Shown: piece after piece, positions 1 through 64,000 of the stretch | Position numbering within the stretch: the stretch's first letter is position 1 | Layout: the number at the start of each line of letters is the position of its first letter | Assembly: GCA_016781505.1 (NCBI GenBank) | Contig: JADDQF010000054.1 | Coordinates: 22,201-86,200 of the forward strand | DNA: 64,000 bases | Direction: 5' to 3' | Source: a bacterium | GTDB taxonomy: Bacteria > Chloroflexota > Chloroflexia > Chloroflexales > Kallotenuaceae | Program-made: the position numbers and the translations under genes | The notes under the pieces: generated by a model | Databases searched by the model: none | Told to the model about the DNA's origin: nothing | Seen by the model: the letters and a program-made list of their open reading frames with translations, nothing else

Positions 1-155
1 GCAAGTGTTGGACCCAAGCTGAGCGCTCCGCCAAACGCGCCCATGCCCGCCAACACCGCCGCGGTATGGGTGGAGCGTACGGCGCTCGCCATCAGCTGTT
101 TGGCCTGATTGGCCGCGTCGATGTCGACGCCGGCTGCTTTATAATCAAGCGTCAT
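1..155 (-). CDS. purM: phosphoribosylformylglycinamidine cyclo-ligase, N-terminal part (truncated by window edge)
   Basis: Minus-strand translation MTLDYKAAGVDIDAANQAKQLMASAVRSTHTAAVLAGMGAFGGALSLGPTLA matches the PurM N-terminus (YKxAGVDI..VRST..GGFGG); adjacent to purQ. Confidence 0.85.
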   Translation of the reverse strand, partial: MTLDYKAAGVDIDAANQAKQLMASAVRSTHTAAVLAGMGAFGGALSLGPTL

Positions 156-193
156 GCTGCTACCCCTTGTGCTTGTGCAGTGCCGGCGCTGTG

Positions 194-574
194 TTAATCA
201 GAAACAAGATGAAAATGCAGCTGCGGCACATCCTGATAGCGGCCTCCGTTAACGATCAGTCGATACCCGATTTCGGCCAATCCAAGCTGCTCGACAAGCT
301 GCTGCGCAACCACGACCACCGCGTGCATCAGTGGCAGTGCAGCCGGCCCAACGGCCAGCAAGCTGGGAATAGCTTGTTTGGGCACAATCAAGATATGGAC
401 CTTGTGCACCGGTCGTGGATGATAAAACGCCACTAAACCCGCGGTCTCATGCAGCTTGGCAACCGGCAGCAGCGCCGACAGGTGGGCAAAGCTCCTGCCG
501 ACCAGCCAACCACCTAAGGGGCTGCGAGCCACCCGAAACGCCAGGCCGCCTACGCGCCGCTTAAGCTGTGACAT
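194..574 (-). CDS. HIT (histidine triad) family protein
   Basis: HKVHILIVPKQ and C-terminal QLHFHLVSD triad-like motif. Confidence 0.85.
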   Translation of the reverse strand: MSQLKRRVGGLAFRVARSPLGGWLVGRSFAHLSALLPVAKLHETAGLVAFYHPRPVHKVHILIVPKQAIPSLLAVGPAALPLMHAVVVVAQQLVEQLGLAEIGYRLIVNGGRYQDVPQLHFHLVSD

Positions 575-1361
575 ACGCGAGCATGTTCCGAAAGATCGCC
601 ATCCCGTCGCCGGCTTGGCGCTGCTGGCGGTTTTGGAGCCAATCGGGATGCAGCTGCGGTAGATACGCGCGATCAGGATGGGGCATCAGGCCGAACACAT
701 TGCCCTGCGCATTGCAAATGCCCGCAATGGCCGCTACCGAGCCATTGGGATTGTGCGGATAGGTTGTGGCGGGCTGGCCCGCCGCATCCACATAGCGCAG
801 CGCAACTTGCCGCTCAGCCGTCAGCCGTGTGATCGTCGCCTCGTCGGCTACAAAGCGGCCCTCACCATGGCCCACAGGCAGTGCAAACGGACCCTCCATA
901 CCACTCGTAAATAAGCAGGGACTACGGGGATCGGCCATGAGCTGCGTCCAGCGGCACTCATAGTGTCGGTTTGCGTTCCCCGCGAGCGTCGCCGACTGTT
1001 GGACCGTCTCACCCGTAGCGGTGCCGGGCAGCAAGCCAGCCTTAACCAACACTTGAAAACCATTGCAAATCCCCAGCACTGGCCGACCATCCGCAACAAA
1101 CGCTGCAAGCGATTCCCGCAGACGATACAGCAGATCGACTGCGAGCAGCTTGCCGGCGCCAAGATGATCGCCGTAGCTGAAACCACCCGGAATCACCAGC
1201 GCCGCGTAATCGTCCAAGCGCGCTGCTCCGCTGGCGAGTCGATTGATATGCACCCGCTCTGCGTTGCCGCCCGCCAGTTCACACGCGGCCGCCGTCTCCT
1301 CATCACAGTTGATCCCAGCAGCACGCAACACCAGAATTCGCGGCTTGTTTTGAACATGCAT
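561..1361 (-). CDS. purQ: phosphoribosylformylglycinamidine synthase I (glutaminase subunit)
   Basis: RILVLRAAGINCDEET, PGGFSYGDHLGAGK, GICNGFQVL and GLMPHPDRA motifs; 14-nt overlap with the HIT gene. Confidence 0.9.
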   Translation of the reverse strand: MHVQNKPRILVLRAAGINCDEETAAACELAGGNAERVHINRLASGAARLDDYAALVIPGGFSYGDHLGAGKLLAVDLLYRLRESLAAFVADGRPVLGICNGFQVLVKAGLLPGTATGETVQQSATLAGNANRHYECRWTQLMADPRSPCLFTSGMEGPFALPVGHGEGRFVADEATITRLTAERQVALRYVDAAGQPATTYPHNPNGSVAAIAGICNAQGNVFGLMPHPDRAYLPQLHPDWLQNRQQRQAGDGMAIFRNMLAYVTA

Positions 1362-1459
1362 GTGTATCACCAACCACTAAGCGCCGGGCCGCAGCCAGCC
1401 GGCAGACACCAACCCCGCCTGTCACCGTCTCGCAAAATCCTGTGCTCGACGATACGCCT

Positions 1460-3145
1460 CTAAGCCCGTATCGTAGGCCAGAAGCCACGCGCCCGCAACT
1501 GTTCAACCGCCGCTTCAACCGCATCCGGTTCCAGCAGCGCGCAGCCCGGTCCCAACACTTCGGCTGTTTCGGCCGCGCCAGCTGCCGCTAAAATTTGCAG
1601 CAGCGGCGCATCCTCGGCCGTTAGCAGAATGGTCAACGGCCGGTGCTGCTTGATGCGGCCGGCTCGTTCGGCCCACGCTGCTAGCTGCGCCTGAAAATCG
1701 GGCTGCAGCACAGCTCCAGCCGCCGCAAGTGCCTCCACCAAGCCGCTAACCGGGATACTCCGCTCCTGCAAGCGGACCAGCCCCCGCGGCTCGATCTCGT
1801 AGCGCGCGTATTCACCTTCGGGCGGCAGCATACGCCCCGCCGTGCTGAGCAGATCTAACAGGCTCGGCGAAACTGTGAGCGGCTGTACGCGCACCACCGC
1901 CGCGCCAACGCTTTCGAGCCTAGGCGGCGTTTGAGAAAAGTCCTGCCCCATCAACATACCTACTGCCAGCGGCGTTAACCTGCAGCTGTGCGTGTCCCAC
2001 ACGATCAAGCCTAATACCGCTAATTGTTGCAGGAGTTGGCGCAGCACCGCTTGGGCGACCGCCGCGGGGTCGTTAGTGGTTGTGCTTCCCACCCGACCAC
2101 GCTCCGCCCCGGTAATCCATGTTTCGCGCTCGTCGATTGATTGGAACAGACGGGGATGTAACGCAGCCAAGGCGGCGCCCAGCGAGGCAACGTCAAGCGG
2201 TTCCGTGCCTGACCCGCTGAGCCAGCGCCACAACAAAGCTCGCACCATCGCCTCATGCTGCGCGATGCTGTTGCCGCCCTCGGACTCCGGCCCGCAGCGC
2301 CAAACAAATTCGCCTGTTCGGCTGAGATCACTCAGTATCCGCGGCTGTTGCCAGGCCTCAACCAATGAGCGCAGCAGCTCCAACGGGGGATGGCTAGACA
2401 AGGTTTCCCAGCCCGCTTGCACCTGCCAGCGGCCGTGGACTGGGGCAACCGCGCCGATGGCCTCCAACAGTGCCAGCAGCAGCACAACCTCCGACCCAGG
2501 CACACCCAGCCGCTGCCCCAGCTCGGCCGCCACATCCACGGTGAGCAGCAGCGGTTGGTACACCGTCACGCGATCCAACGCCACCCGCTGCGTTTGCACC
2601 GCTACTGGTGCTGTCTCCCCCAGGAGCGTGAGCAGCAGATTGAGCTTGTAGGCGAGGCTAGCATACGATTGCGGAGGAACCTCAACGGCAGCGCCGGGCA
2701 ACGCAATCGGGATCGGGATCGGCAGCGCGCGCAGTACCTCGGCCGGTACGACCAGGCGTCGCCGCTCGTGGAGGCACAAGCCAAGCGATAAAAGTAGCTG
2801 CACTTCGTTTGGCAGATGGGCTCGGCCAAGCATTCCTTGAAGATCGGGTCGGACCTTGAGCAACCGTTCACGTGCCGCGACCAGCGCCTGCTCGTCTTCG
2901 GCGCTGCCCAACACCATCAACAGACCCAATACCGTCCGGGTCGATGGGGGCAGCATCCGGCCAGCCGTTTGCAGCTGGTCGGGTCGTTCCAATAATGATG
3001 CAAGACGATCAACTGCCAGCTCGCGCCGCCGTCCATTGAACGCGATCCCATACCGCGCTGCAATTCGGTCTAGCTCGGCCCAGGTCGCCCGGCTGAGGAG
3101 CTCGCGGAGCGTTGGCGCGTCCCGCTGTGCTGCACGCCCACTCAT
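1460..3145 (-). CDS. hypothetical protein, possible XPB/Ssl2-like helicase-associated domain without an ATPase
   Basis: 561-aa ORF, repeated winged-helix-like segments, C-terminal RPLTILLTAEDAPLLQILAAAG; 4-nt overlap with the downstream M28 peptidase gene. Confidence 0.45.
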   Translation of the reverse strand: MSGRAAQRDAPTLRELLSRATWAELDRIAARYGIAFNGRRRELAVDRLASLLERPDQLQTAGRMLPPSTRTVLGLLMVLGSAEDEQALVAARERLLKVRPDLQGMLGRAHLPNEVQLLLSLGLCLHERRRLVVPAEVLRALPIPIPIALPGAAVEVPPQSYASLAYKLNLLLTLLGETAPVAVQTQRVALDRVTVYQPLLLTVDVAAELGQRLGVPGSEVVLLLALLEAIGAVAPVHGRWQVQAGWETLSSHPPLELLRSLVEAWQQPRILSDLSRTGEFVWRCGPESEGGNSIAQHEAMVRALLWRWLSGSGTEPLDVASLGAALAALHPRLFQSIDERETWITGAERGRVGSTTTNDPAAVAQAVLRQLLQQLAVLGLIVWDTHSCRLTPLAVGMLMGQDFSQTPPRLESVGAAVVRVQPLTVSPSLLDLLSTAGRMLPPEGEYARYEIEPRGLVRLQERSIPVSGLVEALAAAGAVLQPDFQAQLAAWAERAGRIKQHRPLTILLTAEDAPLLQILAAAGAAETAEVLGPGCALLEPDAVEAAVEQLRARGFWPTIRA

Positions 3146-4233
3146 GGCCGCGCTCGCGTTTCAAGCCAGCGCTCCATCGTCCGCCCGACAGCCTCCAAGC
3201 TGGCGGGACTGACTTTGTCCGCGGTATCGCCAACGGTATGCCAGGCGGGGTAGTTGAAATCAATCAGGTCGACTGCCGGAATGCCGCGCTCCAAAAAGGG
3301 CGTGTGGTCATCCGTGATGGCGTAGCCCTGCTCGGGAATGAACTGCTGGTAGCCCAGCTCGGCTGCGGTTTGCCAGATCGACTGCTTCAACGTGTCGTTC
3401 GAGGTCTGCTCATACGGAATTTGGAGATCGGCATCGCCGATCATATCGAGCAAAATCATCGCTTCCGGCTTGCGGGGCAGATGTTCCGCTAGATAGGTCG
3501 AGCCGGCTACCCAATCCCAGCCCTCGATCTCGCCGTTGTCCTCAGCGTCGAAAAAGGTGAGCCACACTTCACGGCCAAGCTGATCGGTGTTGATATGCTT
3601 GGCCAGCTCAAGCAACACCGCCACGCCGCTGCCGCCGTCGTTCGCGCCGGGTACGGGCTCGCGCTGCTTGGCCGTGTCGGGATCGCGGTCCGCATATTTG
3701 CGGGCATCATAGTGCGCGCCAATGATCAGGAGCGGACCGGAGCCGCGCTTGGCGATAATGTTGCGGACGTTCACGCCTTTGTAAGGAAAGCGTTGTTCCT
3801 CCACCTGCCAGCCGGCCTGTGTGGTTTGCTCGACGATATAGTCGCCCGCTTGTTGCCAGCCTGGAGCACCGGTGTAGCGCGGCTGGAACTGCATATAGGC
3901 CTCGAGATAGGCATATGCATTGTCGCCGCTAAAGGCGAGGTCTGGCTCCGGCGCTCCGGCGACTGGCGGGAGCAGCGTGGTATCTGCCGTAGGCGCGATG
4001 GTAGCCGTCGGGAGCGGCGGTGCCGTCGGGGGTGCTAAATAGCCGTCTGTGATCGCCGTGGAGAATTCGGGGAGCGGCGCCACGGGCAAACGAACAACCG
4101 TGGTTGGGCCAACCATAGGCTGCACATCGGCCTGCGTCGGAGTCGCTGCACCACAGGCAGTCAGCAGCAATGCTATGCCACTTGCGACGAACACCCACAA
4201 ACGGCCAACACGATACGAAAAGAGCTTGGTCAT
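3142..4233 (-). CDS. M28 family metallopeptidase, lipoprotein
   Basis: Lipobox LLLTACG; GAHYDAR, NDGGSGVAVLLELA, FFDAEDNGE and DHTPFLERGIPAVDLID motifs. Confidence 0.88.
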   Translation of the reverse strand: MTKLFSYRVGRLWVFVASGIALLLTACGAATPTQADVQPMVGPTTVVRLPVAPLPEFSTAITDGYLAPPTAPPLPTATIAPTADTTLLPPVAGAPEPDLAFSGDNAYAYLEAYMQFQPRYTGAPGWQQAGDYIVEQTTQAGWQVEEQRFPYKGVNVRNIIAKRGSGPLLIIGAHYDARKYADRDPDTAKQREPVPGANDGGSGVAVLLELAKHINTDQLGREVWLTFFDAEDNGEIEGWDWVAGSTYLAEHLPRKPEAMILLDMIGDADLQIPYEQTSNDTLKQSIWQTAAELGYQQFIPEQGYAITDDHTPFLERGIPAVDLIDFNYPAWHTVGDTADKVSPASLEAVGRTMERWLETRARP

Positions 4234-4242
4234 GACAAGTCT

Positions 4243-4271
4243 ATTGTACGATGGGTCCTGCCTCGCGACAA
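4243..4271 (-). promoter_or_regulatory. sigma70-type promoter of the M28 peptidase gene (TTGTCG-17-TACAAT), probably leaderless
   Basis: Minus strand TTGTCG CGAGGCAGGACCCATCG TACAAT; predicted TSS about 4236, start codon at 4233. Confidence 0.6.
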
Positions 4272-4292
4272 GTTTATACTGTAATGGTGCAT

Positions 4293-5636
4293 CTAGGAGT
4301 CTCCATCGGGCGCCAGCCGCTGTTGAACAGCGGCCTCGTGCGCGGTCAGCCCTTCGGCCGCTGCTAATCGCGCCGCAGCGGGGCCAACCCGGGCGAGAGC
4401 GCGGTCGTTGAGAGCAACCAACGAAATAATTTTGCGGAAATCGTCGACGTTAACGGGCGATGCATAGCGGGCCGTGCCGCCGGTCGGCATGATATGGCTT
4501 GGACCGGCCACATAGTCGCCCAGCACTTCGAACGAGCGCTCGCCCAAAAAGATGCCGCCGGCATTCCGCACCAGCCCCACGTAGCGCCATGGATCTTGCA
4601 CCAACAAGCATAAATGCTCGGGCGCATACTCATTGGCGAGCTTGATCGCGGCTTCAATCGTCGGCACGACCACGATCCCGCCCTGGCCTGCCAGCGCTTG
4701 CGCCGCAATGTCGGCACGGCTTAGCTCTTCGATCTGCCGACCAACCTCGGCCTGCACCGCTTCGGCCAGCTGCTGAGATGATGTCAGCAGAATGGCGCTG
4801 GCGAGCGTGTCGTGCTCGGCTTGAGCCAGTAAATCGGCAGCGGCTAGCCGCGGATCGGCCGCCTCGTCCGCGATCACCAACGTTTCGGTCGGACCCGGCA
4901 GCGCCTCAATATCCACAACGCCGTACACTGCGCGCTTGGCTAGTACCACAAAAATGTTGCCTGGTCCCACAATTTTGTCGACGGGTCGCACCGTTGCGGT
5001 TCCGTACGCCATGGCCGCAATTGCCTGCGCGCCGCCCAGCTTATAGATGGTCTGCACGCCGGCAATATCGGCAGCTACCAGCACCAGCGGCGAGATTTGG
5101 CCGGTGGCACGCTGCGGCGGCGAGCAGACCACGATCTCATCGACGCCCGCGACCCGTGCCGGTATCGCGGCCATCAGCAGCGATGACGGCAGCGGCGCTG
5201 TGCCTCCGGGAGCGTACACGCCGATCCGCTGGAGCGGCACCACGATCTGGCCCAGCGCGCCTTCCTGGTTCCAATCAACCCAGCTCTGCCGCTGCTGTTT
5301 ACGATGGAAATGTTCAATCTCACCCGCCGCCAGCCGCAACGCCTCGATCAGCGCAGGGTCTAGCTCAACGTAGGCAGCGTCGATCTCCGCCCGCGACACT
5401 ACCAGATCCGCAAGTACGACACCTTCGATCTCGCGGCTGTACCGCAGGAGGGCCTGATCGCCCTCGCTACGCACATCCCCGATAATGCGCTCGACCGCTT
5501 GCGCAGGTGTGGTACCCGCGCCAAACATCCGATCCAGGCTGGCCTGAACCGGTGGCGCGACGGTCACATCTTCAAACAAGCGCCGTCGCAGCACGGTTCG
5601 GCGAGCCTCGGCGCTATCCGTAAAAATCCTGATCAT
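4293..5636 (-). CDS. hisD: histidinol dehydrogenase
   Basis: [47 protein letters not shown] and [22 protein letters not shown] motifs. Confidence 0.96.
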
Positions 5637-5726
5637 GAATACCTGCACCTCGTGTACTCGGACCTCATTGTACACGAATCACTACCATGCCCCGCGTATC
5701 ATGCTCCAGTATCATTGCCAAACAGA

Positions 5727-6746
5727 TCAGGGTTGGCCCGCTGCCGGCAAAAAGTTGAACCGAACCGAGGAGCCTCGGCCGTCTCGTCCTGTTTCCTGTG
5801 TGCCCGGTACGGCCGCCTGGACCCAACCAGCGTTGCCTGGCGCCACTTGGAGTTTGTACCATACCTCGTATGCCTCGGCGCTGGTGCCGCTGGGAGCTGT
5901 AGCGCCGACGTGAACGGCCAACACAGGAAATTTCTGACCCGCCTGGAGTTGCAGCCTTCTCTTGCCCCGCACCGCAGCCGCGTTTGTCGCCGGAGCTTGC
6001 CTCACCGTTACGGTGGCATTCACCGGCTCCGTAGCCACCACGACGTGGCCGATTGTCGTTGCCCTCCGTGACTGAGCTGTGCCGGCTGCTTTGCCGGCAA
6101 TAACATGGGTCGGGTTGAGCCAGCCCAGCGCTGTCAGGAGTTCAGGCGCACGGATTGGCCAGTAGCCAGGCCCAGGTGGGCAGTTACGGCCACAGCGAAA
6201 GCCATACCGCGGTCGGCTGCCGTTGACTATTCGCGTCGTCAAAAAGGTGCGCAGCTCGAAGTGCAGATGATTGGGGATTTTATCACCGCGTTTGAGCACC
6301 GTACCAAGCTGCTCGCCCGCCGCAACCCGCTGACCGACCTTGACCGCTAATCGCGGATCCAAGTGCCCGTACATCGAGAACAGCGCTTCTGCGTGCTCCA
6401 CGATCACGACGCGGCCAGGGTAGTTTGCGCCCGCGTACACAACCGTTCCGTCGCTGACAGCATAAACGTTGGCACCTGCGGTATCGCCTTTAAGCGCATA
6501 CCAATCCTCGCCGGTGTGCCAGTAGCCCGGATTAAACCAGGTGTTTTCAACGGCGAAGCCGTGCCGCACCCAGAAACCATCGCCGAAAGGTCGTCCCCGG
6601 CGGCCTATGGGATAGTTCCACTGGCTTCTTGCTTCCTGGTTTGCCGCGGGCGTTGCTTGTGTCAGAGCCGCGCCTTGGACCGTTGCGGCAGCACTGCCCG
6701 TGATCAGCGCTAACGCCACGAACCAGCCCAATAATCTGCTGTGCAT
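5727..6746 (-). CDS. secreted M23 family metallopeptidase with C-terminal SH3-like region
   Basis: Signal peptide; HTGEDWYA, SMYGHLD and HLHFELRT LytM motifs. Confidence 0.85.
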   Translation of the reverse strand: MHSRLLGWFVALALITGSAAATVQGAALTQATPAANQEARSQWNYPIGRRGRPFGDGFWVRHGFAVENTWFNPGYWHTGEDWYALKGDTAGANVYAVSDGTVVYAGANYPGRVVIVEHAEALFSMYGHLDPRLAVKVGQRVAAGEQLGTVLKRGDKIPNHLHFELRTFLTTRIVNGSRPRYGFRCGRNCPPGPGYWPIRAPELLTALGWLNPTHVIAGKAAGTAQSRRATTIGHVVVATEPVNATVTVRQAPATNAAAVRGKRRLQLQAGQKFPVLAVHVGATAPSGTSAEAYEVWYKLQVAPGNAGWVQAAVPGTQETGRDGRGSSVRFNFLPAAGQP

Positions 6747-6982
6747 AAGCTATATCCTGCTGTTCACCGCCAGAATAATCCTATCAAGGAGCGAGCCGCG
6801 GTGGAGCGATGGCTCGGAACAGAGAACAGCAGCATACCAGTGATCGACAAGGCGTGAAGATCGAAGACTTGCGGTGGCACACCGTCTGCTCACTACACAC
6901 AGCCAGCAAGCCGTGTTAAATTCCAATATTGCCACCAGACGGCAACGTGGCTCAGGCACAACTGAAGGGAAAGGAGCAATCG

Positions 6983-7321
6983 ATGAGCCAAAATCAATCT
7001 TCAGGAGATAGTGGACGGCAGGCGGACCCGAGTGGGCTCGACATCCGGATCGATCCGGGGACCACCGATTTGGGGGACGATGTGCATCGCGGCGTGACCA
7101 ACCCTGCCCCGACGCCCTCAACTCGGGATGTTGATCCGGCGAGCGGGCTGGCTATCGGAATCGATCCAGGCACCACAGACCTCGGCGATGACGTGTATCG
7201 GGACGGCAGTAACGCAGGGAGCGGGCTGGACCAGGTCAACAACCCGGGCTTAGAAGGCGGCCTAGATCCGGGCAACACCGACCTGGGCGATGATGTGTAC
7301 CGCGACGCGACCGAGAGCTAG
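6983..7321 (+). CDS. small acidic protein with three DPG(T/N)TDLGDDV(Y/H)R repeats
   Basis: ATG preceded by AAGGAG; IRIDPGTTDLGDDVHRG, IGIDPGTTDLGDDVYRD and GGLDPGNTDLGDDVYRD. Confidence 0.7.
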   Translation: MSQNQSSGDSGRQADPSGLDIRIDPGTTDLGDDVHRGVTNPAPTPSTRDVDPASGLAIGIDPGTTDLGDDVYRDGSNAGSGLDQVNNPGLEGGLDPGNTDLGDDVYRDATES

Positions 7322-7587
7322 GCCAAGCGGGATAGTCCGGATGAAACTGCGGAGCGGACAAGCTTTTCCGGAGCAGTGTCCGCTTCATAAAGCATCAGCT
7401 CTAATGCTTGAAAGGTGCTGCCAGCCTCGGGTAGTGCTAAGAGGTTTGCGAGTAGACTCCATCGGTGCTCAGGAGCTCTCAATTTGGACAGTCAATAAGA
7501 TTGTGCTCCGGCTAACGGTTTGTGTGGCCCCGGGAACTGTTCCAGCACCACGCCTACCGTTACAAATCGGCCGATTCTTCCGCGATA

Positions 7588-8130
7588 TTAGACCTCGGCC
7601 GGACTATTTGCAGGCAGCACGGCTACCACCCGCTTGCTATGCGGCACATAATAGATCGTGGCCTGTTGTCCTGCCTCGTGAGCGGCAAACAGCGTGCGAT
7701 CAACCGGCAGCACCATGATCGGCCCGTCCTCGGTTGCCAGTGCCCGCCGCTGTTGAAACTGAATTTTACGCAGTGGACCTGCAATCGCGGCGACTTTGCC
7801 ACTTGCCAGATCTTGCCACATCGGCCACGACAGGCTAAATCGCACCAGGGCCATCCCCGCCAAACCCCAGCGCAAAACAGCACCATTGAGCCCGGCAGGT
7901 TGCCATGCAATCGCGATAATGACTGCGCTGACACAAAAAAGCAGTTCCGGCACGCTATACAACAACAGTCCCCGACGCTGCGCCGGCGCCAAACGACCCA
8001 GCGCGTTTTCGGCCGCAACCTGGGGGGCGACCGCCGGAGATACCACACTCTGACGCTGCACAACAAGCATTGCCATCCAGGCCAGCAGATATGGAGTAGC
8101 AAAAGCGATCAAGATTTCAGCGGGACGCAT
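7588..8130 (-). CDS. hypothetical membrane protein
   Basis: Several hydrophobic segments; AAAGGAAC upstream of the chosen ATG. Confidence 0.6.
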   Translation of the reverse strand: MRPAEILIAFATPYLLAWMAMLVVQRQSVVSPAVAPQVAAENALGRLAPAQRRGLLLYSVPELLFCVSAVIIAIAWQPAGLNGAVLRWGLAGMALVRFSLSWPMWQDLASGKVAAIAGPLRKIQFQQRRALATEDGPIMVLPVDRTLFAAHEAGQQATIYYVPHSKRVVAVLPANSPAEV

Positions 8131-8297
8131 CAATGTTCCTTTGGCAGGCAACGGCATCACGAGCCGGTTCAATCGGTGCCAGTACCGGCATCATACTCGA
8201 ACTGCAGCTGCAGCACACGGCGGTTGGTCCTGACTAACGGTAGCCGATTTGGGCGGAGCATGAGCGGCAGCTTGAACCGCCTCCGCCAGGCTTCGCA

Positions 8298-9326
8298 CTA
8301 TCCTACGCTTTGTGCTAGCTGTTCTTGCAGACGCGCAAAACTATCGGCACGATCCCCAAACACATAGTGCAGCGGCAGCACCACAATGCCGGTGCTGCCG
8401 AGCGAACGAAGATGGTCCACGGCTGCCAACGTGCGGTCACTCTGCACCACCAGCGACACGCTATACCACCTGGGACTCACCTGCGTGTCGGACAGCTTCC
8501 CGGCTTTGTCAAACACGGGGGCGACGGTCGGGCCTTGCAAGCCGGCCAGCTCCGGCACCGCCACGATCCGCCGGCCCACATCCGACACGTCCGTCCCAGG
8601 CACGTTCGCAATCACCTGCGCAAAGCCGCGCGCGCGGCGCCGAGCCTCGATCAGCTCCAGCATGGCCTTCACCGTTGCCAGTTTGGCTGGGTCTTGTTGC
8701 ATGGCGCGGCGGCCGACGATCAAGCACGCCTGCGACCGCAAAATGGTTGTGCCGGCCACAATCTTGAGCCTGTTTTCGCGAAACGTTGTGCCAGTTTCGG
8801 TAATGTCTGCGATCAAGTCGGCATAGCCCAGCACAGGCGCCGCCTCCGTCGCGCCCTGGGAGTCCACCAGCGTGAACACATTGATGCCCTGCCGGTAGCA
8901 AAAGCCCCGCACCAGATTCGGATATTTCGTCGCAATCCGCAGCTGACGGCCTTCTGCTGCCCATTCCGCCGCGAGATCCGCCAGGTCGCGCCACGACTGA
9001 ACGTCAACCCAGGCCTCGGGAACCGCCAACACCAGATCAACTCCGCCAAAGCCCAGGTCGTCGATGGCAATCACCACATTCGGCTCGTCGCCGGCCAGCT
9101 CAGACAGCAGATCAAGGCCGGTGATGCCCATGTCGACATCGCCAGCCACCACCTTTTGCACCACGTCGGCCGAGCGATGGAGCAGTACCTCAACCTCGGG
9201 CAGCGCTTTGATCCGCGCCGTGTATTGACGAGGATTGGGCCGTGACACCTTGAGCCCACTGCTATCTAAAAACGCAAGTGCGGCGTCGTACAACGATCCT
9301 TTGGATGGAATAGCAAACCGTAGCAT
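8298..9326 (-). CDS. hisG: ATP phosphoribosyltransferase (long form with HisG_C-like domain)
   Basis: LRFAIPSKGSLYD, VDMGITGLDLL, ADLIADITETGTTFRENRL and C-terminal GIVVLPLHYVF. Confidence 0.92.
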   Translation of the reverse strand: MLRFAIPSKGSLYDAALAFLDSSGLKVSRPNPRQYTARIKALPEVEVLLHRSADVVQKVVAGDVDMGITGLDLLSELAGDEPNVVIAIDDLGFGGVDLVLAVPEAWVDVQSWRDLADLAAEWAAEGRQLRIATKYPNLVRGFCYRQGINVFTLVDSQGATEAAPVLGYADLIADITETGTTFRENRLKIVAGTTILRSQACLIVGRRAMQQDPAKLATVKAMLELIEARRRARGFAQVIANVPGTDVSDVGRRIVAVPELAGLQGPTVAPVFDKAGKLSDTQVSPRWYSVSLVVQSDRTLAAVDHLRSLGSTGIVVLPLHYVFGDRADSFARLQEQLAQSVG

Positions 9327-9395
9327 ACAATCCTGTTAACTTAAGCAGCTTGCCCAGCAACATATACCGCAGGCTCTGCTTTTGGTCATGCGCTT

Positions 9396-10217
9396 TTAAT
9401 CGCGTTTCAAGCGGTCATGCCACCATGCCGCCGCCGCATCTTCGTACGATCCCTGGAAATAGCGCTCAACAAAGGGCTGGTATTCGCTGCGCCGTCGGGC
9501 ATAAAATTCACGCAGTGGCTGTGGATCGGACGACTGCAGCAGCTGTTGTACCCACCCTGCGATCGCATTAACCGCGTGTTCAATGGCAATCTCGCCACTC
9601 GCCGCAGTCGCCTCGGTTGGCAGCTCGCCTAGAATTCCTAGATCGGCAACGTGCCCAGCCGCGTAGCTTTGCAGCGCCTGAACCAAGCGGCGCTGGTCAA
9701 CCAGCCGGGGATGTGTTGCCAGCAGTTGGGCCGTTTCCCACCGTCCGGCATGGTCGAGATAGCTCGAATCGACCAGCGCCATAGGCGGCGCTGCAAGTAC
9801 CTGTATGGTATGCGCCGTCATCGCCGCTTCGGCGGCATCCATCAACACCAGATCATGCCCTTGCGCATAATGCCCGCTGAGCAGCACCACCACCTTGAAG
9901 CCGATCCGGGCCAGCTCCGCCAACAGATCATCCAACACCGCCCGCACCGTGCTGGCCCGAAATGAAACAGAAAAGCGATGTGGCAGGGCAGTGATCGGCA
10001 AATACATCACGGGCAGCACGAGCCCACCAGTGCGCCGCACTGCTCGCTCGGCGATACACTCGGCCAGCAAGCCGTCCAGCCCCACCGGAAGGTGCACACT
10101 GTGCCACTCCAATGCTCCCCATGGCACATACGCTACCGGTGCCGCCTCGATCCTGGCCTGCAGCTGGTCGGGGCGTAAATCGGCATACGCGAGCTCGGAC
10201 ACCTGGCCGTATGTCAT
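9396..10217 (-). CDS. creatininase family protein
   Basis: VPWGALEWHSVHLPVGLDG (E-x-H...H-L-P...D), VVLLSGHYAQGHD and HAGRWETAQL; AAGGAGG upstream of ATG; ATGA overlap with the upstream HisZ/HisRS-like ORF. Confidence 0.78.
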   Translation of the reverse strand: MTYGQVSELAYADLRPDQLQARIEAAPVAYVPWGALEWHSVHLPVGLDGLLAECIAERAVRRTGGLVLPVMYLPITALPHRFSVSFRASTVRAVLDDLLAELARIGFKVVVLLSGHYAQGHDLVLMDAAEAAMTAHTIQVLAAPPMALVDSSYLDHAGRWETAQLLATHPRLVDQRRLVQALQSYAAGHVADLGILGELPTEATAASGEIAIEHAVNAIAGWVQQLLQSSDPQPLREFYARRRSEYQPFVERYFQGSYEDAAAAWWHDRLKRD

Positions 10218-11677
10218 CCCAAGCCTCCTTGCGGCCACTCGCCAATTGACAACAGCTGCTCCGCCCGATCCGCTACGTTGTACCAGCGCACCACATCAGG
10301 AGCGCGCTCATCGCAGATCACAATCACATCCGTTCCGCGGCGCGCAGCGTCACGTGCGTTTGCACCGAGGCTGCGACTGCGCACATCCGTGTGCGCAACG
10401 TAGCCGCGCTCACGCAGTGCTGCGGCAGTCGCCAAAACACGCGGATAAATGACGGCCACATCCGGCGCTTCGCCCGCCATCACCAGCACCGCCCGCTGCG
10501 TGGTCGGGGAACGGGGTTTGGCGTTGGCAGCCACACGCTCCAGCCCATACGCAAAGCCGACCGCCGGCACTGCTGTTCGGCCGCCAAGCGCGGCCACCAA
10601 GTCATCGTAGCGCCCGCCGCCACACAGCTGCAGCCCGTCGGCTGCACTAATCTCAAAGATCAACCCGGTATAATAATGTAATCCGCGGCCAAGCCCAGCA
10701 TCAACGATCAGCCGATCCCCAAGACCCTGGCTATCGAGAAGCTCGAGTATTCGGCGCAGCTCCGTGATCGGCCCGTCGTCAATGCGTTCCGCGGCAAACA
10801 GTGCCTTAAGCTGTGCCAGCGCAACTGAGGGCGCGCCCCGAGTGCCGGCTAGCTGCGTCAGCAGCTCCAGAGCGCGCTCCACCCTGGGCTGCGGATCGAC
10901 GCGCCGCAGCTTGCGCACCAGCCGCTCCACAATCGCTTCCGGCGGCCGCGTCGAGTTATCAAGGCGCAGCCCAACCGCCCGGATCATCGTCAAAAGGAGC
11001 CCTTCCAGCTGATCGTTGGGCAGCTCGGCCAAAGGTCCAAGGTCGAACAGCTCATCGCCGTGAGCCTCCGCCAATTGCTGACGGATAGACTCTACCTGGC
11101 CTGTGCGCAGTCGCTCCATGTTCCACAACAGCAGGTTGGCCGTGCGGTCTGCCAAGCCCAGCCCGCCCAGCAGCGCCCGAATAATGCCGATATGCCCGAT
11201 TGTCAGGGTATAGTCGCGCACTCCAACACCGTCTAACCCACGACAGGCGAGGGCAATGATCTCGGCATCGGCCAAGGGCGGGGCGCCGCCAAGCAGCTCG
11301 ACGCCGACCTGCGTAAACTGACGGAAGGTGGCCCGCTGGGGTCGTTCGTAACGAAACACCGGCCCGCTGTAGCCGAGGCGGAGCGGCAAGGGCTCGGACT
11401 GCAGCGCGCTCACATACGCCCGCAGCACGGAGGCCGTCCATTCGGGACGCAGAGCCAAACTCCGTCCGTGATACACAAAATCATACAGCTTGCCGACCAG
11501 CTCCTCGCCGGCCTTTTTGAGATACAGCTCACGCCGCTCCACAATCGGAAGGTCCAGCAGCTGGTAGCCCCACCGGCCAATCTCCGCTTCCAACTCCGCC
11601 TGCACCGCAAACAGCTGGCGCCGCTGCTCTGGCAGCACGTCCCGCATGCCGCGCACCGGCTCAAACATCCGATCCAC
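10214..11677 (-). CDS. hisZ: class II HisRS-like protein: ATP phosphoribosyltransferase regulatory subunit (HisZ) or histidyl-tRNA synthetase
   Basis: EPVRGMRDVLPEQ, LRPEWTASVLRAY, RGLHYYTGLIFEI and GGGRYDDLVAALGG...AVGFAYGLERV; GTG start after GAAGGAG. Confidence 0.7.
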   Translation of the reverse strand: MDRMFEPVRGMRDVLPEQRRQLFAVQAELEAEIGRWGYQLLDLPIVERRELYLKKAGEELVGKLYDFVYHGRSLALRPEWTASVLRAYVSALQSEPLPLRLGYSGPVFRYERPQRATFRQFTQVGVELLGGAPPLADAEIIALACRGLDGVGVRDYTLTIGHIGIIRALLGGLGLADRTANLLLWNMERLRTGQVESIRQQLAEAHGDELFDLGPLAELPNDQLEGLLLTMIRAVGLRLDNSTRPPEAIVERLVRKLRRVDPQPRVERALELLTQLAGTRGAPSVALAQLKALFAAERIDDGPITELRRILELLDSQGLGDRLIVDAGLGRGLHYYTGLIFEISAADGLQLCGGGRYDDLVAALGGRTAVPAVGFAYGLERVAANAKPRSPTTQRAVLVMAGEAPDVAVIYPRVLATAAALRERGYVAHTDVRSRSLGANARDAARRGTDVIVICDERAPDVVRWYNVADRAEQLLSIGEWPQGGLG

Positions 11678-11927
11678 AACTTCTCCTTCGGTCGTCGTGA
11701 TTGTAGCACAGGCGCTGGCACGCATTTTGACTGGTCGTAGACGGCGTAGGCGCCCCAGCAACCAGCCGCGAACGTCGGATTGGCTGACGAGGCGTTTCTT
11801 TATGTGTACTTAAAGCGTGCGCCGACAGCCGGGGTTCGGGGGTGTCCCTCGCTAATTCCCCTACCTGAAGCCATACATAACGTGGTAAAACCAAAAGAAC
11901 CTGTGCGTATGCACGAGGTGCGGACTG

Positions 11928-12776
11928 GTGGAGCATCGGTTGGACGAGTGGATCACAGTCACATTACGCGACGGTGCGACGGTGCGCGCCAAAGTGGCGG
12001 GTGCCGGACCGCCACTGTTGCTGCTGGGCAACATGGTCTCCTGGGAATTCTGGTACAACCAAATCCCGTTTTTTGCCCAACACTACCGGGTGATCGCGCC
12101 GGCATATCGCGGCCAGCCAATTCCCGGCGTGTCGACCCTGGATGCCTTGACCGACGATGTTCCCGATCTGCTCCATGCGCTTGGCTACGAGCAAGCCCTG
12201 TTGATGGGACATTCCATCGGTGCGATGGTGCTGGCCCGCCTGATGGAAACAAAGCCGGAGGTCGCCAGTGCGGTTGTGCTAGCCAATGGATTTTTACAGC
12301 TGCGCCTGCTGCCGGTCGCATTGCATCGCCTCCTGCATCCGCTCCAGCCCAGGCTCGTTCCGCTGCTGTGGCGCCTGTACCCACGTATGCCCTGGTTTGT
12401 GCGTCAGCTCACCGCGTTTGGTTTCCTGTGGGGCGCTCAGCTGATCTTCCTGCATCACGAGCCGGACCGTGAAAAACGCATTATGTTTTACAGCTACACG
12501 GACACGTCGGATGCCTCGATGATTATGCGTCTGGGTGCGGCGCTGGACTACCACGCCCCGCCCGATCTCAGCCGTGCCACTATGCCGGTGCTGGTAGTTT
12601 CGAGCGGCTCCGACCATTGGATGCACCTGTGGGAAGCCAAGCAACTGGTCGCTTTGCTGCCGCGGGGCGAGCAGCATGTTTTTCCCGGTATCGGCCATAT
12701 GTCGCCGATGATTGTACCGGACGACTTTAACCGTGTGGTACTGTGCTTTTTACGTCGCGTAGCCGCTGCGAGCTAA
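11928..12776 (+). CDS. alpha/beta hydrolase
   Basis: LLMGHSIGAMVL nucleophile-elbow variant (GHSIGA), VVSSGSDHWMHLWE, FPGIGHMSPM. Confidence 0.85.
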   Translation: MEHRLDEWITVTLRDGATVRAKVAGAGPPLLLLGNMVSWEFWYNQIPFFAQHYRVIAPAYRGQPIPGVSTLDALTDDVPDLLHALGYEQALLMGHSIGAMVLARLMETKPEVASAVVLANGFLQLRLLPVALHRLLHPLQPRLVPLLWRLYPRMPWFVRQLTAFGFLWGAQLIFLHHEPDREKRIMFYSYTDTSDASMIMRLGAALDYHAPPDLSRATMPVLVVSSGSDHWMHLWEAKQLVALLPRGEQHVFPGIGHMSPMIVPDDFNRVVLCFLRRVAAAS

Positions 12777-12786
12777 AGCCGCGTGT

Positions 12787-12792
12787 TATAAT
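12787..12792 (+). promoter_or_regulatory. extended -10 element (TGTTATAAT) for the glutaredoxin-like gene, probably leaderless
   Basis: TG-T-TATAAT seven nt upstream of the ATG at 12799. Confidence 0.5.
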
Positions 12793-12798
12793 GACTGC

Positions 12799-13077
12799 AT
12801 GGACGTTCGGCGGCCGATCCCCATCACCTTCTACACCAAACCAGGCTGTCATCTATGCGATGACGTTGCGGATCATCTGGAAGAGCTTGCTGCACGTTGG
12901 CCCTTGCATTTGACGGTGGTCGATATCACGAGCAGCCTTGAGCTCCACCGTTTGTACTGGGACAAAATTCCGGTGGTGGTGGTTGGCTTGCGGACGCTTG
13001 CGGCACCGATTGGGTATGTAGCATTGGCCCAGGCTGTAGCAAATGTAGGCCGGGATACGGAATCAAGCGCATGCTAA
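12799..13077 (+). CDS. glutaredoxin family protein (DUF836-like)
   Basis: ITFYTKPGCHLCDDV (CxxC) with IPVVVVG. Confidence 0.85.
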   Translation: MDVRRPIPITFYTKPGCHLCDDVADHLEELAARWPLHLTVVDITSSLELHRLYWDKIPVVVVGLRTLAAPIGYVALAQAVANVGRDTESSAC

Positions 13078-13610
13078 CGCAACAGCAGCCTGCCAACACC
13101 CGCAGTGATCGCTTCGTGCGAGCGCTGGTGCGGCACTGGATCTGGCTCGTGAACGGCTTTTTGGTGCTGTACGCCGGCTTGCCGTGGCTATCGCCCCTGC
13201 TGCGGAGCTTTGGTTGGGAGCGGACGGGGCAGGCTATGTTTCGCATGTACGCCCAATTCTGCCATCAGCTGCCGGAGCGCTCGTTTACGTTCAACGGCTT
13301 TCCGGTGTGCTACTGCCAGCGTTGCACCGCGCTGTACACATCGTTGTTGGCGATGAGCGTACTTTACACAGTTGGCCGCTGGCATCAAACGATCGGCAAG
13401 CACCTGCTCTTGCTCTTTACTCTGCCGATGATTGTCGACGGCGGCTGGCATCTGCTGGACGATCTGCTGCCATCGCTCGCACTGCGCGCGTCGAACAGCG
13501 AGGTCGGCTCGTTGAACTTTTGGCTGCGGATGGTGACGGGAACGCTCTTCGGCGTTGGCGTGGTGCTGTGGGCGTATCCCCGCATCCAACGTGAATTTGA
13601 CCGCGTATAA
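13071..13610 (+). CDS. DUF2085 family membrane protein
   Basis: FCHQLPERSFTFNGFPVCYCQRCTALYTS signature; membrane segments. Confidence 0.8.
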   Translation: MLTQQQPANTRSDRFVRALVRHWIWLVNGFLVLYAGLPWLSPLLRSFGWERTGQAMFRMYAQFCHQLPERSFTFNGFPVCYCQRCTALYTSLLAMSVLYTVGRWHQTIGKHLLLLFTLPMIVDGGWHLLDDLLPSLALRASNSEVGSLNFWLRMVTGTLFGVGVVLWAYPRIQREFDRV

Positions 13611-13637
13611 CAACACAGATTGCCCCATGAGGCTTGT

Positions 13638-14498
13638 ATGGACAATACCCCGGACATTCTGGAGCTAGCCCGGCGCGACATAGCTCAGCGCCGCATTCAC
13701 GACCTGCAACGCTCAGCCGATCAGGCCCAACCCTGGCTGTATGCGTTTCTTGGCCTTTCCCTGACACTTGTAGCGGGCGTGCTCTTTCTGCCCCTCGGGT
13801 CGCTGGCTCACCGCCTCCAGATGGTGGTGCACGGCGTGTGTGCGCAGGCGCACTACCTGACCATAGGCGGATACACCATGCCGCTCTGTGCCCGCAACAC
13901 CGGCATCTACGCCGGCTTTTTGGCGATGGTGGTGTACCTGCTCGCGCTTGGTCGTGGACGAGCCGCCAAGCTTCCACCCTGGTCGATCACGATCTTGCTA
14001 GCTGCGGCGATTGTAGTTATGGGCATCGACGGCTTGAACTCGATGGCGCTGGATATCGGCGGCTATAACCTGTACACCCCCCAAAATACGCTGCGCGTCG
14101 CCAGCGGTTTGGGCATGGGTATGGCATTGGGCGCTTTTATGCTGCTGATCTTTAACCTCAGCCTGCGCTTCGACGCGCGCACCGATCTGCGGGTTGTCGG
14201 CAACTGGGCCGAGCTGCTCGGCGCCTGTGTGGTGGCGGCTGGGATGTACCTGCTCCTGTTCTTCGCGCCGACCTGGCTCTTCTACCCGCTAGCCCTGTTC
14301 AGCGTGCTGGGCATCGTCGGCGTCCTGTTTATGTCAAATGTATTCGTGACCGCGATGATCACCGGTCTGGAAGGGCGGGTGCTCAAATTGCGCCAACTGG
14401 CTCGGCCAGCCACCATTGGCGTAGTGCTGACTGCGCTTGAGCTTGCGCTGCTCGCCGGCCTGCGGGTCTGGATGGAACGCTCGCTCGGCATCCTGTAG
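13638..14498 (+). CDS. DUF2085 family membrane protein (second, divergent copy)
   Basis: VHGVCAQAHYLTIGGYTMPLCARNTGIYAGFLA; multiple membrane segments. Confidence 0.75.
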   Translation: MDNTPDILELARRDIAQRRIHDLQRSADQAQPWLYAFLGLSLTLVAGVLFLPLGSLAHRLQMVVHGVCAQAHYLTIGGYTMPLCARNTGIYAGFLAMVVYLLALGRGRAAKLPPWSITILLAAAIVVMGIDGLNSMALDIGGYNLYTPQNTLRVASGLGMGMALGAFMLLIFNLSLRFDARTDLRVVGNWAELLGACVVAAGMYLLLFFAPTWLFYPLALFSVLGIVGVLFMSNVFVTAMITGLEGRVLKLRQLARPATIGVVLTALELALLAGLRVWMERSLGIL

Positions 14499-14516
14499 CT
14501 GATTGCGCTTACCGCA

Positions 14517-14552
14517 CACGACCCCGCTCCTGAAGACAGGAGCGGGGTCGTG
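14517..14552. terminator. bidirectional terminator hairpin, 16-bp perfect stem
   Basis: CACGACCCCGCTCCTG-AAGA-CAGGAGCGGGGTCGTG between convergent genes. Confidence 0.85.
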
Positions 14553-14591
14553 GCTTAGTGGTTTGCAGCGGCCTGGATTAGCTACTGGGCT

Positions 14592-15581
14592 TTACGGCGT
14601 TGGCGTGGCGGCCGGTAGGCTCGCGTCGGGGGCTTGGACCAGCGCTTTCGAAATGTAGCCTTCGCCGCCCTCGATGCGGGCCTGGGCCGACACGTTTGGT
14701 CCTAACCGCACGCGATACCAGTCGCCGCTTTGCGCCAGCAAAACTAGCTCGTCGCCGGCTCTGGCCGAGCCGATGATCGAATTGCCCGGCCCGGGTCCGC
14801 TGCGAATGTTGGCATTCGCAGTTACCCTGCCGACAATGTCCGCGGTTGGCACCAGCGACGGCTCGGATACGATTACTTCTGTAGGTACCGGTTCAGGCTC
14901 CGCAGTTACGGTTTCTTCCACCGTTGCGGTCTCGGCCAGGTCGGCGCCCGCCGTGAGCGGCGCCGCTGGCGGTGCTTGACGATTCAGCTCACTGCGCAGC
15001 GCTTGCACCCTGGTGCTGGCAAAGGCCAGTACCGCCAGCATCGCCACAAAGACCACCGCGGTTTTGATTGGCTCGGAAAAGCGCAGCAGCGCCGACCGGG
15101 ATTGCAGCCGATCCAACGCAACCTGGGCAGTATCAGCCACCGACTCGCCCCAGCTTGTTTTGCCGTGGTCTTCCTGCACCACCCGCCGCAGCACCAATAG
15201 CGTCCGGGTATCGCCCACTTCGGAAAGCGCGCGCACAGCACTCCAACGCACATTGCTGTTGGGATGGCGCAGGGCATTGATCAACGCCCCACTGGCTCGG
15301 CCATCGCCGATCTGCGCCAATGCTTCGGCGGCGCGGTACGACGTCAACCACGGATAATTGGGCGCGAGCGCGGCCGACAACATAGACACGGCCGGCGGCC
15401 CGATATCCACCAGATCGTTGACTGCTTGCGTGTGTAACGGATGGTTCGGATCGCCGAGCGCGTTAACCAGATCACGCACGTGATCTTGATTGACCCGCGG
15501 ACGGTTCGTCTCAAGCCGCGCCGTGTCGTGCCGGGAATCGTCTTCGGGCTTTCCAGCCACGTCCTGTGTATGGGTGCTCAT
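14592..15581 (-). CDS. HEAT-repeat protein with membrane segment and C-terminal SH3-like domain
   Basis: ALINALRHPNSNVRWSAVRALSEVGD HEAT unit; TANANIRSGPGPGNSIIGSARAGDELVLLAQSGDWYRVRL. Confidence 0.8.
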   Translation of the reverse strand: MSTHTQDVAGKPEDDSRHDTARLETNRPRVNQDHVRDLVNALGDPNHPLHTQAVNDLVDIGPPAVSMLSAALAPNYPWLTSYRAAEALAQIGDGRASGALINALRHPNSNVRWSAVRALSEVGDTRTLLVLRRVVQEDHGKTSWGESVADTAQVALDRLQSRSALLRFSEPIKTAVVFVAMLAVLAFASTRVQALRSELNRQAPPAAPLTAGADLAETATVEETVTAEPEPVPTEVIVSEPSLVPTADIVGRVTANANIRSGPGPGNSIIGSARAGDELVLLAQSGDWYRVRLGPNVSAQARIEGGEGYISKALVQAPDASLPAATPTP

Positions 15582-15589
15582 CTGAACAA

Positions 15590-16837
15590 TTATTCCTCCT
15601 CCAACCGCATGCTTGGCGCTACCACCGATGCTCCGGTGCGCCCCAGCCGCTCGGGCCAGCGCTGGAGCACGTGCTCCAGCAATTGTTCCGCAATGAGCCC
15701 CTTTGCCGCCCGCGGAAGCGTTACCTTGCCGCCGTCTGCATCAAGCAGCGTCACCTCGATCTCGGGCTGGCCGATGCTGCTGACGGCGTCATTAGCTACA
15801 ATCAGATCCAATTTTTTACGATCCAGCTTGTCGGCGGCATAAGCCAGCAGGTCGTTTGTCTCGGCCGCAAAGCCAATCTTGATCGGTCGCCTAATATCGA
15901 CCAATGATTGCAAGATATCCGGCGTGCGCTCGAGCGCGATGGTGAGCTGCTCGTCCGTCTTCTTCAATTTATGGTCCACGGCTTGCGCCGGCCGGTAGTC
16001 GGCAACAGCCGCATTCATTACCAGCAGATCGGCGTCGGCCACATGAGCATGCACCGCGTCGTGCATCTGCTGCGCAGTTTCCACCCGCACAACATCTAGC
16101 GCAAAGGGCTCAGCCGCGGTAGCGGGACCTGAGATCAGTGTTACCGCCGCGCCTTGATCGCGCGCCGCCGCGGCAAGGGCATAGCCCATCTGGCCGGATG
16201 CACGATTGCCAAGGAAGCGGACCGGGTCCAGCGGCTCATGCGTGCCGCCAGCCGTCACCACGACCTTACGCCCAGCCATGGTTCCATACGTTCGACCGAG
16301 CAAGGCCTGTAGCTCCGCTTCGACGCGCTCGATCGCGGGCAAGCGGCCTCGACCAGTAATGCCGGACGCCAGCATCCCTTCGTCGGGCTCCAGCACCAGC
16401 AAGCCACGCTGTTTCAGCAATGCCACGTTTGCCTGCGTTGCGCTGTTGTGCCACATATTGACATTCATCGCCGGAACCAGCATAACCGGGGCACGGGTAG
16501 CCAGGATCGTGGTCAAAATCATGGTATCGGCCAGACCATGGGCGATGCTTGCCAGTGTATGAGCGGTGGCCGGAACAACTACTACAATGTCGGCTTCCTC
16601 GCCCAGCTTCACATGGGCCGCCGCATTCTCCACCGTCGACCACATCTCGGTGTACACGGGACGATACGTCAGGCTTTGAAAGGTCAGCGGCGTCACAAAG
16701 CGGGTGGCTTCTTCGGTCATCAGCACGTCTACCAATGCTCCCGCAACGGTCAGCTGACGCGCCAGCTCGATGACCTTGTAGTTGGCGATGCTCCCGCCGA
16801 CGCCTAAAACAATCCGTTTTCCGGCCAGAATACCCAC
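15590..16837 (-). CDS. coaBC: bifunctional phosphopantothenoylcysteine decarboxylase / phosphopantothenate-cysteine ligase
   Basis: KRIVLGVGGSIANYKVIELARQL, VPAMNVNMW, VVTAGGTHEPLDPVRFLGNRASGQMGYALA. GTG start favoured by upstream GAGGA. Confidence 0.95.
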   Translation of the reverse strand: MGILAGKRIVLGVGGSIANYKVIELARQLTVAGALVDVLMTEEATRFVTPLTFQSLTYRPVYTEMWSTVENAAAHVKLGEEADIVVVVPATAHTLASIAHGLADTMILTTILATRAPVMLVPAMNVNMWHNSATQANVALLKQRGLLVLEPDEGMLASGITGRGRLPAIERVEAELQALLGRTYGTMAGRKVVVTAGGTHEPLDPVRFLGNRASGQMGYALAAAARDQGAAVTLISGPATAAEPFALDVVRVETAQQMHDAVHAHVADADLLVMNAAVADYRPAQAVDHKLKKTDEQLTIALERTPDILQSLVDIRRPIKIGFAAETNDLLAYAADKLDRKKLDLIVANDAVSSIGQPEIEVTLLDADGGKVTLPRAAKGLIAEQLLEHVLQRWPERLGRTGASVVAPSMRLEEE

Positions 16838-16860
16838 AATCAATCCTCAAACAACAGTTC

Positions 16861-16889
16861 ATTGTAGCAGTGGGGCTAGTCACCGTCAA
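16861..16889 (-). promoter_or_regulatory. sigma70-type promoter for coaBC (TTGACG-17-TACAAT)
   Basis: Minus strand TTGACG GTGACTAGCCCCACTGC TACAAT, 24 nt upstream of the chosen GTG. Confidence 0.7.
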
Positions 16890-16977
16890 AGCAAGCGATG
16901 TGATAGTTGCCTGTTAATTAGCCGCAGCACACACGTCACACCTTAATGCCGATAGTTCATGGCTGTTGGCTGCCAGC

Positions 16978-17757
16978 TCAACCTTGATTTAGCCCATAGA
17001 TCAGCCGCAAACCTTCCAGCACCAGATGATCGACCACATGATCGATCACCTGATCGTCCGCGGGCAGCGCATCCATGATCAGTCGCGACAGGCCGCCCGT
17101 AGCCACTACCGTCGCGCGCTCGCCCAGCTCCGTCCAGATGCGATGGATCAGGCCCTCCACCAAGCCGGCATAGCCGAACACGATGCCCGACTGCATATAT
17201 TGCACCGTGTTTTTGCCGATCACCCGTTGCGGACGTACAACTTCAACCTGGTACAGCTTGGCCGCCGCCTTGCCTAACGCTTCGGCGGAAATCACAATAT
17301 TCGGGGCGATCACGCCGCCGATGTATTCGCCGCCGCGGGCCACAACGTCGAACACGGTAGCCGTGCCAAACTCGACCACAACGACCGGCGCGCCAAATCG
17401 CTGGTACGCCGCTACCGCGTGCGCGACGCGATCCGCGCCGAGCTCGCGCGGCGTATCGATCATCAGCCGCAAGCCCGTCTTGATGCCGGGGCCGACCACC
17501 AGTGGCTCGACCCCCAAATATTGCCGCGCCAGCTCAACAAAAACATCGGTCAGCGGCGGCACCACACATGCGATCGCGCAGCCCTTGACGCTCCTGATGT
17601 GGTAGCCGCGCAGCTCGAACAGGTTGCGCACCAGCACCGCGTATTCGTCCGTTAGTTTGTGGCGTTGCGTCGACAGCCGCCACACAACAACCTGCGCTGC
17701 GCCATCGTACAGACCGAGCTTGATGTTTGTGTTGCCAACGTCGATTGCGAGCAGCAT
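16978..17757 (-). CDS. coaX: type III pantothenate kinase
   Basis: MLLAIDVGNTNIKLGLYD, TPRELGADRVAHAVAAY and VVEFGTATVFD. Confidence 0.95.
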   Translation of the reverse strand: MLLAIDVGNTNIKLGLYDGAAQVVVWRLSTQRHKLTDEYAVLVRNLFELRGYHIRSVKGCAIACVVPPLTDVFVELARQYLGVEPLVVGPGIKTGLRLMIDTPRELGADRVAHAVAAYQRFGAPVVVVEFGTATVFDVVARGGEYIGGVIAPNIVISAEALGKAAAKLYQVEVVRPQRVIGKNTVQYMQSGIVFGYAGLVEGLIHRIWTELGERATVVATGGLSRLIMDALPADDQVIDHVVDHLVLEGLRLIYGLNQG

Positions 17758-17914
17758 GGTGCGCCTGTCCTCCACATAAACTACCCTTATTCTAGCACTC
17801 ACCACCGCAGCGTCTGCTGGATAAATGCTGTCACGCTGGGGCTGCGGCTTGACGCCGGACACTGCCTGTGTCATAAATGCCCCCACATCATGTATGCCTT
17901 ATCAAGGAGCCCGT

Positions 17915-19111
17915 ATGGCCATGTCTGAAGTCGATGATCGCCGCGTGCAGATGGTCCGGCGCTTTAACCAAATATTTGAAGCCACACCCACACGGCTCAC
18001 GCGCGCTCCAGGGCGTGTTAATCTGATCGGCGAGCATACTGATTATAATGAAGGTTTTGTGCTGCCGGCGGCAATTGATCGGGCGGCATGGATTGTGGCG
18101 CGGCTGCGTGACGACCGCCAGCTCCGCGTGCACGCTATCCACTATGACGCTTCCGCCGAGCTAAACCTGGATCAATTGCAGCCGGGACAGGTGCACGGCT
18201 GGCCCGCCTACATCGCCGGTATGGCCGATTACCTCCAGCAGGCAGGTCATGCGCTGCGAGGGGCAGATTTGCTGATCGACGGCGATGTACCAGAAGGAGC
18301 CGGGCTTTCTTCCTCAGCTGCTTTGGAAGTTGCCACCGGCGCAACGCTGCTGAGTCTAGCGGGCATTGAGCTGGACCGCATTGGGCTAGCGCAGGCCGGC
18401 CAACAGACGGAGCACAACTATATTCATGTCAACTCGGGGATAATGGATCAGCTGATTTCGGCGGTAGGCAAGCAGCACCACGCGCTGCTGATCGATTGCC
18501 GCGACTACAGCGCGCAGCCGATTCCGCTCCGGCCCGATGCGCAGCTGGTCGTGTGCAACAGCAAGGTCAGCCGTGAGCTGGCCGGCTCCGGCTACAACAC
18601 CCGCCGGGCCGAGTGCGACGAAGCCGTACAACTGCTGCAGGCAGTCTTGCCTGCGATCAAAACCCTGCGCGACGTTTCACCGGAGCAGCTCGCGCAACAT
18701 GCGGATCTGCTGCCGCCCGTTATCCTCAAACGGGCACGGCATGTAGTTTCCGAAAACGCGCGGGTACTGGCAAGCGCGGCGGCATTGCGTGGCGGCGACC
18801 TTGTCCGCTTTGGCGCGCTCATGAACGAAGCACACCGGAGCTACCGTGATGATTTCGAGGCCAGCGTACCCCCGATCGAAGTGCTGGTGTCGGCAGCACT
18901 CAGTGTTGGCGGCGTGTACGGCTCGCGCCTGACCGGCGGAGGCTGGGGCGGTTGTACCGTCAGCCTGGTTGATGGCGGCGCGGTTGAACGCTTCAGCAGC
19001 ACCGTCGCCACAATGTTTGAGCACGAGATCGGCTATACGCCCGACATCTATGCCTGCGTCGCCTCGGAAGGCGTTTCGGTCACGCCGCTTGAGGGTGGTA
19101 CCGGGCGTTGA
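17915..19111 (+). CDS. galK: galactokinase
   Basis: TRAPGRVNLIGEHTDYNEGFVLPAAID, EGAGLSSSAALEVATG and GSRLTGGGWGGCTVSLV; AAGGAG upstream. Confidence 0.95.
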   Translation: MAMSEVDDRRVQMVRRFNQIFEATPTRLTRAPGRVNLIGEHTDYNEGFVLPAAIDRAAWIVARLRDDRQLRVHAIHYDASAELNLDQLQPGQVHGWPAYIAGMADYLQQAGHALRGADLLIDGDVPEGAGLSSSAALEVATGATLLSLAGIELDRIGLAQAGQQTEHNYIHVNSGIMDQLISAVGKQHHALLIDCRDYSAQPIPLRPDAQLVVCNSKVSRELAGSGYNTRRAECDEAVQLLQAVLPAIKTLRDVSPEQLAQHADLLPPVILKRARHVVSENARVLASAAALRGGDLVRFGALMNEAHRSYRDDFEASVPPIEVLVSAALSVGGVYGSRLTGGGWGGCTVSLVDGGAVERFSSTVATMFEHEIGYTPDIYACVASEGVSVTPLEGGTGR

Positions 19112-19161
19112 CGGCGGCGTATTACAATCCTGATGCACTCTTTTTACACCCCCCGGCTGCA

Positions 19162-19193
19162 CGGCGACGCGATCTGTTTGATCCGCGTCGCCG
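19162..19193 (+). terminator. hairpin downstream of galK
   Basis: CGGCGACGCG...CGCGTCGCCG 10-bp arms. Confidence 0.5.
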
Positions 19194-19391
19194 TTCGTAT
19201 GTGCCGCCGTACGCGAAGATGCGACCACCGTAGCCAAGCAATCAGTACCCGTGCTGGGTTGATTCGGTACCAGGAACCAAGCTACATTCCCACCTAGCTT
19301 CGCATGTGTAGTGTCCGGCATATGCTGTTTTGGCCGCGCGGCACGCTTTGCACCTCGGGACCATTCACGGCAAGAAAACGGACCCATCACG

Positions 19392-19423
19392 GCAGCCCCA
19401 AAGTACCACGTTTTTGGGGCTGC
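19392..19423. terminator. orphan hairpin in the galK-kinase intergenic region
   Basis: GCAGCCCCAAA-GTACCACGTT-TTTGGGGCTGC, 11-bp perfect stem. Confidence 0.45.
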
Positions 19424-19634
19424 ACGTCTCGCAATCCGCCATAACGCCATGCTATACTGCCGCCCGATCTCGGAAATTGGCGTCCACAATGAGTGATTCA
19501 AACGCACCAATGGCTATTAAGTGTGAAATCGATGCGTACATTGCCATGGGCTACGGACGCCACCTTGCATAGGCCAGCACCAAGCGATTGCCCGGATCGT
19601 GTGAACGTAGCACATTTGGAAGCGATAGTTAATC

Positions 19635-22298
19635 ATGAGCGAACGCTTAGCCCATTGGTTGGAAACCCACGAGCCTATCCTTGTTCCCCGCTGGGCAAGG
19701 CGTATTCGCGAGCGCGGCGTCAGCGATGAAAAGATCGGCACCGGCGAGCTACGCTCCAGATTTTTTGTCCACGCTTATGCCGGCCTGGTCGCGGCCGCGC
19801 GTGGTGATTATGGACTGCTGTCGGCGGCGCTTGAGGGCGCTCCTCAACTGTGCGGCCGCACGGATCAAACGCTTCCGCAACTGCTTGAAGTTCCTTTTCA
19901 GCTGCGTCGGCTGGTGTGGGACCTCGCCCTCCAGGATGACGATGCGCCCATGATGATGCAGGTGCTGGCCGAGCTAGAGCCACTGACCGAGTGGATGGTG
20001 GGTGTCTTGTCCCGCCAGTTTGGTCAAGGGATCGAGCGCGCGCTGCGCCAGCAAATCGACGAAGCCGAGTTCATGGCCACGCAGCTTGCCGTTGCCACCG
20101 AGGAAGCGGACCTGGTTGCTCTGCGTAATAATCGGTTGTACACGTTCTCCCAGGCGCTTGGCGGCAGCCTGAAGCTCCAAGATCTTGTTAACACGATTGG
20201 CCACGAGCTTCAGCAGGCGCTTGGTACGGAGCGCTGCGCCATTTGGCTATGCGCGGATCACCAGCTGTTCAATGCGCAGGCCTGGGGCTACCCGCAGCCC
20301 TTGCACACAGTCCGCTACGCCGTGGACGAGCCCTGCCTGGTGCCGGAAGCTCTGCGCCGGGCCCAACCATGGTTGCTCCCAGATCCGTCCGCCACGCTGG
20401 ATGGCGGCTGGGTTGATCCCCAGGCGGCGCTGCTGGCCCTACCCCTGATTGCCGGCGACGCTCGACTGGGGGTGATCGTGGTGCAAGGCGCCCAAGAACG
20501 TCTAACCGCCGACCAGGTTGCACTTGCCCAAGCGCTGGCCAGCCAGGCGGCCCTCGCCCTGGAAAATGCACGCTTATACGAGCAGATCGTGCGGCTCAAT
20601 ACAGAGCTTGAACAGCGCATCCAAGCCCGCACGCAAGAGCTGAGCACCGAGCGCGACCGTCTCGACCTCCTTTTTTCGATTTCCAGTACGGTCAGCAGTA
20701 CGCTTGACGTCGACACACTGCTCACCGATCTGTTGCAGGTGTTAGCCCAGCGGATGGCTGTCACCCATGGCTCGGTCATGCTGCTCGACGCCGAAACCTC
20801 GCAGCTCGTTCGCCGTGCCACCTTAGGACCAACCACAACCGAGATCAGTCATTTCCCGATTGGCCATGGCGTGGCAGGCTGGGTCGCACAGCAGCGCGAA
20901 GCCGTGCTGATCGACGACGTAACGGTCGATCCGCGCTGGGTTGAGCTGGGCCCGCCGGACAATGACGGCAAGCATGGGGGCTCGCTGCTTGCCGTACCGC
21001 TGATCACCTCGGACGAGTTGTTGGGCGTGCTCATCCTGTCTCACCCCGACATAGGCTACTTCAGGATCGAACACCATCGCCTCCTGACGGTTGTGGCTAA
21101 CGAGGTAGCAGTCGCGCTGCGTAACGCGGACTTGTACCATTACATCAGCGAGCAGGCTGGAACATTAGCCAACATGGTGCAAGCTGAACGCGCCGCTTCT
21201 AGCCAAAGCCAGGCTATTCTGCAATCGATTGCCGATGGTGTGGTGGTCTGTGATTGCAACGGCCAGGTGATGCTGGCCAACCCAATGAGCGCGCAGATCT
21301 TGGAGCAACCTATCGAAGAATTGTTCATGGTGAACATCCATGATGTGTTACGCACACTCAAGGTGATGGGACCGGAACGCGAGCCATTGCAGGAAGTATT
21401 GGACGCGCCATTGGACGAACACGGGCAGCCGCGCCAGTTTCGGGCGACGTTCCGCAGCGGCCCACGCTCGGTGGATATGGCGCTGGGACCGGTGCTGGCC
21501 GAAAGTGGCGAGCTTCTGGGCGGCGTGGCCATCCTGCGCGATATAACCAAGGAGATCGAGTCGGACCGGCTCAAGACCGAGTTTATCGGCACGGTCAGCC
21601 ACGAGCTGCGCACGCCCATGACCGTGATTAAGGGCTACGTCCAGCTTTTAGGCATGGGCTCCATGGGCGACCTTTCGCCGATGCAGCGGCAATTGCTTGA
21701 CACGATCAAGAGTAATGCCGAACGAATGACGGCGATTATTAACGATTTGCTCGATATCACCAAAATCGAGTCAGGCAGCGTCGAGCTCAACTTCCGGCCG
21801 ATCAACATCTTGGACGCGATCCACAAGGCTGTAAGCGGCCAGCAGACGCTACTAGAAAGCCGCAAGCACCAGCTACGGATCGACGTAGCGCCTGACATGG
21901 CGCCAGGATTGGCGGACGCAGCTCGGCTCCAGCAGGTACTCGATAATATCCTGTCAAACGCCATCAAATTTACCCCCAAGAACGGCAAAATCCGGGTCGA
22001 AGCTCGTATGGTCACCGGCGCGAACGTGCCCGAAGAACGCCGCGCAGGCCTGTCGCTGCGGCGGAACTATGTGCAGATCGCCGTCCGCGACAGCGGCATT
22101 GGCATGGCGCCTGAAGAGCTTGGACAAATTTTTGAGCGCTTTTACCGTGCGGAAAGTGAGCTCAAAGTCGAGGCGGGCGGCACAGGTCTGGGCCTTGCAA
22201 TCGTACGGCCGCTGGTGCAGCTGATGGGTGGCCGCCTGGGGGTCGACAGCGAAAGGGGCCAAGGCTCAACATTTACGCTGCTCCTCCCGGCCGCCTAG
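19635..22298 (+). CDS. sensor histidine kinase (RsbRD-like N-terminus, two GAF domains, PAS, HisKA, HATPase)
   Basis: FIGTVSHELRTPMTVIKGYVQLL H-box; LDNILSNAIKFTPKNGKI N-box; DSGIGMAPEELGQIFERFYR and GTGLGLAIV. Confidence 0.93.
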   Translation: MSERLAHWLETHEPILVPRWARRIRERGVSDEKIGTGELRSRFFVHAYAGLVAAARGDYGLLSAALEGAPQLCGRTDQTLPQLLEVPFQLRRLVWDLALQDDDAPMMMQVLAELEPLTEWMVGVLSRQFGQGIERALRQQIDEAEFMATQLAVATEEADLVALRNNRLYTFSQALGGSLKLQDLVNTIGHELQQALGTERCAIWLCADHQLFNAQAWGYPQPLHTVRYAVDEPCLVPEALRRAQPWLLPDPSATLDGGWVDPQAALLALPLIAGDARLGVIVVQGAQERLTADQVALAQALASQAALALENARLYEQIVRLNTELEQRIQARTQELSTERDRLDLLFSISSTVSSTLDVDTLLTDLLQVLAQRMAVTHGSVMLLDAETSQLVRRATLGPTTTEISHFPIGHGVAGWVAQQREAVLIDDVTVDPRWVELGPPDNDGKHGGSLLAVPLITSDELLGVLILSHPDIGYFRIEHHRLLTVVANEVAVALRNADLYHYISEQAGTLANMVQAERAASSQSQAILQSIADGVVVCDCNGQVMLANPMSAQILEQPIEELFMVNIHDVLRTLKVMGPEREPLQEVLDAPLDEHGQPRQFRATFRSGPRSVDMALGPVLAESGELLGGVAILRDITKEIESDRLKTEFIGTVSHELRTPMTVIKGYVQLLGMGSMGDLSPMQRQLLDTIKSNAERMTAIINDLLDITKIESGSVELNFRPINILDAIHKAVSGQQTLLESRKHQLRIDVAPDMAPGLADAARLQQVLDNILSNAIKFTPKNGKIRVEARMVTGANVPEERRAGLSLRRNYVQIAVRDSGIGMAPEELGQIFERFYRAESELKVEAGGTGLGLAIVRPLVQLMGGRLGVDSERGQGSTFTLLLPAA

Positions 22299-22515
22299 TT
22301 TCGCTGAAAAGCAAGCAGCCCAGAGGCTGATGCTTCTGGACCGCTTGGGCTTGGAGGGTAATCTGTTCTCGGTCATCCATGCGCGGAAGGAAAGGGGCGA
22401 CTGAAAGCAAAGGCCTTGGGCCGGGATGTTTTTGTGTACGCGCTGCATAGCGTCAGCCCGAAGCAATGACTTCTACGGTTTTGTTTTTAGCTGCGGTCGC
22501 CTCTTGTGGAGGTCG

Positions 22516-24975
22516 CTACGGAGCACTCACATCCGGGCCGACTTGCTGCGGCCTGCTGACACGTCCCCCCACGTCGCGAAAGCGCACATACACCACGCGC
22601 TTGGCGCCAGGCTCCCAATTCCACACTCGGCGTTCAGCCCACGGCTCCCACTGAGCGTCACGAAAATCCGGCTCGTTGGACAGCTGAAGCTCGATATTTT
22701 GCCGGAGCCAGTCGTCACGCTGCCCAGGCTGACCGGCGAAAGCATCTGCTTCCGGCACACGCATGCCGATCACCGCCGCGCTATCGCTATGCGAGCGCAG
22801 CTCAGCCTCAGCGCTGAGCGCCGGCTGCAGCTCCAACGTCGTCGTAACCACCGTCTCGTTGTCGGCGCGGTCACGGTACCGAATCGCAAAGGTGTGCTCT
22901 CCTTCGGCGCCGTTGATCGTCCAGCGGTAGTCGTCGTAGTAGGTCAGGGGCGCTGACCATGGCTCCTCATCGCGGCGCAGCTGCACCGACACAATGCCGC
23001 CCTGGGCATCAATGGCGTTGGCGTCCAGCAGCACCGTCCGCTCCGTCACCACGCGGCTGGTGGAGATTGGCCCGGCCGCTGCGCTGTAAATATCTTGTCG
23101 CTGGGCGAGCCGCTCAATTTCAGATCGACTAAGCACCCGCCGAAACACAGCCAGCTCATCAAAGGTTGCCCCACTCGTGCCAAACCTGGTGATAAAGCGG
23201 CCAATTTGCAGTCGCTCCCCGACGTTGCTCGGCAGCTTGGCGTCATTCGCCTGGGCCACCAGTTGGCCATCGATATACAACGCTTTGTGGTTATCCTCGC
23301 GCGTCCAGGTGACCACAAAATGATGCCAGCTCGCGGGCGCGAGGGAGTCGGGCGCGGACAGGTTGTGGGATTGGCCTGCGGCATCGACCGTCCAAAAATT
23401 CCAAGCAGCGCCGTTATCAGTTTGCTCACGCCGGAGCGCCAGCGTGTCGCTGTACACCTTGCCATCCTCTGGATGAGCGCTGGCGGCAAACAGGTATTGG
23501 CGATTCGTGCTGCTGTGGGGATAGTGGGCCGGTAGCTTGGCCCACAAGGCCAGGGTGCCTCGTTCCAGCTCAAGATTGCCGCTGATCGGGTAGGTCAGCT
23601 CGACCGCATTGGCAACCTCCACACCTTGCCCAAAGATGCCTTCTGCGAAATGGGGCTTGGCGCCCGCCCCAGCATTGATTTGGGGAAAGCCTTTGCCGAT
23701 GGTCGGCACCACGGTATCGTCGAAATGGGCCAGCAGGCCAAGGTGCTCATCAGGCGAAACAGCCAAACTGCCGACGGGTGGCTCGCGATCTTGGGGAGCG
23801 GGAGCATCAGGCCGAGAAAAATCGTACGTGCCCGCCAAGCTGTCATGCCACAGCCAAACGCTCGCCTCGCAGCCAGCCGTCCAGGCCGCGCACGGATCAG
23901 AGCCGGGGCCATACCAGCCATACGGATCGACCTGCTTGCCGTTGTGACGTACCTCAAAGTGCAGGTGGGCCCCACCGTCGGTAAAGCCCGATTTTCCGCT
24001 TGTGCCGAGCAGCGTACCGGCCTCGACCTTGACGCCCACGCCATTTCCAATCTTGCCCTGGAAGATATGCGCGAACTGATCAAGGTGCCAATATACGGTC
24101 TCATAGCCGGCATACGCCCCGCCATGCCGAATCACAACGCCGTTGCCGGGCGTGGTATAAGCATAAGCGACCCCGGGTGCTGCCGCTAAGATCGGCGTAC
24201 CGGTCGGCAGGTCCGGAAAATAATAGTCGTGGCCATCGTGTGTGTTGTACGACAAGTTGCCGCGGCCAAGGTAATCAACAATGAACGAGTTGTCGTCACC
24301 AAACCGATCGACCGTGGGATACACATGATCGAAATACGAGGAATGAAGAACCTCAGTGCCGGCCGGCCAGGGGAGCTTCAAGAATGGCTCTGCTGCGGCG
24401 GGAGTCGGCGTTGGCGCGCTCGGCTCCTTGCCCCAAAGCTTTAGATACAAGGGCGCGTAGCCGTCAACCAGAGCGCGCCATTCAGCTTCGGTATGACCGG
24501 CGCCTAAAAAGCGCTTTACGGCCAGCACCGCAGGCTCCTGCTTGGTATCCAGCGTGGCGGTCCCGCCATCTCTAAAGTGCAGCACAGGCGGCTCGGAGTA
24601 GGGGCCAAATCCGGCGCGGATCTCACGCACGGCCCACTCAACCTGTTGGGCAAACCCTTCAGGGCCAACCGCGCCGAACGGACGGGTAATGGTTTCCGAC
24701 GCCGGCTTGGGATTCGTCAGCAGCTTGGGTTCGAGCTCAAGCAGCGTCAGCAGGATGCGTGGATTAAGGCTGTAATACGAGGCATATCCTTCAATCGCCT
24801 GGGCGGCCGTGGTTTTGCCTTGCTTGTAGGTTTTGAGCACGCCCGGCTGACGGTCCAGAAAGGCCTGGACGTTGAGGCGCGATGGCGACGTTTGCGCTAC
24901 CGCCACTTGAACAGGCACAAGCGTGCACAGGGCGATAAGCAGGGCCAGGTAGCGAAGTATATGGAGCGCGCGCAT
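22516..24975 (-). CDS. secreted M23 peptidase with LamG/concanavalin-like domain
   Basis: YNTHDGHDYYFPD, YWHLDQF and HLHFEVRHNGKQVDPYGW; LamG-like region ALYIDGQLVAQAND...TFDELAVFRRVLSRSEI. Confidence 0.85.
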   Translation of the reverse strand: MRALHILRYLALLIALCTLVPVQVAVAQTSPSRLNVQAFLDRQPGVLKTYKQGKTTAAQAIEGYASYYSLNPRILLTLLELEPKLLTNPKPASETITRPFGAVGPEGFAQQVEWAVREIRAGFGPYSEPPVLHFRDGGTATLDTKQEPAVLAVKRFLGAGHTEAEWRALVDGYAPLYLKLWGKEPSAPTPTPAAAEPFLKLPWPAGTEVLHSSYFDHVYPTVDRFGDDNSFIVDYLGRGNLSYNTHDGHDYYFPDLPTGTPILAAAPGVAYAYTTPGNGVVIRHGGAYAGYETVYWHLDQFAHIFQGKIGNGVGVKVEAGTLLGTSGKSGFTDGGAHLHFEVRHNGKQVDPYGWYGPGSDPCAAWTAGCEASVWLWHDSLAGTYDFSRPDAPAPQDREPPVGSLAVSPDEHLGLLAHFDDTVVPTIGKGFPQINAGAGAKPHFAEGIFGQGVEVANAVELTYPISGNLELERGTLALWAKLPAHYPHSSTNRQYLFAASAHPEDGKVYSDTLALRREQTDNGAAWNFWTVDAAGQSHNLSAPDSLAPASWHHFVVTWTREDNHKALYIDGQLVAQANDAKLPSNVGERLQIGRFITRFGTSGATFDELAVFRRVLSRSEIERLAQRQDIYSAAAGPISTSRVVTERTVLLDANAIDAQGGIVSVQLRRDEEPWSAPLTYYDDYRWTINGAEGEHTFAIRYRDRADNETVVTTTLELQPALSAEAELRSHSDSAAVIGMRVPEADAFAGQPGQRDDWLRQNIELQLSNEPDFRDAQWEPWAERRVWNWEPGAKRVVYVRFRDVGGRVSRPQQVGPDVSAP

Positions 24976-25105
24976 TATCACCTTGAAACAAGCTGCGAAC
25001 CAGGAAAGGCGTCAAGATCGTACCATGCCGCTGCCCGCTCGTCAACGGGTAGCGGCATGAACTTCAGGCCTTCTGTATGCTCTAAACAGCCCTAGCAGGC
25101 TCGAT

Positions 25106-26083
25106 CTATTGATTGAGACGGGTTGTCCCCCCGGTACTCGGCGTGCCTCGCGCGTCAAGCGCGGACCGTAGCTGCTCGGCCTCGCGGATAGCGACCGTTG
25201 CCTGCGCGGCGACATCCCGCGCCTGATTGTATTGCGCGATGATCGCCTCGTAGTCGTTCACTTCCGGGGCGGCTTTGGCATTCTCGAGCTCCTCGGCCGC
25301 ATCAAACGCGGCTTGGGCGTGCTGGAAGAGCTGAAGCCCGTTGCCCTGCAGGGTTTGGAGGCGCTCGACATCGGCCGTGGCATAGCTGATGCGATCATAC
25401 TGCGCCTTGTCCTCCGCGTTTCGGACCAGCTGGCCAAGGTCGGCGATGGCAACACCGGCAGCGCGGCGTGCCTGGGCGGCTCGTTCCCGGACTCCGGCCA
25501 ATGTTTCGGCTGCTGCCCGGCGCTTGCGCAACACGGGCACGGCGACCGCACCCACTGCGGTTGTGGCCAGCACACCACCAATAACATAGAGCGCGGTATT
25601 GGGAGGATTGATCGTTGTGCGCACGGCGTCTAGGCCAGCCGCCAAACCACCGGCAATATCACCATCGGCAAAGCGCGGATTCATCTGCTCGCTTTGAATC
25701 CTGGCCTCAACAGACTGCAACGTCGAGATCCAGCGCTGCCCAAAGCGCAAGCTGGTTTGCCGAGCATCGCGCGCCACAAAAAAGACGATCTGGCTGGGCT
25801 TAAGCTGTGTGCGGCTGGGCGCCAGGTTGTTTTGGGACAGAACCGTATCCAGAAATTGATCGGCGCTGGCTGGCGTGGTGCCAGCCGAACTACCTGCGGC
25901 AATCACAATCACCTCGGCGCCTTCGTTGGCCAGCCGCTCCGCAGCCGCGCGCACCGCGCTATCCCCAGCGCCCAGCACGCCATCCGGATCCAGCACACGT
26001 ACGCTGCCGTCCTGCGCCAAAGCCGGCAGCGCCAGCAGCAGCCACAACCCCACGCTAACGATCCCTAGCTTGGCTCGCCGCAC
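25106..26083 (-). CDS. TPM-domain-like secreted/membrane protein
   Basis: Signal peptide, N-terminal VRVLDPDGVLGAGDSAVRAAAERLANEGAEVIVIAAG, one TM helix, coiled C-terminus. Confidence 0.55.
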   Translation of the reverse strand: MRRAKLGIVSVGLWLLLALPALAQDGSVRVLDPDGVLGAGDSAVRAAAERLANEGAEVIVIAAGSSAGTTPASADQFLDTVLSQNNLAPSRTQLKPSQIVFFVARDARQTSLRFGQRWISTLQSVEARIQSEQMNPRFADGDIAGGLAAGLDAVRTTINPPNTALYVIGGVLATTAVGAVAVPVLRKRRAAAETLAGVRERAAQARRAAGVAIADLGQLVRNAEDKAQYDRISYATADVERLQTLQGNGLQLFQHAQAAFDAAEELENAKAAPEVNDYEAIIAQYNQARDVAAQATVAIREAEQLRSALDARGTPSTGGTTRLNQ

Positions 26084-26095
26084 GGCCTGCTCCTT

Positions 26096-27286
26096 TTACG
26101 CTTCCGAATGATTAGCCACGAGCGCTTCCTGACCCACAGCGCGTGTGGGCGCATCCGCCAACGCTTGCTTGAGATCGGTGAGCAGATCAGCCACATCCTC
26201 GATGCCGACCGACAAACGCACCAGACCGGCTGGCACTTCCAGCTTGGAGCCGGTAACACTCGCATGGGTCATCGCCGCTGGCATCTCGATCAGGCTTTCA
26301 ACGCCGCCCAGGCTTTCGGCAAGGGTAAACAGCTTGGTGCGTCGCACCATCTCACGCCCGGCTGCCTCGCCGCCGCACAAAATCAGCGAGATCATGCCGC
26401 CAAAGCACTGCATCTGCTGCCGTGCCAGCTCGTACTGCGGGTGGCTGGGCAGGCCGGGATAGATCACACGCTCCACGGCTGGATGCTGCTCCAAGAACCG
26501 CGCGACTTCAAACGCATTGCGCTCGTGCTCGCGCATACGCACGGCCAATGTCTTCACGCCCCGCAGCACCAACCATGAGTCGAACGCACCTGGAACCGCG
26601 CCGGCCGCATTTTGCAGAAACTTCAGGCGTTCGTAGGCCTGCTCATGGGAGGTAATAATGGCGCCGCCGACAACATCGGAATGGCCGCCAAGATACTTGG
26701 TGGTGGAATGCAGCACAATGTCCGCGCCAAGCGCGAGCGGCTGCTGGCCATATGGCGAGGCAAACGTATTGTCGACCACGGTAAGCGCGCCGTGTTGGCG
26801 GGCAAGTGCGCTGATCGCCCGAATATCGGCCAGCTTCACCAGCGGATTGGTCGGCGTTTCCAGCCAAACCATGCGTGTTTCCGGCCGCAGTGCCGCGCGG
26901 ACCTCGTCCGGGTTGGCCATATCCACAAAATCAAAGACAAGTCCAAACTCGGTCATGACCCGCTGGAACAAGCGATAGGTACCGCCATACACATCGTCGC
27001 CCACGATCACATGATCGCCTGCCTTGAGCATCAGCATCAAGGTGGTGGTGGCGCCCAGACCGGACGCAAAGGCGAGCGCGTAGGTGCCGCCTTCCAGGGC
27101 CGCTAAACAGGCGTGCAAGGCGGTACGAGTTGGATTATCGGTGCGCGAGTACTCGTAGCCCTTATGCACGCCAACCTCAGACTGGGCATAGGTTGAGGTT
27201 TGATAGATCGGAACAATCACGCTGCCGGTTTCGGGGTCAGGCTCCTGGCCGGCATGAATGGCTCGCGTGGCAAATCCGTAATCCAC
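26096..27286 (-). CDS. metB: cystathionine gamma-synthase family PLP enzyme
   Basis: FATRAIHAGQEPDPETGSVIVPIYQTSTYAQ, YSRTDNPTRTALHACLAALEGG and HSTTKYLGGHSDVVGG; GTG start after AGGAGG. Confidence 0.88.
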   Translation of the reverse strand: MDYGFATRAIHAGQEPDPETGSVIVPIYQTSTYAQSEVGVHKGYEYSRTDNPTRTALHACLAALEGGTYALAFASGLGATTTLMLMLKAGDHVIVGDDVYGGTYRLFQRVMTEFGLVFDFVDMANPDEVRAALRPETRMVWLETPTNPLVKLADIRAISALARQHGALTVVDNTFASPYGQQPLALGADIVLHSTTKYLGGHSDVVGGAIITSHEQAYERLKFLQNAAGAVPGAFDSWLVLRGVKTLAVRMREHERNAFEVARFLEQHPAVERVIYPGLPSHPQYELARQQMQCFGGMISLILCGGEAAGREMVRRTKLFTLAESLGGVESLIEMPAAMTHASVTGSKLEVPAGLVRLSVGIEDVADLLTDLKQALADAPTRAVGQEALVANHSEA

Positions 27287-27396
27287 GTTATCCTCCTGAG
27301 CCGTGACCTGGCACGGCTGTTTAGCGTATGATCTTCAGCAGCACGGTTAAAGCCACCGCACACTCGTGATGGCGCACAACCGCTGGCTGTACCTCG

Positions 27397-27402
27397 ATTA
27401 TA
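27397..27402 (-). promoter_or_regulatory. extended -10 (TGCTATAAT) for metB, giving a leader of about 100 nt
   Basis: Minus strand GTGCTATAAT; weak -35. Confidence 0.45.
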
Positions 27403-27433
27403 GCACGCGCAACTTGTCGCGAAAGGAGGAGCT

Positions 27434-27928
27434 ATGCGCTTGTTGGCAGTGTTGGAAAATCCCTGGTGTTTGACCAGCATGTTGCTGCTGATTGTGCTGC
27501 TCGTTGTGGCGGCAGCTCTTGTTTCACGTGAGCGGGCACGAGCTGCTGGTGTGCGGCAGCCCATGCAAGCAACGGCACCGCGGCCGCCCCGACTGCATCA
27601 AATCACCGCGACGGCACCGTTCGAGGCGCTGCAAGCGCTTGGCGAGCGGCTGGCGGAAATCCAACGGCATTTGCCACCCGGCTCTGAAGACGCGCGCTGG
27701 CTGCAAAGCTACCGCAACGATCTGCGCAATGTGCAGGATGAGGTGTACTGGGGCTTGTTTAGTGCGTCCGACAGCGACCGGACACACCTGCTTCAACGGC
27801 TCGACCAGGAGGTGGGCCAGCTTGAACGCATCGTCGGGGAGCGGCTGTCTGCCACCCTGAGTGCAACCACCGACCGGAGTGCGCTGCATGCACAGCTCGA
27901 TCAGCTACGCCAAGTGGTTAGTCGATGA
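27434..27928 (+). CDS. hypothetical protein with N-terminal membrane helix
   Basis: AAAGGAGGAGCT upstream of ATG; TSMLLLIVLLVVAAALV helix. Confidence 0.6.
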   Translation: MRLLAVLENPWCLTSMLLLIVLLVVAAALVSRERARAAGVRQPMQATAPRPPRLHQITATAPFEALQALGERLAEIQRHLPPGSEDARWLQSYRNDLRNVQDEVYWGLFSASDSDRTHLLQRLDQEVGQLERIVGERLSATLSATTDRSALHAQLDQLRQVVSR

Positions 27929-27994
27929 AGGAGTAGGCGAGAAAACAAGGCTGACACGCTGATCGCGGGGGCTCATCGAGCGGACAGTGTACGC

Positions 27995-28435
27995 TTAGAC
28001 GCGCTCGTTGTTGGCGCGTTGACAGCCGCGGCACACGCCAAAAGCTTCCAGCCAGTGGCCTTCGATCCGAAAGTTGAGCCGCTCGGCCAGTCCACCCAGC
28101 AAGCTTTCGATCTCGCAGCCCTGAAATGCCGTCACCATGCCGCAGCGCCGGCACACCAGATGATGTTGATGCCCCGGCTCGGCTACCACATAGCCATGCT
28201 CTCCTTCCGGCCGATGGACCAGACTTAGCCACTGGTAGTTGTGGAGTAATTCCAGCGTGCGGTACACGGTGGCACGGCCGACATGCACACCGGCCTTCTG
28301 GAGATCGGCAATCAATTCCTCCGAAGTGAAAGGAACGGAGTACCGCAAAATATAATCAAGAATGGCGCGGCGCGGTCCCGTCAAACGATGCCCTTCGTCG
28401 GCCAGATGTGCAACAACGCGTTCGGTCCAACCCAC
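27995..28435 (-). CDS. Fur family transcriptional regulator (Zur/Fur/Mur type)
   Basis: RLTGPRRAILDYI, HVGRATVYRTLELL, HQHHLVCRRCGMV and C-terminal CRGC. Confidence 0.92.
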   Translation of the reverse strand: MGWTERVVAHLADEGHRLTGPRRAILDYILRYSVPFTSEELIADLQKAGVHVGRATVYRTLELLHNYQWLSLVHRPEGEHGYVVAEPGHQHHLVCRRCGMVTAFQGCEIESLLGGLAERLNFRIEGHWLEAFGVCRGCQRANNERV

Positions 28436-28571
28436 AATCTATCCTTTGGTGCGCGGGATCTAGCTGGATTTATTGTACCACGGCTAGCCGATGAGGCACA
28501 TATCTCTTGAAAGCATATCTCATTTTCAAAAACTTCCAATGATCATTCTTAACGCCCTGCGGCACCTGTAT

Positions 28572-28600
28572 TTGACGCAAAACTTGATGTACCGTATAGT
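28572..28600 (+). promoter_or_regulatory. sigma70 promoter of the metal ABC operon (TTGACG-17-TATAGT)
   Basis: TTGACG at 28572-28577, 17-nt spacer, TATAGT at 28595-28600. Confidence 0.75.
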
Positions 28601-28604
28601 GTAG

Positions 28605-28619
28605 TGATACAAAATATCA
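28605..28619 (+). promoter_or_regulatory. candidate Fur-family operator overlapping the TSS
   Basis: TGATACAAAATATCA, dyad arms TGATA/TATCA; 11 of 14 specified positions match the 7-1-7 Fur box TGATAATnATTATCA. Confidence 0.55.
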
Positions 28620-28651
28620 AAAAGATTCAGTCTATTGATCGTGTGCATGCT

Positions 28652-29440
28652 ATGTCAACTGCCGCAACTGCATCAGCTCCAAACCACACCCAGCCCGCCG
28701 TTAGCGTCGAGCACATCACCGTGGCGTACGGCGCGCAGGTTGTAATCGACGATGTTTCCCTGACACTGCCACCGGCGCAGATCATCGGCTTGATCGGGCC
28801 GAATGGCGCCGGCAAAACAACGTTGTTGAAAGCCATTGTGGGCGCGCAGCGGGTGCTCAAAGGCCAGGTGCGGGTGCTTGGCCAGCCGATCAACGCGGTT
28901 CGTCAGCGGGTGGCGTATGTACCCCAGCGTGGCGATGTGGACTGGAGCTTTCCCCTCAGCGTGCTGGATGTCGTGCTGATGGGACGGTATGGCCGGCTCG
29001 GGCTTTGGCGTCGTCCCGGTAGCCACGACCGGGAGCTCGCCTTGCATGCCTTGGAGCAGGTACGACTGGTCAAACGCCGTTCGTGTCAGATCGGGGAGCT
29101 GTCCGGGGGCCAGCAGCAGCGCGTCTTTTTGGCGCGGGCATTGGTTCAAGAGGCCGATCTGTTACTGCTCGACGAGCCGTTCAACGGCATCGACACCACA
29201 ACCCAGAGCGTTATTTTTGATCTGCTGTGCGCCCAACGGAGGTTGGGCCGGACCGTATTTTTGTCGACGCATGATCTGCATTCGGTCGAGCAGAACTGTG
29301 ACCAGCTCGTCGCATTCAATCGACGGGTGGTTGCGTTTGGACCCGTGGATCAGGTGTTTACCGGGCCGGTGCTGCACTCTACCTTTGGCTCGAATGTGGC
29401 TGTGGTGGGCGAGCACCAGACGCTCGTGATTCGGCAGTAA
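28652..29440 (+). CDS. metal (Zn/Mn-type) ABC transporter ATP-binding protein
   Basis: GLIGPNGAGKTTLLKAIVG, YVPQRGDVDWSFPLSVLDVVLMGRYG, LSGGQQQRVFLARAL, LLLDEPFNGID. Confidence 0.92.
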   Translation: MSTAATASAPNHTQPAVSVEHITVAYGAQVVIDDVSLTLPPAQIIGLIGPNGAGKTTLLKAIVGAQRVLKGQVRVLGQPINAVRQRVAYVPQRGDVDWSFPLSVLDVVLMGRYGRLGLWRRPGSHDRELALHALEQVRLVKRRSCQIGELSGGQQQRVFLARALVQEADLLLLDEPFNGIDTTTQSVIFDLLCAQRRLGRTVFLSTHDLHSVEQNCDQLVAFNRRVVAFGPVDQVFTGPVLHSTFGSNVAVVGEHQTLVIRQ

Positions 29441-29501
29441 CCATCACCTTTACCTCCAAAGAACGTTGCTTGCCTGCAAGCAAGCCCGCCGATTATAGCC
29501 T

Positions 29502-30356
29502 ATGCCCAACCTGTTTGAGCTGCAAACCTATCTTGAGCCCTTGCGCCTCCACCTGGTACAGCGCGGCCTGCTGGCTGCACTGATCGTCGCCATTCTTTGT
29601 GGGGTGATGGGCGCCTTTGTGGTGACTCGCGGCCTGGCCTTTCTGGGCGACGCGCTCGGTCATGCCGTGTTTCCTGGTGTAGTGATCGCCTACCTGCTCA
29701 ACTTCAACCTGCTTGCCGGCGGACTTGTCGCGGGCGTGCTGACCACGATCGGGATTAGCTTGGTGAGTCGCAGCCGGCAAATCCGGGAAAGCACGGCGAT
29801 TGGTATTTTCTACACGGTCATGTTTGCATTTGGCGCGTTGCTGTTGCAGCAAAGCCGCTCGGCTAGCGCCGCATTAAGTGAGCTGTTGATCGGCAATGTG
29901 CTGGCGGTGCGAACGGAGGATTTGGTACTGACCGGTAGTATCGGGGCGGTGGTCTTGTTGATCGTCGGGGTGATGTACAAAGAGCTGGTGCTTGTCTCGT
30001 TCGATCCCGCGCTTGCGGCGGCGTTGGGGCGGAATGTCCCACTCACCAACGCGTTGCTCTTTGTTCTGCTGGGAGTCACAATCGTGGCCGCGCTGCAAAC
30101 CGTGGGCAACGTCCTGGTGGTCGCGCTGCTGGTTGTGCCGGCGGCAACGGCCCGGCTGGTTGCGAAGCCGCTGCCGGCGATCATGGGCGTGGCGGCCGTG
30201 ATCGGGGCCTTGGCCACAGTGAGCGGCGTGTACATCTCATACTACGCCAACATCGCATCCGGCGGCGCGATCGTGCTGTGCGCCTGCCTCGTTTTCTTTT
30301 TTACGCTGCTGGTGCAGGCCGGCCGCGACCGCTGGCAGCGACGAGGTGCGCAGTGA
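29502..30356 (+). CDS. metal ABC transporter permease
   Basis: ABC-3 family: VVTRGLAFLGDALGHAVFPGVVIAYLL, LVSFDPALAAALG, TVGNVLVVALLVVPAATARLVA. Confidence 0.9.
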   Translation: MPNLFELQTYLEPLRLHLVQRGLLAALIVAILCGVMGAFVVTRGLAFLGDALGHAVFPGVVIAYLLNFNLLAGGLVAGVLTTIGISLVSRSRQIRESTAIGIFYTVMFAFGALLLQQSRSASAALSELLIGNVLAVRTEDLVLTGSIGAVVLLIVGVMYKELVLVSFDPALAAALGRNVPLTNALLFVLLGVTIVAALQTVGNVLVVALLVVPAATARLVAKPLPAIMGVAAVIGALATVSGVYISYYANIASGGAIVLCACLVFFFTLLVQAGRDRWQRRGAQ

Positions 30357-31237
30357 GCGGTCTGTTTGATCCCGCGACCTTTCTGCTGCCGTTACAACAG
30401 CCATTCATGCAGAACGCGCTGGTGGCGGTTGTGCTGGTAGGCCTGCTGTGCGCACTAATCGGCACCTTTGTGGTGCTGCGCGGGCTGGCGTTTGTGGGCG
30501 AAGCGATGCGCCACGCGATCTTCGTGGGGGTGGTGCTCTCGTTTTTGCTGGGCGGCAGCTTGCTGGGCGGCGCACTGCTGGTCGCGCTCCTGGTGGCCTG
30601 GCTGATCGGCGTGCTTGGCCGCCAACAGAGGATTGGCGAAGACACCGCCATTGGCGTACTCTTTTCGGCCTCGTTTGCGCTCGGCATCGTGCTGCTGAAC
30701 TTCGCCCGCACGGGTGTCCGCGACCTCGCCACAATGTTGCTCGGCAACGTCCTTGGGATTGCTCCCTTTGACCTGGCGCTGACCGCTGGTGTTGTGGTCG
30801 TGGCACTGGTAATCATCGGCGTTTTTTTCAAAGAGCTGGTGTTAGTTGCCTTCGATCCGGCGCTTGCACTAGCCCAAGGTCGTTCGGTGGTGGTGTGGGA
30901 CGGATTGCTGCTGGTGCTGCTGGCCCTGGCTCTCACAACCGCCTTTCAAACGGTGGGCAACCTGCTGGTGCTTGCACTGCTGCTGGCACCGGCCACAACA
31001 GCCCGCCTGCTCACCCGGCGGATCGGGCCCATGATCGGAGTGGCGATGGTCGTAGCTGTCAGTTCGGGCATTGTCGGCCTGTATATCTCGTATTGGCGCA
31101 ATGTTCCGACCGGTCCAACGATTGTACTGGTGTGTGGCGCCGTTTTTGGTATCACGCTCCTTTGCGCGCCCGAGCATGGTGTCATGCGCAACGTCGCCCG
31201 CCAATGGCGACTACGGCGTTCAGTTCCCCCGGCATGA
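30353..31237 (+). CDS. metal ABC transporter permease (second)
   Basis: ABC-3 family: VVLRGLAFVGEAMRHAIFVGVVLSFLL, TVGNLLVLALLLAPATTARLL; GTGA overlap with the previous gene. Confidence 0.9.
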   Translation: MSGLFDPATFLLPLQQPFMQNALVAVVLVGLLCALIGTFVVLRGLAFVGEAMRHAIFVGVVLSFLLGGSLLGGALLVALLVAWLIGVLGRQQRIGEDTAIGVLFSASFALGIVLLNFARTGVRDLATMLLGNVLGIAPFDLALTAGVVVVALVIIGVFFKELVLVAFDPALALAQGRSVVVWDGLLLVLLALALTTAFQTVGNLLVLALLLAPATTARLLTRRIGPMIGVAMVVAVSSGIVGLYISYWRNVPTGPTIVLVCGAVFGITLLCAPEHGVMRNVARQWRLRRSVPPA

Positions 31238-31354
31238 GCATCCCTGACTCCATGAATAAACCGAACCAGCAAGCCTGTCTTTAAACCAAACGAGCTCCGC
31301 ACAAGCCCGTGCTACAATTGGAACAATGATCGATCCTTGTGAGCGGAGCAGTGC

Positions 31355-32128
31355 ATGACCAATGGCACCGGGCAGCCGTTAATCACGGCACAAGGCCTAC
31401 GGAAAGAGTTTAACGGCAAGGTCGCGGTGGCAGGTGTGGATCTCAACGTCTACGGTGGCGAGATTTTTGGCTTTCTCGGCCCGAACGGCGCGGGTAAAAC
31501 CACAACCATTAAAATGTTGATCGGGCTGCTGCGTCCAAGCAGCGGCAATGCGTTTATCGGCACGCACGATATTCATGCTCATCCTATTCCGGCCAAAGCG
31601 CTGCTAGGCTACGTGCCCGACGAACCGGCGCTGCCTGACAAGCTGACCGCACGTGAGTTTTTTCAGTTTGTCGGCGGGCTGTACCGCATTCCACCAGCAC
31701 ATGTGGAACGCCGCGGCACCGAGCTTCTCCGACTGTTCGATTTGCAAGACCATGCGGACGAGCTGCTGGGCGGCTTCTCGCATGGAATGCGCCAAAAGAC
31801 CGCGCTCGCCGGGGCGCTGTTGCACGATCCCAAAGTGCTTTTTTTGGATGAGCCCACCGTCGGACTTGATCCGCGCAGCGCCCGGCTGATCAAGGATATT
31901 TTGCGTCAGCTCGCCGCGCGCGGCACGGCGGTCTTTTTGACAACGCATATTCTGGAGATCGCCGAGCGGCTGTGTGACCGGGTTGCCATTATTGCGGGGG
32001 GGCGGGTGATCGCCGCGGGATCGCTCAACGAGCTGCGCCAAGGCAGCACCGGCCAGTCATTGGAAGATATTTTCTTGTCGCTCACCGGCGGAGCAGAGTA
32101 CGCCGAGATCGCCGAAGTGCTTGCCTAG
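31355..32128 (+). CDS. ABC-2 type transporter ATP-binding protein
   Basis: GFLGPNGAGKTTTIKMLIGLLRPSSG, FSHGMRQKTALAGALLHDPKVLFLDEPTVGLDP. Confidence 0.9.
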   Translation: MTNGTGQPLITAQGLRKEFNGKVAVAGVDLNVYGGEIFGFLGPNGAGKTTTIKMLIGLLRPSSGNAFIGTHDIHAHPIPAKALLGYVPDEPALPDKLTAREFFQFVGGLYRIPPAHVERRGTELLRLFDLQDHADELLGGFSHGMRQKTALAGALLHDPKVLFLDEPTVGLDPRSARLIKDILRQLAARGTAVFLTTHILEIAERLCDRVAIIAGGRVIAAGSLNELRQGSTGQSLEDIFLSLTGGAEYAEIAEVLA

Positions 32129-32202
32129 TGGTCGAAGGGTACAAGCCAGAAGTTGGCGCATCCTGACTTTTGGCTGTGCGCTGCGAACCTCCATCTGCTG
32201 CT

Positions 32203-33915
32203 ATGCGCTCCAACACTTCAAACCCAGGAACTCCATCCGTGCTCGGCGGGACATGGACCATCTTGCGCGCGCGCGCCCAGGTGGCGCGTAACACATTTTG
32301 GCGCGGCAAAATTGTCCGCAAAATATTGACCGTGCTCCTGCTGGTGCTGATGATCGGCGTGTCGTACGGTCTATACCGCTTCAGCGGCTTTGTGGTGCGT
32401 GGACTGCGCATCCTAGCCGCACGCGAAGCAACTCGCGATCTGTTTGCGCAGATCGGCAGCCTCGACCGAATTTTTGCTGCTGTGCCAAGCCTGACGCTCA
32501 CATCGTTTGCCATACCCATGCTGCTCAGCAGCGTTTCGTTCGCCTTATCCACGTTGTATCTCGCGCGCGATCTCGAGTCGCTCCTGGTGACGCCGGTACC
32601 TGTTCGGTCCGTATTTTTAGCACGCTTTCTTGAAGGCCTGGTTCCCACCTATACAATCCTCTTCGTGCTGCTTGCGCCCGCCTTGTTCGGCTACGGCCAG
32701 GCGCTGGGCTATGGCTGGGGCTTTTTTGTGGCGCTGGTGGTTGTGCTGCTGTTTTTACCGTTCTTGCCCGTTAGCGTCGGCACGTTGCTCACCATGCTCC
32801 TGGTACGCGTCATCCCGGCCAAGCGCCTGCGGGATGTTCTGACCGTGATCGGCGGCTTGTTTGGGCTGGTTGTGTATATCGGTTCGCAGTCGCTGAATCG
32901 GGTGGCGCGCAACCTGGTAACGCCCACAACGGCCGAACAGCTGCTGCGCTTTGATCTTCCGTTTTTGCCGACATCGTGGGGCGCGCGGCTGCTGATCGCG
33001 GCCGGCCAAGGCGACCTGCAACAGGTGCTTGTGTTTGGGCTTGGATATGGGCTGGCAACAGTCGGACTGTTCGTGGTCTGCATCATTTTAGCCGAACGGC
33101 TGTATTACCACGGTGTTGTGAGCATGGCCGGAACGCAGGGCGGACGTGTGCGCCGACGACGTGTGAGCGCCAGTGGCGCAGGGTTGTTTCGCGGACCGAT
33201 TGGTGCGATCATCCGCAAAGACCTTCGGATCTTGCCGCGCGACCTGCAGCAGCTGTCGCAGCTGTTGTTTCCGCTGGCCATTGCGGCCTTTTGGGTTTGG
33301 CGCATACTCACCGACACGGACTTTACCAGCAGCGACCTTGGCTCGTCGCCAACCGTAGTGGATTACGGCCTGGTTGCCACCGGCATCTTTGTGTGCATGC
33401 TGATCGCCAGCCATCTCGGATTGACCGGCCTCAGCCGCGAAGGCAAGAACTACTGGCTGCTCCATCTAGCGCCGATCGATCCGTGGACGACGCTTTGGGC
33501 TAAGTGGCTGATCGCATGGCTGCCCTTTGGAGTTGTCGGCACCCTGTTTGTCGCACTCATTGGGCTGCTGCAGCGACCGTCGCCGGGGCAGCTGCTGCAG
33601 GACTGGCTCTTGTTCCTGCTGACGGGCGTGGGGGTGGCCGGGATTACGGCTGGTTTCGGAGCGGCATTTCCGCGCTTTGACTGGCAGCAGCCTAAGAAGA
33701 TGACGAGCGCCCGCGCAGGCTGCATCGGCGCGTTGCTGTACTTTATCTACACCGCCCTGATGCTCGGCTGCGTGGCTGGGCCAACCTTTCTGGGGCCACG
33801 CTTGGGCGCGTGGCTCTACGCAGCCGGTTGGGGTGCGGCAGTGCTGCTTACGGGGCTTGCGCTCTGGTTACCGCTGCTGTTGGGAGCGAGCCGCCTGCGC
33901 CGCCTCGACGTGTAA
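32203..33915 (+). CDS. ABC-2 type exporter permease
   Basis: Multiple membrane segments; directly downstream of the ABC-2 ATPase. Confidence 0.75.
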   Translation: MRSNTSNPGTPSVLGGTWTILRARAQVARNTFWRGKIVRKILTVLLLVLMIGVSYGLYRFSGFVVRGLRILAAREATRDLFAQIGSLDRIFAAVPSLTLTSFAIPMLLSSVSFALSTLYLARDLESLLVTPVPVRSVFLARFLEGLVPTYTILFVLLAPALFGYGQALGYGWGFFVALVVVLLFLPFLPVSVGTLLTMLLVRVIPAKRLRDVLTVIGGLFGLVVYIGSQSLNRVARNLVTPTTAEQLLRFDLPFLPTSWGARLLIAAGQGDLQQVLVFGLGYGLATVGLFVVCIILAERLYYHGVVSMAGTQGGRVRRRRVSASGAGLFRGPIGAIIRKDLRILPRDLQQLSQLLFPLAIAAFWVWRILTDTDFTSSDLGSSPTVVDYGLVATGIFVCMLIASHLGLTGLSREGKNYWLLHLAPIDPWTTLWAKWLIAWLPFGVVGTLFVALIGLLQRPSPGQLLQDWLLFLLTGVGVAGITAGFGAAFPRFDWQQPKKMTSARAGCIGALLYFIYTALMLGCVAGPTFLGPRLGAWLYAAGWGAAVLLTGLALWLPLLLGASRLRRLDV

Positions 33916-33955
33916 CGCGCTCTTCGATTAAATACCGGAGTGCCACCCTGCTGCG

Positions 33956-33984
33956 TTGACAGCATTGCCGCTGCCGATTATGCT
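33956..33984 (+). promoter_or_regulatory. promoter of the sigma factor gene (TTGACA-17-TATGCT)
   Basis: Perfect -35 TTGACA at 33956, 17-nt spacer, TATGCT at 33979-33984. Confidence 0.6.
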
Positions 33985-34022
33985 GCGTATCATGCAAAAA
34001 GCCGTTCTGATACACGTCTAAG

Positions 34023-34643
34023 ATGCTCCGAGCCGAGAATAACGCTGAGCCAGAAGGAACAGCCGTGGATGATCTGACGGCAGTGCCGCCGCCGACGATG
34101 GACGATGCAGCCCTGATGCTGCTGCTACAACAACGTTCCCCAGCCGGCTTGGCTCAACTATATGATCGTTATGGCCGGCTTGTGTACAGCTTGTCAGTGC
34201 GCATTGTGCAAGATCCGGGAACCGCCGAAGAAATTACCCAAGACGTTTTTCTCCGCTGTTGGAACAACAGCGACCGTTACCAATCAGCGCAGGGGAGTTT
34301 AGCAACGTGGCTGCTCACAATCACGCACCATCGCGCGATCGACGAGCTGCGCAGCCGCAGAAGCAAGGCGCAGCGCAACGAGGTTTCGGTTGACGATCTG
34401 CACTATCTGGCTTCGGGTGATCCAGCGCTGGACGATGCGCTGCTGCGTGACGAAGTGCATAAATCCCTCCGCAGTCTGCCCGCAGCCCAACGCGAGGCGA
34501 TCGAGCTGATTTATTGGAACGGTCTCAGCCGCCGGGAAGTGGCAGACAAGCTGGCCGTGCCGTTGGGCACGGTGCACACGCGCCTGAGGCTGGGCATGGA
34601 GAAGCTGCGCGACACCTTTAGCCGGTTGTTCAGCGACGAGTGA
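34023..34643 (+). CDS. ECF-type RNA polymerase sigma factor
   Basis: [83 protein letters not shown]. Confidence 0.93.
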
Positions 34644-34891
34644 ATGTCGCACACGGCTCAGCGATCCCACCTCCCCTGCACATCCACCTTTCACTGCCTG
34701 CGCCCTTGAACAAAAGCCTGCCAACGCGCTCTGTGCAAACGCGCCTTGAACCTGCCCCGTTCCCTCTTTTCCGCCGCGCCACTCCCAACAGGATGCGGCT
34801 CGAGCTATTCCCATCACTGTGCTGGACCGAATCCTGCTGCACGGGCTTGGTTTCATCTGAGCGATCCGAGTCAGACAGCGAGGACAGATAC

Positions 34892-36952
34892 ATGACGCAG
34901 CATGCCCACACCAACCGGCTCATTGACGAGACCAGCCCCTACCTGCTGCAGCACGCCCACAACCCCGTCGATTGGTATCCGTGGGGGTCCGAAGCGCTTG
35001 AGCGAGCCCGCGCCGAGGATAAGCCGATCTTGCTGAGTGTAGGCTACTCGGCGTGTCACTGGTGCCACGTCATGGAGCGCGAAAGCTTCGAAGACGAGGA
35101 TACCGCCGCACTCATGAATGAGCATTTTGTCAACATCAAGGTTGACCGTGAGGAGCGGCCAGACATCGACGCGATCTATATGCAGGCAGTGCAGGCGATG
35201 ACACAGCACGGCGGCTGGCCGATGACCGTCTTTTTGACGCCGCAGGGCGAGCCGTTCTATGGCGGCACCTACTTTCCGCCGGAGCCGCGCTATGGCATGC
35301 CCAGCTTCCAGCAGCTCTTAAGCGCAATGTCCGACACCTGGCGTAATCGCCGCGACGATGTGCTGACCAGTGCGCGGGAGCTGACCGAGCATCTGGTGAC
35401 GGCCGAGCAGCTGAAGGCGGGAGCCGGAGGGCTCAACGAGCGGTTGCTCGACCAGGCTGCCAGTTCCATTCAGCAGCGGTTCGATCCGCGTTACGGTGGC
35501 TGGGGCAAGGCGCCCAAGTTTCCGGCGCCGCAGACGATCGATTTTCTGTTACGTCAATATCAGCGCAAAGGCGACGAAACCGTCCGGCAGCAGGCGGAGT
35601 ACACCCTGCTCCGCATGGCTCATGGCGGCATGTACGATCAGCTCGGCGGCGGCTTTCACCGGTATAGCGTCGACGAGAAATGGCTGGTGCCCCACTTCGA
35701 GAAGATGCTGTATGACAACGGCCAGCTGGCGCGCACCTATCTCCACGCATATCAATTGACCGGAAACACGGAATACCGCCGGATCGTGGAAGAAACGCTG
35801 GACTATATCATGCGCGAGATGACGGCTCCGGAAGGCGGCTATTACGCGGCGCAGGATGCGGACAGCGAAGGCGTCGAAGGCAAGTTCTTTGTCTGGACGG
35901 CAGCCGAGGTACGCCAGGCGCTGGGCGAGGACGCTAATCTGTTCGCCCAGATCTACGATGTGACTACACGGGGCAATTGGGAGCACACCAATATTTTGCA
36001 TCTGCCGCGACCGATTGAAGATATTGCCCGTGTGACCGGACAGCCGGTGGAGCGGCTGCGGGAAGTGGTGGAGCGGGGCAAGCGTACGCTCTTTGCGCTG
36101 CGCGAGCAGCGGGTTCACCCCCAGCGTGACGACAAGGTGCTGACGAACTGGAACGGCCTGATGCTGGCCGCCATGGCGGATGCCGGGCGTGTCCTTGATC
36201 GCCAGGACTATTTGGAAAGTGCCCAGCACAACGCCGAATTCGTCCTGACTGCCATGCGGGTCAATGGTCGGCTACGGCACAGCTACAAGGATGGCCAGGC
36301 CAAAGTCGAAGCATTCTTGAGTGATTATGCACTCTATGCCGAGGGTCTGCTCACGCTGTATCGGGCAACTTTTGAGCTGCGGTGGCTCCAGGCGGCCCGC
36401 GATCTTGCCGAGCATATGCTTGCGCACTTCTGGGATCAGGAACAGGGCGGCTTTTTCCAAACCAGCGACGAGCACGAGACATTAATTGCGCGGCCAAAGG
36501 ATTTGTTTGACGAGGCAGTTCCTTCGGGCAATGCCGTTGCAGCCCATGTGCTGCTGCAGCTCGGCGCGCTGTTGGGCGAGCCCGAGTACGACCGACGAGC
36601 GCGTGCAACGATCGAGCTCGTGACAAGCGCACTACAGCAGTATCCCAGCGCCTTCGCGACCATGCTCAACGCTCTTGATTTTGCGCTGGCGGTACCGCGT
36701 GAGGTGGCGATCATGGGCGAGCCGCGGGATGCGGCAACCCAGCGTCTGATCGATGCGCTGGATACCCGTTGGCTGCCGAATGTGATTGTGGCGGCGGCTC
36801 ATCCAGACGATACAGCGGCCGCCGAGCTTGTTCCGCTGCTACGGGAACGGCCCCTGCGTGACGGCAAAGCAACGGCGTATGTGTGTCGCTCATTTGTATG
36901 TAACCTGCCCACAACCGAGCCGGACGAGATGCTGCGTCAGCTCGACTCCTAA
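34892..36952 (+). CDS. thioredoxin domain-containing protein (DUF255/YyaL family)
   Basis: [54 protein letters not shown]. Confidence 0.93.
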
Positions 36953-37090
36953 CCCTGACTCAAGCAGCCGGCCGGGCCACACGAAAATCTTCGGCGGCTC
37001 GGTCGGCTCACCTGGCAGCTAGGGCAGCATATCCCGGCGCTGCGCCTCCTCCCGCCGAGTCATAACTCCCGGCGGTGCTGTTCAAACGGA

Positions 37091-39199
37091 CTACCCGACG
37101 CGCACCGACTTTTTCCCGGCGCCCTTCAACAGCATGACTTGGGTATCACACATGGGCATATCGCCGGATGGCCGCACATAGGTGCCGTCAGGCCGCAGCT
37201 CATGAGCGTTCACGGTATCATGCAGGTAGCTTTCCAAAATCTCATCGCGCAGGCGCTGCACCAGATCGGCCTGATGCACCGGAAACAGCACTTCCACCCG
37301 CCGGTTAAGATTGCGACTCATCAGGTCGGCTGAGCCAAGGTATACCTCGCGCTTGCCACCGTTATGGAAATAGTAGATTCGGCTATGCTCAAGGAACCGC
37401 CCGATGACGGAGCGGACCCGAATACGCTCCGAGATACCCGGAACTCCGGGCCGTAAGCAGCATACACCGCGAATGATCAGGTCGATCTGTACGCCCGCTT
37501 TGCTGGCTGTGTACAGCGCTTCAATCATCTGCGGATCGGTCAGCGTGTTCATCTTCAAGATCAGCTGGCCATTGCCCTGCTCTTTGTGCCGCTGTATTTC
37601 GCGCTCGATCAGCCCTTGGAGCGCCTGCCGTGCGTTAACGGGCGCGACCAAAAACTGGCGATACGACCGCTGCGCGGAGTAGCCGGTGAGATAATTGAAC
37701 ACATCCGACGCATCCGCGCCAAAGTCAGGATTTACGGTCAGCAAACCGAGGTCGGTGTACAAGTGCGCGGTAGCCACATTATAGTTACCGGTGCTGAGAT
37801 GGACATAGCGTCTGATCCCGTCCCGCTCTTTGCGCACGATCAGGGCGATTTTGCAATGCGTCTTCAGACCGACCAGGCCGTACACCACGTGAACGCCCAC
37901 ACTTTCAAGCTGCTTGGCCCACTCGATATTGTTTTCCTCGTCGAAGCGGGCTTTAAGCTCCATCAGCACCGTCACCTGTTTGCCGTTTTCACGTGCCCGA
38001 ATCAATGCCTCGACCAGCGGCGTATTGCGGCCGACCCGGTACAGCGTTTGTTTGATCGCCAGCACCTGTGGATCTTCGGCCGCAGCCTGGATCAGATCGA
38101 CAACCGGCATAAACGAGTCAAAGGGATGATGCAGCAAAATGTCGCCGCTGTGGATGGCCGCAAAGGGATCGACCGCATCTTCCAGCACCTCCGGCACATG
38201 CGGCACAAATGGCGCATCCTTGAGATCGGGCCGGTCGATGTTATACAGCTGCATCAGCTGTGACAAGCCAAGCGGACCGGTCACGCGGTACAAGTCGTCG
38301 GGCGCGACCTCCATGTTTTCCATCAAGATGTCCAGCACATGCTGCGGCATTGACTGATCGACCGTAAGCCGCACCACTCGCCCAAATTGGCGCTGGCGAA
38401 TCCCGTGCTCGATCGTACGGAGCAAATCCGCCGCTTCTTCCTCCTGCAGATCAACATCGCCGTTGCGCGTTACCCGGAACGGATAGGTCTCCGCCACCGG
38501 CATACCCGGAAACAGCGCGCCAACATGTGCCGCAATCAGCTGCTCCAGCCACACAAAGACCTGCGTACCGTCATTCGCCGGCAACTGCATCAGCCGGGGC
38601 AACACTTCCGGCACCTTGACACGGGCGAACCGCTCGCCTTGGTGGCGATCCGCAATCACCACCGCCAGGCTGAGGCTAAGATTGGAGATATGCGGAAACG
38701 GATGGCCCGGATCAAAGGCCAGCGGCGTGAGCACCGGAAAGATTTCTTGATAAAAAAGCTTACGCCCAGCTTCACGGTGCGTGGGATCCAGCTCGTCATA
38801 GTTGCACACCATGATGCCGTTAGCCCGCAGCTGCGGCAGCAAATCCGTTTCCCAGCAGCGCCGCTGCAGCTCAGTCAGCTGCTCGACGACCGGCTTGATC
38901 TGCGCCATCTGCTCCTGCGGCGATAGCCCATCCGGCGATGGCTCGATCACGCCCGCATCGATCTGTTCGCGAATGCCTGCTACCCGCACCATGAAAAACT
39001 CATCCAGGTTGGACGAGAAGATCGCCATGAATTTGACACGCTCCAGGAGTGGATGACGAGTTTCCAGGGCTTCGCCGAGCACACGACGGTTGAACTGGAG
39101 CCAGCTGAGCTCACGATTCAGGTAGCGATCCGCGCCCAGCGGCGGTAGTTTAGGAAATTCTTCTCGAGCAACTAGTTTGCGTTTATTCTTTTTCGGCAT
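37091..39199 (-). CDS. ppk1: polyphosphate kinase 1
   Basis: RYLNRELSWLQFNRRVL, HHPFDSFMPVVDLIQAAAEDPQVLAIKQTLYR, LKTHCKIALIVRKE, STGNYN. Confidence 0.96.
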   Translation of the reverse strand: MPKKNKRKLVAREEFPKLPPLGADRYLNRELSWLQFNRRVLGEALETRHPLLERVKFMAIFSSNLDEFFMVRVAGIREQIDAGVIEPSPDGLSPQEQMAQIKPVVEQLTELQRRCWETDLLPQLRANGIMVCNYDELDPTHREAGRKLFYQEIFPVLTPLAFDPGHPFPHISNLSLSLAVVIADRHQGERFARVKVPEVLPRLMQLPANDGTQVFVWLEQLIAAHVGALFPGMPVAETYPFRVTRNGDVDLQEEEAADLLRTIEHGIRQRQFGRVVRLTVDQSMPQHVLDILMENMEVAPDDLYRVTGPLGLSQLMQLYNIDRPDLKDAPFVPHVPEVLEDAVDPFAAIHSGDILLHHPFDSFMPVVDLIQAAAEDPQVLAIKQTLYRVGRNTPLVEALIRARENGKQVTVLMELKARFDEENNIEWAKQLESVGVHVVYGLVGLKTHCKIALIVRKERDGIRRYVHLSTGNYNVATAHLYTDLGLLTVNPDFGADASDVFNYLTGYSAQRSYRQFLVAPVNARQALQGLIEREIQRHKEQGNGQLILKMNTLTDPQMIEALYTASKAGVQIDLIIRGVCCLRPGVPGISERIRVRSVIGRFLEHSRIYYFHNGGKREVYLGSADLMSRNLNRRVEVLFPVHQADLVQRLRDEILESYLHDTVNAHELRPDGTYVRPSGDMPMCDTQVMLLKGAGKKSVRVG

Positions 39200-39626
39200 G
39201 GGGCAACACTTCCTGCAAGTTCAACCATACCGCAAAGGGCTAGGCTGATCTATTCTAGCAGACACTGCGCAGTTCGTGCCAACAATCGTGCCATGAACGT
39301 ACGCCATGCGCCAAACTTCAGGCTATGGGCCGATAGTACTCTTTACACGCCCATACCCACACAATCGGCCAACTCCTGCCAATTGCAGCACCTGCCTGAA
39401 ATCAGTATGCTCAAGCACACACGACGCCGAGCTGTTGCAGGAACAGCGGTCCAGTATCCACAGCACCCTGCTTTGATCGCGTGTGCGTTCCCGTCGCGGC
39501 GCGCTAGCTGCGGCACCATACGCGTTCAGGGTTGACGGATATCAACGCAAAAGCCGACAACAGCCTTCTTTCAACCATTGGCATGGTACCGACCTCGCGC
39601 GCCATGCCTCCTCATCCGGAGCATTC

Positions 39627-40286
39627 ATGTCCAACGTCCAACCAAACCCTCCATCCGGCACAGCTCCTTTCCAGCCGCACAACGTGCCAGCCCCGCCCAC
39701 ATCCAACCGCAAGCTATGGGTCATTCTTGGGTCAGTCGTCGGAGGCGGCTGTCTGGTGATGGTATCTGGCGCCATCATCTTGATCGGCGTACTTTCGCTC
39801 CTGGGACGCCGAGTCGAAAGCACATTCGAGCAAATTAACAGTGGCCTTGAGCAGACCGCCGCTGCGCCGCCCACGCCGCTACCCGTCGGCGCTAGGAGTA
39901 CAGGCCGAGTTGATCGGACACTCTCACAAAGCATCGCGGTCATCGTGGCAGATCTGGAATTTGAGCAGGGCACCAGTATGGTAAAGCCCGAAGCCAGCCA
40001 CGAATTCCTGATCATCACCTATAAAACAACGGGCGGCACGCGGGCAGATGTGACACGTCTGCTAAACAACATCAAAGCTTCCACCCGCATCATGGACGAC
40101 ACAGGACAAACATTTGCGTGTTGTGCCGACGACTTGATGCACGCGAAGCAGCTGGATCAGCCCGTGTTCAACACGAACGGGAGTGTTTTCAAAGTTGCCT
40201 ACGAGGTTCCAACGAACGCCCAAGCCTTATTTTGGGTGGAAAGCAATCAATCCGGCGCGATATCCGGCAGGATCAAGCTGCGCTAA
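39627..40286 (+). CDS. hypothetical protein with N-terminal membrane anchor
   Basis: Pro-rich N-terminus, KLWVILGSVVGGGCLVMVSGAIILIGVL helix, extracellular beta-like domain. Confidence 0.6.
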   Translation: MSNVQPNPPSGTAPFQPHNVPAPPTSNRKLWVILGSVVGGGCLVMVSGAIILIGVLSLLGRRVESTFEQINSGLEQTAAAPPTPLPVGARSTGRVDRTLSQSIAVIVADLEFEQGTSMVKPEASHEFLIITYKTTGGTRADVTRLLNNIKASTRIMDDTGQTFACCADDLMHAKQLDQPVFNTNGSVFKVAYEVPTNAQALFWVESNQSGAISGRIKLR

Positions 40287-40323
40287 ACCGGGCAGTAGCG
40301 AACGTGCCTTGCTGATCATGAAA

Positions 40324-40355
40324 CGCCAGCTTGGAGCAAAGCCTCCAGGCTGGCG
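40324..40355. terminator. bidirectional terminator hairpin
   Basis: CGCCAGCTTGGAG-CAAAGC-CTCCAGGCTGGCG, 13-bp stem with one wobble, between convergent genes. Confidence 0.75.
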
Positions 40356-40399
40356 CTACATACCGCGCGCCTTGCAGCGAGTACATTTACGGGGCCGAG

Positions 40400-41185
40400 C
40401 TAGGAGCCGGCCACCACGGTTTTCTTGCGCGGCGCAAACAACGCCAACAGCAGGCCAAACTCATACAGCAAATACATCGGCACGGCGACAAGCGCTAAAT
40501 TCACGGGATCGGCGGTAGGCGTCACAATCGCCGCGATGATCGTGATAATCAGGATGGCGTAGCGGCGATATTTCGTTAGCGTTTTGCGCTCTACCGCTCC
40601 CAGCCAGATTAACGAGTACACCAGCACCGGCATCTCGAACAGCACGCCGTTCAGCAGCATCAAGCGTGTAAACAGTGACAAGAAAGATTCGACCGTGGGC
40701 TCGATGCGAAATCGTCCCGCCCCTTCCAACAGCAGAAAGTTAAGCGCCGCGGGAACGGTGATGTACCAGCCAAACACCAGACCGGCAAGAAAGCAGAGCA
40801 TAATAAACGGCAGCGCGGTGAAAATAATCTTACGCTCACGTGTCGTTAAGCCAGGCACGATAAACGCCAACAATTGGTAGATGATGACCGGCATCGCGAG
40901 GGAAATACCAATGCCTAACGCCACCTTAATCGCGTTGGTAAACACTTCGGCCGGCGCGACGGCTTGAAGTCCCGTCCCCGGTGGCGTTTGCTCATTTCTA
41001 ATGAACTCAATGAAACGGTATTGGTCGTAGCGTACCAGGATAAATCCGACGACAAGGCCAACGGCCAGCGCTAAAGATGCTTTGACCAGGCGATTGCGCA
41101 GCTCGATCAGATGCTCAAGCCACGACATCGCCGCGGGATCTTCGGGAGGCGCGACCGGCACGGGTGGTGTTTGGGTAGTTTGCAT
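40400..41185 (-). CDS. tatC: Sec-independent protein translocase TatC
   Basis: MSWLEHLIELRNRLVKASLALAVG, TPPGTGLQAVAPAEVFTNAIKVALGIGI. Confidence 0.94.
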   Translation of the reverse strand: MQTTQTPPVPVAPPEDPAAMSWLEHLIELRNRLVKASLALAVGLVVGFILVRYDQYRFIEFIRNEQTPPGTGLQAVAPAEVFTNAIKVALGIGISLAMPVIIYQLLAFIVPGLTTRERKIIFTALPFIMLCFLAGLVFGWYITVPAALNFLLLEGAGRFRIEPTVESFLSLFTRLMLLNGVLFEMPVLVYSLIWLGAVERKTLTKYRRYAILIITIIAAIVTPTADPVNLALVAVPMYLLYEFGLLLALFAPRKKTVVAGS

Positions 41186-41198
41186 GAAGTTCACTTCA

Positions 41199-41798
41199 TT
41201 ATTCGTAATGCCACGAGGTTTCGGCTGCCCGCCTGTCCGGTTCGTTGGACCCGGCGCCATTCGTGGCAACCGCCGGAACTGATTCGGCGGCGACTGCAGG
41301 TGCCGGATTGGCAGCCTCGTCGGCAACGCCATTGGTAGGCGCCACTGGTACCACCGGCGCGGCGCTATTCGCAGCCTGAGCCGGAATTTCTGCGCTGCGC
41401 GTTTCCGCAAGGACCGCAGCTTCGGGAGCGCGCGTTTCCGCCAGTGGCTTGTCGAGCAGATCGTCCTGCAACACATCGCGGCCCAACTGCTCAAGACTCA
41501 GCTTGGGCGCGTTTGCCAGCTGCTTAAGTTCGGGCGCGTCGGCGCCCAAGTCATCCAACAAGTTGCGGCTGAAATCGCGGACCTGCTGCCGTGGATCGAG
41601 CGCACGCAGCTCGCGGATGGATTGCTCGATATCGTCGAACTCGGGGCCTAGGTCGGCGCGGAGATTGGCGTACATGCGCCGCAGATCGCGCACAACGGTG
41701 CCCAGCTGATGCGCAAGGCCCGGCAATCGCTCCGGCCCGACGACCACCAGCGCAACGATCAAAATAAGCACGAGCTCAGAAAAGCCTATACCAAACAT
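41199..41798 (-). CDS. tatA: twin-arginine translocase TatA/TatB family subunit
   Basis: MFGIGFSELVLILIVALVVVGPERLPGLAHQLG. Confidence 0.9.
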   Translation of the reverse strand: MFGIGFSELVLILIVALVVVGPERLPGLAHQLGTVVRDLRRMYANLRADLGPEFDDIEQSIRELRALDPRQQVRDFSRNLLDDLGADAPELKQLANAPKLSLEQLGRDVLQDDLLDKPLAETRAPEAAVLAETRSAEIPAQAANSAAPVVPVAPTNGVADEAANPAPAVAAESVPAVATNGAGSNEPDRRAAETSWHYE

Positions 41799-41980
41799 AC
41801 CACCATGTTACCATATCCTATCCACACTCTGCCATATACGCCCAGACGCAGCCGCATGGATGCAGCCTCCAGCTTGGGGCAGCAGCGTAAGCCACTGGAC
41901 GCCGCCGGCGGAGCGGACAATTCGGTTGTTGCGCTCCCCTCGATCAAACCCAACCCACAGCACACTTTCCCGGTAGCACA

Positions 41981-42008
41981 AAAACGCCGCGCAGGAGCGC
42001 GGCGTTTT
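41981..42008 (-). terminator. rho-independent terminator after acpP (end of the fab operon)
   Basis: AAAACGCCGCGC-AGGA-GCGCGGCGTTTT; on the minus strand followed by a T run. Confidence 0.85.
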
Positions 42009-42027
42009 GGGTTAAGATCCTGAGCTT

Positions 42028-42264
42028 CTATTTTGCTCGATCCTGCAGATACTGCATGGCATCGCCGACCGTCACAATCTTTTCGGCATCCTCATCGGGA
42101 ATTTCGACGCCAAACTCTTCTTCCAAGGACATGATCAGCTCAACCAGGTCCAGCGAGTCGGCCTGCAAATCATCGGTAAACCGCGCTTCGGGTACGATCT
42201 TGTTGTCTTCGACGCCAAGCTGCTCCGAAATCAGTTTCCGCAAACGCTCTTCCATGTGGGGCAT
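42028..42264 (-). CDS. acpP: acyl carrier protein
   Basis: [41 protein letters not shown] (DSLDLVE phosphopantetheine site). Confidence 0.97.
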
Positions 42265-42281
42265 CTCCTTGTTGGATTTGA

Positions 42282-42698
42282 TTAGGCCTGTCGCTGCGTG
42301 ACGACGGTGCCTAAGACACCATTGACAAAGCGACCTGAATTGTCGCCACCATAATGTTTGGCCAGCTCAACCGCTTCGTTGATCGCGGCTTTTGCCGGCG
42401 CGGGATCTTGATCGTTAAGCAGCAATTCCCAGATGGCGAGGCGCAAAATTGCCTTTTCGATGGCGGGCATCTGGTAGATTGGCCAGTTGGGCGCTGCTTG
42501 TTCGATCACGCCGTCCAGATATTCGCGTCGCTCCCATGCACCGCGCACGATTCGCCGCGCAAACTCGGCCGCATCTTCCGGCAGCGCCTCATCGTCCAGC
42601 CGACGCTCAATGGTGGCCTCGAGTGGATGATCCGTCACATCAAGCTCGTACAGCGATTGCATCGCTACTACCCGCGCGCGATGTCGGACGTTAGCCAC
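42282..42698 (-). CDS. nusB: transcription antitermination factor NusB
   Basis: [59 protein letters not shown] start. Confidence 0.92.
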
Positions 42699-43032
42699 GC
42701 GCCGCCTCCACATCCTGGATGTACACATTTACCTCGCGTACATCCATACCTACCATGTTGCCGATCGCATGGGCAATCGCCGCTTGCACCTGCTGCCCCA
42801 AGTCAAGCAGCTGGGCATCACTTTGCGCCACAAGATACACATCCGCGCTGACGCCGCCACCAACACGTACCAGCACGCCATCGCGCGTATGACTCCCGGT
42901 CAGCAGCTGGCCAACCCGTGATGGCGGAACAGCTCCCATCCGCACCACACCTTGCACATCTTGTGCCGTGCGGCTGATAATCCCAATCAATGCGATGGGC
43001 GACATTGTGACGGTTCCGTTTGGTCCTGGCAT
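42691..43032 (-). CDS. Asp23/Gls24 family protein
   Basis: [24 protein letters not shown]...[24 protein letters not shown]. Confidence 0.88.
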
Positions 43033-43102
43033 AACGTTGTTCCAGCTCGGAGGCGCAGGCTATGATCGGATCGGCATAAGCCCGCGCCTGGTTGCCCATG
43101 GG

Positions 43103-44455
43103 TTATTGTTTTTGGCGTTCGATAAATTCATTCAGGTAGCGCGTCGAAACATCACCCCGCCGATAGTTCGCATCTTCAAGCAATGCCTGCTGAAACGGGA
43201 TCGTCGTCTTCACTCCCGTGATGATACACTCGTCCAGCGCTCGCTGCATCCGCGTGATCGCTTCAGCCCGGTCGGCGCCCCACACAATGATCTTGGCCAG
43301 CAGTGAGTCATAGTTGGGCGGCACAACATAGCTGGAGTACAGATGTGAGTCGATGCGCACTCCTGGCCCGCCCGGCGGCAAGAATAAATCGACCTCGCCA
43401 GCCTGAGGCATGAAATCCCGCGCTGGATCTTCGGCGTTGACACGACACTCTATCGCATGCCCGGTCATTCTAACGTCAGCCTGCTGGAGTGTCAAACGTT
43501 CTCCGGCTGCGACGCGCAGCTGCCATTTGACCAGATCCAGCCCCGTCACCCATTCCGTGACCGGATGCTCAACCTGAATCCGGGTATTCATCTCGATGAA
43601 GTAATAGTTGCCCTGGGGATCCATCAAAAATTCCATGGTGCCCACACCGGTATAGTTGATGGTTTTGGCACCGGCTACGGCGGCAGCGCCCATCCGCTCC
43701 CGCAGCTCCGCGTCGACGACCGTCGAGGGCGCCTCTTCCAGCAGCTTTTGATGCCGACGCTGAATAGAGCACTCGCGCTCGCCCAGATGAATCACATTGC
43801 CATAGTTGTCGCCGAGCACCTGGATCTCAATATGCCGCGCAACCGGCAAAAACTTTTCCATGTACAAAGCGCCGCTGCCAAAGGCAGCCTCGGCTTCGGC
43901 CTTGGCCGTGGCAAATGCACGCGGCAGCTCGGCCTCGTCGGGCACAATGCGCATCCCGCGGCCACCCCCGCCCGCGGCCGCTTTCAGCAGCACCGGATAG
44001 CCCATGCCTGCGGCAAGCTCACGCGCTTCGTCCACCGTGTTGATCGTCTGCTCCGAGCCGGGCATGACCGGCAAGCCGGCATCTCGCATCGCCGCCCGCG
44101 CCGCAGCTTTGTCGCCCATGATCGCGATCACATCCGGCTCGGGCCCGATGTACGTCAGCCCGCACTGCTTGATGATCTCGGCAAAATACGGGTTTTCTGA
44201 AAGGAAGCCATAGCCCGGATGGACGGCATCGCAGCCGGAGATCAAGGCCGCACTGATCAACGACGGCGCATGAAGATAGCTCTTTGCCGCCGGCGGCGGA
44301 CCGATACACACCGCCTCGTCCGACAACCGCACCGCCAAAGAATCGCGGTCGGCCTCCGAATACGCAACCACCGTCTGCAGGCCAAGCTCATGGCAGGCCC
44401 GCACGATTCGCACGGCAATCTCGCCGCGATTTGCGATTAAAACTTTTTCAAGCAT
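43103..44455 (-). CDS. accC: acetyl-CoA carboxylase biotin carboxylase subunit
   Basis: EKVLIANRGEIAVRIVRACHELG, KAAAGGGGRGMR, FIEMNTRIQVEHPVTEWVTGLDLV. Confidence 0.96.
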   Translation of the reverse strand: MLEKVLIANRGEIAVRIVRACHELGLQTVVAYSEADRDSLAVRLSDEAVCIGPPPAAKSYLHAPSLISAALISGCDAVHPGYGFLSENPYFAEIIKQCGLTYIGPEPDVIAIMGDKAAARAAMRDAGLPVMPGSEQTINTVDEARELAAGMGYPVLLKAAAGGGGRGMRIVPDEAELPRAFATAKAEAEAAFGSGALYMEKFLPVARHIEIQVLGDNYGNVIHLGERECSIQRRHQKLLEEAPSTVVDAELRERMGAAAVAGAKTINYTGVGTMEFLMDPQGNYYFIEMNTRIQVEHPVTEWVTGLDLVKWQLRVAAGERLTLQQADVRMTGHAIECRVNAEDPARDFMPQAGEVDLFLPPGGPGVRIDSHLYSSYVVPPNYDSLLAKIIVWGADRAEAITRMQRALDECIITGVKTTIPFQQALLEDANYRRGDVSTRYLNEFIERQKQ

Positions 44456-44552
44456 ATGTTCCAGGCATCAGGCATCAGGCATCGGGCATCAGGTACTCGT
44501 TCTTGCAGTAAAGGGCAGAACTGAAACCTGAAGCCTATAACCTGAAGCCTTG
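44456..44552. repeat. intergenic heptad-repeat element A (GGCATCA units with inverted CCTGAAGCCT arms)
   Basis: CCAGGCATCAGGCATCAGGCATCGGGCATCAGGTACTCG...CTGAAACCTGAAGCCTATAACCTGAAGCCTTGTTA. Confidence 0.7.
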
Positions 44553-45305
44553 TTAGTACATTGTCATGCCGCCGTCGACGGCCAGGGTTTGACCGCTGAT
44601 ATACGCGGCCGCGTCGGAGCACAGGAACAACACCGCGCCGGCTACATCGTCGGGCTGGCCCAGCCGACCGGCCGGGATCGAGCTCAGGACCGTGGTCTTG
44701 ATCTCGTCGGACAATACATTGGTGATGTCGGTCTCGATGTACCCAGGCGCGACCGCATTGGCCGTTATGCCCCGCGAGGCCATCTCGCGGGCAACCGATT
44801 TGGTGAAGCCGATCAAGCCGGCTTTGGCCGCGGCATAGTTGGCCTGGCCCGCATTGCCGGTAAGGCCGACCACCGAGGTAATGTTGATGATCCGCCCGCC
44901 GCGCGCCTTCATCATCGGCCGCAAAACAGCTTTAGTCAGCAGATACACGCCACGCAGATTGGTCGATATGACCGCATCCCACTCATCATCTTTCATGCGC
45001 AGCAGAAGATTGTCACGGGTGATGCCGGCATTGTTGACCAAAATATCAACCCGCCCATAGGTATCCAGCGTGGTCTTAAGCAGGCGCTCAACATCCGCTG
45101 CCTGCGCGACATCGCCCTGCACGGCGAGGGCTGTACCGCCCGCGCCTTGGATAGCCGTCACCACCTCGTCGGCCGCCTGCTGTTGCCCGCGATAGTTGAC
45201 CACCACCTGGGCGCCGTTGCGGCCGAGAGCCAGCGCGATGGCGCGGCCGATGCCACGGGAAGCCCCCGTCACCAGTGCAACTTTGTTCGACAAATCAATC
45301 TGCAT
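44553..45305 (-). CDS. fabG: 3-oxoacyl-ACP reductase FabG
   Basis: [45 protein letters not shown] with intact Ser/Tyr/Lys. Confidence 0.93.
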   Translation of the reverse strand: MQIDLSNKVALVTGASRGIGRAIALALGRNGAQVVVNYRGQQQAADEVVTAIQGAGGTALAVQGDVAQAADVERLLKTTLDTYGRVDILVNNAGITRDNLLLRMKDDEWDAVISTNLRGVYLLTKAVLRPMMKARGGRIINITSVVGLTGNAGQANYAAAKAGLIGFTKSVAREMASRGITANAVAPGYIETDITNVLSDEIKTTVLSSIPAGRLGQPDDVAGAVLFLCSDAAAYISGQTLAVDGGMTMY

Positions 45306-45360
45306 AAAAAAACAGCTGCTCCTTTGGTTGGAAGGATTCGACGCTCACGGTTTTTGCGGC

Positions 45361-45864
45361 CTATGGCTCGTCATTTTGCGTAGGCGGGCCGCTGGGACCG
45401 GGCGTTTCCCGGCCGTAGCTGCGGGCAACATTGGCCGGACCGAGCGCCTTTTTGATCGCGTCGCGACCTTGCTTGAGCTCAAAGACGATTTTGCGCCGTC
45501 TGGCCCAGCTTTGCATCGTTTTGGGCAAGCGTGCGGTCCAATGCTTGGATTTCGCGCCATGTGGATCAAGCTTGCGCTGCACCGGCAGCTGCTTCTTCTT
45601 CCCTGCGGTCTCAACCACCTCCAAATTGGGCTGGTCGAGCACTTTGATCGCTTCGTCGAGCTCCTGCAACGACGCGAACGTAAAGGGAAAGCGATCCACA
45701 GTGATCACAAAGGTCGGGTACCCTTTACCCGGCAGCGGCAGCGGACGCGGCGGCTGGTACACGATGGGCGCGCCCTCTTCGCCACCACCCGAGCTGCGAT
45801 GCACCCACGGCGTCATCGGCGACATCACAAAATCCCGATTGTATTGAATTTTCCACTCTGCCAT
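45361..45864 (-). CDS. hypothetical protein inside the fab operon
   Basis: 167-aa ORF colinear with flanking fab genes; no recognised family. Confidence 0.55.
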   Translation of the reverse strand: MAEWKIQYNRDFVMSPMTPWVHRSSGGGEEGAPIVYQPPRPLPLPGKGYPTFVITVDRFPFTFASLQELDEAIKVLDQPNLEVVETAGKKKQLPVQRKLDPHGAKSKHWTARLPKTMQSWARRRKIVFELKQGRDAIKKALGPANVARSYGRETPGPSGPPTQNDEP

Positions 45865-45946
45865 ACTTAAAGCATCCCTGGCAATGCGCCACGCTTATCA
45901 CTGGCTCGTACATATACCTGGCTCATTGGGTCCTGTTTTCCATCCA

Positions 45947-46693
45947 TCAGGTCATCGTCCAGCCGCCATCGACCGCCAACGTTTGGCCGGTGATAAAGGA
46001 TGCCCCGGGCGACGCCAAAAACGTGATCGCGTAGGCCACCTCTTCGGGCATGCCCACCCGCCGCTGAGCCGCAATCTGCAGCCCCATGTGGTGCAGCTCC
46101 GGCGGCTGCTGCGCGAGCTGATCGGTCTGCACCAGCCCGGGCGCGACGGCATTCACGGTGATGTTCCACGGCGCAACTTCCCGCGCCAACGAGCGCGTCA
46201 ACCCCAAGATACCACCAGCCGCCGCGGCGTAATTAGCCTGGGCGATGCTGCCAGCCTTGCCTTGCAGGCCGCCCACGTTGACGATCCGGCCATAGCGAGC
46301 TTTCAGCATCGGCTTGAGCGCCGCCTTGCACGCGTAGTACACACTGGTCAGGTCGGCCTCGAGCACCGCGCGCCAGGCGCCGAGCTCCATCTCATGCACG
46401 GGAGCGTTGGCCAGCATCGCCGCATTGTTGATCAACACGTCCAGCTTATCCCAGCGTGTGATCGCTTCGGCAATCAGTTCTGCCACCTGCTGCTTGTCGC
46501 GCACATCGGTCTGCCGCGCGCAGACCTGCCCCGGCAACCCCCGGCACGTCGCGACCAACGCCTCCGCCGCATCCACCCGCTCCCGGTAGCAAAAGAGCAC
46601 ACGCGCACCCCGCTCAGCCAGCATGCGCACCGTCGCAGCGCCAATGCCACGCGAACCGCCGGTGACAATCACGACTTGATCAGCAAAGTTCAT
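45947..46693 (-). CDS. SDR family protein, FabG paralogue lacking catalytic Ser and Lys
   Basis: [14 protein letters not shown] retained; [26 protein letters not shown] where FabG has NxxSxxG and YxxxK. Confidence 0.85.
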
Positions 46694-46784
46694 GTTATCC
46701 AGGCTTCAGGTTACAGGTGTCAGGCTTCAGTTGAACCAGCTAGTACTCGATGCTGAAACCTACTGCTTGATGCCTGTCGCCTCG
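46694..46784. repeat. intergenic heptad-repeat element B
   Basis: CCAGGCTTCAGGTTACAGGTGTCAGGCTTCAG...GTACTCGATGCTGAAACCTACTGCTTGATGCCTG; same layout as element A. Confidence 0.65.
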
Positions 46785-47546
46785 TTATGGCATCACCCAG
46801 CCGCCGTCAACTACGAGCGTATGCCCATTAATATACGATGCTTCGGGTAACGCCAAAAAGCGGACCGCAGAAGCAACTTCTTCCGGACTGCCAAACCGCC
46901 CGACAGGAATGGCTTGGAGCGCCCACGCCAAATGCCGCCTCGGCACAACCCCGATCATGTCGGTCTCGATATAGCCCGGCGCCACGGCATTGACCGTGAT
47001 CCCACTCGGCGCGAGCTCACGCGCCAAATCCTTGGTCAGAGCGATCAACCCCGCCTTGGCGGCCGCGTAGTTGACTTGCCCGACATTGCCGGCTACGCCT
47101 GCGAGCGAAGCCACATTCACGATACGTCCATAGCCCTGCTGCTGCATGGCGGGCAGTACGGCTTGAACACACACAAACGCCGACGTCAGATCGATCTCCA
47201 GCACACTGTGCCATTGGTCATCCCGCATGCGGGCAAAGGGTGCGTCACGGGTCACACCGGCATTGTTGATCAAAATATCAACACGCTGCCAGCGCTGCAG
47301 CGTTGCCGCGATCATCGTCCCGACATCGGCGGGCACACACACGTCCGCCCCATACGGCATCGCCCTGCCACCACGCCCATTGATCAGCCCGCTCACTTCG
47401 GCGGCGCCGGTCTTGTTGTGCTGGTAGTTCACCACCACGCGGGCGCCGGCCTCGCTTAACGCCAGCGCAATCGCCCGGCCAATCCCACGCGAACCACCCG
47501 TCACAACGGCCACTTGACCGTCAAGCGGCAGACCGAGCAGTGTCAT
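46785..47546 (-). CDS. fabG: 3-oxoacyl-ACP reductase FabG (third SDR copy)
   Basis: [45 protein letters not shown] with intact Ser/Tyr/Lys. Confidence 0.92.
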
Positions 47547-48484
47547 GCCGGCTTTGCCCGCGCGATCCAGTGGTCGACCGACGCGCCGTCGTTGACGTTG
47601 AACAGCTCAACACCAGGCGCAATTCGCTTAACCAACCCGGTCAGCACCGTACCTGGGCCAATCTCGACGATCTCCTTAACTCCGTCGGCCACCATCCGCT
47701 CAACCGACCCAATCCACCGCACCGGCGCCGTGACCTGCGCCACCAGCTCGGCCCGAATGGCGGCTGGTTCCAACAGCGGCAGCGCCGTTACATTCGAGAT
47801 CACCGGCAGGCGCGGCGGTTCGATGCGCTCAATCTGGTTGACGGCCTCCGTCAAACCGCTGGCTGCCTCGGCCATCAGCGGCGAGTGGAATGCGGCCGAA
47901 ACATTGAGCGCGAGCGCCCGCTTGGCACCCCGCTCCTTCGCCAGCGCCATCGCCCGCTCCACACCAGCCCGCGCACCGCTGATAACCAGCTGGCCGGGCG
48001 AATTTTCGTTGGCCACGACCACCACGCCTGCTGCGCTGGCCTCGTCGCAGATCGCCTGGAGTGCTGCCAGCTCCACGCCCATAATCGCCGCCATGGTGCC
48101 GTTGGCTGCCGCGGACATCAGCTCACCCCGACGCCGCACCAAGCGCAGGGCATCCGCAAGCCTAAGCGCACCCGCTGCAACCAGCGCGCTATACTCACCC
48201 AGGGAATGACCGGCCATGTAGGCCGGCAAGGGCAAATCTCCGCCGGCCTGCTCCTGCGCGGCCCGCAGCAGGGCAATGCTGGTCGTCAACAAGGCCGGCT
48301 GAGCGTTTTCGGTCGCGGTCAAAGTGTCGGCCGGGCCGTTGAAGCAGAGCTCCCGCAGCCCAAAGCCAAGCACCTCGTCGGCTTCCGTAAACACTGCCCG
48401 CGCGGCTGCCGAACACGCATACACATCGCTGCCCATGCCGACAGTTTGCGATCCTTGGCCTGGAAAGAGCCATGCCGCCGTCAT
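47543..48484 (-). CDS. fabD: malonyl-CoA:ACP malonyltransferase
   Basis: [41 protein letters not shown]. Confidence 0.95.
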
Positions 48485-48506
48485 ACCCTGCTCCTCATGT
48501 TTTTGG

Positions 48507-49391
48507 TTATGGCTCGGCCACAACGCCGAATGCTTCATTATGGCGAGTTACCCGCTTAAATCCAGCCTCTTTCAGTCTGCGGATAATGCCGGGTACCAGG
48601 CTGCGGTTGGACGCGCTTTCCAGGTCGCCGATGTAGTGAAACAAGCGCCCGTTTGGTTTTAACACGCGATACAGCTGCTTGTAAAACGCTCCGGAGTACA
48701 GCTCGCCGGCCATACTGAACATCGGCGGATCATGGATGATGCGGGCAAACGAGCGATCCGCGAACGTTGGAACTTCCGCGTAGGCATCGCCCACAACCTG
48801 CTTGATCTTGGGATCGGTAAAGAGCGCGCGGGACCATGGATTCAGCCGCGCCACTTCCAAACCGGCCGGGTCGAGCTCGATCGTGACCACTTCGGTCGCC
48901 GTCTTGGCCGCCTCAATCGCGGTGTAGCCCAGACCCGTGGCCGTATCCAACACGCGGCCACGCAGCGGCGCGATTGTTTTGATCTTGCGCAGGGTGTCCT
49001 CGAGGGGATTAACGCCTTTAATGCGGTGCATGGTAATGCCCGAAACCAACATCGTCGGGGCGCTCAGCGTCGGAAAGAGCGTGCGCATCCAATGGGTCTG
49101 CTCCGAGAAAAAGGCAATGTCGTCGATCTCACCATCGCGCAGCGTCCAGCATTTGTTTTCCTCGTCCGCAATCGCTGCGGCATCATCCCAGCACAGCAGC
49201 TCGTCGTTTGGAAAGCGAACCCCTTGCGCCGTAAGCTCGACCGTCACCATGCTCAGCCCCAAGTCGGGGGAGCAGAGCGCTGTCGCAGCGCCAGCCTTGT
49301 GCGCTTGCAGCAGCGGCGCTATCTGCACATGCGACACCACAATCGGCAAAGGGTAGTCCCTGTCGTTTTGGCTGGTCGGGCCATGATCCAT
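48507..49391 (-). CDS. class I SAM-dependent methyltransferase, COG2521-like (archaeal-type)
   Basis: MHRIKGVNPLEDTLRKI, GRVLDTATGLGYTAIEA, LNPWSRAL, IIHDPPMFSMAGELYSGAFYKQLYRVLKPNGRLFHYIG. Confidence 0.8.
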   Translation of the reverse strand: MDHGPTSQNDRDYPLPIVVSHVQIAPLLQAHKAGAATALCSPDLGLSMVTVELTAQGVRFPNDELLCWDDAAAIADEENKCWTLRDGEIDDIAFFSEQTHWMRTLFPTLSAPTMLVSGITMHRIKGVNPLEDTLRKIKTIAPLRGRVLDTATGLGYTAIEAAKTATEVVTIELDPAGLEVARLNPWSRALFTDPKIKQVVGDAYAEVPTFADRSFARIIHDPPMFSMAGELYSGAFYKQLYRVLKPNGRLFHYIGDLESASNRSLVPGIIRRLKEAGFKRVTRHNEAFGVVAEP

Positions 49392-49394
49392 GGG

Positions 49395-50381
49395 TTACGC
49401 ACCCCATTTGAGCAGCGCCGAGCCCCAAGTCAGGCCGCCGCCAAACGCCGTCACCACAACCGCGTCGCCTGGTCGCAGCCGGCCTTCCGCGTGCGCCTCA
49501 CACAGGGCGATCGGGATGCTCGCGGACGATGTGTTGCCGTAGCGATCAATATTGACACAGAACTTTTCCATGGGCAGATCGAGGCGCTTAGCCGTGGCCT
49601 CGATGATGCGCAGATTCGCCTGATGGGGAATCACAAGCGCAATATCTTCAGGAAGGAGGCCGGCATCCGCAATCACCTTGGCCGACGAATCGCCCATGGC
49701 TCTGACGGCATATTTGAAGACCTCGCGGCCCTGCATGGTCATGTAATGCAGATTATTGGCAACCGTTTCTGGGGTAGCGGGATGCGCCGCGCCGCCACCA
49801 GGAATTTCAAGCAGCTCGCCGGTTCCGGGGATCGCACCCAGGTCAAGCGCAAGCACGCCGGTAGGCTGAGAGGTGGCTTGCAGCACAACCGCCCCCGCGC
49901 CGTCGCCAAACAGGATACAGGTATTGCGATCTTGGTAGTTCAAAAACCGGCTCAGCGTGTCGACACCCACAACGAGTGCCGTGCGCGAAGCACCGCCCTG
50001 AATGAATTGGGCACCAATCGCCAGGGCATACACAAAGCCAGAGCAGGCGGCGTTCACATCCATTGGGCCGGCGCGGGTGGCTCCGATGGCGGTTTGGACG
50101 ACGCAGGCGGCCGACGGCATGAGCTGGTCGGGCGTGGACGTGGCCACCACCAGCAGATCAACGTCCTGCGACCCTAGGCCGGCACGCTCCAACGCTTGCT
50201 GAGCGGCGAGCGCGCCCATGCTGCCGGTGGTTTCGTGGGGCGCGGCAATCCGGCGTTCCCGGATGCCGGTCCGCGTCACAATCCACTCATCGGAGGTATC
50301 GACCATTTTTTCCAGGTCGGCATTGGTCAGCACACGCTCGGGGACATACATGCCCCAGCCAGTAATGGCAGCGTAGGTCAT
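49395..50381 (-). CDS. fabH: beta-ketoacyl-ACP synthase III
   Basis: DEWIVTRTGIRERRIA, VNAACSGFVYAL, VIPHQANLRIIEATAKRL, YGNTSSASIPIAL. Confidence 0.96.
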   Translation of the reverse strand: MTYAAITGWGMYVPERVLTNADLEKMVDTSDEWIVTRTGIRERRIAAPHETTGSMGALAAQQALERAGLGSQDVDLLVVATSTPDQLMPSAACVVQTAIGATRAGPMDVNAACSGFVYALAIGAQFIQGGASRTALVVGVDTLSRFLNYQDRNTCILFGDGAGAVVLQATSQPTGVLALDLGAIPGTGELLEIPGGGAAHPATPETVANNLHYMTMQGREVFKYAVRAMGDSSAKVIADAGLLPEDIALVIPHQANLRIIEATAKRLDLPMEKFCVNIDRYGNTSSASIPIALCEAHAEGRLRPGDAVVVTAFGGGLTWGSALLKWGA

Positions 50382-50447
50382 ACAAGTTCTCCTGGCGTAG
50401 CTGGAAGCCGCAGCGCGCGCCCTGCCTCTTCCTTCTCGGCCCGCCGC

Positions 50448-50453
50448 ATTATA
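50448..50453 (-). promoter_or_regulatory. candidate -10 (TATAAT) for the fabH-led operon
   Basis: Minus strand CCGTGTATAATG directly after the rpmF terminator; -35 weak. Confidence 0.4.
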
Positions 50454-50464
50454 CACGGAAACAG

Positions 50465-50494
50465 CACGGGCTTCCTCACATGAGGAAGCCCGTG
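50465..50494 (-). terminator. terminator between rpmF and fabH
   Basis: CACGGGCTTCCTC-ACAT-GAGGAAGCCCGTG, 13-bp perfect stem. Confidence 0.8.
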
Positions 50495-50516
50495 TGCTGC
50501 GGAGCAGGCGAATAAC

Positions 50517-50714
50517 CTACTCGTCGTCGTTGTCCGTATTGACTGCAACCACCTGGCGGCCGCGATACTGGCCACACTCGGTGCAGGCGCGATGAGCCTT
50601 GGTCAGCTGCCCACAGTTCGGGCACTTCATCAGCTCAGGAATCGTCAGATATTGATGGCGGCGGCGATTGCCCCGGCGGTGGCGCGACACTTTGCGCTTC
50701 GGTACGGCACCCAT
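50517..50714 (-). CDS. rpmF: 50S ribosomal protein L32
   Basis: MGAVPKRKVSRHRRGNRRRH and CPNCGQ...CTECGQYRGRQVV zinc ribbon. Confidence 0.95.
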   Translation of the reverse strand: MGAVPKRKVSRHRRGNRRRHQYLTIPELMKCPNCGQLTKAHRACTECGQYRGRQVVAVNTDNDDE

Positions 50715-50788
50715 GAAAAATATGCTCCTTGATATGAATAACCGACGTTGATCGCGGCATACGCTTGTGTACCGCTTTCGACAACCAA

Positions 50789-51325
50789 CTATTGTTCAGA
50801 CTGTCCCAGCAGCTTGCTCAGCCCCGCCAAGCGCTCATCCGTTGCTTCAGGCTCGTGCGTGTGCGTCCCATCGTTCAGGTTGGCACCACAGATCGAACAC
50901 AGGCCCTTACAATCTTCCTTGCAGCGGGGCGCAGGCGGCAAATTCAGCAGCAAATACTCGCGCATTGCGACGGCCAGATCCAGCTTATGCGTTTCATCGA
51001 TCAGAAACGCGTCTTCTTCATCGGGCGGCGGCAGCTTCGCGCCAGTGTTTACCACAACGGTTTGATAAAATTCTTCGCTAAAATCGAATGCAACGGGCTG
51101 CGCGTACAGCGTTAGGCACCGGCCGCACTCAAGATCGACATTGCCATGCACATCCGCATCGGCCAGCACGCCCTTAGGCGTACGCGTCAGTCGTACATGG
51201 CCCTTGACCGGATGCATTCGCAGCGTTTCATCGACAACAAGCTGAGGATCGTCCAGCTCGTAGCGCCGCGTCGCGCCAGTTGGCTCTTGCAAAAGCTGCG
51301 AAACGCTAAAGCGAAACTCAGACAT
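50789..51325 (-). CDS. DUF177 (YceD) domain protein
   Basis: LECGRCLTLY, LNLPPAPRCKEDCKGLCSICGANLN; upstream of rpmF. Confidence 0.9.
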   Translation of the reverse strand: MSEFRFSVSQLLQEPTGATRRYELDDPQLVVDETLRMHPVKGHVRLTRTPKGVLADADVHGNVDLECGRCLTLYAQPVAFDFSEEFYQTVVVNTGAKLPPPDEEDAFLIDETHKLDLAVAMREYLLLNLPPAPRCKEDCKGLCSICGANLNDGTHTHEPEATDERLAGLSKLLGQSEQ

Positions 51326-51494
51326 GGTTAAGTGCCTTCCAAACAACTCGGAAGCCGTCCGAAGACGGCTTTCAAGCATTGTATTATAGCTAGCTTCACG
51401 CGCTATGTCAACGTGCGCGGCCAGCCACCGATCAGCTTGCAGCCTGCGGCCCATAGCACGCTGCGCGCCAGCGATGGAGGCACGGTCATGGACG

Positions 51495-52037
51495 TTATGG
51501 CGCTTCCGAACCCGCTGATGGAGAGGTCTCGTCGGTTCCCAGCGCCGCAATGCCGTTACGCACACTAGCGTGCAGCTTGGCAAGCCGCTCCTCAAGCTCA
51601 ACCAGCACATTGCGGGCATAGTGGTCGGCCTCGCTGCGGATTTTGTCGGCTTCGCGGTCGGCGTCTTCCAGCACCCGGCGCCGCTCGGCCTCGACAAGGT
51701 CGAGCAAGCCGCGTTCTTCAATGATCCGCTGAGCTTGTGCCTGGGCCGCCGCCACGATCCGGTCGTGCTCGTCCAGCACCCGATGCGCCTGCCGCACCTC
51801 GGCGGGCACTGCCGAGCGAAAGCGATCCACCAGACTTAACAGTCGATCCTCGTCGATCATCAGCTTACGGCCAAGCAGACGGCGCCGGCCTTCATTGGCC
51901 AGCGCTTCCAGCTCGTCGATCAGCGCATCGACATCGTCCTCGCCGACCTCGGCGGGCGGCTCAGCCGCAGCTGCTTGCTCCTCATCCGTCAGCAGCGAGG
52001 CGAGCAGCTGCTCGGGCTCGTGGGCGGGCTCGCTCAT
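51495..52037 (-). CDS. coiled-coil hypothetical protein (DivIVA/ATPase-like helical)
   Basis: AAQAQAQRIIEERGLLDLVEAERRRVLEDADREADKIRSEADHYARNVL; ATGA overlap with coaD. Confidence 0.65.
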   Translation of the reverse strand: MSEPAHEPEQLLASLLTDEEQAAAAEPPAEVGEDDVDALIDELEALANEGRRRLLGRKLMIDEDRLLSLVDRFRSAVPAEVRQAHRVLDEHDRIVAAAQAQAQRIIEERGLLDLVEAERRRVLEDADREADKIRSEADHYARNVLVELEERLAKLHASVRNGIAALGTDETSPSAGSEAP

Positions 52038-52525
52038 ACTGCCTCCTCCCGGCCATATTTACAACGTAGTGCATCCGCGACATGGGGCGCGACCATGAAA
52101 TCAACATTTCCCCCCAGGGCGGCAATTTCCTTAACCGCGCTCGACGACAACAAACTATATTCCTGACTCGCCATCAGGCAAACGACGTCTACCTCGGGGT
52201 AGAGCCGATGGTGGAGATGTGCCATTTGGAACTCGTGTTCAAAATCAGTAGCGGCGCGCAGGCCACGGACCAACACTTTGGCGCCGACCCGCCTGGCGTA
52301 TTCAACCGTCAGCCCACTGTAGGTGTCAACGCGCACGTTGGGTAGATGCTCGACCGCTGCGGAAACGAGCTCAGCTCGCTCGGCGGTCGAGAAGAGCAAG
52401 TTTTTTAGGGGCCGATCATAGACTGCCAAAATCACAGTCTCAAAGATTGCCGCCGCGCGCGCGGCAACATCCATGTGGCCCAAGGTGATTGGATCAAAGC
52501 TAGCGGGATACACAGCTAGTGGCAT
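52034..52525 (-). CDS. coaD: pantetheine-phosphate adenylyltransferase
   Basis: AVYPASFDPITLGHMDVAARAA, VRGLRAATDFEHEFQMAHLHHRL, SSSAVKEIAALGG. Confidence 0.96.
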   Translation of the reverse strand: MPLAVYPASFDPITLGHMDVAARAAAIFETVILAVYDRPLKNLLFSTAERAELVSAAVEHLPNVRVDTYSGLTVEYARRVGAKVLVRGLRAATDFEHEFQMAHLHHRLYPEVDVVCLMASQEYSLLSSSAVKEIAALGGNVDFMVAPHVADALRCKYGREEAV

Positions 52526-52573
52526 GATGCACAATGCGCGATAAACAATGCGCGAGCAGCACAATCCAGCCCT

Positions 52574-53134
52574 TCATTGTTCATCAACGATGAATTCGTA
52601 GATACTAAACGAGCTGTCGCCGAGTGTACGGGTCGTTAGCTGTTGGAAACGCCCATACTGTTCCTGCAACGTTAGCCGCGGCCAATGCCCCACGACCAGC
52701 AAGCTTCCATCGCGTGGCAGCCGCGACGCCGCAACTGCCCCAATGGTCGCTTCAATGGTGGGACTGGCATACGGCGGATCCATCATGATTATATCATAGG
52801 GCTCCCCGGCCCACTGCGCGATAAACGTTTCAACGCTGGTTTGGTGCACCTTGGCCCGATCAGCGAGCTTGGTATGCGCCAAGTTTTCGCGAATGACTTT
52901 ACAAACCGCTGCCCGCTGCTCCACAAAATCCGCCCAGGCAGCGCCGCGCGACAAAAATTCAATGCCGATCGAGCCGGTGCCGGCAAACAGATCAAGCACC
53001 CGTCCGTGTATCACATCATAGCCGGACAAGATCGCAAACAGCGACTCCTTGACCCGGTCAATCATCGGCCGCGTCCCGTTGTCGGGCGGCCCTTTGAGCT
53101 TATGACCTTTTGCGGATCCAGTGATCACTCGCAT
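52574..53134 (-). CDS. rsmD: 16S rRNA (guanine(966)-N(2))-methyltransferase
   Basis: MRVITGSAKGHKLKGP, TRPMIDRVKESLFAIL, VLDLFAGTGSIGIEFLSRGA, IIMMDPPYA. Confidence 0.95.
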   Translation of the reverse strand: MRVITGSAKGHKLKGPPDNGTRPMIDRVKESLFAILSGYDVIHGRVLDLFAGTGSIGIEFLSRGAAWADFVEQRAAVCKVIRENLAHTKLADRAKVHQTSVETFIAQWAGEPYDIIMMDPPYASPTIEATIGAVAASRLPRDGSLLVVGHWPRLTLQEQYGRFQQLTTRTLGDSSFSIYEFIVDEQ

Positions 53135-53341
53135 AGGGCGTTAGGATACGGCAAAACGACCCGCCTGGCAACTGAAAGCGGCTTCCGAGAGTGGCGAATC
53201 TCATGAGGAAGGCTCGCTCCCTCGCGCCGCACCGGAGTCTGGGGGCGGGGAGGCGGGTGGCGATGCAGCGCCGGGGTGCGGGCTGACGACGCACCCCTAG
53301 CAATCTCGACACGCCCCGTGACGCACGAGTGAGGTTGCCTG

Positions 53342-53674
53342 TTACTGGTTTTGCATCCCGCGGGATGGATCGTCTACGGGCACGCCCATGTGTGCGTCTG
53401 CCCCGCTGTGCAGATTCGCGGCCGCCGATGTGGTATTCCAATGGAGCTTCAAGTGCAGACCTTCCCGACCATCGTCGTCGGATACCGCGTCGACGCGCAG
53501 CTGAAGCCGACCTTCCGGCATGAGGTGCAGCTCCCGCTGGCCTTTCCACACATTAACATCGCCGTTGCGCAGCTCCTGAGCAAACTCCATCAAAATATCC
53601 GCGACCTCAACAGTCGAGCCTTCCATGTACCAGCCCAGCTCGTCGCCGGCTTGTTGTCCCCCATGTTGCGGCAT
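53342..53674 (-). CDS. amphi-Trp domain-containing protein
   Basis: GSTVEVADILMEFAQELRNGDVNVWKGQRELHLMPEGRLQLRVDAV. Confidence 0.65.
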   Translation of the reverse strand: MPQHGGQQAGDELGWYMEGSTVEVADILMEFAQELRNGDVNVWKGQRELHLMPEGRLQLRVDAVSDDDGREGLHLKLHWNTTSAAANLHSGADAHMGVPVDDPSRGMQNQ

Positions 53675-53823
53675 GATACGCTCCTTTATGCTTGATCGGC
53701 ATAATATGCAGCAACACCGGTGCCATCGGGGAAGCTTGCAACGAGGAAAGCACAACCGGACGCCACTCAACGTCGTTAACAAAGCGCGGCTTGCACAGGG
53801 AGCCGGCCTACCTGCCTTTAGGA

Positions 53824-54918
53824 TCAGTTGGCCTCGATCCGCTCCAACGGCTGCTGGTAGTTATGACCGGGAATCGAACCCAGCTGGCGTGGCCATTGCC
53901 CGGTCAGCGCTGCCACAATCTTGCCGACGTGTTCATGGCAATTTTCAATAAACAGTGTGTAGCGCTGTTGAATGCCCGCGGCAACCGTGCCGGCGAGGTA
54001 CAGGCCCGGCACATTGGTCTCCATCGTTGCCGTATCACAAACCGGCACGCGATTCTCCCCGCGTAGCTCGACGCCCGCTTGCTCCAGCAGCTGTTGCTCA
54101 CCTCGAAAGCCGCTATTGAGCAGCACAAAGTCGGTCGGATGGGCCCATGGGTCTCCGTCCGAAGCCTGACCATTGCGCGTCGGCGCCAGGTCAACGTGCG
54201 TTGGCGTAATCGCTACCGGCACCGTCTCGGGCAGGAATTTGATGGTACCAGCCTCGATTTGGGCATGGAGATCCGGCAGCAACCAGTGCTTGACGCGGCG
54301 CTCATCGAACTGGGCATGGCGATAGCTGATCGTTACGTCCGCCCCGGCCCGCCAACAGCGCAGGACTGCTTCCACCGCCGAGTTGCGACCGCCAACAATC
54401 AGCAGACGCGTGCGAAAATAATCATGCGGATCGCGGAAGTAGTGCGACACATGGGGCAGATCCTCACCCGGAATGCCGAGCCGGTTTGGCCCATGCATAT
54501 CGCCGATGGCGACAACCACTCGCCGCGCATGATAGCGCTGTTCGCCGCGCCGAGAGTCGGTCGTGAGCACAAAGCCATCGCCTGCGGCTTCAAGCCCAAT
54601 CACGGGCTCGTAGGTGTTAACCGCCAGATCCCATTGTTCGACAACGCCGCGCAGATATGCCAGATAATCCTCACCGGTGATCCGCTGCTGATGATTATTT
54701 TGAATCGGCACTCCGGCTATGGCCAGGCGCTCAGTGGTGCTAAAAAAGGGCGTGTTGCGCGGCCACCAGGTCATGGTGTAGCCGATCTGGCGCGCATCGA
54801 AGTGGATGTAGTCCACACCTGCACGCTTCAAGCAGACGGCCAGCTCCAGGCCGATCGGCCCGGCGCCAATGATGGCCACATCATGCGCTGCCGAGGTATC
54901 GTTCAGCTGATTGTCCAT
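53824..54918 (-). CDS. YpdA-like NAD(P)/FAD-dependent oxidoreductase
   Basis: [77 protein letters not shown]. Confidence 0.8.
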
Positions 54919-55141
54919 GCGGTTTCGGTTCCTACGTCGCGATCTTCGCTCCCAACTTGCGTTTCTAGCCAATGCCCATTGCAGCACAGCCTCATCGCTC
55001 AAGAGATAGTGTACCGACTCGGGCGATCAGCAGCAACCACTCCCACGATCCGCTTCATCTTGCTGGCACGGATACGACGTCTGGCCCATGCGCGAGAAAG
55101 TCTACGTCAAGTATGCTGGACCCACACGTTTGGAAGATGCC

Positions 55142-56929
55142 ATGCCACTAAGATGGAAAACGGTTACAGCCATTATGCTGGGGTTGCTGTTGGGAAGCGT
55201 AGCTCGGCCGGTAACCGCTCAAACAGAGCGGCGCTGGCTTGCTGATCCGGAGCTGCTGGTGCGGCGCAAAGTGATTGGGCCGGATGCTGGGCTGCTGACA
55301 CAAGTCGCAGACCACATCTACGATCTTGAATTGATCGACCAGCGCAACGGCTGGGCAGTGGCATATTCCGGCCTGCTGCGATTTGATGGCCGTTTCTGGA
55401 GGCCGTTCCTAAACACTGGCAACCGGGTCGCGCTGGTAGCCATTGATTTGAGCAGCACGACGCAGGGCTGGGTGGTTGGCAGCCAGCATGGCGGCAGCGG
55501 GCTGCCCAACGTATATGCTGCTCGCTTTGACGGCACCGGCTTGATACCAGTGTCCGAGGTTGTGCGCAGCGATGGCACCACAGGTGTCCTCAGCGGTCGG
55601 CTTGTCGACGTAGCCGTCCAGTCCAACAGCACTGCAATCGCCGTCAGCAGCGCATACGAAAGCGTCGGCCAGCAGCCGAGCACCAGCTACCGGGAGCGAC
55701 CACTGGTCCTGGTTTTTGATGGCAGCGTATGGCGCGATCAAACGCCCGCCGAGTGGCAGCATGGACGGCTCAACAATCTGAGCATGACCAGCGGAGGCGA
55801 AGGTTGGGCGAGCGCCGTGCTGGGGCAAAGCGGCGGTCCGGGCGGAACCATCATGCGGCCTGCGATTGTGCACCTCAAGGATGGTCGTTGGACCGAGGAT
55901 CCACTACCGCCATTGCCGGCCGTGCCCGGCTTTACGCTGTACAACGTAACCATGCGCGACGCCACTGAGGGCTGGGCGCTCTTCGCAGAAATCCTCGGCC
56001 AATGCACTCGCACCCGCTTGCTCCACGCGATCGGTGGCCAATGGGTTGACGCGACCCCAGCCCAGCAGCCACTGACGGGCAGCACCAAGCTGGAGCTGAT
56101 ACCGGGCACCAATCGCGGTTGGGCATCGCTAGCCGGCTGTCCCAGCACCGGACAAGCGCCGCCGGAGCTGCGCATGCGCTTCGATAATGGTAGGCTCGTG
56201 CCCGATCCCAGTGGCACGCGCCTGGTACCCGACGAATACGCGCTGCTGAGCGACGAGGTGCAGTGGGCCTCATCCGGCGGCGCCATGCTGCGCTACAGCG
56301 CAGAAACACTGCCGACCGCGCGTGTAGCCAATGTGGAGCCGAACGCCCGTTACTTCAGCACCACGGGCCATACGCTCGGCGCTCCCTTCCGCCGCTATTA
56401 TGAGACACATGGCGTTAACCTCGGCGACCCCAGCATCTCGGAGCGTGAATCATTGGCGCTGTTTGGCTTCCCGATCAGCGAGCCATTTCCCGAGATTAAT
56501 CCCGATACCGGCGAAGTCCTGACCGTGCAATATTTCGAGCGCGCCCGCATGGAGCATCACCCCAATAATGCCGAGCCATACACGGTTCTGCTGGGACGCT
56601 TAGGAGCAAATACGGTTATTCAGCGCGGCATGCAAGATCTCCCGGCTACGCCAGCCAACCCTGACTGCCAAACGTTTGCGGAAACACCGCATGGGCTGTG
56701 CCCGCCGTTCCGGAATTTTTGGCATACCAGTGGCGGCTTGCCCGTCTTTGGCTTTCCCATCACGCCGGCCCGCAATGAGCGCAGCGCCACCGACAACCAG
56801 ACGTACCAGACGCAATGGTTTGAGCGCGAGCGCTTGGAGTACCATCCAGAAAATCGTGGAACGCCGTACGAAGGGCTGCTCGGCCTGCTTGCGGCCGAGG
56901 AACTACGGATCCGCGGGTATTTGCCGTAG
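55142..56929 (+). CDS. secreted protein: beta-propeller-like region plus two C-terminal FERxRxEYHP modules
   Basis: Signal peptide; VQYFERARMEHHPNNAEPYTVLLGRLG and TQWFERERLEYHPENRGTPYEGLLGLL. Confidence 0.65.
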   Translation: MPLRWKTVTAIMLGLLLGSVARPVTAQTERRWLADPELLVRRKVIGPDAGLLTQVADHIYDLELIDQRNGWAVAYSGLLRFDGRFWRPFLNTGNRVALVAIDLSSTTQGWVVGSQHGGSGLPNVYAARFDGTGLIPVSEVVRSDGTTGVLSGRLVDVAVQSNSTAIAVSSAYESVGQQPSTSYRERPLVLVFDGSVWRDQTPAEWQHGRLNNLSMTSGGEGWASAVLGQSGGPGGTIMRPAIVHLKDGRWTEDPLPPLPAVPGFTLYNVTMRDATEGWALFAEILGQCTRTRLLHAIGGQWVDATPAQQPLTGSTKLELIPGTNRGWASLAGCPSTGQAPPELRMRFDNGRLVPDPSGTRLVPDEYALLSDEVQWASSGGAMLRYSAETLPTARVANVEPNARYFSTTGHTLGAPFRRYYETHGVNLGDPSISERESLALFGFPISEPFPEINPDTGEVLTVQYFERARMEHHPNNAEPYTVLLGRLGANTVIQRGMQDLPATPANPDCQTFAETPHGLCPPFRNFWHTSGGLPVFGFPITPARNERSATDNQTYQTQWFERERLEYHPENRGTPYEGLLGLLAAEELRIRGYLP

Positions 56930-56955
56930 CTCTTTCAGCCGTAACCTTAAATATC

Positions 56956-56987
56956 GACCACGGCCACTATCCAAAGTGGTCGTGGTC
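56956..56987. terminator. bidirectional terminator hairpin
   Basis: GACCACGGCCACT-ATCCAA-AGTGGTCGTGGTC, 13-bp stem with one wobble. Confidence 0.75.
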
Positions 56988-57070
56988 AGATCTTTGCGAG
57001 CTACTCAGCTTAGGCCGTTACACCAAGTGTTTGTCGAACCAACAGCATGCCAACAGCTTATCGGCAACGC

Positions 57071-57304
57071 TTATGATTGCGGATCGTCGCTCTGGGGAGC
57101 TGCATCGGCTGCTGGGTCACTGCCGACACCGTGCATTTGTGCGATCCGTGCCGCTCCATAGGCGCTGTTTGCGTCCGGGGATGCGGGCGGGCTGTCCGAG
57201 GTGGTGCCACCGCTCATCTGCTGCATGCGTGCCGTTCCGTAATAGGTAGCGGGCGCTTGCGTCTCCCCCTGGTCGGTTTGCTGCTCGCCAGTCTGTTGTT
57301 CCAT
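57071..57304 (-). CDS. small hydrophilic protein with duplicated YG(T/A)AR(M/I)xQMxG motif
   Basis: YGTARMQQMSG and YGAARIAQMHG in a 77-aa low-complexity protein. Confidence 0.55.
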   Translation of the reverse strand: MEQQTGEQQTDQGETQAPATYYGTARMQQMSGGTTSDSPPASPDANSAYGAARIAQMHGVGSDPAADAAPQSDDPQS

Positions 57305-57431
57305 GTGCTTCCTCCTCGTCATCTTGTTTGGCTACACGTAGCTCCGGCTACAACACGCGACGTGCACAAAGTCTGCTCGTGCCTCCATCCTAAAGGCTCA
57401 TCCGCAACCAGACTACGCGCCCCAGCCGGAT

Positions 57432-57719
57432 CTAGGATTGGCTGCGCCTGCCTCTAAGCAAGAGGATCATGCTGCCAGCATATTGTACGATACCTAGCAG
57501 CAAGATCACCAGGCCAACCACGAACAAGCGGTGATGCGCCTCAGCGGAATAGCTGGGAAGCTCGGTAAGCAAAACGCCATGAACCGATGGAGGGAGGGCG
57601 GCGACGAGTAAGGGCAGGGCGCCGAGCGTACACACCCAGCCCAGCTCGCGCAGAACTGCAGCTGTGTCCAAGCGGGGCTCGTCGTCGTCATGGCCGTAAT
57701 CGTGTCGGTGATTAATCAT
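57432..57719 (-). CDS. small hypothetical membrane protein
   Basis: Two to three hydrophobic helices, C-terminal RGRRSQS. Confidence 0.5.
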   Translation of the reverse strand: MINHRHDYGHDDDEPRLDTAAVLRELGWVCTLGALPLLVAALPPSVHGVLLTELPSYSAEAHHRLFVVGLVILLLGIVQYAGSMILLLRGRRSQS

Positions 57720-58106
57720 CTGAAACCTCCATCCATACGCCTTGTATGCAACCTAAGCAGAGTCTGTGCCAGCCGATTCATGCAGCTTGTCGTAGCCCAA
57801 CTACACAATCCGCTGTCGAGGCCAAGACAGGTGCTGCGCGTGGAAGGCTGGCCAAGGGCCTCCATCAGCGGCACATGCATCAATGCCAGGAACTTGAAAA
57901 GCGATCAATGTTTCAGGCTATGCTGCGCAGCTGCACGCTGGCGGTCTCGGCTGCCGTGCGCGTACAATAACGCTCACGACCGCCACACGGATCAGGAAAG
58001 CTCGCCGATACCCTTGACAACCGAACGACATCATTGCGGAGCAGCACGGGTATGAGTCGCCGCCAGACTTGCAATCGCTTTTCAACATATGAAGGGGAAG
58101 GCCTTT

Positions 58107-58727
58107 ATGAATTATCTTCAGGAAGTTGCCGAGCTACGAAATACGTATTTCGCCCTGCGCCACGGCAACAGTTTGGCAAACCGAGCAGAATTGATCGTCA
58201 GCCATCCGGATGACGGAGTGCCCTTGTACGGGCTATCGGACACAGGCAAAGCGCAGGTTGCAAGCGCGGTTGCAGCAGCCAAACAACAGTTCGGATTGGA
58301 CCACACGACGATCATTGTGACGTCAGACTTCGCCAGAGCCCGTGAAACGGCGGAGATCGCCGCGACATTGCTGGGTGTGCCCGCCATCAACACCACGGCC
58401 CGGTTACGCGAGCGCTTCTTCGGCGCGTGGGACAAGCAGCACACAAGCAATTACGAAAAGGTCTGGAGCGACGATGTTGCCGAGCCGGATCACAAACATA
58501 ACGCCGTTGAAAGCACATCCGAGGTTGTTGCCAGGGCCACGGCGCTGATCAAGGAGTTAGAAGACACATACGCAGGCAGGAATATTCTGCTGGTTTCGCA
58601 TGGCGATACGTTACAGATTCTGCAAACTGCATTTGAACGCGTCGCAGCATCGCAGCACCGGATGCTTTCCCATCTCCAAACCGGAGAAATTCGAAAGCTT
58701 CGGCTGAAAGCAAGCAACTCCAGCTAA
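58107..58727 (+). CDS. histidine phosphatase (phosphoglycerate mutase) family protein
   Basis: YFALRHGNSLANRAELIVSHP, LSDTGKAQV, VTSDFARARETAEIAA, LLVSHGDTLQIL. Confidence 0.88.
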   Translation: MNYLQEVAELRNTYFALRHGNSLANRAELIVSHPDDGVPLYGLSDTGKAQVASAVAAAKQQFGLDHTTIIVTSDFARARETAEIAATLLGVPAINTTARLRERFFGAWDKQHTSNYEKVWSDDVAEPDHKHNAVESTSEVVARATALIKELEDTYAGRNILLVSHGDTLQILQTAFERVAASQHRMLSHLQTGEIRKLRLKASNSS

Positions 58728-58935
58728 CCTCGCCAGGCAGTTGCCGACCGTCGACGCACAGGGCCTTTACACGCGCCAAAAAAGCAAAAAGAGTACGTGG
58801 TGGTGAAAGCAGCGCTTCCTGCTTCTTGGCCCTTGAATTGCTTCGCCATGTCGCGCGAAGAGCGCCGAGATACACTGTGGTTGTACAGCGGCTCACGAGG
58901 GACGACGAAAGCCAGAAGATGGGGAGGAAGCAATC

Positions 58936-59427
58936 ATGACGGGCAGCGCGGCACTTCGAGGGTTGGCAGCGGGCGTTGCGGGAGTTGCGGCCATGACGAT
59001 TGCGGAGAAGGTGGAGCAAGTGCTTACCGACCGGCCCAACTCGTATGTTCCGGCCCACACGCTGGAGCGCTTACTGGGGCTACCCCATAAGCCGGACGAG
59101 CAACGACTTTGGCTCAACTGGACGATGCATTGGGGCCAAGGCATTCTGCTTGGCGCCATCCGCGGGCTGATGGCCGAGCGGGGATTTCGCGGCCCGGTGG
59201 GATCATTTCTGTTTATGAACCTGCGCTTGCTTAACGATCAAACATTGGAAAATGCTACCGGTGTGGGCGCACCACCCTGGACATGGCCCTACGACGAGCA
59301 GGTGATCGACCTGGTGCATAAAGGCATCTATGCCTTTGCTACGGGTGCGGCTGCGGACAGACTCGTCGCCGGCCCGCTCCGCCTCCCCGATCCGCGGGCA
59401 GGATGGACCGTTGGGCAGAAGGCGTAA
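58936..59427 (+). CDS. hypothetical membrane-associated protein
   Basis: 163-aa ORF with hydrophobic segments; GGAGGAAGCAATC upstream of the start. Confidence 0.6.
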   Translation: MTGSAALRGLAAGVAGVAAMTIAEKVEQVLTDRPNSYVPAHTLERLLGLPHKPDEQRLWLNWTMHWGQGILLGAIRGLMAERGFRGPVGSFLFMNLRLLNDQTLENATGVGAPPWTWPYDEQVIDLVHKGIYAFATGAAADRLVAGPLRLPDPRAGWTVGQKA

Positions 59428-59589
59428 CGCCGTCCGTTGTTGGACAGGAGCGGCGAAGATCACAGGCTGTACAGGGTATGAGCTGCGCTCGGTGCCCTAC
59501 ATAGCACGCGGCTGATTTGCAACCGCGTTAGCTTGCCGACTCAAGGGAGTGTTACACTAAACTCAGAAACATGTCACTACGAGGTTGAA

Positions 59590-60035
59590 TTGGGCGCATT
59601 ATCCAAAACTGCTGTGCCCAGAATTTGGGATGCCCAACACCGCTGGATCACCTGCGGGCTGGTTCTTACAGTGGTCAGGGCGGCGTTTGAGGCGCTGGCC
59701 GTAGCGATGATCTTGCCACTCACAACTGGCGAGCTAGGGGTCTTCAGTTGTACGGCTGGGCCTTGAGCGCCTTCATGCTCACGAATCTGATCGGCGTCAC
59801 GGTGGCGGGGAGCGAAGCGGATCGTGTCGGACCTGCCCGACCATTGCTGATCGTTGTAGCGCTCTTTGAGCTTGGGCTCCTTGTGAGCGGTTTCGCGCCC
59901 TCGATGCATGTTCTGATCGCTGGCCGTGCAGTCCAAGGGCTGGGAGCCGGCGTGATCGGATCGATTCCGGCATTGCAATTTCTGCTGCCTGGGACCATGC
60001 GCGCCATATCTGTTGGGCACACAAGCACCGGCTAG
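59590..60035 (+). pseudogene. MFS transporter remnant, frameshifted and truncated
   Basis: Frame 1 ...RWITCGLVLTVVRAAFEALAVAMILPLTTGELG; adding one G to the run at 59737-59740 joins it to GLQLYGWALSAFMLTNLIGVTVAGSEADRVGPARPL...AGRAVQGLGAG, then an early stop. Confidence 0.8.
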
Positions 60036-60056
60036 CCCCCCATCGGCACACGTGGT

Positions 60057-60494
60057 TTAGGGCAAGGCGCCCCACGCGACGACCTTTTCAGGCTGAATTG
60101 CGATAACTGACTGCTCTTCGATGCGCATGGCACGGTACTGCGGATAGCGCTCGCGCAGCAGAGCAACCGCATGCGCATGCTCGGGCACACCTACGGCGAG
60201 GAGTGTGGCCGTGCCATGAATTAATACAAAGGCGAGCTGTGTCCAGTCGTCGCTGTAGTGATCGACCACAAGTGCAACCCGAGGATTTTCTCGGATATTG
60301 CGGACACGCTTCAGCTCGGGCGCCGCAACGCGCTTGGGCTTTTCGTCAAGCGCAATGAATACCAGCTGATCGTCGCAAGCATAACAGACCGGCACAACAT
60401 GGGGCCGTCCGGCTGCATCCGCGCTTGCCAGGCGAGCCACCCGCTGCGTCGTCAGAAAAGCACGTTGCGGATCAGTGAACAGCTCCTCCGTCAT
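60057..60494 (-). CDS. PPOX-class (F420-type) pyridoxamine 5'-phosphate oxidase family protein
   Basis: RVARLASADAAGRPHVVPVCYACDDQLVFIALDEKPKR, RVRNIRENPRVALVVDHYSDDWTQLAFVLIHGTA. Confidence 0.85.
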   Translation of the reverse strand: MTEELFTDPQRAFLTTQRVARLASADAAGRPHVVPVCYACDDQLVFIALDEKPKRVAAPELKRVRNIRENPRVALVVDHYSDDWTQLAFVLIHGTATLLAVGVPEHAHAVALLRERYPQYRAMRIEEQSVIAIQPEKVVAWGALP

Positions 60495-60659
60495 AGCTTC
60501 CTCCGCATCAGCACATGCACCCCTCTAACGTCGGCTAACAGCTCAGCATTGTCGACCTTGCGTTACGGGGCGATGATACACTGGACAGGTTGCTGCGCTA
60601 CAATGGCCGGATCGCTGGCGTACCCCTACCAGCGGCAGGGGTACGCATCATATCTGTCG

Positions 60660-61031
60660 CTATGAAGCATGGGCTAGCGCGCCGAGCAAGTCGTCCAATG
60701 CGAACGGTTTGCGCAGCACGGTAACGTGATGCTGGTTCAAAAAGGTTTCAAGCTCACCAAGCGTCGTCTGCGTCGCTGTGGTCGCAAGAATAACCGGAAT
60801 GTCGGTGGTGAGTGTATTGGCTTTGAGGTGGTGCAAAAAACGTAAACCAGGAGGTCGACTGCCGAGCAAACAATCCATGATGATGGCAACCGGTTGCAGA
60901 TCCACCACGTTTTGCGGAGTCGGCAGGTCGCAGTCGGACGTGCTCACCTCATAACCTTCATCTTCCAATATTTCATGGTATAGCTGCCGCAGGTCGGGCG
61001 CGTCGTCAATCACCAAAATGCGACGTGGCAT
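60660..61031 (-). CDS. single-domain response regulator
   Basis: RRILVIDDAPDLRQLYHEILEDEGYEV, PVAIIMDCLLGSRPPGLRFLHHLKAN, VLRKPFALDDLLGAL. Confidence 0.88.
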   Translation of the reverse strand: MPRRILVIDDAPDLRQLYHEILEDEGYEVSTSDCDLPTPQNVVDLQPVAIIMDCLLGSRPPGLRFLHHLKANTLTTDIPVILATTATQTTLGELETFLNQHHVTVLRKPFALDDLLGALAHAS

Positions 61032-61268
61032 CTGGCGCCTCCTCTTTCACCACCGAACAAGTGCCCCTGATTGGGCACAGGCGAACAGGCTGTCGAGCAA
61101 TGTGTGGGGTATAAAGTATTGTAGCCTATTTTTCGGTTGATTGCCTAGCACACGGCCTGATCCCCCATGTGGCGGAGGCGCCACAGGACCTCGTTTGCTT
61201 AACTTGGCGTGCGTAGCTCACTCAAAACGGCAAGGCATGCCTGTTGCAGCCGCGCTTCCGGCCGACCT

Positions 61269-61607
61269 TCAACACACACGTGGCTCGTCGTGCAGGGTGT
61301 TGAGCAGGGGATTCATGCGCTGCTCGGAGAAAACTTCGGGCGTGGCATCGGTCAACGCCACGAAGCCATGCTCCACATCGCGCGGCGCGAAGATGATCGC
61401 TCCGGGCCGACAAAGCTGTCGCTCTCCGCCTACGTAAAAGCGCACTTCGCCACTTATCACCTCAAACGACTCGTCGCCGCGGTGGGTGTGCAGGCCTACG
61501 AAGAATCCAACGCTGAAGTTTGCCCGTAGCCGAAATAGCCGCTCCGCTCCCGATTGCGGGCCGATCAAGAGCGACATGTGGGGATCGTTGCCGTCAATGA
61601 ACGCCAT
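61269..61607 (-). CDS. cupin domain protein, possibly C-terminally truncated
   Basis: GLHTHRGDESFEVISGEVRFYVGGERQLCRPGAIIFAPRDVEHGFVAL. Confidence 0.7.
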   Translation of the reverse strand: MAFIDGNDPHMSLLIGPQSGAERLFRLRANFSVGFFVGLHTHRGDESFEVISGEVRFYVGGERQLCRPGAIIFAPRDVEHGFVALTDATPEVFSEQRMNPLLNTLHDEPRVC

Positions 61608-61707
61608 ATAGGTTTACCCCTATGATAGATATTCACCTCAGTAACGGCAGTGTAGGCTGTGACGGCAGCAGAGAGACCCGGCCATGGATCGGTCTCGTAA
61701 CACATAA

Positions 61708-61733
61708 AATGGTCAGCCGTACGGCTGACCATT
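61708..61733. repeat. 26-bp perfect palindrome / hairpin
   Basis: AATGGTCAGCCGTACGGCTGACCATT; on the minus strand followed by TTATG. Confidence 0.7.
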
Positions 61734-61856
61734 CGTAAGAGGATTGGCCCTATCGAAAGTTAAGGCACCGTGTCTTGCCGCACGTCCTTTGGGAACGTTC
61801 CAAGCACGCTTGCAAGCAACGAGCCAACCACGTAAAAGCGCCCAAAAACGTGTCAT
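61713..61856 (-). CDS. candidate 47-aa small protein
   Basis: MTRFWALLRGWLVACKRAWNVPKGRAARHGALTFDRANPLTNGQPYG*; stop codon lies inside the palindromic hairpin. Below the length cutoff of the supplied ORF track. Confidence 0.35.
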   Translation of the reverse strand: MTRFWALLRGWLVACKRAWNVPKGRAARHGALTFDRANPLTNGQPYG

Positions 61857-62342
61857 GGCCTAGACATCTTTCGCCAGCCTGTACGGTACGAAGGGCAAAC
61901 TGTCGGGCGAACGTGCTCCGCCCGCCGCATCATGGCTGACATCGTACCATAAGTGTTTGTGCTGTACACCGCCTACCACTCATGTGTAGGCCACGGTGGC
62001 TGCTTGGTATCGGTGGCATTCCCATCAGCACATACCGGCATCCAGGCACGAATAGTCGTATAGCCCAACCTTTGACCCAGCGCGTCCTTGTCGGTGAGGG
62101 GCTAACCCACGATTCAGGCATTCGTGTGTAACACAACGTGTCGTCAAACCAGCGGTACGGCGCGCAAGCATGTGATACGATGTTGTCGAGGTGTATTAGG
62201 CTATGTCGATGCTGTGTACGATGATGCGTTAGCGGGTTTCGAAGGGCGCTGAACCGATTGGCATGGAGTTGGTACGCCGGCTAGTGCGTGAGCTATTATT
62301 GCGGCAGGCACACCGCAGCGGGCCATACAAAGGTAACTGCGC

Positions 62343-62990
62343 TTGGAAACCGGCAAACGGCATCGACGGTGGCAAGGACCAATGATAACGCATCCCGACC
62401 ACGAATTGCTCTGGCTCAGCTGTGCCGCGAAGCGCTGCTGTTCGCTCCGCACCGTTCGGCCTACCGGCGGCGATATTTGGCGCATCGCAACCCGGTTACA
62501 CGTACCGCCCGAAAGTTTCCTGCGCTCCATTCCCGCCGAGCCCGACGCCGACGATGGTGTGCTGCTCGCTCCTACCAGCCAGCCGGTGCATCTGGCGTTG
62601 GCGCGCCGCGCGACGAAAGGGCGGCAGGCTGCCTGTGTGTTTCTGATGCACATTCGGGAGGAGGTTGCCCGCTGTGGCCTGGGCGAGCTGCGTCCGCTCC
62701 CCTGCCAGGCCTTTCCCGGCCGCGATGCCTGCGGAACGCTCCGCATCAGGGAGGACCATGGTTGCACATGTCGCAGCTGGAACCTAGCCGAGCTGGATCG
62801 TCCGGCAGTGGCGGCGCTGCTTGCACAAGAAGCCGCCGAGCGCGCACGGGATCGACAGCTGGTCCACCTTTGGAACGAGCAGGTTAAATCAGACGAAGGC
62901 AGCAAATACAGCCTGGCCGACTTTTGCGGCTATCTGCTGTACGCCTATACCGCGCAGATGGCTGAGGCCACGGCCGGTGGTACGGCATGA
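62343..62990 (+). CDS. YkgJ-like cysteine-cluster protein (copy 1)
   Basis: LSCAAKRCCSLRTVRPTGGDIWRIA, ACVFLMHIREEVARCGLGELRPLPCQAFP; 4-nt overlap with copy 2. True start may be ATG 62382. Confidence 0.7.
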   Translation: METGKRHRRWQGPMITHPDHELLWLSCAAKRCCSLRTVRPTGGDIWRIATRLHVPPESFLRSIPAEPDADDGVLLAPTSQPVHLALARRATKGRQAACVFLMHIREEVARCGLGELRPLPCQAFPGRDACGTLRIREDHGCTCRSWNLAELDRPAVAALLAQEAAERARDRQLVHLWNEQVKSDEGSKYSLADFCGYLLYAYTAQMAEATAGGTA

Positions 62991-63637
62991 GCGAATGCAT
63001 CGGCGCGTGTCTTGCATGTGAAGGGCGCTGCTGCTCCGTGTATATCGTGCCGCTCACCGGGTTCGACGTGTGGCGGATTGTGCAAGCCCAGCGGCTAGCT
63101 CCCGAGCTGTTCATCCAGCGCGAGCCGGAGGATTATCCCACGCCAGCAGGATTTCTACTCCGTCCCGGGGGCCCCACCTTTGCCATCGCGCTGCGCCACC
63201 AGTACGACCGCCGCAACGAGCGGCCGTGCATCTTTCTGCTGCAGCTGCGCGAGGGCATCCAGCGCTGCGGCATCTATGCCCATCGCCCGCTAGCCTGCCA
63301 AACCTATCCGATGCAGCTCCAGCTAGCCGGTGTTGTTCCGCGCGCAGATATGCTCTGCCCCACTGGTTCGTGGATGGGCATTGGGGAGCGCCCCGACGAG
63401 TGGCGTGAGCGGCTGGTCCAGCAGGACAGCGAGTGGGAGCGCTATGCCCTTGTGGTGCAGGCCTGGAACACGGCGGTCCGTACGCGGCCGGCCGACGCTG
63501 GCTATGTGCTTGACCAATACCTGGCCTACCTCGTCGCCGCGTACGACACCCTCAACGCCCTGACAAACCAGCCCTTGGCTACGCCGCTCGACGCCACCTT
63601 TGCAGCCCTGGCCAACGCCTGGACGAAGATCGATTAA
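62987..63637 (+). CDS. YkgJ-like cysteine-cluster protein (copy 2)
   Basis: CLACEGRCCSVYIVPLTGFDVWRIV, PCIFLLQLREGIQRCGIYAHRPLACQTYP. Confidence 0.78.
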   Translation: MSECIGACLACEGRCCSVYIVPLTGFDVWRIVQAQRLAPELFIQREPEDYPTPAGFLLRPGGPTFAIALRHQYDRRNERPCIFLLQLREGIQRCGIYAHRPLACQTYPMQLQLAGVVPRADMLCPTGSWMGIGERPDEWRERLVQQDSEWERYALVVQAWNTAVRTRPADAGYVLDQYLAYLVAAYDTLNALTNQPLATPLDATFAALANAWTKID

Positions 63638-63653
63638 GATCAAGCATTGGCTG

Positions 63654-64000
63654 ATACATATTGGTGGTGATACAAAATGGATGACGTGTTTATGGTATGA
63701 GGGATAGCGGTGTTTCCAGAGCTGGCGCTGGTTGTAACACCAGACCAATAGCTTGAGGACATGCCGCAAGGCGTGGATACAGCGCGAGAAACGCTGCGAG
63801 TTGCGAGCCAAGCTCACCCGATAGTGCCATACACCCACATTCCCACCCTCGACCGTGTAGGTCTGCATAGCCATGTAACTGGCCGGAGCATACACCAACT
63901 ACTGATAGGAGGCAAAGCCATCGCTGGAGTAGGCGTGCGCTTGCGGCGCTTGATCTACCACCGCTTGCAGGGTCACCTCGTCGCGTTCCGGCACCACAGC
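63654..64000 (-). mobile_element. IS1-type transposase remnant (stop in frame, runs off the window)
   Basis: Minus strand AVVPERDEVTLQAVVDQAPQAHAYSSDGFASYQ*LVYAPASYMAMQTYTVEGGNVGVWHYRVSLARNSQRFSRCIHALRHVLKLLVWCYNQRQLWKHRYPSY; TAG at 63899-63901. Confidence 0.7.

Follow-up and report, generated by a model that had tools for sequence, protein, structure and literature searches.

EPYC1 of the pyrenoid and CsoS2 of the alpha-carboxysome are disordered repeat scaffolds. The small repeat protein described here, encoded in the window (the whole stretch of 64,000 nucleotides that was analysed), resembles them in carrying several copies of a short conserved motif, which in EPYC1 and CsoS2 are binding motifs, on a putatively disordered chain with variable linkers. 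It differs from both, however, in that only three copies are present in about 110 residues and their binding is putative; furthermore, no sequence relation to EPYC1 or CsoS2 was found, and the gene has no Rubisco or shell-gene context.

Hydrophilins are characterised by high glycine and a hydrophilicity index above 1, and it is the composition that they require, not a letter-perfect core of 8 residues. With GsiB and other hydrophilins the repeat protein has in common the small size, the richness in glycine, the hydrophilic character and repeats of about 20 aa, whereas its motif is another one, its core is stricter, its hydrophilicity is lower in three of four homologues and no Pfam match links it to them. 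Graspetide precursors carrying several copies of the core peptide are also known (PMC8939145). The likeness to these multi-core precursors lies in a repeated peptide that contains Thr and Asp; unlike them, the present protein comes with neither a ligase nor a leader, and its Thr is variable.

The repeat protein gene and its distribution

An acidic protein of 112 aa with three near-identical peptide units had been described in the first-pass annotation. The translation of the open frame proved identical to the sequence quoted there, and the unit positions and their DNA were likewise as quoted; the features of the locus are collected in Table 1. In the three homologous genes a Shine-Dalgarno sequence, AAAGGAG or GAGGGAGG, was read at the same place. 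Overlapping or antisense frames across the repeats were considered and excluded by the third-position pattern. No consensus terminator was found after the gene, and the hairpin downstream, folding of which was not significantly better than that of shuffles, is a possible, weak terminator candidate.

Table 1. Coordinates of the repeat protein gene and associated features in the window
Feature	Position	Strand	Remarks
Shine-Dalgarno AAAGGAG, 6 nt before ATG	6970..6976	+	read directly
112-aa repeat protein gene, ATG to TAG	6983..7321	+	open frame, Shine-Dalgarno, orthologues in 4/4 genus genomes
Repeat unit 1, GLDIRIDPGTTDLGDDVHRG	7034..7093	+	core DLGDDVHR at 7067-7090
Repeat unit 2, GLAIGIDPGTTDLGDDVYRD	7145..7204	+	core DLGDDVYR at 7178-7201
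Repeat unit 3, GLEGGLDPGNTDLGDDVYRD	7247..7306	+	core DLGDDVYR at 7280-7303
GC-rich hairpin, 10-bp, 30 nt past stop codon, without T-run	7351..7386	+	RNA fold z = -1.4

The protein of the window genome (G000) has a pI of 4.05, a GRAVY of -0.84 and 16% Gly, and is devoid of Cys, Trp and Phe; across the four homologues GRAVY ranged from -0.8 to -1.1 and Gly from 11.9 to 19%, Trp and Phe being absent and Cys nearly absent. Neither a hydrophobic signal nor an N-terminal hydrophobic stretch or a membrane stretch is visible in its sequence and, since no N-terminal hydrophobic stretch is visible, the protein was taken as cytoplasmic. AlphaFold2 returned a model with mean pLDDT of 45, pTM of 0.10 and no secondary structure, from a 4-sequence alignment with which disorder and missing information are indistinguishable; the absence of a predicted fold would thus agree with disorder only weakly.

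Homologues were detected in all four genomes of the genus examined (G000-G003), one per genome. The first-pass annotation had allowed for the protein having no translated homologues anywhere; this objection falls, because three homologues exist. Beyond the genus, whole-genome searches of 56 other relatives and a profile search of the 154 remaining genomes of the class revealed no homologue of the repeat protein, and a scan of 84,980 species genomes by pattern and tblastn recovered only two loci, both within the genus, which were the contigs of G001 and G002. The 20-residue repeat profile picked up three units apiece in G000 to G003, with E below 1e-8. Applied to 400 genomes of the phylum, it gave nothing convincing, with weak matches only (E 0.0015 and up), and the best of the matches inspected were rejected as relatives, as they sit in antisense-like open frames or in large unrelated proteins. 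The repeat protein had no match among phages, plasmids or viral contigs. No paralogue is present in G000, where the full profile matches nowhere else in the genome; DFGDDV on contig C137, one extra match of the DNA pattern, was dismissed as a paralogue, the control yielding 1 as well.

That no family could be recognised, as annotated at first, agrees with the database searches. Pfam, NCBIfam and PHROGs returned no family match for the G000 protein, and the single homologues matched entries of family databases at chance level only (E 0.03 to 0.7). Searches of the PDB gave no relative, the best profile match being nitrophorin with E = 1.4, a chance value, and the string TDLGDDV had no match in a full-text search of papers. 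We conclude that the open frame is a real, selected gene without a previous name, and that its product founds a new orphan family, restricted to one genus, whose architecture is of a familiar type.

The homologue of G003 (L064:11759-12283, minus strand) is longer, with 174 aa, and contains three added degenerate N-terminal units. Two of these are without the TDLGDDV core (GLRGGAAPHAPTSGESML, twice) and one retains only NDVQRT, its core being cut to NDVQR. The pI of this homologue is near-neutral (7.0) because its N-terminal half is rich in Arg.

Repeat units and selection on their core

A full unit comprises about 34 aa, of which 20 aa are conserved and 14-17 aa form a linker with semi-conserved N and L; alignment of the four proteins gave the consensus GLEGGIDPGTTDLGDDVxR(D/T)xxNxGSxLDxxxxS. 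The distance from unit to unit is kept at 33-37 aa despite the diverged sequence of the linkers, and intact units number exactly three per genome in all four. As to the motif proposed initially, the three repeats stand, but the invariant part is DLGDDVxR and not the entire 15-mer; in its extended form the motif reads (I/L)D(P/A)GxTDLGDDVxR(D/T). Across the 12 units of the four genomes no change was seen in D12, L13, G14, D15, D16, V17 and R19, position 18 was free (H/Y/N/E/Q) and position 11 was occupied by T in 10 units, by I in 1 and by A in 1. All core aspartates (36/36) were kept, with no exchange for Glu or Asn, while D7, the best-placed additional acid, is replaced by Gln in one of the units. 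When the window was scanned with a degenerate DNA pattern for DPG(T/N)TDLGDDV, up to 3 mismatches being allowed, 3 matches appeared, every one within the repeat protein gene, versus 0 expected from shuffles. The segment GIDPGTT of unit 2 is reminiscent of a phosphate loop of the Hsp70/RuvC type; this likeness was judged to be due to chance, because in the other units LEGGLDPG or LEGGIDAG stands at this place.

Synonymous divergence among the units had been taken in the first-pass annotation as a sign that the peptide is selected, and both the observation and its interpretation were borne out by the counts. The three units of G000 differ with pS = 0.72 and pN = 0.15, and their DLGDDVxR cores with pS = 0.85 and pN = 0.02. 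In all pairwise Nei-Gojobori counts among the 12 units, taken together, the core DLGDDVxR showed pN of 0.004 and pS of 0.63, i.e. pN/pS of ~0.006, compared with pN of 0.23 and pS of 0.60 for the whole 20 residues. Between G000 and G002, pN was 0.03 and pS 0.78 in the core (taken here as 13 columns per unit) against pN of 0.48 and pS of 0.68 in the rest, pS being saturated in both. The linkers between the units are free to diverge. Judged from these alignments, purifying selection on the DLGDDVxR core is extreme and sharply localised, the invariance being partly by construction because the units were gathered using the core motif itself, and the homologue of G003 also having the degenerate units mentioned above. 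In G002 a near-identical stretch of 42 nt common to two units points to recent duplication or conversion, while the units of G000 are old, with pS of 0.72.

Genomic neighbourhood and cyanophycin genes

In the window genome the repeat gene is isolated on the plus strand and flanked by minus-strand genes, namely an M23 peptidase gene and hisD to one side and the gene of a 194-aa protein and hisG to the other. A Pfam scan of the window between 1.4 and 12.8 kb assigned the neighbours to M28, HisD, M23, an unnamed membrane-type protein, HisG, creatininase, a HisS-like protein and a hydrolase. The order hisD, x, repeat gene, homologue of the 194-aa protein and hisG in G002 puts the gene in the same place as in G000. 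The 194-aa protein itself (window 7588-8172, minus strand) is of membrane type and has no Pfam match; it adjoins hisG in G000, G002 and G003 and has a homologue in G005. In G003 the pair of hisG and this gene is found without the repeat gene there, and the homologue of G005, located near hisD, is likewise without it. Directly upstream of the repeat gene of G002 we observed a low-complexity acidic open frame of about 93-104 aa (L065:7429-7707), for which the five remaining family genomes contain no homologue and which is therefore not a conserved partner.

Cyanophycin is a storage polymer of Asp and Arg. The repeat gene of G001 and of G003 heads a group of genes on one strand: a small lipoprotein gene follows 108 bp and 71 bp downstream, respectively, and after it a cyanophycin synthetase gene. 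The latter encodes a bona fide synthetase (TIGR02068, 1111 bits vs the cut-off of 850), behind which G003 has a cyanophycinase (TIGR02069, 306 bits). The intervening lipoprotein (L003:2340-2549 and L064:11451-11687) is rich in Gly and Thr and consists of a signal with LTACG, then TGGTTGGDTG repeats; both copies end in GDTGASPSASP.

In addition to a common copy (about 47% identical), each of the genomes G000-G003 possesses a cyanophycin synthetase of a second clade, 76-84% identical to that of G003, which is absent from G004 and G005, the other two members of the family. The second cluster of G000 and G002 is composed of cphA, an amidohydrolase resembling isoaspartyl dipeptidase and a cyanophycinase and lacks the repeat gene; the second clusters are located on L078, L079 and L107, and G000 and G002 also carry the common cphA, ~47% identical. 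Synthetases of the same clade (68% identical) occur in G083 and G084, which belong to another family, in a cyanophycin cluster that is equally without the repeat gene. The motif Cx19HxxEH of the N-domain is retained in all cyanophycin synthetases checked, and in characterised enzymes this site makes the synthetase's own primers (PMC9262961).

Adjacency to cphA was thus seen in two of the four genomes, not in most, and represents one arrangement common to two genomes that are sisters in the tree (G001 and G003). Since the gene occupies the hisD/hisG site in G000 and G002 and the cyanophycin site in G001 and G003, it must have moved within the genus, and adjacency to hisG is equally good or bad as evidence as adjacency to cphA. 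With two genomes for each site, the link to cyanophycin is a lead and not a result.

A proposed trivalent docking scaffold and alternative readings

The reading we prefer, to which we would give a probability of roughly 0.45, is that the repeat protein is a cytoplasmic, intrinsically disordered, trivalent adaptor or scaffold with three linear docking motifs. Selection keeps a short string of Asp, Leu, Gly, Val and Arg while its surroundings drift, which is the signature of a linear motif that a protein surface recognises; its presentation in three copies on flexible linkers leads to the reading of a trivalent adaptor or scaffold. That Leu, Val and Arg are invariant amid Asp and Gly and that position 18 is free suggests that a protein recognises the side chains. 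The build of a scaffold of this type, with at least three conserved copies of a short motif and variable linkers, was found in all four genomes. Mechanistically, three copies of DLGDDVxR would be displayed ~34 aa apart on flexible linkers of the small disordered protein, each copy would bind the same site on one partner protein, and the trivalent molecule would cluster this partner, multivalency being presumably of importance.

The partner may be sought within the cyanophycin machinery, which is a lead. Linked to it is an explanation that we consider unlikely, namely that the protein is a cyanophycin accessory, the repeats of which bind the second synthetase or the granule in a phasin-like manner, or act as a protein primer. 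The order of repeat gene, lipoprotein and synthetase in G001 and G003 speaks for it, being kept in G003 although the GNAT gene is separated from the repeat gene there by two other genes, and so does the presence of the second synthetase in precisely those family members that have the repeat protein; however, the two genes are not adjacent in G000 and G002, and G083 and G084 have the synthetase without the repeat protein. A role as primer has little likelihood, given that the C-termini vary, none ending in Asp or Asp-Arg, and that the synthetase keeps its own primer-making site (PMC9262961). We regard as quite unlikely that the protein is an unspecific disordered, Gly-rich stress protectant of the hydrophilin/LEA-like kind, acting against drying or cold as GsiB of Bacillus. 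Its small size, Gly content of 12-19%, hydrophilic character, ~20-residue repeats and lack of a predicted fold (from the 4-sequence alignment) would suit such a protein, but the hydrophilicity values (minus GRAVY) of 0.84, 0.81, 0.81 and 1.06 fall below 1 in three of four cases, no stress-repeat match was obtained in Pfam or NCBIfam, and the Leu, Val and Arg positions that are invariant while linkers drift, and with them the core, are left unexplained.

Processing of a multi-core RiPP precursor into three peptides, e.g. graspetide-like ones with Thr/Asp cross-links, is very improbable. Three near-identical units rich in Thr and Asp would be in line with it; yet no RiPP ligase, radical SAM protein, YcaO, peptidase-transporter or leader adjoins the gene (Pfam scan, window 1.4-12.8 kb), the acceptor Thr at position 11 is not invariant, and the sole nearby ATP-grasp protein, seen in two of the genomes, matches the cyanophycin synthetase model at equivalog level. 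The proposal of the first-pass annotation that Asp-rich, loop-like repeats could bind a metal fared no better and appears highly doubtful. It would account for the three invariant aspartates per core and for the acidity of the G000 protein, but not for Leu, Gly, Val and Arg, which are as invariant as Asp, and the G003 homologue is near-neutral; it is unsupported because L, V and R fall under the constraint as well, no change of D to E or N is accepted, and D7 is not strictly kept. No calcium or metal motif (EF-hand, dockerin, RTX) was matched in Pfam at E up to 1, and we know of no Ca loop that the repeat pattern fits.

The trivalent scaffold might, in a more specific form, organise the cyanophycin synthetase or the granule by means of an 8-residue docking code private to one genus, which we hold to be improbable. 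To our knowledge, no dedicated scaffold of such kind has been described for cyanophycin granules; if true, it would be new, and a storage polymer would gain a scaffold protein comparable with the phasins of PHA. The interest of the repeat protein lies chiefly in the sharpness of the constraint: it is a clean case of an orphan gene that, despite being restricted to one genus, experiences very strong purifying selection within sharp limits, and it yields a testable minimal motif, DLGDDVxR, along with a short list of possible partners.
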